30,786 nucleotides of DNA from a virus, in IMG/VR virus record IMGVR_UViG_3300031539_007116, positions 1 to 30,786 of that record, one strand, 5' to 3'. Position numbers and translations under genes: made by a program. Under the pieces are notes generated by a model. The model made no database searches, was not told the origin of the DNA, and worked only from the letters and a program-made list of their open reading frames with translations. Positions 1-30,786 of the stretch are shown in pieces. The number at the start of each line of letters is the position of its first letter. Position 1 is the stretch's first letter.

Positions 1-2
1 GC

Positions 3-539
3 AATAACCAATTAACAAGTTTTGAAGGATGCCCACAAGAAATTGGTTATGGTTTTTATTGTAGTAATAACCAAATAATAAATATTCCTAATAATTTTGA
101 TCATATTGAAAAACTTCATGGTGATATTTATTTATATAAAGACGAATATTTAAGTTTTTTTGATGGTGTTAGAAAAAAAGTAATCAAACAACGAAAACAA
201 AAAGATATAGAAATATATTATTTTGAAGATGGTGTTTGTATAAAAAAAGATGGAATATACTCGCACGGAGAAACATTAAAACAAGCAAAAGAAGACTGGA
301 TATATAAAGTATCTAATCGTGATACAAGCGAATATAAAGACATGAATTTAGATACAATTGTAACATTTGAAGAAATGATAAAAATGTATAGAACTATTAC
401 AGGTGCGTGTGGGTTTGGATGCAAGGATTTCATAAAATCAAACAAAGTAAAGAAACAAGATTATTCAATACAAGAAATTATTGATTTAACACAAAATCAA
501 TATGGAAACGAAAAGTTTGTAGAATTTTTTAAAAAATAA
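3..539 (+). CDS. Leucine-rich-repeat-like protein, 5' end cut by window edge
   Basis: The reading frame is open from the window edge and ends in TAA at 539, so only the C-terminal 178 residues are visible. The first ~40 residues look like degenerate leucine-rich repeats of the phage or surface-protein type: NNQLTSFEGCPQEIG, then FYCSNNQIINIPNNF. Each has the N-N-Q-[LI] core and a Cys/Asn ladder. The rest (roughly residues 45-178) is charged and Lys-rich, with a CGFGCKDF segment, and matches no family I recognise. An internal ATG at 342 would give only 65 residues, but the continuous upstream frame with repeat character argues against that start. LRR proteins usually bind other proteins. What this one binds cannot be read here. 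The stop lies 19 bases before nrdD, so the two are probably co-transcribed. Confidence 0.75.
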   Translation, partial: NNQLTSFEGCPQEIGYGFYCSNNQIINIPNNFDHIEKLHGDIYLYKDEYLSFFDGVRKKVIKQRKQKDIEIYYFEDGVCIKKDGIYSHGETLKQAKEDWIYKVSNRDTSEYKDMNLDTIVTFEEMIKMYRTITGACGFGCKDFIKSNKVKKQDYSIQEIIDLTQNQYGNEKFVEFFKK

Positions 540-558
540 ATAAAGATGGTGGGGTAAA

Positions 559-3500
559 ATGGAAGATAAAATAAAAGAAATTAAAGTAAAAAAGAAAAAA
601 AATAATAAAGCAGATAGTACGGATAATGTTTTATTAGTAGAAGATGAAGTTGATTATGAATTAACAGGTTTTGATAGCAATAAAATAGTCGAAGTTTTAA
701 GAGAAGAAAGCAATATAAAAAAAGATATTGCAATAGAAATTTCTCATAAAGTACAGGAGAAAATTATAAATTCTGGAATAAAAACATTATCTACAAGTTT
801 AATAAGAGAACTTGTTAATAATGAATTGTTAGATATGGGACTTTTAAAGCAGTTAGAACAACAAGACTCATACTTGATGCCTAAACATTCCATAGAAGAC
901 TTAATGTTTAATAAAAGCAACGAAAATAGCAATATAGTAGCGAATAATCCAGAAGCTGTTAATATGGCAATATCTGAAACAATATTAAAACAATATTCAC
1001 TAAACAATGTTTTCTCAAAGGAAGTTAAAGAGGCACATTTAAAGGGAAGAATACATTTGCATGACCTAGGAACACCCCAAAAAGTATACTGTTTTCCAGA
1101 TAATGAACATGTTATAATAAAGGATCTTTATAATAATATAAAATCATATTCAATGGAAAATTTATATGAATCAATAAACGAAAATGAGGTTGAGTATAAG
1201 GAAGGAATATTTAGAAAAAAAACTATTGGATACCAAATTTATGAGAAAAATAAATTTATACCACTTAATTTTGTAACAAAAATAAAAAACAACAATAAAA
1301 GAATGTTAAGTATTCAAACATTAAATGGTAAAAGCATAACATTAACAGAAAATCACTCAGTAATGGTTAAAGAAAATACTTTTAACATTCCAGAATGTAA
1401 ATACTGTAAATCTTCTAATGTTATAAGAAATGGAACAAAAAATATTAAAAAAAATAGTAGGGCTTATAAATGTAAAGATTGCAATAGACAATTTAGAAGT
1501 ATAATTGAAACATCAAATACTAATATAGTAGAAGTAAAGGCAAAGGATGTAAAAATAAATAATTTCTTAATAGAACAAAACTTTAATACAAATAACTTTA
1601 AAACACAAAAAGAAGTTTCAATTAAAGGTAAAACAATAAAATTTGACGATGATTTTTGTTATTTTTTAGGAATGTTTGTCGGGGATGGTAGTTTTAATCA
1701 TAATGATATAACAGTTACTGGGATTGAAAATATAAAAAACATTAAACAATACTTTATAGATAAAGAAATTTCATTTGGATATAATGAAGAGAAAAAATAT
1801 TTTAGAATTTATGAAAAAAGTTTTAGGGATTTTTTATTAAAAAATTTATCATTGGGGTATTATCAATATCAAAGACAATTACCAAACAATGTTTTTGAAT
1901 TATCATTAAATGAACAGTTTGCTTTAATTAATGGAGTGATAGATGCAGAAGGAACTCTTAAAAACTTTAAAGGCAATACTATAAAAAATAGTTCTACAAA
2001 TATTAATATTAGATTAACTTCAAAAGTTTTATTATCACAAATGCAAGAAATATTAACAAACAATGGAATAAAATCAAACTTGAATTATGTTGGGTTTTAT
2101 AAAAATTCAAAAATTAAAGCTAATTATCCTTTATATAGATTAACTTTTAATATATCAGAAGATAAAAAACATCTATTTTCTAAGTCTTATAAAATATCAA
2201 AACATATAGATAATAATAGTTTTATTTTCTGTGATAATAAAGTTTTTCATGACACATATTTAGTTAGAAATATTAAAGAAGTTGATTATAAAAGAGACTT
2301 TGTTTATGACATAACAACAGAAACTGGATTGTTTGCTAGTAATGGGTTGTTATTACATAATTGTGGAGCTCACTCTATTGAGTATATAAAAAAATATGGA
2401 TTAGATTTACATAATATTTCTACAAAATCCTCACCTGCAAAACATGCACATACGTTAACAGGTCATATAAACACATTCTTGGCATCTATGCAGGCATATT
2501 ATGCAGGAGCACTAGGGTTATCATATGTGAACATATCTTATGCCCCATATTTAGTTGGTATGACATATGAAGAAATGTTAAAAGAAGCACAATATTTAGT
2601 ATTTAGTTTGTCACAGAATGCCTTTTCTAGAGGTGGGCAATCAATTAAAGGATGTGAAACTATTTATGTTTACAATACAATTACGCAAAAAATAGAAATT
2701 CCAACCATAGAAGAATTTTATAATAAATTTGATAATAAGAATGATATAAATAAGTATAAAGCGATTAGTCTAAACAAAGAAACTGGTGAATGTGTTTTAT
2801 CTGATATTTATGGGGCAGTTAAACATGAAAGAAAAAATAAATTAGTAGACATTACTTGTGCTAATGGAATAAAGACAAGTGTTACTGAAGACCACAGTTT
2901 ATTTAGTATTGATAAAAATAGCAAAATAAATGAAACCAATCCAAATTCTATGCCTGAACATTTTTTAAGTCATATTAATTTTGATATTAATAAAAAAATA
3001 CCAAAAATAGATTTATTGAATTATGTTCCAAAAGAAGATATTGATGAAATTGAATATACAAATACTCATATTTGGTATAAAAAACATAAAATTGGTATAA
3101 TAAAAAGGTTTATAGATATTGATGATGATTTTGCATTATTGGCTGGCATGTATGTTGCAGATGGTGGGGAATGTGACAATTCAATAGAAATACACATATT
3201 CGAAGGTATAAAGATGAAAACCATAATCTCAAATTTATTCTTCAATGTTTTCGGTAAAAAAGCATCTATAAAAAAAAATAAAGTTACATTATCAAACAAA
3301 CTTGCAAGAATATTGTTTTGTAATTTGTTTGGAAATATAGTTTATGAAAAACAAATCCCATCTTGTATATTATTTAATAATAAACATATTGTTAAAAGTT
3401 TTATTTCTGGATATTTATCAGGGGATGGATGGGTTTGTAAAAATAGGATTGGTTGCTCTACTGTATCTAATATTTTAGCCAAGCATTTACATTTAGCATT

Positions 3501-5436
3501 TTCAAAAATAGGATGTAATGTTAGGCAAGATATTATTTATCCTAAAAAAAATATATTTATAAATAATAAATTAGTAAAAAAGAGTAAAAAACAATATAGA
3601 TTAACTATAGGAATAGATAATTTTGATAAAATAGATTTTTTACTAAAAAGGCATAATGATAAAAAAAATGAATTATTAAATAATTTTAATTCTCATAAAA
3701 TAAATAATACAAAAAATTATAATCAATTAAAATATAATTATAATCATTTAAAAATAGATATAAAAAATGTTTATAAAAGTAAAATATCATTAAAATGTTA
3801 TAAAATAAAAGAAAATAGATTAAACGAAATATATGATAAAACAAAAAAAGCTATTAAAGAATATTTATCTTATTCAACTAAAATAAATAAACAGAATATT
3901 AAGGAAGTATTTGAGGATTTATACTTATTTGATAATATTTCAAAAAATACATTACAAAACACATTTAATAGAAACTTTTGTATGAGAGATATAGAAAATG
4001 ATAAAGTATTTGAAATGGCAAAAACAATAATAAAAAACCAAATTAATTTAATGGAGACACTAATAACCAACATAGAAAAATCTATTAAATTATTACCGTT
4101 AGAAGTAATTAGTATAAATAAAAGCACTGAACAGGATGAATATGTTTATGATATTTCTGTTAGGGAACATGAAAATTTTTTATTAGGGTGTGGATTATTT
4201 GCACATAATACATTATTCACTGATTTTAATCTACATACTGGTATTCCCGAAAGTTTGAGCTGTGTTCAGGCTATTGGACAAGGAGGAGAATACACTGGGA
4301 AAACATATTTTGAATATGAAAAAGAATCGCAAATGTTCGCAAAAGCTATTATGGAAGTAGTAATGATTGGTGATAAAAATGGAAGATTGTTCGAATTTCC
4401 AAAAATAGACCTACATATAACAAAAAATAGTTTTGAACGTGAAAATGAAAAAGAATTATTAAATTTTGCTTGTGAAGTTACTAGTAAAAATGGTTCTATA
4501 TATTTTATTTTTGATAGAGATGCTATTACATTATCTTCCTGCTGTAGACTCCGCACGACATTAGATGAGAAGAATAAACAAGATATGCTTATGATTTCAA
4601 ATCCAGAACATATGAGATATTGTGGGTTTCAAAATGTAACAATAAATCTTGCACAGGCTGCATATAGAGCAGGAAAAGGAAATATACAAGAAGCAATAGA
4701 TGATATTTTAATTTCTATGGATATTGCAATGAATGCACATATACAAAAAAGAAAATTTATTCAAAAAATGTTTGACACAAAAGGATCACCTATGTATAAT
4801 GTAGGACAACCATCATGCGATGGGTTTCCATATATTGATCTTAATTCTGCATCTTACATATTTGGTGTAATAGGATTAAATGAATGTGTCCAGTTCTTAA
4901 CTGAAAAAGAATTACATGAAGATGATGAAACATTTAAAATTGGAATTAAAATTATTACAAATATGTTTTTAAAGACAAAAAAATTTACAGAAAAGTTTGG
5001 CTTAAAATGTGTAATAGAAGAATCGCCAGCAGAATCTACATCTAGGAGACTTGCTAAGGTTGATTTAAAAGAATATCCAATAAGTAAAAATTATATAAAG
5101 GGGGATGATCTTGATACATATTATTACACCAACAGTATACATTTTAATGCATCAATTGATATGCCGATAACAGAAAGAATAGAAAAACAAAGTAAATTTC
5201 ACTCATTAATTGCAGCAGGTGCAATTATACATGCTTTTGTTGGGGAAAATCTTCCTTCAAAAGAATCAATATATAATTTAGTTAAAAAAACATGGGATAA
5301 TACAAATACTGCTCAAATTGTTATATCACCAGAATTTAGTGTGTGTTCTAAATGTGGCACTATGGTAAAAGGATTGATAGATTACTGTGAAAATTGTAAT
5401 TCTGGGGATGTTGAAGGAATAGAGTATTATCAATAA
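559..5436 (+). CDS. nrdD: Anaerobic (class III) ribonucleoside-triphosphate reductase with two inteins, lacking the glycyl-radical tail
   Basis: NrdD reduces ribonucleotides to deoxyribonucleotides without oxygen, supplying dNTPs for phage replication. The 1625-residue precursor contains two inteins (residues 178-601 and 695-1217). Removing them leaves a 678-residue reductase, close to the usual NrdD length. Visible extein signatures: an ATP-cone-like region (about 36-95); HLHDLG (about 168-173); CGAHSIEYIKKYG after the first intein; SRGGQ joined to TLFTDFNLHTG across the second; the SSCCRLR motif with C1328/C1329, likely including the thiyl cysteine; FQNVTINLAQAAY; PAESTSRRLAK; and a C-terminal zinc site C1596/C1599/C1610/C1613. 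Oddly, the protein stops 12 residues after the last zinc cysteine. The RVxGY-type loop carrying the glycyl radical in this family is absent, and other frames do not restore it. The start has a GGTGGGG ribosome site. No nrdG activase gene is in the window. Confidence 0.93.
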   Translation: MEDKIKEIKVKKKKNNKADSTDNVLLVEDEVDYELTGFDSNKIVEVLREESNIKKDIAIEISHKVQEKIINSGIKTLSTSLIRELVNNELLDMGLLKQLEQQDSYLMPKHSIEDLMFNKSNENSNIVANNPEAVNMAISETILKQYSLNNVFSKEVKEAHLKGRIHLHDLGTPQKVYCFPDNEHVIIKDLYNNIKSYSMENLYESINENEVEYKEGIFRKKTIGYQIYEKNKFIPLNFVTKIKNNNKRMLSIQTLNGKSITLTENHSVMVKENTFNIPECKYCKSSNVIRNGTKNIKKNSRAYKCKDCNRQFRSIIETSNTNIVEVKAKDVKINNFLIEQNFNTNNFKTQKEVSIKGKTIKFDDDFCYFLGMFVGDGSFNHNDITVTGIENIKNIKQYFIDKEISFGYNEEKKYFRIYEKSFRDFLLKNLSLGYYQYQRQLPNNVFELSLNEQFALINGVIDAEGTLKNFKGNTIKNSSTNINIRLTSKVLLSQMQEILTNNGIKSNLNYVGFYKNSKIKANYPLYRLTFNISEDKKHLFSKSYKISKHIDNNSFIFCDNKVFHDTYLVRNIKEVDYKRDFVYDITTETGLFASNGLLLHNCGAHSIEYIKKYGLDLHNISTKSSPAKHAHTLTGHINTFLASMQAYYAGALGLSYVNISYAPYLVGMTYEEMLKEAQYLVFSLSQNAFSRGGQSIKGCETIYVYNTITQKIEIPTIEEFYNKFDNKNDINKYKAISLNKETGECVLSDIYGAVKHERKNKLVDITCANGIKTSVTEDHSLFSIDKNSKINETNPNSMPEHFLSHINFDINKKIPKIDLLNYVPKEDIDEIEYTNTHIWYKKHKIGIIKRFIDIDDDFALLAGMYVADGGECDNSIEIHIFEGIKMKTIISNLFFNVFGKKASIKKNKVTLSNKLARILFCNLFGNIVYEKQIPSCILFNNKHIVKSFISGYLSGDGWVCKNRIGCSTVSNILAKHLHLAFSKIGCNVRQDIIYPKKNIFINNKLVKKSKKQYRLTIGIDNFDKIDFLLKRHNDKKNELLNNFNSHKINNTKNYNQLKYNYNHLKIDIKNVYKSKISLKCYKIKENRLNEIYDKTKKAIKEYLSYSTKINKQNIKEVFEDLYLFDNISKNTLQNTFNRNFCMRDIENDKVFEMAKTIIKNQINLMETLITNIEKSIKLLPLEVISINKSTEQDEYVYDISVREHENFLLGCGLFAHNTLFTDFNLHTGIPESLSCVQAIGQGGEYTGKTYFEYEKESQMFAKAIMEVVMIGDKNGRLFEFPKIDLHITKNSFERENEKELLNFACEVTSKNGSIYFIFDRDAITLSSCCRLRTTLDEKNKQDMLMISNPEHMRYCGFQNVTINLAQAAYRAGKGNIQEAIDDILISMDIAMNAHIQKRKFIQKMFDTKGSPMYNVGQPSCDGFPYIDLNSASYIFGVIGLNECVQFLTEKELHEDDETFKIGIKIITNMFLKTKKFTEKFGLKCVIEESPAESTSRRLAKVDLKEYPISKNYIKGDDLDTYYYTNSIHFNASIDMPITERIEKQSKFHSLIAAGAIIHAFVGENLPSKESIYNLVKKTWDNTNTAQIVISPEFSVCSKCGTMVKGLIDYCENCNSGDVEGIEYYQ
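1090..2361 (+). other. Intein 1 in NrdD (424 aa, LAGLIDADG type, with zinc ribbon)
   Basis: Self-splicing insertion between extein VY and CGAHSIEY. It begins with Cys178 (CFPDNEHVII) and ends in LLLHN with Cys602 as the +1 nucleophile, the classical Cys1/His-Asn/Cys+1 arrangement. The block B histidine is in TENH (T263, H266). A LAGLIDADG homing endonuclease sits in the middle: FLGMFVGDG (369-377) and LINGVIDAEG (456-465). Block F is FVYDITTETGLFASNG. Between block B and the endonuclease lies a CX2C-X21-CX2C zinc ribbon (C280, C283, C305, C308) ending YKCKDCNRQF, a form common in transposases. Both catalytic acidic residues of the endonuclease motifs (D376, E464) are present, so it may be active. 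Boundaries were chosen by restoring the NrdD extein and by the splice-site residues. Confidence 0.93.
2641..4209 (+). other. Intein 2 in NrdD (523 aa, LAGLIDADG type, Ser1/Thr+1)
   Basis: Second insertion, between SRGGQ and TLFTDFNLHTG, a highly conserved NrdD strand. It begins with Ser695 (SIKGCETIYVYN) and ends GLFAHN, with Thr1218 as +1 residue. Ser1 and Thr+1 are less common than Cys but splice-competent in known inteins. Block B is VTEDH (T776, H779). Endonuclease motifs are LLAGMYVADG (860-869) and FISGYLSGDG (948-957), each with the acidic residue. Block F is YVYDISVREHENF. About 180 residues between the second endonuclease motif and block F are Lys/Asn/Ile-rich, extremely AT-rich at DNA level, and unlike the flanking extein, consistent with separate acquisition. 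An alternative start at Cys699 would leave four extra residues in the extein, so Ser695 is preferred. Confidence 0.9.
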
Positions 5437-5456
5437 AAAAAATAAAGAGGTAATGT

Positions 5457-6125
5457 ATGCAAAATATAAATAATAATGGATTTGTTTTTTATGATGAAAA
5501 AGATATTTTCAATAGAGAATATCTTATAAAAAATATATCAATTGAATTGAAAAATAAATTATTTAGATTAAATAAAGCAATTGACTTTAGGCAAATAGAA
5601 ACGTCATTATTGCAAGATAAGGAAAGTATAGATAATGAATATTTTTTAGAAAAAAATTATATATTTGAAACTAATGAGGATTTTTGTTTAAGACCAGAAA
5701 CAACAAAGGGGAGCTATAATATTGCGAAATATTTATTAAAACATTATGAAGCTAAACTTCCATTATGTGTTTGGCAATCTGGAAAATCTTTCAGAAACGA
5801 ACAAGATAAAACTTTTAAAAACATAAGATTAAAAGAATTTTATCAATTAGAATTTCAATTATTATACTCTAATACAACAAAAGCGGATTATCCAAACATA
5901 TTAAAAGAGTTTATATTTAGTTTTTATGAAAATGAATTTAGTAAATATAAAGTAGAAATGGAATTATCAGACAGATTACCTAAATATTCACTTGAAACTA
6001 CTGATATTATAATAAATGGTTTAGAAGTGTGTAGTATGTCTTTAAGGAATGACTTTGAAAATAATATAAATAATTTTGAAATTTCTATTGGATTGGATAG
6101 ATTATGTTTTTTAAAAAATAATTAA
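5457..6125 (+). CDS. Compact glycyl-tRNA synthetase-like class II catalytic-core protein
   Basis: This 222-residue protein resembles the catalytic core of dimeric bacterial/eukaryotic glycyl-tRNA synthetase. In order it has: NNGFVF (6-11), LRPETTKG (78-85), KLPLCVWQSGKSFRNE (class II motif 2, R113/E115), R124 with KEFYQLEF (126-133), a segment LEVCSMSLRNDF (189-200) that lines up with GlyRS ELEGIANRTDF, and motif 3 IGLDRL with R215. It has fewer than half the residues of a typical GlyRS (about 460), with a shortened insertion and no anticodon-binding domain. It could activate glycine or another small substrate but is unlikely to charge tRNA in the normal way alone. A ribosome site (AAAGAGG) precedes ATG 5457. 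It sits 20 bases after nrdD and 15 before dnaN, so all three are probably one transcript. Family assignment is confident; substrate and role are unknown. Confidence 0.8.
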   Translation: MQNINNNGFVFYDEKDIFNREYLIKNISIELKNKLFRLNKAIDFRQIETSLLQDKESIDNEYFLEKNYIFETNEDFCLRPETTKGSYNIAKYLLKHYEAKLPLCVWQSGKSFRNEQDKTFKNIRLKEFYQLEFQLLYSNTTKADYPNILKEFIFSFYENEFSKYKVEMELSDRLPKYSLETTDIIINGLEVCSMSLRNDFENNINNFEISIGLDRLCFLKNN

Positions 6126-6140
6126 AATATAGGAGAATAT

Positions 6141-7259
6141 ATGAAAATAACATTAAATAAAAAAGAATTTTTAAAGGAATTAGAAAAAATAATACCTATA
6201 GCGTTAAGCAAAAACGAAGCAATTATGTCACAAAATGTGTTAATTGAGTGCTTGAAAAATAGGATAAAAATAACTGCAAGCAATCCGATAGATTCATTAG
6301 TTACATATTGTAATGCAATTATAGAAGAACCTTTAGATATGTGTATACCAGCAAATAAGCTTTTTGAAATAATAAATTCGTTTTCTAATGATAGCATTAT
6401 TGTAAAAAGTGACAATGAATATAATTTAAAAATAAGTGATAAAAAATCAAAGTTTTCATTAAAGGGAAGTAGTGCAGAAGAATTTACTTATACAATTATT
6501 CAACATGACGATAATTCAAATAAGATTGAAATGAATGTAGATATGCTATCAGATATGATACGAAAAACCCTTTATGCTGTATCTGTCGATCAATCAAGAT
6601 ATAATTTAATGGGTATTAATTTTGATATAAATAAAAACATAATCAAAACATGTGCGACGAATGGTAGAGTGATATCTTTAATTAAAAACAACATTAATTA
6701 TAATGGTGAAAATGAAGTTTTTATTATTGGAACAAATAGCTGTTTGAGTTTATTGAAACTTTTATCGAAAACTAAAGGTGATTTATCTATTATTAAAAAA
6801 AATAATAATATTATATTTAATATAGAAGAAACGATATTTATTACAAAAACAATAGATGGGAAATTCCCAGATATTACAAGCATGATTCCAAAGAAATTTA
6901 ATGAAAAAATAATTATAAACAAACAAGTATTTGAATCTATTCATAGAAGAAGTTTAATAGTAAAAGAACAAACACAAATAGGTCAAATGATAGCAACATT
7001 TAAAGATAATAAGGTTATATTTGAAAGCAGATCACTTTCTATGTCAAACCTATGTTTCAATGAAGAAATGGATGTAAATTATAATGGTGATGAATTAAAA
7101 ATATCTTATCAAATTGAATATATTTTAGATTTTTTAAAAAATTCAGTTTCAAATGAAATTATATTAAACTATAATGGGTCTATCAATCCTTTTATGTTAA
7201 CACAAAATATTGAAAATAATAATTATTTAAATATTGTATCACCAATGAGGATTAGTTAA
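6141..7259 (+). CDS. dnaN: DNA polymerase III beta subunit-like sliding clamp
   Basis: A 372-residue clamp of normal bacterial length with three repeated clamp folds (about 1-120, 130-245, 250-372). Diagnostic segments are VDQSRYNLMGI in the middle domain, CATNGRVISL (the usual TDGHRL motif, altered), DGKFPDITSMIP at the start of the third domain, and the C-terminal YLNIVSPMRIS, equivalent to the usual MPMRL end that forms the partner-binding pocket. The clamp encircles DNA and tethers the polymerase. Since no polymerase gene is in view, it may serve a phage enzyme encoded elsewhere or redirect the host PolIII. The start has an AGGAGAA site. It lies between the GlyRS-like gene and the primase-helicase in the replication operon. 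Confidence 0.93.
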   Translation: MKITLNKKEFLKELEKIIPIALSKNEAIMSQNVLIECLKNRIKITASNPIDSLVTYCNAIIEEPLDMCIPANKLFEIINSFSNDSIIVKSDNEYNLKISDKKSKFSLKGSSAEEFTYTIIQHDDNSNKIEMNVDMLSDMIRKTLYAVSVDQSRYNLMGINFDINKNIIKTCATNGRVISLIKNNINYNGENEVFIIGTNSCLSLLKLLSKTKGDLSIIKKNNNIIFNIEETIFITKTIDGKFPDITSMIPKKFNEKIIINKQVFESIHRRSLIVKEQTQIGQMIATFKDNKVIFESRSLSMSNLCFNEEMDVNYNGDELKISYQIEYILDFLKNSVSNEIILNYNGSINPFMLTQNIENNNYLNIVSPMRIS

Positions 7260-7296
7260 ACAATGTATTAAAAAATGATTTAAAAAGAGGTGCAAC

Positions 7297-9285
7297 GTGG
7301 TGAAATGGGAAAATGAATTATTAGAACTAAATATTAAAGATAGACATGGTAATTTAATAAAACAAAATGGTGTGTATATTTGTCCAAATTGTTCACATAC
7401 AAGATCTGATTCAAATAAAAAAACTCCTTGTTTATCTGTAACATTTGTTTCTGATGGTGTAGTATATAAATGTCATCATTGTGGCATATTCAAAGGAAAA
7501 GTTTTTTATGATACAAATGTAGTTAAACAACATTATAATGATTATAAAAAAGAATACATAAAACCTACCTTAAAAGATACAGACATTACACCTATCGATA
7601 AAAAGGAAATTTTATATAAATATTTTGAAAAAAGAAAAATATCAAGATCTGTTGTGGATAAATATAAAATAGAATGCAATAGTAATAAAGAAATTTTATT
7701 TCCTTATTATTGGAATAACGAGATAGTAAGCATAAAATATAAAAAACCTACAAAGGATGGAAAATCAAAATATAGAATATCTCCAAATTCAAAAAAAATA
7801 TTTTATGGAATGGATCAAATACCAGTAGGGACAAGAGAGTTAACAATTACCGAAGGAGAAATAGAGCCATTGTCTTATGCACAGATTGGTATCCCAGCTG
7901 TGTCTATCCCTATTGGTGGTGTTGAAACAAAATTAGAATGTATTGAAAATTGCTGGGAATGGTTAGAACAATTTGATAAGTTTATTATAGCTACCGATAA
8001 TGATGAAATTGGCAGAAAAATAAAAAATAATTTATTATTACGTTTACCTCAGGGCAAGACAAAATGTAAAGTAGTCGATTGGGGATTTATTGATTATTTA
8101 ACATCTCCTGATAAATATAAAGATGCCAATGAACTTTTATGTTATGATGAAACAGGGAAGGCTTTAAAAGAATTACACGAAAGTTCAAAATTTCTTCCAA
8201 CAGATGGAATAGTCACTATGTCTGAAATAAAAGATAGTATTATGGATTATTATGAATCTGGTTATGGTGAAGGGTTTTTGACTGGATGGGATTCGGTAGA
8301 TAAATGGTTAACAATAAAACCACAATATGTTATGGTTTTGACAGGGCATCCTTCAAGAGGTAAATCATTCTTTATGGATAACCTTTTATTTAATTTAATA
8401 AAACAACATGGGCATAAAAGTTTAATATGTAGCTTTGAAACTACAAGTAAGCATCATTTTTCTTCTTTTGCAGAAATGTATAAAGAAAAAAAATTCGCAC
8501 CATGTATAAGTAGACTTAAAATAAAAGATATATCTTTAAAGGATAATGATAATCTTTATTTTTCTTTGTTTGATGATGGTTATATCAATAAAAATTGTGT
8601 TATAACAGAAAAGTTTATGCTAATAAAGAATCTTTGTGATTTTAATATAAGTAATGAATTCATTGGTAGAAAAGTTGGGATATTTAATTATCTTAAAAAA
8701 GTTTGTGAAAACTCCATGACAAAAGATGATGTTTTAAAATCTATTGATTATTTTAATGATTATATATATATGTTAGACACTGAGAAAACTTGGTCAGTTA
8801 CAGAGATACTAGAAAAGGCAGAAATACAAATAAAAAAATATGGTATTAATAATCTAGTTATAGATCCTTATAATATGTTAGAAACTCCAACAGATAAAGA
8901 GCATAAACATATAGAAAATATGCTAACTGAACTTAGGAACTTTGCAAAGAAACATAATATTTTTGTGGCGATTGTGGTTCATCCTTCAAAGATGCCAAAT
9001 GCACAAATAAAGGTTGATAACGAAAATAAGGAAATACTAAAAATTCCTCACATAAAAGATGCTAGCGGAAGCCATGCTTGGTGGTCAAAAGCCGATTATG
9101 GTATATGTATTCATCGGGAAAGGGAGGTTATTGATAAAGGCATTGCACCATTATCAAAAATAACACAAATGCTTGTAAATAAATTAAAAAATAAATCATT
9201 AGGCAAGGCTACGGATGGTGTAGTTGTTAATCTGAAATATAACGAAAAAACATATAAACTAGAAGATATTAAGGATGAATTTTAG
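7297..9285 (+). CDS. Replicative primase-helicase (T7 gp4/Twinkle type)
   Basis: A bifunctional 662-residue protein. The N-terminal zinc ribbon has C29/C32 and C59/C62 (CPNC and CHHC). The TOPRIM primase core follows: LTITEGEIEP (E186) and FIIATDND (D234/D236). The DnaB/RecA-type helicase domain has Walker A GHPSRGKS (350-357), a Walker B-like NLVIDPYNML (D523), and VVHPSK in the sensor position. It is expected to form a ring on the lagging strand, lay down primers and unwind DNA, working with the clamp encoded just upstream. Length is close to Twinkle (about 680) and longer than T7 gp4. The start is GTG at 7297, with a second GTG at 7300. AAAGAGG lies about 6-9 bases upstream, so either could be used. 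Confidence 0.92.
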   Translation: MVKWENELLELNIKDRHGNLIKQNGVYICPNCSHTRSDSNKKTPCLSVTFVSDGVVYKCHHCGIFKGKVFYDTNVVKQHYNDYKKEYIKPTLKDTDITPIDKKEILYKYFEKRKISRSVVDKYKIECNSNKEILFPYYWNNEIVSIKYKKPTKDGKSKYRISPNSKKIFYGMDQIPVGTRELTITEGEIEPLSYAQIGIPAVSIPIGGVETKLECIENCWEWLEQFDKFIIATDNDEIGRKIKNNLLLRLPQGKTKCKVVDWGFIDYLTSPDKYKDANELLCYDETGKALKELHESSKFLPTDGIVTMSEIKDSIMDYYESGYGEGFLTGWDSVDKWLTIKPQYVMVLTGHPSRGKSFFMDNLLFNLIKQHGHKSLICSFETTSKHHFSSFAEMYKEKKFAPCISRLKIKDISLKDNDNLYFSLFDDGYINKNCVITEKFMLIKNLCDFNISNEFIGRKVGIFNYLKKVCENSMTKDDVLKSIDYFNDYIYMLDTEKTWSVTEILEKAEIQIKKYGINNLVIDPYNMLETPTDKEHKHIENMLTELRNFAKKHNIFVAIVVHPSKMPNAQIKVDNENKEILKIPHIKDASGSHAWWSKADYGICIHREREVIDKGIAPLSKITQMLVNKLKNKSLGKATDGVVVNLKYNEKTYKLEDIKDEF

Positions 9286-9294
9286 TTTATTAAA

Positions 9295-9433
9295 ATACTT
9301 AAAGTATAGTCGTAAGGCATTCCCACATTCAGCTTAACATGGATGCGATAGGTTCAAGGTTCGTCCTTGTTCTGGAATTGGTATCGTTAAGGGTTTAAAA
9401 GTCAAAATTTAAAAGACTGCCATATACTTTTTT
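9295..9433 (+). ncRNA. Candidate structured RNA or leader in the gap after the primase-helicase
   Basis: The 167-base gap 9286-9452 has no plausible ORF but many nested complementary segments. The outer stem pairs 9301-9308 (AAAGTATA) with 9423-9430 (TATACTTT). Then 9316-9319 (GGCA) pairs with 9418-9421 (TGCC); 9333-9338 (CTTAAC) with 9386-9391 (GTTAAG); 9347-9350 (GATA) with 9382-9385 (TATC); and 9355-9359 (CAAGG) with 9365-9369 (CCTTG) around a TTCGT loop. A small hairpin AGTC/GACT (9400-9403 and 9415-9418) competes for one base with the GGCA/TGCC stem. The 3' strand runs into TTTTTT (9428-9433), like a weak intrinsic terminator. An upstream ATACTT (9295-9300) could pair with the outer 5' strand instead, giving two exclusive folds. 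It is more GC-rich than surrounding spacers. It fits neither a tRNA nor a riboswitch class I recognise. Strand is inferred from the flanking + genes. Confidence 0.5.
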
Positions 9434-9452
9434 AATTAAAGGAGAAATTATT

Positions 9453-9665
9453 ATGGATGAAATGTTTAACAATATTTTGTATAACTTTAAGAAAAGTAAT
9501 ATTTTTATTACGAATTTTATATATATGCAGAAGGAAAGACTTAAATATTTTGAAGATAAAGAAAAATTAGGAATATATTTAAAACTTGAAGATATTTATA
9601 AATGTGAAAATTTAGAAGATTATAAACATTTAATACAAGTATCTATCGACAAAAGGAATCAATAA
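9453..9665 (+). CDS. Small hypothetical protein
   Basis: A 70-residue acidic/basic protein with aromatic-rich ends, no signal peptide, no cysteine pairs and no motif I recognise. It contains one Cys, in IYKCENLEDY. The segment YMQKERLKYFEDKEKLGIYL (24-43) is likely helical. It has a good ribosome site (AAAGGAG, about 8 bases before ATG) directly after the candidate structured RNA, so the RNA could be its 5' leader. It ends 3 bases before the metallophosphoesterase start, suggesting co-translation. Coding status is supported by the ribosome site and tight spacing only; function unknown. Confidence 0.65.
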   Translation: MDEMFNNILYNFKKSNIFITNFIYMQKERLKYFEDKEKLGIYLKLEDIYKCENLEDYKHLIQVSIDKRNQ

Positions 9666-9668
9666 AGT

Positions 9669-10319
9669 ATGAAAATAATAGCTATTTCAGATACACATAT
9701 GATTAAACCATTGCACGAACTAAATTTACCCTCAGGAGACGTGCTTATAATCGCTGGTGATATATTAAAGAGTGGATCTTTTGGTGAATTCTATATAGTT
9801 TTAAATGAATTAAACAAAATAAAATATAAATATAAAAATATAATAGTTGTAGCAGGAAATCATGATGTTTGTTTTCAAGAATTAGCAATAACAAAAATGA
9901 TTTTATTAGAAGATGATATTGTATATTTAGAAGATATGGAAGTAGTTATTGATGGAGTTAAGTTTTACGGAACGCCTTGGAGCAAGCCATTTAATAATTG
10001 GGCTTTTATGGCAGACGAAAAAAGACGTGAGAAGAAATTTAATAATATTCCAAAAGATGTAGATGTTTTAATAACACATGCACCACCTTATCAAATTTTA
10101 GATAAAACTTCTAAAGGAGAAGAAGTTGGTTGTGAAATATTAAAAAAGATGCTTGACGAGGATGAAATAGCACCTAAATATATTATTTGTGGGCATATTC
10201 ACCAAGATAAGCCTGAACCTGTTAAATATAAAAATACTGTTATATACAATGGATCTTTGTGTAACGAATTATATCAATTAGTTAATTATCCATCATCTAT
10301 AAAAATATTAAAAAATTAG
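9669..10319 (+). CDS. Calcineurin-like metallophosphoesterase
   Basis: All five metal-binding motifs of the family are present in order: SDTH (D8, H10), AGDI (D31), GNHD (63-66), ITHAPP (H137) and CGHIHQ (H176, H178). The protein is 216 residues, a bare catalytic domain resembling short MPEs such as MPPED/YfcE-like phosphodiesterases or phosphatases. It should bind two divalent metals and hydrolyse phosphomonoesters or diesters in the cytoplasm. The phage substrate (nucleotide, nucleic acid end or second messenger) cannot be told from sequence. The ribosome site AAAGGAAT overlaps the end of the preceding small gene, 3 bases away. It is the last gene of the + strand operon; the convergent - strand genes start 25 bases beyond. 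Confidence 0.9.
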   Translation: MKIIAISDTHMIKPLHELNLPSGDVLIIAGDILKSGSFGEFYIVLNELNKIKYKYKNIIVVAGNHDVCFQELAITKMILLEDDIVYLEDMEVVIDGVKFYGTPWSKPFNNWAFMADEKRREKKFNNIPKDVDVLITHAPPYQILDKTSKGEEVGCEILKKMLDEDEIAPKYIICGHIHQDKPEPVKYKNTVIYNGSLCNELYQLVNYPSSIKILKN

Positions 10320-10344
10320 TAACGGTTTTATTTTGTTGATTAAA

Positions 10345-10743
10345 TTATTTTAAGTTTATCATACCATTTTTTCTAGCCAATCCACCACCAAATAAATAAG
10401 TAGACCAGAACCAATATTTAGCTCTGTATTTATGTCCCTCTGCTAATAAAATATCAGATAATATTTGTGATGCTTTCCAATTAGGACATAACGTGCCATC
10501 ATAAAATTTTCCTGTATCGCAAAGTTTATCATGTATTAAAAATGCTTTTGATACAAGCCGTGTGTTTTTTGTTCCAATTATCTTTACTGTAACGTCTCCA
10601 AAAATATCCCTAGCACCAGTAGCACCATCTGACTTAAATCCTTTTTCTACTTTTACTGTTTTGCTATATCTTTTAGAAACATAATATATGTCTTCCAAAA
10701 CTTTATATTTATATTTTTCTTTTTCTTTTAGAAACCAACTCAT
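10345..10743 (-). CDS. DUF1353 family phage protein
   Basis: A 132-residue protein matching the DUF1353 layout. A beta-rich start (YKYKVLEDIYYVSKRYSKTV) leads into GFKSDGATGARDIFG (the family's KGFxxDxAS segment), then AFLIHDKLCDTGKF (the hallmark HDxLY-like His-Asp), NWKASQILSDILLAEG, and an aromatic C-terminus YWFWSTYLFGGG. DUF1353 proteins are common in phage late regions, often next to lysis or tail-end genes; their biochemical role is not established. It begins 4 bases after the stop of the membrane protein gene and has a GGAGAA ribosome site. It is the last gene of the long - strand late operon, ending 25 bases from the convergent metallophosphoesterase. Confidence 0.8.
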   Translation of the reverse strand: MSWFLKEKEKYKYKVLEDIYYVSKRYSKTVKVEKGFKSDGATGARDIFGDVTVKIIGTKNTRLVSKAFLIHDKLCDTGKFYDGTLCPNWKASQILSDILLAEGHKYRAKYWFWSTYLFGGGLARKNGMINLK

Positions 10744-10746
10744 TAT

Positions 10747-11052
10747 TTATTTCTCCGTTTTTTTATTATTTTCCATTAAATATCCAACAATTTTTTCTAA
10801 ATTTTCTCCCATATCTTCCTGACCTCTAACAAGAGTGTCAATTTTTTCTCCTAAAATTGCTCTTTCTATTCTACTCTCTGTTACCAATCTTTGATTTTTT
10901 ATTCCTAAGTTTTCAGCTGTTACTAATCTTTGTGAGTATCCTTTGCCAATAAAGATAAGCAACCAAAATATACCTATAGAAATAAGAGATGCAACATATA
11001 AAGTTGGTTTTAATCCTATTTTTATACTAGTATTTTCAAGATTTTTTTTCAT
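10747..11052 (-). CDS. Small one-helix membrane protein, possible holin or spanin-like
   Basis: A 101-residue protein with a basic N-terminus (MKKNLENTSIKIGLKP), one hydrophobic segment at about 17-36 (TLYVASLISIGIFWLLIFIG), and a long charged, probably coiled-coil tail (about 45-95, ending in KKTEK). A helix then a cytoplasmic or periplasmic coil resembles small phage holins or inner-membrane spanin subunits. It sits between a DUF5675 protein and a DUF1353 protein at the end of the late operon, where lysis genes are often placed. No specific holin family can be assigned. The ribosome site is AAAGGAA. The topology is clear; the lysis role is inferred from context. Confidence 0.6.
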   Translation of the reverse strand: MKKNLENTSIKIGLKPTLYVASLISIGIFWLLIFIGKGYSQRLVTAENLGIKNQRLVTESRIERAILGEKIDTLVRGQEDMGENLEKIVGYLMENNKKTEK

Positions 11053-11074
11053 TTTAATTCCTTTAATATATTTA

Positions 11075-11503
11075 TTATAATTTTTTATTTTGAATTGTCA
11101 ATAATATATCTAATTTTTTATCTTGTCGTTGCAAACACTCAGTTAACAAACTCTCAGCTGAATTATATATTGTATAATTATCTAGCTTTTTAAAGGCAAG
11201 AAGAGGGCAACCTGAGGTATTTTCTGATTTATTTCCTCCATGCATTCTAACACCATTAAAATTAGGCACATTTAATAATAAAGGCATTATTCTTTTAAAT
11301 CTATTAGACATGCTTAGAATTACTTTATATACACCTTCTGGAATAGCTGTCTCATCCTGTATCTTTATTCCATCTGCTCTTACAACATCTTCCAAAGTAT
11401 AACAAAATGCTTTTCCATTTAGATATAATTTACCTATTGTGCTTTTTGCAGTAAATACTTCTCTATATAAAAATAAATTGACAACGTCTGGAAAATTAAC
11501 CAT
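11075..11503 (-). CDS. DUF5675 family protein, possible peptidoglycan-active enzyme
   Basis: A 142-residue protein with the DUF5675 pattern: a strand pair TIGKLYLNGKAFCYTLED, then AIPEGVYKVILSMSNRF (the IPxGxY motif), then VRMHGGN and TSGCPLL, giving a conserved His88 and Cys99. The His/Cys pair recalls L,D-transpeptidase active sites, and the family occurs in phage late regions near lysis genes, so an endolysin-like or cell-wall-modifying role is plausible but unproven. It lies just upstream of the one-helix membrane protein. The ATG at 11503 is preceded by AAAGGATGG at long spacing (about 12 bases). The 84 bases upstream (11504-11587) hold no gene and no convincing promoter. Confidence 0.75.
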   Translation of the reverse strand: MVNFPDVVNLFLYREVFTAKSTIGKLYLNGKAFCYTLEDVVRADGIKIQDETAIPEGVYKVILSMSNRFKRIMPLLLNVPNFNGVRMHGGNKSENTSGCPLLAFKKLDNYTIYNSAESLLTECLQRQDKKLDILLTIQNKKL

Positions 11504-11587
11504 ATACTAAAATACCATCCTTTTATTATTTTACTAAATTTAACATTAAATTATAAACACCTCAAAACCCACAACCAATATTTATAT

Positions 11588-12994
11588 CTATAACTGCCAG
11601 ATATAGCCCTGACCATCGTATGTTGTTAATGTGCTGTTGTTTCCACTTACTCTTATTTCTAAATAATCTCCAGTTTTTAAATTAACATTTGCCTTTGGGA
11701 AAACATGAATTTTATTACCTGCTAATTGAATTGTAATATCAAAATTATAAGGAAAATTAGAAATCTGAACACCATTTTTATAAAGATAAAAACTCCAAGA
11801 AGATGCAGCTGCAACAGAAATCGTCAAGTCTAAACTAACAATAACATTAATATTTTCAACGCCGATATATGTAACTGTCCCAGTAGACACAGAAGTAAAT
11901 CTCTCTAGGTTGTTTTCCTGCCACGTTGTAACAAAATTTTGAGGCGTAGGGTTAGAAGTTGTAACGCTAGATAACCCAACATAATACATTGATACAAACT
12001 TTTTAGAATCAGGAATATTAACATTTCCAGTAAATTTAACTCCTATGCTAGTATTGTCTAAACTTCCAGTATCAAAAATATTTGTATTATCAACGCCACT
12101 TTCACTTAAATCAATAGGGCAATTTGCAACAACGATACCTTCATAAGCTAAATTAGGATTCAAATAAAATATTTTTTCATTAGATTTCGGTTTGCCTAAA
12201 AAATTTCGAATGCTTAATTGCTGACATGTTCCAGAAATATCTATATGCTTAATTGAATTATTTAAACCTTGTTGCATTTGTAAGGTGTTTATGTCTATTC
12301 CTTGATAATTATTTACTAATTTTAGACCATCTCCAAAATTGATAAATCTTGATATAGAACTAACAAACCCCATTCCTTCAATTGTGCCAATATCCTCAGC
12401 AGCCAATATTGATGATTGATCAAATATGAATATTCCGCTTGGAATCGTAGTAGATAAATCAAATATTACTCCGTTTGTGCATGTTATCCTAGATCTTAAT
12501 AGACGGATAATTTGAGCACCTGTATCGGCAGTTGACAGAAAACTACCTGTGCCTGTATAAATCAAACTAGAATCTTGAATTTGAGTTAATAATGACAAAG
12601 TTCCATTTGCAAATTCAATTGATGAATTAGTTGAAATTGAGGCGTGCTCAATATATGTTCCTTCCCCTAATTTTAACTTATCAGTAATTGTAATTTGCTC
12701 ACCTCGTGGAAAAATATACCTAATATTATCAACCAAGTCTATTACACCTCCAATAGCTTCAGGAAGATCTGAATTATCAAAAACATAAACTAAATTTGGC
12801 GGTTGCATTCCTATATTGCGGTAAGTGCCATTAAATAGACTTTCCAAAAATCCACCGTTATTCCTAATATAATTAACAGGTGTGCCACTATATTTAGTTA
12901 TGTCTACAACATCGTTTCCTGTTCCATCTTGAACCGCCAATAAATTTGAGAAAAGTAAAACTATAAAAAGTAAACTTAATAAATATTTTTTCAT
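11588..12994 (-). CDS. Signal-peptide-bearing beta-helix-like structural protein
   Basis: A 468-residue protein. Residues 1-20 (MKKYLLSLLFIVLLFSNLLA) form a clear Sec signal peptide with a likely SPase I site LLA|VQ. The mature part is Ser/Thr/Asn/Gly-rich with many short beta strands (residues about 90-290 alternate hydrophobic strands and turns, such as INTLQMQQGLNNSIKHIDIS), like a right-handed beta-helix. The C-terminal ~130 residues (SSVTTSNPTPQNFVTTW onward) look like a compact jelly-roll head domain similar to phage fibre or collagen-like tips. It ends the tail fibre cluster and has an AAGGAGG ribosome site overlapping the stop of the previous gene. It could be a tail spike or a secreted/surface protein; the signal peptide makes a plain virion role uncertain. 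No family recognised. Confidence 0.7.
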   Translation of the reverse strand: MKKYLLSLLFIVLLFSNLLAVQDGTGNDVVDITKYSGTPVNYIRNNGGFLESLFNGTYRNIGMQPPNLVYVFDNSDLPEAIGGVIDLVDNIRYIFPRGEQITITDKLKLGEGTYIEHASISTNSSIEFANGTLSLLTQIQDSSLIYTGTGSFLSTADTGAQIIRLLRSRITCTNGVIFDLSTTIPSGIFIFDQSSILAAEDIGTIEGMGFVSSISRFINFGDGLKLVNNYQGIDINTLQMQQGLNNSIKHIDISGTCQQLSIRNFLGKPKSNEKIFYLNPNLAYEGIVVANCPIDLSESGVDNTNIFDTGSLDNTSIGVKFTGNVNIPDSKKFVSMYYVGLSSVTTSNPTPQNFVTTWQENNLERFTSVSTGTVTYIGVENINVIVSLDLTISVAAASSWSFYLYKNGVQISNFPYNFDITIQLAGNKIHVFPKANVNLKTGDYLEIRVSGNNSTLTTYDGQGYIWQL

Positions 12995-13008
12995 TTTAAA
13001 TTGCCTCC

Positions 13009-14655
13009 TTAAATAACATTGTCATTCCTGTTGCTTCTTTCGCACCATTTTCCGATCGATTCAATATACCGAAAAGAAATGTTGTATCCTTTTTTAAGAA
13101 CATACGAAACCCCAGAATTTAAAGCGACTGTTGCGGAGCTGTCTATTTGGATTGTGTCTGTGTCATTAGTGCCCCAAATTTCAATTATTTGACCGCCCAC
13201 GACTGTTGTGGTAGATATTCCTACAACCGCAACCGCTCCGCCAGTAGAGACAACATTTACATAGCTACTATCTACTGATATTGTGTCTGTTGAATATAAT
13301 ATTTGTGTTGCAGAAGCAGTGTCGGCATATGTGCCATTTAGATGTAATGTTGCACCAGGGTCTTTTAATCCTATTCCAACTTTCCCCGTTTCACCATATG
13401 GAAATAGTAAAAAAGAATTTGGAGATGTTATTGCTTGGGTGCTAGATGCAAAACCATAAACAAAAGTATTTGTAGAAGTATCGGTCAGATACATATATTT
13501 ACCGAAAATAGTTGAATAATTAGCTTCTGCTATACTATTTTCTGCGTTAATAATTGTAGCACTAATTCCACTCGCGTCGTTATTTGTTCCATTAATTGTC
13601 ATACTTTGGATTCCACTTGCGGTGTTATCTGATCCGCCAAAAGTAATTGCACGACTTCCGCTAGCCTCACATTCATCACCTATCGCAATAGAAGAAATTC
13701 CACTTGCAGTAGCTTCTTCAAAAGCAAGAGATTTTCTACCAGTTGCATATGCATACATTCCAAGGGCAACTGCATATTCACCTGTTGCTTTTGAATTATA
13801 ACCCATTGAGATAGTGTCTGTCCCAATATTTACCTCATCCCATCTGTCATCACTAACTCTACCAGCCCTAAATGCAGCTTTTTTTGGATACCAAATTAGC
13901 CTTGTGCCTGCACCAGAAATGTCTAAATCTGAACCGCTGTAAAGCGTGCCAGTTGCAATTATAGTATCTGAAAAAGTCCCAGTAGTTGCAATTACTCCAT
14001 ATTCTGCTTTTATGTCCCCCAAAACATGTAACTTAGAACTAGGAGTGGTTGTTCCTATACCTAGATTACCAGCTGAATTTATGTATAACATATTCGCAAA
14101 TGAATTTTTTTCAATTGTTACAATATCCTTAGAATAGAACACATCTCTGATTCTAAAGTCTGCACTTCTACCAAGAACTTGATAATCATAATCAGTTTCT
14201 TTCACGAACTGTATTCCTGTAATTCCACTAGTTCCAGGATTCTCAACTCTGTATGATACAAGACCCCCTGCAGATGTATTCCTTAAAGCAATCCTGTTCC
14301 CCTGCACGAAAAGTTTTGATCCTGTAGGATTTGATAACCCTATTCCAAAATTTCCACCGACCTCAATGAGTCCACTTGCAATCAAAGCACTACCATTCCA
14401 TCTGGAGAGGTAATTTAATGTATTCGCACCAACTTTTGGATCTATCTCTGTATGAATCACACCAGTAAGACCTGAACCATCTCCAAGAATAGTTGTACCA
14501 GTAATCGTTCCAGATGAAACTATATCTCCATTTACAGTCATTTGTTTTTGAAAAGTAGTTGTTCCTAAAAATTCTTTATCTTCCCAATCTTGTCCTGCAT
14601 TTAAAGTAACAATAAAACATAAAAATATTAAACTCAATAATAATATTTTTTTCAT
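13009..14655 (-). CDS. Signal-peptide-bearing fibre/adhesin-like protein with YadA-type head repeats
   Basis: The start is ATG 14655, not the upstream in-frame ATG at 14688. It has an AAGGAGGA site 7 bases upstream, forms a TAATG overlap with the previous gene, and begins a clean signal peptide (MKKILLLSLIFLCFIVTLNA|GQ). The 548-residue product has DIVSSGTITGTTILGDGSGL near residues 44-63, a motif common in bacterial surface and fibre proteins. It also has three GIG-x3-P-x3-L repeats (NFGIGLSNP, NLGIGTTTPSSKLHVLGD, KVGIGLKDPGATLHLNG) and, at about 282-385, YadA/Hia head-like repeats (ATGEYAVALGMYAYATGRKS, EATASGISSIAIGDE, EASGSRAITFGGS). These suggest a trimeric beta-roll fibre. No C-terminal membrane anchor or S74 chaperone domain is evident. 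It is either a receptor-binding fibre or a surface adhesin carried by the phage. Confidence 0.75.
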   Translation of the reverse strand: MKKILLLSLIFLCFIVTLNAGQDWEDKEFLGTTTFQKQMTVNGDIVSSGTITGTTILGDGSGLTGVIHTEIDPKVGANTLNYLSRWNGSALIASGLIEVGGNFGIGLSNPTGSKLFVQGNRIALRNTSAGGLVSYRVENPGTSGITGIQFVKETDYDYQVLGRSADFRIRDVFYSKDIVTIEKNSFANMLYINSAGNLGIGTTTPSSKLHVLGDIKAEYGVIATTGTFSDTIIATGTLYSGSDLDISGAGTRLIWYPKKAAFRAGRVSDDRWDEVNIGTDTISMGYNSKATGEYAVALGMYAYATGRKSLAFEEATASGISSIAIGDECEASGSRAITFGGSDNTASGIQSMTINGTNNDASGISATIINAENSIAEANYSTIFGKYMYLTDTSTNTFVYGFASSTQAITSPNSFLLFPYGETGKVGIGLKDPGATLHLNGTYADTASATQILYSTDTISVDSSYVNVVSTGGAVAVVGISTTTVVGGQIIEIWGTNDTDTIQIDSSATVALNSGVSYVLKKGYNISFRYIESIGKWCERSNRNDNVI

Positions 14656-15164
14656 TACACAATCCTCCTTAAAGCAGTAAATGTCCAATTTGCAGATGAT
14701 GAAACTACTCTTAATATAACATCATTACCAACTATCTCATACTGAAATACAGCAGCACTTGTGTCTCCTACCTGTGCAGATACATGATTTGGTTGTATAC
14801 TTCCAACCCCAACGTCCCAAGCTAATGTAATATTACCTGCTCTAACATTACCACTAATATCCTTAATTTTATATTCATAAAAAACACCATCTCCTATTGC
14901 CTTATCAAAACTATCTAGTATTTTTGTTTCTATCCCAAATGTTGTTGATATTTTATTATCTACATTATAATACCACCAAGCAGCATCGTTTAATGGATGT
15001 CCTATGTTATTATCTTGTAATGAAGTATAAAAATTTCCATTATAATAACAATAGTCATTTTCCCCATATATATAGGTGGATATATAATTATTAGTAGAAT
15101 TCAGTTTGTTTCTTACACTTAAACCAGATTCCCCATTAGATATACCAGTTTGATTCCTTGGCAT
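14655..15164 (-). CDS. Tail fibre accessory protein with chitin-binding-like segment
   Basis: A 169-residue protein lying in the fibre cluster. Residues about 33-66 contain YGENDYCYYNGNFYTSLQDN followed by HPLNDAAWWYY, a pattern of aromatic residues like the small carbohydrate-binding modules (CBM5/12-like) often repeated in phage tail fibres and endolysins. The C-terminal ~80 residues (NITLAWDVGVGSI ... NWTFTALRRIV) look like a small beta-sandwich domain. It is likely a virion component that contacts host glycans; this is inference. It begins with a GGGAGAA ribosome site, and its stop overlaps the start of the next gene by one base (TAATG). Confidence 0.65.
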   Translation of the reverse strand: MPRNQTGISNGESGLSVRNKLNSTNNYISTYIYGENDYCYYNGNFYTSLQDNNIGHPLNDAAWWYYNVDNKISTTFGIETKILDSFDKAIGDGVFYEYKIKDISGNVRAGNITLAWDVGVGSIQPNHVSAQVGDTSAAVFQYEIVGNDVILRVVSSSANWTFTALRRIV

Positions 15165-15190
15165 TTTATTTCTCCCTTGTTGTATTTATG

Positions 15191-15352
15191 CTAATCATTC
15201 CAAGATTGACTATCTACCCATTTCCCCCCATCATTCCAAAAACCGAAAGCTAAAATCCATTGAGTGATAATTGGTGGTAGCATTGTGCTGAAAGACATCA
15301 TCCATTGTGAACTATACTGACTCACATACCCGCTTAAAATTTTTACTATCAT
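15191..15352 (-). CDS. Trp-rich mini-protein in the fibre cluster
   Basis: A 53-residue ORF filling what would otherwise be a ~200-base gap. ATG 15352 has an AAAGGATT ribosome site and the frame ends in TAG at 15191. The product begins MIVKILSGYVSQYSSQWMMS, has a hydrophobic stretch (FSTMLPPIITQWILAFGFW) and ends in a Trp/Asp/Asn-rich tail (WNDGGKWVDSQSWND). Such WND-type repeats occur in short phage tail-associated proteins. It could be a small fibre-linked or membrane-associated protein. Support is the ribosome site, strand and neat fit between genes; function unknown. Confidence 0.55.
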   Translation of the reverse strand: MIVKILSGYVSQYSSQWMMSFSTMLPPIITQWILAFGFWNDGGKWVDSQSWND

Positions 15353-15370
15353 TTGTTAATCCTTTTTATA

Positions 15371-15721
15371 TTAATAAGATAATCCTATTATTACATCTGT
15401 GCTAGCGGTCGGTGCTCCTGAAAGATAAAGTTTTAATTCTCCACTTCTATATAATTCACTAATCAAATATCCAGCCCCCGAAACAGTCCATTCTTGAGGT
15501 GTTTCTGTTCCAGCAGCAACCACATCTGTAAATGCTAGTGGAGTTACACCATCTTCCATTAACGATTTCATCCTTCTTCCTAATTTCAATACTACACCAT
15601 CAAAATTTGAACCATTATATATCATCAGCTCTTTAGTGCTTCTTTGGCTGCTATCTAACTTTATAATATACTCTGTGGTTACATTATTCAATACTATGGT
15701 TGTTGTTGTTCTGTTTGACAT
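15371..15721 (-). CDS. Hypothetical virion-region protein
   Basis: A 116-residue beta-rich protein of unrecognised family. The start is rich in Thr (MSNRTTTTIVLNNVTTEYII), followed by SQRSTKELMIYNGSNFDGV, and the C-terminal half (VSGAGYLISELYRSGELKLY) looks like a small jelly-roll or decoration domain. No signal peptide or membrane segment. It lies among the tail fibre genes with a TAGGAG ribosome site, so a minor tail or fibre-decorating role is plausible. The 72 bases upstream (15722-15793) contain no gene and no clear promoter. Confidence 0.6.
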   Translation of the reverse strand: MSNRTTTTIVLNNVTTEYIIKLDSSQRSTKELMIYNGSNFDGVVLKLGRRMKSLMEDGVTPLAFTDVVAAGTETPQEWTVSGAGYLISELYRSGELKLYLSGAPTASTDVIIGLSY

Positions 15722-15793
15722 ACATTTACTCCTATAATTATTTTAAATCGTTTAAATTGCTTGCTATCGTCAAATGCTTAATAATTTATTTAT

Positions 15794-16288
15794 TTAAGAA
15801 TTAAAATCATAAGTATAATTTTGTAATTCTTCTAATGTAGTTAAAGCGTCAATTTCTGCACAAAATAATTTATATTTATCAACCGTGCTATCTAAAAAAG
15901 ATATCATTATTGCTTTATCAGAAGAAGTATATCTTGTATTATCCATAAATAGGTGTGATGCTTCATATAAAATCAAAACCACAGCTAAAGAAAAATGTTC
16001 ACCATAAGATGCATTCATAATATCAATCATACTACAATAAATTTCTTGTTTTTTAAAAGGTTTTAATCTTTCCAATTCTACTGTAGGATTTGGAGGAGGT
16101 GGAGCTGGGATATTCTCCCAATCATCCGTCGCTGGTCTATACAAAAAAGAAACCTCATTAGGTAAATATGGATCAGGAAACATAGGGGATGTCAACGTGC
16201 AAAATTCATAATTATCTGGCATTTGTTCAAGTTCAATTGTCCTTATATATTTTAAAGTATATTTATCGTAATTATATAAATAAATCAT
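15794..16288 (-). CDS. Possible tail fibre assembly or accessory protein
   Basis: A 164-residue protein directly after the main tail fibre gene. The N-terminus (MIYLYNYDKYTLKYIRTIEL) and the segment VSFLYRPATDDWENIPAPPP recall the Y-x-Y-[DN]-x-x-T...W start shared by many phage fibre-associated proteins of the DUF4376/Tfa kind. The rest (about 70-164) is mostly helical with no known motif. Position after a fibre gene, size and start motif suggest a fibre assembly chaperone or cap, but the similarity is weak. The ribosome site AAGGAG lies 6-7 bases upstream of the ATG, 16 bases past the fibre stop codon. Confidence 0.5.
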   Translation of the reverse strand: MIYLYNYDKYTLKYIRTIELEQMPDNYEFCTLTSPMFPDPYLPNEVSFLYRPATDDWENIPAPPPPNPTVELERLKPFKKQEIYCSMIDIMNASYGEHFSLAVVLILYEASHLFMDNTRYTSSDKAIMISFLDSTVDKYKLFCAEIDALTTLEELQNYTYDFNS

Positions 16289-16304
16289 TTTTTACTCCTT
16301 TTTA

Positions 16305-17759
16305 TTATAATTCTGAATTTAATTTAACTAATCCATTAAATCTCATACCATAAACAATTGCTGATGTTCTGTATGCATCACCTAAGTAATAAGAAATAGT
16401 TATATAACTTATTGTTGTATCCACGGTTATGTTTGCAATATCATTTCCACCAGCATTATGTGGCAAGATAAGAGTTGTTGTTGGAGGAGTTCCTCCACTC
16501 AAATAAACAGTAGCACTTCCAACTGAACCTGATAATCCATCAACGACAATAGGAGCTTTTGCCATATTTATAGCTATATCTTCTACAAGTGTTGTTCCAT
16601 ATCCATATCCACCAGCAGATCCATCAATAGGAGTTCCTCCCATACCAATTACTAATTCTTTATAATAAAATTTGCAATTTAACAATTCTTCATTATAATC
16701 TTTGTTTATAAAATTACTAGCACTTGTCCCTATTTCTAATTTTGCGTTTGCAAATTCAAAATTCTTTGTAGTTATCGCTCCACATTCAATCTTAACTTCT
16801 ATTTCTAGTCCATTAGAACAATCTCCTAATGCCACATTTTTATACTCTATCTTAGTATCTGTAGCAGTATTAATAGAAATTGCTCCACTATTTGCAATAT
16901 TTGTTGTAGTTGTGAAATTATTTAAAGCATTCGCTTTACGAACATATATAGTATAATTAACAGGTGAACCAACATCGTGATAAACATTAAATTGTATAGA
17001 TACATTTTGATTTTTTAGCATTACTGCTGTTTGACTAGCTCTTCTTTGTCTAAAATATACTACTCCCGTTCCTGTTAAAGTTACATCTTGAAATAGAGCA
17101 GAATAGCCACTATTGTTTAATGTTGATGCAGTAGCTTGCCTCAATGTTCCAGCATTTACAGCTGTTCCAGTTACCATTCCAGCCCATCTATCAACACCAA
17201 ATCCATATACATCTTTTACTAATGTATGTGGAGATGCTCTTTGATAAATTTGCATACCACCATTATCAAATAAATTAGTTTTGAACAAATCAGGAGAAAC
17301 AAAATTTCCTTCTAAGAATCCATTACTTTTTAAACTAAAACTTGTGCCATCATATACAAATTCATAATCATATAAAGTAGATATTTCACCATTTACAAAA
17401 TCAGTAATTCCATCTGTTTTCTTTAAATTTTTAATACCTATTCCTACAACATTAACAGTTGATGCCCCTGTATTATTTATGTTTGGTCTAAATCTTATCT
17501 TCATACCAGTAAAATAAGTAGTAGAGTTCTTGAATGGTCCAATTCTACTTAATGTATAAGTATTCGCAGTTCCAGTGCAAGCATAATAATCAGCATTACC
17601 AACATAGTTAGCCATTGATTTTCCTAGTTGTGTTACGTCTGATTCGTCAAGCGAAATACCGCCAGAAATTATTGCATTTTGTGTTTCGCTAACGAATCCA
17701 TTAAACTCTGGATTAGCAGGTAATACACTTCCTACTGCCATTGTCGCTATTTGTTTCAT
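16305..17759 (-). CDS. Tail fibre / receptor-binding protein
   Basis: A 484-residue protein at the position of the Mu fibre gene, right after the YmfQ baseplate gene. The N-terminal ~60 residues (KQIATMAVGSVLPANPEF) are the likely baseplate-attachment part. Around residues 165-190, LFDNGGMQIYQRASP and YGFGVDRWAG match the NxxGDMxIxQR...xxxDRW motif of phage tail fibres. Further on, AKLEIGTSASNFINKDYNEE and LLNCKFYYKE match the usual xQLExGxxATxFExRxxxxELxxCxRYY segment. The C-terminus is a Gly/Ser/Thr-rich beta domain, probably the receptor-binding tip. The start has a strong GGAGG site. Confidence 0.85.
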   Translation of the reverse strand: MKQIATMAVGSVLPANPEFNGFVSETQNAIISGGISLDESDVTQLGKSMANYVGNADYYACTGTANTYTLSRIGPFKNSTTYFTGMKIRFRPNINNTGASTVNVVGIGIKNLKKTDGITDFVNGEISTLYDYEFVYDGTSFSLKSNGFLEGNFVSPDLFKTNLFDNGGMQIYQRASPHTLVKDVYGFGVDRWAGMVTGTAVNAGTLRQATASTLNNSGYSALFQDVTLTGTGVVYFRQRRASQTAVMLKNQNVSIQFNVYHDVGSPVNYTIYVRKANALNNFTTTTNIANSGAISINTATDTKIEYKNVALGDCSNGLEIEVKIECGAITTKNFEFANAKLEIGTSASNFINKDYNEELLNCKFYYKELVIGMGGTPIDGSAGGYGYGTTLVEDIAINMAKAPIVVDGLSGSVGSATVYLSGGTPPTTTLILPHNAGGNDIANITVDTTISYITISYYLGDAYRTSAIVYGMRFNGLVKLNSEL

Positions 17760-17785
17760 TTTTCCTCCAATATTTATTTAAATCT

Positions 17786-19279
17786 TTATTCGTATCTATA
17801 AAGAATGTTTATATAAGCAGGCTTTATCATATCAAAAATACCTCTTACATATTTAGTTGTATCATCATAAAATGTATGTGGGAATGTCCATGGAAAAGCA
17901 CCCAAATTACTTTCTCCAATATTCAGAAATGTAACAACAATCGTAAATGCGTTTTCTTCATCTGTACCACCAAATATAAAAGGGAACGTCCATGGAAATG
18001 AAGAAATTTCATATAAATCATTTACAATAATATCAAAACCTAATATTTTAGCAATATCTATCCAGTCTTGTTCTGTATATACAATATGACTTCTCAATAT
18101 AGCTAAAATATTTTGTCTTCTTTGTGCCTTTGTATCTGCGATATCTATATATTCACTAGGAAGTTGAAGTTTTTTCTCCCAATCTGTTAAAAATATTTCA
18201 GTTTTACTAATATCTATTTCATTTAAAATATTTGTAATATTTTTATCTAAATCAAAAAATGAAAAAGAAATAGCTTTTAATAATTTATAAAAACTAGAAT
18301 TTATTATTTTTTTTTGTATCCAAGCAAATCCGTTAGGGAATAAACTTGCTAAACTTGAAATATAATCATTTATATTATATTCAAAAGAATATAAAAATAT
18401 ATTAAGATCTGGTTCGCCAACCGCAGAAGCATCTCGCATAACATATAAACTATCATCTTGATCTATAAACATATTAAATGCTCTTGGAACTTTTAATTGA
18501 AAATTCACATTTAAACTTGTTTCGCTTATTTGGTCTAAATAATTTAAGTTTTCATCAAATATTTGCAAACGTTCATTATTTAAATCAGTAACAAATAACC
18601 TGTTTTTGCTATCAAATTTTAACGTATTTGGAAAATTAAACTCCGCAATTCCATCACCCATAGAACCAATATTTTTTACTTCCACACCTAAGCTATCAAT
18701 TTTGTAAACCTTATATGCGAATCTATCAACCGAATAAAAATAATCATTATATATCGCTAAATTTTGTAAACCAAAACCACTACCACCTGAATAAGTTAAA
18801 TTAAACTTTCTATTAAAAACAAAACTTAAATCATAAACTTTTATTTGTAATGCACTTATAGAAACAGCAGTTTGGTAGCACATAACATATAAATTATTTT
18901 CATATACTGATAATCCTTGAAAACCCCAAAACTTAGAATCACCACTACCTTCTATACCACCCCAATCTGCAATATGATTTCCATCTTCATCATAAACTCT
19001 AATGTAATGATAATAGTCAGGAGAAGAAAAATATGAATCAGTAATATAAATATTTCCATTATCATCTTTATCACAATATAAAGATGAACCTGTAAAAGAA
19101 CCAAAATGAAATAAAAAAACACCATCTTTATTCCAAACATCTATTCTCTTTAGACTTGAATTAGGGATATATATTCTATTTAATTTTTCATTATAAACAA
19201 TCTGTGAAGAAGAACTTCCTGTGTTAATTCCTCCATAATAAGTATATTTATCTATCCTTCTAGTTTCTAATTCTTGCAT
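17786..19279 (-). CDS. Baseplate protein YmfQ/Mu gp48 family with N-terminal NHL-type beta-propeller
   Basis: Two-part protein of 497 residues. Residues about 1-300 are NHL-like propeller blades; the clearest is FPNTLKFDSKNRLFVTDLNN (216-235) followed by ERLQIFDENLNYL. Others carry NGNIYITDSYF, ENNLYVMCYQ and the recurring (I/V)xV(Y/W)(N/D) strand, as in IDVWNKDGVF and IRVYDEDGNH. Residues about 303-497 are the DUF2313/YmfQ domain: SLFPNGFAWIQ, a helical LLKAISFSFFDLDKNI segment, ILNEIDISKTEIFLTDWEKK, and an Arg-rich RRQNILAIL. Two copies of FPWTFP (428-433 and 462-467) mark a short internal duplication. The normal family member has only the second part (about 190-200 residues). YmfQ/gp48 sits at the baseplate edge where fibres attach, so the propeller may form an extra ring of adhesin or adaptor domains. 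The gene lies between baseplate J and the fibre. Confidence 0.85.
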   Translation of the reverse strand: MQELETRRIDKYTYYGGINTGSSSSQIVYNEKLNRIYIPNSSLKRIDVWNKDGVFLFHFGSFTGSSLYCDKDDNGNIYITDSYFSSPDYYHYIRVYDEDGNHIADWGGIEGSGDSKFWGFQGLSVYENNLYVMCYQTAVSISALQIKVYDLSFVFNRKFNLTYSGGSGFGLQNLAIYNDYFYSVDRFAYKVYKIDSLGVEVKNIGSMGDGIAEFNFPNTLKFDSKNRLFVTDLNNERLQIFDENLNYLDQISETSLNVNFQLKVPRAFNMFIDQDDSLYVMRDASAVGEPDLNIFLYSFEYNINDYISSLASLFPNGFAWIQKKIINSSFYKLLKAISFSFFDLDKNITNILNEIDISKTEIFLTDWEKKLQLPSEYIDIADTKAQRRQNILAILRSHIVYTEQDWIDIAKILGFDIIVNDLYEISSFPWTFPFIFGGTDEENAFTIVVTFLNIGESNLGAFPWTFPHTFYDDTTKYVRGIFDMIKPAYINILYRYE

Positions 19280-19295
19280 TAAAATTCCTTTTTTT

Positions 19296-20618
19296 TTAAA
19301 AAGTTATAGTTCCTAGCTTTCCAATTTCATCATCATTTATAGTTATATCACCAGAAGGTAAAGATAATGTAAATTCAGTAATGCTTTGACCATTAACATC
19401 TAAAGTATTCTGTATAGCCACTTCATACGCTTTTCGTGTGATATTTTCACCTACATTAACATAATCATAATGAAACTTTTTTAAATTATCAGTTATGGCT
19501 TTTTGCATTTCTGGAGTATTTGGTGTTAAACTTGTAAAAGTATAATCAACATCAATAGGTGTTGGAGCTGCTACATGTATATTTACACTTGGTAATATTG
19601 CAGGCTTTTTTGATATTAGTAAATCTTTTGATTCAACTAGATCATTAGATGTTGGCAAAAATTTATTATCATTATATGTATAAATAAAATATGTAGTAAA
19701 ATGTCCTACACTCGGAGTAACTGGTTGTGTCCAAACACGACTAGCACCAAATTCATTTTGGATAATATTATTTATATATCCTTCGCTAAAAGCAGGAATC
19801 GGCTTACCCCAAATTTGATTTGTTCTTAAGTTTAGCTCATCATCAGTCTCTAAATCTCTACCACCAGAAAAACCACCTCCATCAACATAAGCATTTTCGG
19901 CAACATCTAAAATTGTAGGAAATAATGTTAATTTTGTAAATGCTACTAAATTCTTATCTATTCCAACTTCAACAGATTCAGCCGCAATTCTTGATACATT
20001 TAAATATAACTGTATACTTGCATATGTAGGTTGTATAGTTGCAGGAGTTGTGGCAGTAGATATAACATTATAAGTAAATTCATCACTTTTAGTAACTGTG
20101 ATAGTTTTTATACCTATATATTCATATTCATTTACATATGCTATTGTAACAACCATTCCAGTAGATAAATTATGATCACTTGAAGTAACAGCTGTAGCCA
20201 CGCCACCAATTTGTGTTAATGATGTTATGTTGATGAATTGTTGTGCAATAGTTGCATCTTCTAATGTTGTATATAAATTATCATCATTATCTATCACGTT
20301 TGTTCCTATGGGAATATTTATATCTTTTTCACCAGTAAAGTTGATATATCCAGAAGATTTTAATGCTTGTATTCTATCTAATCCCCATATATCCGCCCAG
20401 TATTCAGCCCATTCGCCTTTCGGATTAAAAGGTAAAATATTATTAAATATATTATTTTTAAAATATTCATAAGTTAAACTAAAATTAAGAGCTAATGATT
20501 TAATTATAGCATCTAAAAATGTTCCTTCTTTATATGGATTAATTGTTGATAATTGATTTTTAAAATTAGCTCTTAATTTGTCTATCTCTTGTTTATTGTT
20601 AGGGAAAATTATTGCCAT
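19296..20618 (-). CDS. Baseplate J-like protein (Mu gp47 family)
   Basis: A 440-residue wedge protein of the contractile-tail baseplate. Signatures are INPYKEGTFLDAIIKSLA (the N-terminal helix pair), YINFTGEKDINIPIGTNVID (residues 91-110, the PxGT element), the conserved GGFSGGRDLETDDELNLRTN block (248-267), and RVWTQPVTPSVGHFTTYFI. An extra ~70-residue Thr/Val-rich domain (about 128-200; YIGIKTITVTKSDEFTYNV) splits the N-terminal part and resembles the small beta inserts found in other tail proteins. The start overlaps the upstream gp46 gene by 10 bases, with a GGAG site 9 bases before ATG. Confidence 0.92.
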   Translation of the reverse strand: MAIIFPNNKQEIDKLRANFKNQLSTINPYKEGTFLDAIIKSLALNFSLTYEYFKNNIFNNILPFNPKGEWAEYWADIWGLDRIQALKSSGYINFTGEKDINIPIGTNVIDNDDNLYTTLEDATIAQQFINITSLTQIGGVATAVTSSDHNLSTGMVVTIAYVNEYEYIGIKTITVTKSDEFTYNVISTATTPATIQPTYASIQLYLNVSRIAAESVEVGIDKNLVAFTKLTLFPTILDVAENAYVDGGGFSGGRDLETDDELNLRTNQIWGKPIPAFSEGYINNIIQNEFGASRVWTQPVTPSVGHFTTYFIYTYNDNKFLPTSNDLVESKDLLISKKPAILPSVNIHVAAPTPIDVDYTFTSLTPNTPEMQKAITDNLKKFHYDYVNVGENITRKAYEVAIQNTLDVNGQSITEFTLSLPSGDITINDDEIGKLGTITF

Positions 20619-21055
20619 CTTGTTTCACTCCATATTATAAACGATTTATTTGTTGGGATATTGTTAATATAATATGAAGCATAGCATTCATATTCGCCAT
20701 TCCCTTTATTTATAATATTAATATCTACATTTTTAATTGATCCATCGATAGTTAAAGAATTTAGTGAATTTTTTACACTTTTAATTAACTCAGATTTTAC
20801 ATCTCTTTTTAACATTGCGACCCATGTTTGGCTGGTAAACTCATTATTTGTATTATCAAAATATAAATTACCTATCCATCCACCTCTACTCATTGGATTA
20901 GACATGATTTTTTCACTCACCCTACTATCAGTACCAATTTTTGTTATTACCGTGCTATCTAAACTACTATCTAGTTTAATATCGCCATTTTCTATAACAA
21001 TATCATAATATCCATCTTCTGTTACTTCTAAATAAATATCTTGAAATTCTTCCAT
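20609..21055 (-). CDS. Baseplate protein of the Mu gp46 family
   Basis: The start is set at ATG 21055 (MEEFQDIYLEV) because AAGGA lies 7 bases upstream. The longer in-frame ATG at 21088 overlaps the previous gene and has no site. The 148-residue product has the gp46 pattern: DIVIENGDIKLDSSLDSTVI (a D-x-x-L start with a T-rich strand), TKIGTDSRVSEKI (the LxTDxRA element), then MSRGGWIGNLYF, like the RGWWGD motif. Mu gp46 (gpW) is a baseplate wedge subunit. The gene sits between the spike (gp45-like) and baseplate J (gp47-like), exactly as in Mu. Confidence 0.82.
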   Translation of the reverse strand: MEEFQDIYLEVTEDGYYDIVIENGDIKLDSSLDSTVITKIGTDSRVSEKIMSNPMSRGGWIGNLYFDNTNNEFTSQTWVAMLKRDVKSELIKSVKNSLNSLTIDGSIKNVDINIINKGNGEYECYASYYINNIPTNKSFIIWSETRWQ

Positions 21056-21065
21056 GTAAAATCCT

Positions 21066-21584
21066 TTATGTGCAATTATTTTTAGCACTTCCTGTATTTA
21101 TTTTACCATTTATTATAGGATATGTTCCACCAGCCCCTGCTGGGACAGTTACTTGACCAATTATCGCATCATTTTTTCTGGCTATTGGATCACCACCCTC
21201 CCCACCAATATTGACACTTGAACCTACAATATTAATTACTTTGTCTGATTCTATATTGATACTACCATCTGCCTTGAAATGTAATCTAGAATTAAACTTT
21301 GGGATTCCAACTGCAACTTCGCCACTTTTTATATCCATAAATAATTGTATATTTAGTGGTATACTTACAGGTTTGTCATTATTTGAATTAACATGAAAAC
21401 CTATACCAACCCCATTATTTTCTGGTTTACAAAAAAATCCATAAGGAGTAATATATTTAACTATTTTTTCATTATATAAATATGTTCCCCAACATTCTTT
21501 TTCATTATTTATTTTCCCATATCTAACAATGAAGATAAGTTTTGTAATTTGTTTACGAATTGTCTGTATCATATTTTCGAGCAT
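21066..21584 (-). CDS. Baseplate assembly/spike protein (Mu gp45, gpV-like)
   Basis: A 172-residue protein at the gp45 position. The N-terminal half contains KYITPYGFFCKPENNGVGIG (the conserved ygFxSxPxxG segment). The C-terminal half shows the repeating short strands of the beta-helical spike: EVAVGIPKFNSRLHFKADG, INIESDKVINIVGSSVNIGG. It ends in a Gly-rich tip (VPAGAGGTYPIINGKINTGS) typical of membrane-piercing spikes. It should form a trimer at the tip of the tail tube that pierces the cell envelope. The start shares one base with the stop of the preceding hub gene (TAATG). Confidence 0.85.
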   Translation of the reverse strand: MLENMIQTIRKQITKLIFIVRYGKINNEKECWGTYLYNEKIVKYITPYGFFCKPENNGVGIGFHVNSNNDKPVSIPLNIQLFMDIKSGEVAVGIPKFNSRLHFKADGSINIESDKVINIVGSSVNIGGEGGDPIARKNDAIIGQVTVPAGAGGTYPIINGKINTGSAKNNCT

Positions 21585-22855
21585 TAAACTATACTTCCTG
21601 AGTTTCTTTTGGCAATAGTCTCTTTATTGCTTTTTCCAACGGTTGCTTCCCAATACTCTTCTTTATATTTTCTTACTGGAATATCTCCATCATTATAGAA
21701 AACCTTATCTTCTGCAACTAAAAAAAACTCAGAATCACCTTTGCCACTTTTTTTCTTTTCTGGTTTTAATAAAAGAGAAAATGACTCTGGATATGTAAGG
21801 CTTAACTCTGTAGTATATCCAGTTTCTCTACTAGATATGAATCTTACGCTTGTAATCAACATTTGACCACTTATTCCATATTTAGTATCATTAACAGCAA
21901 CTAATGTGTTTGGACGCCAAGGATACCCTTTATTGTCTTTATATCCAGCCAATACGCAGTTATAGCTAAACGATCGTTTTTTAGCTAAATTCATTTCCCA
22001 TACTGCCATAGCTGTACATTCTTCTGGCGTTGCTTCTTTGTTTAATAAGATTACTTTTTTTTTGTTTAAGCTAATCTCTTTATCTATAGCAAATCCATTT
22101 GTATAAGTATTTTTACCTGATATTGATTCCCATCCTAGCTCACCACTACTCACATCATCAATTATGCTATCAAGCCCACTACTTCCCTCACACATTACTA
22201 TATATTTACCATATCTTTTTGTTAAATCAAAATTTACATCAGAATTTATTATATTATTACTACTATTTAATTTATCTAATAATAATAATGATGTTTGTGT
22301 TTTAAATCTTCCAGCTCTTTCTAGTGAAATATTACCATTAAAATCAGACGTGCAAACAACCTTATTGAAGTAACAATACTTTTGTATTATATTAAAAATA
22401 TTATCCCCAATATCAGCAGTTATACTATCTTTGCTCATACTTAAGTTTTCTTGTGGGAATGTATTATTTATAACATCAATAAAATCAAGATCATTATTTT
22501 TTAACATTTCTTTAAGAAAACTAACCAAGTAAACTTTGTTATCTTTTCCAGTAGCTGTTGTATTTTTAACAGATAAATCAGAGTCAACAACAAATGAAGT
22601 TTTATCTCTTCCCCTTAATACAATATCCTCATCCTTTCTACTTGTTTTCCCTATAAATTGGTCAATGAACCCTGCTAAAATTGGTATTCCGTCTATATTG
22701 ATTGCACAACCTGAGCTTTCCCATAATGATGCTCCAATTTGTTTTTTACTATCTAAAATAACCTCAAATCCACCACAAATATTATCAATACTTTTTACTA
22801 CTGATAAACTTTTATATTCTAAAATTTTCCCATTATTTATAACTAAATTTAACAT
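21584..22855 (-). CDS. Baseplate hub protein (Mu gp44/gpP, T4 gp27-like)
   Basis: A 423-residue hub protein that connects the tube to the spike. Recognisable parts are the N-terminal KSIDNICGGFEVILDSKKQI, the GIPILAGFIDQFIGK strand pair (the GxLVxxGxIxxxx element of late-control-D folds), LRGRDKTSFVVD, and further on FDLTKRYGKYIVMCEGSS and GYPWRPNTLVAVNDTKYG (the WxPGxLVxVxD motif). It lies between the gp43-like and gp45-like genes as in Mu, overlapping both neighbours by one base (TAATG), which implies translational coupling. Confidence 0.85.
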   Translation of the reverse strand: MLNLVINNGKILEYKSLSVVKSIDNICGGFEVILDSKKQIGASLWESSGCAINIDGIPILAGFIDQFIGKTSRKDEDIVLRGRDKTSFVVDSDLSVKNTTATGKDNKVYLVSFLKEMLKNNDLDFIDVINNTFPQENLSMSKDSITADIGDNIFNIIQKYCYFNKVVCTSDFNGNISLERAGRFKTQTSLLLLDKLNSSNNIINSDVNFDLTKRYGKYIVMCEGSSGLDSIIDDVSSGELGWESISGKNTYTNGFAIDKEISLNKKKVILLNKEATPEECTAMAVWEMNLAKKRSFSYNCVLAGYKDNKGYPWRPNTLVAVNDTKYGISGQMLITSVRFISSRETGYTTELSLTYPESFSLLLKPEKKKSGKGDSEFFLVAEDKVFYNDGDIPVRKYKEEYWEATVGKSNKETIAKRNSGSIV

Positions 22856-24171
22856 TATTCTAACTCTTTTATAACCTTAAATGTCCCAGCCATGAATCTA
22901 GGATTAGATATATTATTTTGATTTAGCTTTAAAATTAAATCTTTATAATTTAAATTACCATATAATGAATAAACAAGACTATAAAGATTCATGTTTTGGA
23001 CTTCTATTTCTATTATATTTACTGAATTTAATAATAATATATCGAAATATTTATTAAAAAATATAGACAAGTCTTGTAATAATTGAATAATACTTGGATC
23101 TAATGTATTATCATAAGTATATCCATATTCTTGTTTGCTTGTATCATTTGTTCTTGAAAAATAAGCATTAAATTTTTCATTTATTTTATTTTTAATATCA
23201 ATAATTTCATCTATACTTTCAAATGAATATTCCAATAAAGATTCTAGTCCTGCATTAAAACAATAAACATCTATTAAATCACTTAAAGCTATATCATTAT
23301 TAATACGTTCCAATGCTTCTTCATTGTTTATTGCATATTTTTGGTTTAAGCTTACATTTATTTCTCCATTTTCAACTTCTTTATCAATATCTACAATATA
23401 AAAAGTTTTAGATAAATTATTATATACATTAAAAGCATCTAAAGGATTTTCAACTATATCTTTTATATTATCAAATGTAGTTGTTAAGCTATTAACTAAT
23501 AATGCAGGAGTTACAATAATAGCATCAATTTTGCTTTTAAAATTATTTATATCATTATTAAATTCATTGATGTTGTTTTTAATTTTTGTAACACCACGTG
23601 TAAAATCTTCTACGTTATTTAAAACATTATTAACCTTGCTTTTAGCAACATCTATATTTTTTTTAAATTTACTAATTTTATATTTTTCTTCAAATTTTTC
23701 TGCAAAATTTTGTTTTTGAGATTCATTGCTATACTGCTCATACTTTGGTATAGATAAATAGTCTTCTTGGGGAGTTATTATTATAAAGGTAACTTCAAAA
23801 TCAGGATTATTTATATTTGATATATTATTATTTAGGTTATATGGTAAACATACAGCTGGTAATAATCCATATATAGGATGATTTAGCAGTCCTGATCCTT
23901 CTTTTAATAATTCATTAACCAGTTGATCTCTTCTTTGTTCATATGAAATTTCAGATCCACTCCCATTTATTTTATATGTAAAATTAATTTTCATTTTAAT
24001 TTCCATAGGAACTAAGCCAACATCTTGTGTAACAATATTTGTGCTATTTACGAATGAATGTATAATCCTTTCCATCCCACCTTTTTCTTCAATTGTAGAA
24101 AAGGCAAACTCGACACGATTAAATGATGCAGTTTGTAAATCATATATTAAATTACGCATTAAATTTGGCAT
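22855..24171 (-). CDS. DNA circularization protein N-like tail protein (Mu gp43/gpN)
   Basis: A 438-residue protein with the N-terminal DNA_circ_N-type domain (about 14-105): ASFNRVEFAFSTIEEKGGME, then IIHSFVNSTNIVTQDVGLVP (the HExPxxxxxxxEDLG element), then the QRRDQLVNELLKEGSGLLNH core and PIYGLLPAV. The central part (about 155-240) is a Lys/Asn/Asp-rich helical region likely to form coiled coil; the C-terminal part is unrecognised. In Mu this protein links tape measure or tube to the baseplate hub. The name 'DNA circularization' is historical and does not describe its tail role. It has a GGGG ribosome site and follows the tape measure gene. Confidence 0.82.
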   Translation of the reverse strand: MPNLMRNLIYDLQTASFNRVEFAFSTIEEKGGMERIIHSFVNSTNIVTQDVGLVPMEIKMKINFTYKINGSGSEISYEQRRDQLVNELLKEGSGLLNHPIYGLLPAVCLPYNLNNNISNINNPDFEVTFIIITPQEDYLSIPKYEQYSNESQKQNFAEKFEEKYKISKFKKNIDVAKSKVNNVLNNVEDFTRGVTKIKNNINEFNNDINNFKSKIDAIIVTPALLVNSLTTTFDNIKDIVENPLDAFNVYNNLSKTFYIVDIDKEVENGEINVSLNQKYAINNEEALERINNDIALSDLIDVYCFNAGLESLLEYSFESIDEIIDIKNKINEKFNAYFSRTNDTSKQEYGYTYDNTLDPSIIQLLQDLSIFFNKYFDILLLNSVNIIEIEVQNMNLYSLVYSLYGNLNYKDLILKLNQNNISNPRFMAGTFKVIKELE

Positions 24172-24192
24172 AAAAACCCCTAATTATTTAGA

Positions 24193-26259
24193 TTATGATT
24201 GTAAAAAACCATAATCTCCCCTATTGCTCCAACCTTCAAACCCTATTGATTTACCATCTTGTTTTACTTCTTTTATTTTCCCATTTTTATCTTCTACTAC
24301 TATCTTAACAATAGTTTCTTTTTGAGAATTATCATTCCTTAAAAAACCTTGCATCATTCCTGTTTTTAAAATCTCTTCTTTTTTGCTTAACATCTGAGGA
24401 GAATGTGTTTCAAATGTATTCCCCATTGATTGAGTTTTGAATGGATTAAATAAAATGCCTTTACTAACATCTTTCAAAAAACTAGCTCCACCAATTTTTG
24501 TATCTTTATAATCATCTTTAATGTTAGTATTCCCAATCATACTTCTAGTTCCTTGTGCAACTTTACTTGGAGAAGTTTCAACCCATTTAGCTAATTTCAT
24601 TAAAGCATATACTAATCCAAGAATAGCAACTGTTATTATAGTAATGGTTGCTATTGGGAAAGAAGCAAATATGCCTGCCCAAGACATTCCCTGTAAAATC
24701 TGACCATACAAGAATATATTCTTTAAAATAGGAACTAAGACTAGCAAACTACCTGCTAATTTAGATATTATTTTAATAGATAATGCTGCACTCCCAAAAA
24801 TAATTAACCAGTCACCAAAAGATTGATTTGGTTTATTTATAGTTTTTGTTACTACATAATGCAATCCCCATAAAGCACCACTTAACAATCCAATCTTTCC
24901 AATAACCATTACAATAGCACCAAATCCTGCTAAAAATTTATTTATACCAAACAATAAACTACCTTTTTTGGCAAATCTCATACCCATAGCCATTAATGTT
25001 AAATTCCCAAACATATCTAGCAATGTTCCAGATGCCATCATTAATGGTCCAAAACCTGCAGCTGCACCAATTAAGGCTAAAGAAAATTTACTTATTGAAC
25101 TATTTCCATCTTTTAACTGATCAACAATACTATAGACTTTATCTGATACTCGCTTGAAAATACTATCTAATTTAATAGTTTTATATAAAGTATCAACTAT
25201 TGATCCAGTCATCATCTGTATTCCTTCTGCAAAAACAGACCATCTACCAGCTAATGTTGATGCTTTTCTTTCATCTGCACCCTTATAAATATTTTCACCC
25301 ATATATTGTAAAGTTTTTAGTAAATCCTTATACGTAACCTCCCCTTTCTTTATTGCTTCTGGAATTTTTGTTATATCTTCAATATTAAATGCTTCTGCCA
25401 TATATTTCATAATAGGTATACCCATTGTTCTAAATGGTTTCAAAACTAGTTGATCTACTTTTCCTAGCGAAGCTGCTTTTGCCACTACAATTGCAAGATC
25501 CTTTACATTAGCTCCTATTGATCCAGCTGCTATATCTTGTAAATATTCAAATTGTTTCATCATACCCTCAATGCCCATATCTTTCATGTGTGGTAAAATA
25601 TGCATGAAAGCTAACCTAGATTCACCTGCTGTTGCTGTTGTTTTTGCCGCAAACATTGCTATTTTTCTTTCCCACTCTACAGCTTTTTGCTTATCTCTTA
25701 AATGTATTTCTAATGCTGCTAAAAACTCTTGCTCCTGCATTAAATATTTAGTACCTATAATACCTGCACCAACTATTGGGGCTGTAACTGCTGTAGTAAA
25801 AATTTGTCCAATTTTACCAACTACCATTCCAGCACGTATATAAGAAACAGCCATTCTTTGAACTTGGTGTTCTGTCTCTTTTGTCCATTGTTTTTGTTTA
25901 TCGCTAAACATTGACATACCATCTATGGTGGGGAAAATAAAACCATGCTTAATCTCATTATAAACTGGTAAAAGTTCATCTCCTGCTTGTCCTAACTTCT
26001 TAACTGATTCGCCAGCCCTTGTAATTGCTAATGTCATAGGGTTCATGGAAGATATAACTCTCCCATTTAAATTGACTATTTCGTTAGACGCTTGTGCCAT
26101 TTGTTGAGTATTTTTTTTGTATTGTTTTGTTGCACCACTAGTTTGATTTAATAAATTTTTATGATTAGCAATAGAATTATTAATTTTATCTAATTGTTTA
26201 CTAAACTGATCGCCCAATTTATATGTATAATTAGCTGTATAATTACTTTGTCCTATCAT
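24193..26259 (-). CDS. Tail tape measure protein
   Basis: A 688-residue protein whose length sets the tail tube length. The N-terminal ~70 residues are coiled coil (KLGDQFSKQLDKINNSIANH). The tape_measure N-domain (about 130-330) includes AGESRLAFMHILPHMKDM, AAGSIGANVKDLAIVVAKAA and MGIPIMKYMAEAFNIEDITK. Hydrophobic segments follow from about 395 (GAAAGFGPLMMASGTLLDM, GAIVMVIGKIGLLSGALWGL, SWAGIFASFPIATITIITVA), expected for a protein that forms a membrane channel at DNA entry. The tail IVKIVVEDKNGKIKEVK and GFLQS resembles other Mu-type tape measures. It has an AAAGGATT ribosome site. At 688 residues it predicts a fairly short tail (rough family rule: about 0.15 nm per residue, so on the order of 100 nm). 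Confidence 0.9.
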   Translation of the reverse strand: MIGQSNYTANYTYKLGDQFSKQLDKINNSIANHKNLLNQTSGATKQYKKNTQQMAQASNEIVNLNGRVISSMNPMTLAITRAGESVKKLGQAGDELLPVYNEIKHGFIFPTIDGMSMFSDKQKQWTKETEHQVQRMAVSYIRAGMVVGKIGQIFTTAVTAPIVGAGIIGTKYLMQEQEFLAALEIHLRDKQKAVEWERKIAMFAAKTTATAGESRLAFMHILPHMKDMGIEGMMKQFEYLQDIAAGSIGANVKDLAIVVAKAASLGKVDQLVLKPFRTMGIPIMKYMAEAFNIEDITKIPEAIKKGEVTYKDLLKTLQYMGENIYKGADERKASTLAGRWSVFAEGIQMMTGSIVDTLYKTIKLDSIFKRVSDKVYSIVDQLKDGNSSISKFSLALIGAAAGFGPLMMASGTLLDMFGNLTLMAMGMRFAKKGSLLFGINKFLAGFGAIVMVIGKIGLLSGALWGLHYVVTKTINKPNQSFGDWLIIFGSAALSIKIISKLAGSLLVLVPILKNIFLYGQILQGMSWAGIFASFPIATITIITVAILGLVYALMKLAKWVETSPSKVAQGTRSMIGNTNIKDDYKDTKIGGASFLKDVSKGILFNPFKTQSMGNTFETHSPQMLSKKEEILKTGMMQGFLRNDNSQKETIVKIVVEDKNGKIKEVKQDGKSIGFEGWSNRGDYGFLQS

Positions 26260-26312
26260 TGTTAATCCTTTTTAATTATTATTTCAAGCCAGCTTTATTT
26301 TTTTATTTCTTA

Positions 26313-26968
26313 CTAGTTATCTTTTATTTTTCTATTTATCTCTTCTACAACATTTCTAGAAACATCAAACAACTCAAACAATTCTACCCAAGATATTTTA
26401 TTTAAATATTCTAATGAAATTCCGCCCTCAAAATTATGTATTAAATGTAGTTTATGATTTAATAAATCATCCTTTACTTTGAAATATAATTCTATAGTTC
26501 CAAAAAATAGTTAAAATATCCATACATTAAATTGTTGAAGTCTTTTGGAGCCAAGTCAGATACAAACCCTTGGTTTATTTTTTGTTGTTTATTTCTATCA
26601 TAAAATGTGCATTGCTGATTTGTTAATATTGACTTAAAGGCATCTTTTGCTTTTTTAAGTTCTCCACAGACACTAAATATTAAACTTAAACCATTAATTT
26701 TTTCTTTATTTTCAAATTCCAATTGTTTATCGCTTATATTTTTTAAACGTTCTTGCTCATCTTGATAGTCATTAAACGCTTTCTCAGGATCAGATTTTTC
26801 ATTAGAATTATTACTTGACCCCTTACTTACAGAAAAAACACCCTTTGCATATACACTTTGTAATACATCTAATGCTTCTTCCATTAAAGAATTTGGTTCT
26901 ACTATAAATATTGACTTTTGTTCTATTCCTAAATTTTCTACTGGTTTTATTAAATTATATTCAAACAT
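26313..26968 (-). CDS. Tail assembly chaperone, -1 frameshift extended product
   Basis: The 158-residue in-frame product (26492-26968) is translated from ATG 26968 (AAAGGAAA site). Near its end a slippery heptamer T TTT TTG lies at 26507-26501 (- strand), codons TAT TTT TTG. A -1 slip reads on through 62 more codons to TAG at 26313-26315, giving about 218 residues. The extension (GTIELYFKVKDDLLNHK ... SLEYLNKISWVELFELFDVS) has no start codon of its own, so it is only reachable by frameshift. Its Leu/Ile-rich helices match the gpGT-type extension that recruits tape measure and tube protein. Conserved frameshifts at this exact place, just before the tape measure gene, are established for many tailed phages including Mu. 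Confidence 0.82.
26492..26968 (-). CDS. Tail assembly chaperone, unshifted short product (Mu gp41-like)
   Basis: The major, unshifted product, 158 residues ending in TAG at 26492. It lies between the tube gene and the tape measure gene, the gp41 (gpY) place. The N-terminus (MFEYNLIKPVENLGIEQKSI) is beta-rich; the middle is acidic and helical (EKAFNDYQDEQERLKNISDK); and the end (LAPKDFNNLMYGYFNYFLEL) contains the slippery site near the stop. Such chaperones coat the tape measure during tube growth and are absent from the finished virion. Family identity rests on position and the frameshift, since sequence similarity is weak. Confidence 0.75.
   Translation of the reverse strand: MFEYNLIKPVENLGIEQKSIFIVEPNSLMEEALDVLQSVYAKGVFSVSKGSSNNSNEKSDPEKAFNDYQDEQERLKNISDKQLEFENKEKINGLSLIFSVCGELKKAKDAFKSILTNQQCTFYDRNKQQKINQGFVSDLAPKDFNNLMYGYFNYFLEL
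26501..26507 (-). promoter_or_regulatory. Slippery site T TTT TTG for -1 programmed frameshift
   Basis: On the - strand the codons TAT TTT TTG contain the heptamer T TTT TTG. After a -1 shift the two tRNAs re-pair as TTT TTT, and translation continues in the extended frame. The site is only three codons before the in-frame TAG, and the -1 frame stays open for 62 codons with no ATG. A downstream stimulatory hairpin was not evident, so efficiency could be modest or depend on the heptamer alone. Confidence 0.8.
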
Positions 26969-26989
26969 ATTTTATTTTCCTTTTATTTT

Positions 26990-27379
26990 TTAGTTTACGC
27001 TTCCAAATCTACAACTAATATCAACAGAATTTTCTGTTCCTTCCCCAAACGATGGTTTACCTTCAATCGCAACATCTTTAAAAATCTTCACATCACCTGT
27101 TTCAAAAGTAGCTTGGACAGTGTTATCTGAGGCATTATTCTGTGCTGCAACAATAGTATTTTCATTAGATATAGTAGAAAATACTTTAAAATTTAACTCA
27201 CCAACCCCTTCTTCAATATTTCTTTCTTCTACAATAGCATCTACTCCAATTCCTGCTGCATACTTTTTAACAGTTGTTGGTGCTATACTTGATGTGTAAT
27301 TGAAACTATTAGGAACTGGGGAAACCAACAATCCATTCACTTCTAGTTTCCTCAGGACTTTTGTTTTTTTATCTGACAT
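26990..27379 (-). CDS. Tail tube protein (Mu gpM-like)
   Basis: A 129-residue protein directly after the sheath gene, matching the contractile-tail tube in size and position. Sequence features include RKLEVNGLLVSPVPNSFNYT (first strands), KKYAAGIGVDAIVEERNIEE (a conserved loop region) and GDVKIFKDVAIEGKPSFGEG near the end. It polymerises into hexameric rings that form the DNA channel and are measured by the tape measure. The start has a GGGAG site. The assignment rests on position and length, with modest sequence support. Confidence 0.8.
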   Translation of the reverse strand: MSDKKTKVLRKLEVNGLLVSPVPNSFNYTSSIAPTTVKKYAAGIGVDAIVEERNIEEGVGELNFKVFSTISNENTIVAAQNNASDNTVQATFETGDVKIFKDVAIEGKPSFGEGTENSVDISCRFGSVN

Positions 27380-27411
27380 TATTTACTCCCTATATTTACT
27401 ATAATCTAAAA

Positions 27412-28986
27412 CTAAATGTTAAATGTTAAATTAGATATAACATTAATTATTCTTGCTTGAACCAATATTGGCAATATTTGTGAAATACTTATTATGCCTG
27501 TAGTGTAAGATATATTAATACTTAAATTATTTTCATATTCTTTAATTATATCTTTTCCAGTTTCACTACTAATGCCTCTAGGACATAAGTAATATGTTCC
27601 ACCGCTAAGCTCTATATAAGAATCTTTCATTATAGCCTTTATTCCTACTTCATTTATATCTGAATACCCAGCAACAGATGTTCCTTGTGTTAATCTTGTA
27701 TTTAATTCAGCTTTAAGTCGTGTAAATTGATATGCTGTTGCTTCGTTGTATGTTCTTATATAATTTAAATATTTAAAACTGTCATCTACAATACCAAGAG
27801 CATTAGTTTTGTATGTTGTAACTACTTGATCTGTTATAAGAGTAGTTCCTGCAACATTATTAGACATTACAAAAACACCAGCATCTTTTAATTCTTTAAC
27901 TTCACTTCTTGTAAATCCATCACCATCCTCAATAACTGGTAGATCAAATAACGGTGTATTGTAATATGGATATGAAGCCAAAGAAGGACCACCTATATTA
28001 TCATTTAATTCAACACTAGCTATATATCCACTTCCAATAACTGCATTTGGTGTCAATCTTAATAAATCAATAGCAACAAAATTTGTAATAATAACATCAT
28101 CAAATTCTTTAATAGTTGACCCTTTAAATAATGTATTGTTATTTACTTCATTTCCATGAATAATTAAAGCTCTTGAATTATATGCCTCTCCCAATGTTAC
28201 TAAATTAGCCTTAGAATCTGTTTTTGAAATAAATCCAACACCAGCTAAATCTATATTGTCATAATCAACTCTACTTTCTACTAATGTTTCCAAAACATCC
28301 AAATCATAAGTGCAAGGATATATAATTGCTTTATATTTAATGCTATCTATATTATCGAATAAAGTTGTTAAAACTGGGTCAGTAGCACCACCTGCAAAAG
28401 CAGTTGTCGCTAATGTTATTCCAGTTACAGAACCTTCAACATGGACAGAAATATTATTTCCTATTGTTCCTTTGTGTAGAAATGTTATAGCAACATCACC
28501 ACTAGTATTTACACTAGTAAAAGGAGCATAAGTATCTGCTAATATTGCAGCAGCTAACGCATCTCCAATTTGATCTGGTGTAGCTCCAAATGCTACATTT
28601 AATGTATATTTATGCTTTTTTTTAGAACCAATAGTAACATAAATTGTTCCAGCAACACCTGCTGTTGTTCCAGTGAATGTTACATTTCCAGTTGCCTGAA
28701 CACCACCAACATTGTCATCCAATGAAATAACATCAAGTTGACTATATTTATTAATAGCCTTGAATGATTTAATACATGCACTCATTATAGAATTCTTTCC
28801 AAATAATCCTTCATAAATATTAGTATCATTACTAATATTTGAATAAAGCTTACCACTAATGGCTGTGCCTGATGCCGACTTTTGATTTACGATCAATGCT
28901 TTTACCATAGGGGATGCAGTAACTCCTGATGCCCCGTTATTAGCAAAATTAACTACTGGATTACTCGCTATTTGTGTTCCACTCAT
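27412..28986 (-). CDS. Tail sheath protein (Mu gpL-like)
   Basis: A 524-residue contractile sheath subunit. It has the Mu-type N-terminal insertion domain (about 95-215): VTFTGTTAGVAGTIYVTIGS, then GATPDQIGDALAAAI and LHKGTIGNNISVHVEGSVTG, the GTATAAGTLxLYIGG ... IAxAIAAAI ... KGxxGNDI pattern. The core includes YKAIIYPCTYDLDVLETLVE, DLAGVGFISKTDSKANL and AIDLLRLTPNAVIGSGYIAS, and a C-terminal region ending NNLSINISYTTGIISISQIL typical of the strands that lace neighbouring subunits. The start has an AGGAG site and overlaps the upstream gene's stop by four bases (ATGA). Confidence 0.9.
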   Translation of the reverse strand: MSGTQIASNPVVNFANNGASGVTASPMVKALIVNQKSASGTAISGKLYSNISNDTNIYEGLFGKNSIMSACIKSFKAINKYSQLDVISLDDNVGGVQATGNVTFTGTTAGVAGTIYVTIGSKKKHKYTLNVAFGATPDQIGDALAAAILADTYAPFTSVNTSGDVAITFLHKGTIGNNISVHVEGSVTGITLATTAFAGGATDPVLTTLFDNIDSIKYKAIIYPCTYDLDVLETLVESRVDYDNIDLAGVGFISKTDSKANLVTLGEAYNSRALIIHGNEVNNNTLFKGSTIKEFDDVIITNFVAIDLLRLTPNAVIGSGYIASVELNDNIGGPSLASYPYYNTPLFDLPVIEDGDGFTRSEVKELKDAGVFVMSNNVAGTTLITDQVVTTYKTNALGIVDDSFKYLNYIRTYNEATAYQFTRLKAELNTRLTQGTSVAGYSDINEVGIKAIMKDSYIELSGGTYYLCPRGISSETGKDIIKEYENNLSINISYTTGIISISQILPILVQARIINVISNLTFNI

Positions 28987-30149
28987 ATTATACTCCTATC
29001 TTCTTTTAATATATTCACATTTAGTTTATCTTTATATCTATTTGTGAATTCCGTAATTGGATAATAATTTCTATTACCTAAATATACATCTTTATTTAAT
29101 AATTCATATATTGATTGAAAATTATAAGAATAGATACAATAAGCATCATTCTCCTCATTAATATTTTCTCCAATATATACTGGTTGGATTAAAGAATTTC
29201 CCTCATACAAAGAAGGTCTTTCCAACTCTCTTCCTGCTAATAATAAAACATATGATCTTAATATTTGTAATCTTTCATTCATTAACATACCAGATGTTTC
29301 ATCTCGCAGAGGACACATCATTACAATATTCATATTTTGAACTATTGTTTGCCTATATTCATCAACCCTCAATGTTCCCATCATGCTATCAGAATTAGAA
29401 TATGCACTTTTTGATGCAATTGGTGGATTTACGATTACACCACACTTCCATTTTCCCTCTTCAACAAATTCATCATTTAAACTTTTAGATACACAAGCTA
29501 TAAAATTTCTTAAACTTGAAAATCCGCTAACAAATATTCTTACATGGCATTTTATATAATCTCCACGAAATTTATCAATAAAAGCATCTCCATTAATAAT
29601 AAAAGGCAATACAAACTTAAATGTTTTATCATCTACTATTTCAGTAACCTTATGATATCCCTCATATCCCTTTGAATTATTTTCTTCTAAAAAAAACATA
29701 TTACCAGTGGGAGTTCCTGTATAATTAGTATCTAAAATAACTTTTATGTTATAATTATCTATAACTTCTGAAACCTTAAATCTTCCATTTACTGCTTCTT
29801 CATCAGAATCTATTATTTGTATATAAAAAATATCTGTTAAATAATTAGCATAACTATGTCTATTTTCTAATTCTATAGTAGCAATACCTGATACAGATTC
29901 TATTGATAATATTTTATTACCAACTAAGACATTTGAAAGATAAATATATCTATCTTCTGTAGATAATTCATCACCATATTCTTGATATTCTTGTTCCAAA
30001 TAATGAAGTTCATCTGTTACACAAGTAACTGTAGTGATATCTGTTTCAATAACATAATTAACGCTAGAAACCTCAACAACTTTTGAGAATAAATCTGCAT
30101 ATTTAGGTAATATTTCTTTTAAATGATTACTAACTTGACTAGATAACAT
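28983..30149 (-). CDS. Putative tail terminator (Mu gp37-like) with inserted duplicated domain
   Basis: A 388-residue protein at the gp37 position (between the neck protein and the sheath). The C-terminal ~170 residues (RQTIVQNMNIVMMCPLRDE, NERLQILRSYVLLLAGREL, PSLYEGNSLIQPVYIGENIN, AYCIYSYNFQSIY) fit a DUF1834-like tail terminator that caps the tube. The N-terminal ~200 residues contain two copies of a motif, VNGRFKVSEVIDNYNIKVIL (120-139) and YEGYHKVTEIVDDKTFKFVL (162-181), small beta units spliced into the terminator. The usual family member is about 200 residues, so this is roughly twice as long. It is the only gene in the window ending in TGA, within an ATGA overlap with the sheath gene. 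Confidence 0.65.
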   Translation of the reverse strand: MLSSQVSNHLKEILPKYADLFSKVVEVSSVNYVIETDITTVTCVTDELHYLEQEYQEYGDELSTEDRYIYLSNVLVGNKILSIESVSGIATIELENRHSYANYLTDIFYIQIIDSDEEAVNGRFKVSEVIDNYNIKVILDTNYTGTPTGNMFFLEENNSKGYEGYHKVTEIVDDKTFKFVLPFIINGDAFIDKFRGDYIKCHVRIFVSGFSSLRNFIACVSKSLNDEFVEEGKWKCGVIVNPPIASKSAYSNSDSMMGTLRVDEYRQTIVQNMNIVMMCPLRDETSGMLMNERLQILRSYVLLLAGRELERPSLYEGNSLIQPVYIGENINEENDAYCIYSYNFQSIYELLNKDVYLGNRNYYPITEFTNRYKDKLNVNILKEDRSII

Positions 30150-30607
30150 TAAAATATACCATCCTTCATACCTCTTATTATCGCATCATGTATTCTTTTT
30201 CTTATTATATCTCTATTTTCTTCTATATTTCTTTTTAAATAATGTCTTTGACTATTTTCTAACTTATTTACATATTCTTCACTGGAATTTGAAAAAACTT
30301 GGAATTCATCTACACCCTCTACTTTTATATTAATGCTATTTCTTAAATGTCCTTTTAATTCTGCTGGATATTCATTTCCAGCCACACTAGAAGCAATATG
30401 AACCTTTCCATCTATAACATATCGTCTTCCTGTTCTTCTTTTAATATTACTTAACTTTTTATATAAATCCTGTTTAACAAAATTTGCAGCTTGATCCAAA
30501 CCTGCACGTAAACGTAAAGGAACATTTCTTTTATTTAAAATCGGTAAATTTATAACATGCCAATCTTTTAAAGTTTCTGGTTGTAGTCCCGATGATGCAA
30601 AATTCAT
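30149..30607 (-). CDS. HK97 gp10-like tail completion/neck protein
   Basis: A 152-residue protein with an HK97-gp10-like pattern: KQDLYKKLSNIKRRTGRRYV (the xxRTGxL element), HIASSVAGNEYPAELKGHLR (the HxASxPGExPAxxTGxL motif), then FQVFSNSSEEYVNKLE (the VxSxxxYAxxxExG strand), and a helical Arg-rich C-terminus. It helps join the completed tail to the head. The start overlaps the upstream stop by one base (TAATG) with an AAGGAAA site. It follows a head-tail joining gene, as in many neck modules. Confidence 0.82.
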   Translation of the reverse strand: MNFASSGLQPETLKDWHVINLPILNKRNVPLRLRAGLDQAANFVKQDLYKKLSNIKRRTGRRYVIDGKVHIASSVAGNEYPAELKGHLRNSINIKVEGVDEFQVFSNSSEEYVNKLENSQRHYLKRNIEENRDIIRKRIHDAIIRGMKDGIF

Positions 30608-30786
30608 TATTTATGATTTCCTTTTATTGTTTTAGATCCCTTTTTAACGCATTTTAAATATAAAAGTCTATTTTCTTCATTCAAATTTGTAATATTTTTT
30701 ATTTCATAATATTCGTTATTAATTTCCATAAAGTATGAATGTTTTATCTTATCCGTATATCTCATTACAATATTATGTGTGCTTTC
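30607..30786 (-). CDS. Head-tail joining (stopper/adaptor) protein, N-terminus cut by window edge
   Basis: Only the last 59 codons are visible, entering from the right edge and ending TAA at 30607-30609, one base overlapping the next start. Readable parts are STHNIVMRYTDKIKHSYFME (THxVxxRYxxxI, typical of head-tail joining proteins of the SPP1 gp16/HK97 gp9 type), then NNEYYEIKNITNLNEENRLL (the GRxYxIxxVxNxxExxRxL pattern), and LYLKCVKKGSK at the end. These stoppers plug the portal exit after packaging. Confidence 0.75.
   Translation of the reverse strand, partial: ESTHNIVMRYTDKIKHSYFMEINNEYYEIKNITNLNEENRLLYLKCVKKGSKTIKGNHK

What the first reader, a model, noticed from the sequence alone, without database searches (positions are those of the whole stretch)
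5329..5456. NrdD ends before the glycyl-radical loop
After the C-terminal zinc site (CSKCG ... CENCN, residues 1596-1613) class III reductases continue into a loop with a RVxGY-type motif whose glycine becomes the radical. Here the protein stops 12 residues after the last Cys. The 20 bases before the next start, read in the other frames, give no continuation. The rest of the reductase core, including the probable thiyl cysteine and both zinc pairs, is intact, and both inteins keep splice residues. Established: the family needs the glycyl radical. Inference: the radical domain is supplied in trans (as GrcA/YfiD replaces the radical domain of pyruvate formate-lyase), or the enzyme uses another radical source, or it is inactive.
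Basis: partly seen in the sequence, partly recalled or inferred. Interest (0 to 1): 0.75.

Follow-up and report, generated by a model that had tools for sequence, protein, structure and literature searches.

The report
Ribonucleotide reductase with detached radical domain
This virus makes its oxygen-free DNA-building-block enzyme in two pieces: the large piece really ends before the part that carries the essential radical, and a near-identical longer sequence of the same virus encodes that part as a separate small protein, an arrangement also found in other viruses and in nearly all sampled NrdD-bearing genomes of one class of methane-making archaea.

Summary
The NrdD ORF (559-5436) keeps the class III reductase core and the four-Cys zinc ribbon, but stops before the glycyl-radical loop. 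A near-identical, longer contig (L001/G001, 81.6 kb) has the same stop, so an assembly slip is very unlikely. About 4.2 kb beyond the window's left end, on the same strand, it has a separate 97-aa ORF with its own ribosome-binding site, ending in a complete NrdD-type glycyl-radical domain (RIVGYFSKILNWNKSKKGELKDR). The two pieces tile the NRDD profile (1-534 and 532-561). It is not a one-off: four of five viral records with tail-less NrdD carry a separate tail; none of 50 with an intact tail does (Fisher p = 1.5e-5). Of 109 NrdD-bearing genomes sampled from the class Methanomicrobia, 108 have truncated NrdD plus further NRDD matches, a standalone zinc-ribbon/radical protein wherever listed. 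Six of 23 such genomes checked, one complete, show no other reductase, so the two-piece enzyme must work there. NrdD alleles are under strong purifying selection (dN/dS about 0.03). I found no published description. Unproven: assembly, activity, and the activase (no NrdG in G001).

The parts
559..5436 (+). nrdD ORF, 1625 aa, class III ribonucleotide reductase catalytic chain interrupted by two inteins and lacking the glycyl-radical loop
   Evidence: PF13597 309.5 bits in three stretches, ending at profile position 534/562; TIGR02487 ending at 554/581
559..1089 (+). extein 1 (residues 1-177): weak ATP-cone, flap-like NEN motif at 919-927, HLHDLGTPQKVY
   Evidence: ATP-cone match is below the Pfam cut-off
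1090..2361 (+). intein 1 (residues 178-601), LAGLIDADG-like
   Evidence: Intein and LAGLIDADG matches; boundaries from splice residues
2362..2652 (+). extein 2 (residues 602-698), begins with the conserved Cys of the YC motif
   Evidence: PF13597 profile 54-157; boundaries
2653..4209 (+). intein 2 (residues 699-1217)
   Evidence: PF14890 Intein_splicing 715-1217; boundaries
4210..5433 (+). extein 3 (residues 1218-1625): rest of the barrel and the zinc ribbon
   Evidence: PF13597 profile 157-534; matches solved NrdD chains 8p23, 1h78, 4coi
4534..4554 (+). finger loop SSCCRLR with the probable thiyl-radical cysteine
   Evidence: alignment to other NrdDs, position
5344..5400 (+). zinc ribbon CSKCG...CENCN
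5401..5436 (+). last 11 residues SGDVEGIEYYQ and stop; the radical loop that should follow is absent
   Evidence: The missing domain is a separate 97-aa ORF at L001:1347-1640, about 4.2 kb outside the window's left end

Best explanation
The phage has a two-piece class III ribonucleotide reductase. The window's nrdD encodes the catalytic subunit (barrel with thiyl cysteine, plus zinc ribbon) after removal of two inteins. A separate 97-aa protein, encoded 4.7 kb upstream of nrdD on the same strand in a cluster of replication genes, carries the glycyl-radical domain. It docks where the covalent domain normally sits and its loop enters the barrel beside the finger-loop cysteine; an NrdG-type radical-SAM activase (probably the host's) puts the radical on its glycine, and reduction then proceeds as usual. 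Shown here: the truncation, the separate intact domain in a near-identical genome, their exact complementarity, recurrence in other viruses and in methanogens, and purifying selection on NrdD. Inferred: docking, activation, activity, and that the window's own genome carries the ORF just beyond its left end.
For: Same NrdD stop in an independent near-identical contig. Separate 97-aa ORF matching only NRDD 532-561 (27.0 bits, cut-off 26.2) and TIGR02487 551-580, E 2.2e-9 with an independent HMM over six frames of G001, with a clear ribosome-binding site. The pieces tile the profile: 1-534 plus 532-561. Similar complementary pairs in G002, G004, G005 and G058. Separate tails in 4 of 5 tail-less and 0 of 50 tail-bearing viral records (Fisher p 1.5e-5). 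23 of 23 Methanomicrobiales genomes have NrdD 1-~510 plus a separate 503-562 ORF, and 6 of 23, one complete, have no class I/II reductase. dN/dS 0.026-0.038 in extein 1.
Against: The 97-aa ORF is not in the window itself. Its radical-domain match is short and just above the Pfam cut-off, and it has no close relatives. No NrdG was found in G001. AlphaFold2 of the small protein alone is uninformative. No binding, EPR or activity data.
Confidence: 0.85

Rival explanations
1. The phage NrdD is inactive, a decaying gene kept alive mainly by its inteins, and the 97-aa ORF is a leftover fragment.
For: The radical domain is missing from the chain and the two inteins could persist by homing; G001 has no NrdG.
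Against: Extein 1 evolves under strong purifying selection, dN/dS 0.026-0.038 against 0.157 for intein 1. The core, zinc ribbon and splice residues are intact. The 97-aa ORF is open with its own ribosome-binding site and retains the conserved domain residues. The same architecture is fixed in methanogens that have no other reductase detected.
Confidence: 0.07
2. NrdD uses another radical source (for example an unknown activase or a host subunit), and the 97-aa protein does something else.
For: No direct evidence that the two phage proteins meet; host unknown.
Against: The 97-aa ORF matches only the NrdD-type radical domain and fills exactly the missing profile positions. Phages with intact NrdD carry no such ORF.
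Confidence: 0.05
3. The two coding pieces are joined at the RNA or protein level (trans-splicing intron or split intein), so the mature enzyme is one chain.
For: The gene already holds two inteins, and the radical-loop codons may be an insertion site in another phage (L250 stops at the radical glycine codon).
Against: The tail ORF lies upstream of nrdD with its own start and ribosome-binding site, only 20 bases follow nrdD before the next ORF, neither piece ends or begins with intein splice motifs at the break, and no Rfam intron family matches. In G004 the tail ORF starts inside the nrdD stop (ATGA).
Confidence: 0.03

Closest known systems
Class III anaerobic ribonucleotide reductase NrdD (PF13597/TIGR02487; T4 1h78, P. 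copri 8p23)
   Same: Core barrel, finger-loop cysteine, zinc ribbon, and an NrdD-type radical domain present in the genome
   Different: The radical domain is a separate protein instead of the C-terminus of the same chain
GrcA/YfiD (E. coli) and Y06I (phage T4), autonomous glycyl-radical proteins of pyruvate formate-lyase (PMC8683613)
   Same: A small separate protein carries the glycyl-radical domain of a larger enzyme
   Different: They are PFL-type and act as spare parts for an enzyme that has its own domain until oxygen cleaves it; here the domain is NrdD-type and the large chain never has one
Split class II reductase NrdJa/NrdJb (PMC9669993)
   Same: A reductase divided into a core chain and a C-terminal chain
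   Different: Class II; [quoted passage not shown]
Aeromonas phage Aeh1 genes-in-pieces NrdA (from memory, not checked here)
   Same: A phage reductase encoded in two pieces that retains function
   Different: Class I, split by a homing endonuclease insertion, with adjacent pieces

Membership tests
Class III ribonucleotide reductase (NrdD) | NrdD barrel homologous to PF13597 | tested here: met
   309.5 bits against cut-off 26.2
Class III ribonucleotide reductase (NrdD) | Finger-loop thiyl cysteine | tested here: met
   SSCCRLR aligns with the CCRL of other NrdDs
Class III ribonucleotide reductase (NrdD) | Four-Cys zinc ribbon before the radical loop | tested here: met
   CSKCG...CENCN at 5344-5400
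Class III ribonucleotide reductase (NrdD) | Glycyl-radical loop on the same polypeptide | tested here: not met
   Chain ends at profile position 534 plus a few residues; no radical domain in any window frame
Class III ribonucleotide reductase (NrdD) | NrdD-type radical domain encoded by the genome | tested here: inconclusive
   Met in the near-identical contig G001; the window's own contig does not reach that region
Class III ribonucleotide reductase (NrdD) | NrdG activase available | tested here: inconclusive
   None found in G001, whose completeness is unknown; host unknown
Class III ribonucleotide reductase (NrdD) | Pieces form an active complex with a glycyl radical | not testable with these tools
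   Needs expression, EPR and an activity assay
GrcA/YfiD autonomous glycyl-radical proteins | PFL-type radical domain | tested here: not met
   The 97-aa protein matches only NRDD in Pfam at E <= 1
GrcA/YfiD autonomous glycyl-radical proteins | Spare part for an enzyme that has its own radical domain | tested here: not met
   The only NrdD in G001 has no radical domain of its own

The most novel reading that the evidence does not exclude
Class III ribonucleotide reductases exist as obligate two-subunit enzymes whose glycyl radical is carried by a separate small protein. The split arose several times, at two or more domain boundaries, in unrelated viruses and in an ancestor of the methanogen class Methanomicrobia, where in some species it is the only reductase.
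Probability: 0.8. Interest if true: 0.88.

Novelty: new variant of a known kind. Interest (0 to 1): 0.82.

Why it matters
A glycyl radical is damaged by oxygen. Andorfer et al. (PMC8683613) note that detachable radical proteins are validated only for pyruvate formate-lyase and may exist for other enzymes. Here is a class III reductase that appears to depend on one. A detachable domain could be cheap to replace after oxygen damage and would let the supply of the small subunit control the enzyme. It is also a natural system for studying how the domain docks and is activated. And it means that a truncated NrdD should not be written off as a pseudogene before a small partner has been sought.

Tried and rejected
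A DNA pattern for RVxGY missed the ORF because the motif is RIVGY; the NRDD profile search found it. The two nearest phage records have full-length NrdD with a covalent tail, so the split is not general. Scans with the 97-aa ORF alone found no relatives. L243 and L245 looked tail-less but carry an in-frame TAG (probable recoding), and L250 stops at the radical-glycine codon: none was counted as split. L042 is tail-less without a partner, but its contig is only 22 kb. The 78-aa radical-SAM ORF upstream of nrdD is Cfr/RlmN-like, not NrdG. AlphaFold2 of the 97-aa protein alone is uninformative (mean pLDDT 44.5). The tree joins the window with the methanogen clade at 95/83, but both sit on very long branches and their cut points differ, so I do not claim a common origin.

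Full report
OBSERVATION. The window is an IMG/VR record of 30,786 bases and 28% GC. ORF 559-5436 encodes 1625 aa and matches NrdD in three stretches separated by two inteins. Removing them leaves a 682-aa extein. The protein has the HLHD...YC motif, a flap-like NEN, the SSCCRLR finger loop and a four-Cys zinc ribbon, and ends 12 residues after the last Cys. Profile matches stop at 534/562 (PF13597) and 554/581 (TIGR02487). A radical-domain HMM made from 55 viral NrdD tails finds nothing significant in the window's six frames (best E 0.23). Twenty bases separate the stop from the next ORF, and no Rfam family matches the region.

NOT AN ASSEMBLY ERROR. A scan of viral contigs found a separately assembled 81,624-base contig (G001, locus L001) with the same NrdD end. 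The two are identical or nearly so over the overlap; within nrdD they differ at 105 positions confined to window 960-1938, the extein-1 flank and the first part of intein 1. They are therefore different strains with the same stop.

THE MISSING PIECE. Searching G001 with PF13597 gave, besides NrdD positions 1-534, one separate match at 532-561. It lies in a 97-aa ORF (L001:1347-1640), on the same strand, 4.7 kb upstream of nrdD, preceded by AAAAGGAGATATGAAATG, just after an HslV-like ORF and before a GroES-like ORF. Its last third, RIVGYFSKILNWNKSKKGELKDR, aligns without gaps to the consensus RITGYlRpvdnwNdGKkaEFkdR (E 2.2e-9 over all six frames of G001). Pfam scores it 27.0 bits against a cut-off of 26.2 and matches no other family at E <= 1. 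The first 60 residues do not resemble NrdD and are unassigned. Window base 1 corresponds to L001:5792, so the ORF lies just off the window; its presence in the window's own genome is inferred from the sibling.

IS THE PATTERN MORE THAN CHANCE? Of 80 viral NrdD loci nearly all carry the tail. Five records are tail-less (G001-G005). Four of them hold a separate tail ORF; the fifth, G003, is a 22-kb fragment that ends soon after nrdD. Of 50 records with a tail-bearing NrdD, none holds a separate radical-tail match. Fisher p = 1.5e-5; the records are not independent in the phylogenetic sense, so this is a guide only. The partners differ in layout. G002 has a 41-aa ORF after a dUTPase-like ORF. G004 has a short ORF whose ATG overlaps the nrdD stop (ATGA). 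G005 and the later-found G058 have a zinc-ribbon plus radical ORF, then a small redox protein, then nrdD. In each case the two pieces tile the profile with little overlap.

CELLULAR CASE. The G005-type tail led, in genome contigs, to Methanomicrobiales archaea: in all 80 best loci the zinc-ribbon/radical protein is a standalone ORF with no NrdD recognised in the stretch held. In 23 of 23 of their genomes NrdD stops near profile position 510 (500-513) and a separate ORF covers 503-562; on one complete chromosome (G069) they are over 1 Mb apart. Of 119 genomes drawn from the class, 109 have NrdD matches and 108 of these have at least two (G158 has NrdD only; G093 also has a fused copy). The list was cut before its end, so not every tail row was seen, and in some genomes inteins add to the match count. 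No class I/II reductase was detected in 6 of the 23, including complete G069. In those organisms the two-piece enzyme is the only reductase found, so it should work: that step is inference from the general need for dNTP synthesis.

SELECTION. Between the two phage strains extein 1 has about 17 synonymous and 3 nonsynonymous changes (dN/dS 0.038; 0.026 in the tract itself), against 0.157 in intein 1. This argues against a dead gene.

MECHANISM. In P. copri NrdD the radical domain follows the last barrel strand, holds the zinc site and the buried radical loop, is mobile, and is expected to move largely as a rigid body (PMC11226230). The methanogen cut falls before the ribbon and the window's cut between ribbon and radical loop, so both look like natural joints. 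I propose that the 97-aa protein docks on NrdD, threads its loop into the barrel and is activated by NrdG. For YfiD, activation needs the cut enzyme to be present (PMC8683613); the same safety rule is plausible here. No NrdG was found in G001; the host or an unsequenced part may supply it. Docking, activation and activity are not shown.

ORIGIN. A tree of NrdD cores needs at least four changes of tail state, though starred branches alone force only two. The window joins the methanogen clade, but on a very long branch and with a different cut point, so an independent split is at least as likely.

LITERATURE. Ten searches of open-access papers found no class III reductase with a separate radical domain. 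PMC8683613 states that only the two PFL spare parts are validated and that others may exist. Split class II reductases are known (PMC9669993). Subscription papers and preprints were not covered.

VERDICT.

Noticed in passing
window 960-1938: All 105 differences between the window's nrdD and that of L001 lie in one tract covering the extein-1 flank and the first part of intein 1, as expected from intein homing with co-conversion.
   Followed up: partly
window 5457-6122: A 222-aa class II aminoacyl-tRNA synthetase core, closest to glycyl- and pyrrolysyl-tRNA synthetase models but far below their cut-offs, follows nrdD directly.
   Followed up: no
L001:4703-4939: A 78-aa radical-SAM ORF resembling the first part of Cfr/RlmN, cut short and followed at once by a phosphoesterase ORF.
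   Followed up: partly
window 1-540: This stretch (end of a repeat-rich ORF) has a diverged second copy (80.6%) at G001:573-1112.
   Followed up: no
L250:9176-10117: A viral NrdD-like ORF reads ...LRRVTGR and stops right at the radical-glycine codon; perhaps an intron insertion, but no Rfam family matches.
   Followed up: partly
L243:9100-9330 and L245:8020-8226: In-frame TAG inside the NrdD zinc ribbon with the reading frame conserved after it, which suggests TAG recoding in these phages.
   Followed up: no
L111 (contig of 57 kb): A standalone zinc-ribbon/radical protein with no NrdD on the contig.
   Followed up: no
G093: One Methanomicrobia genome carries a fused, full-length NrdD in addition to the truncated one.
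   Followed up: no
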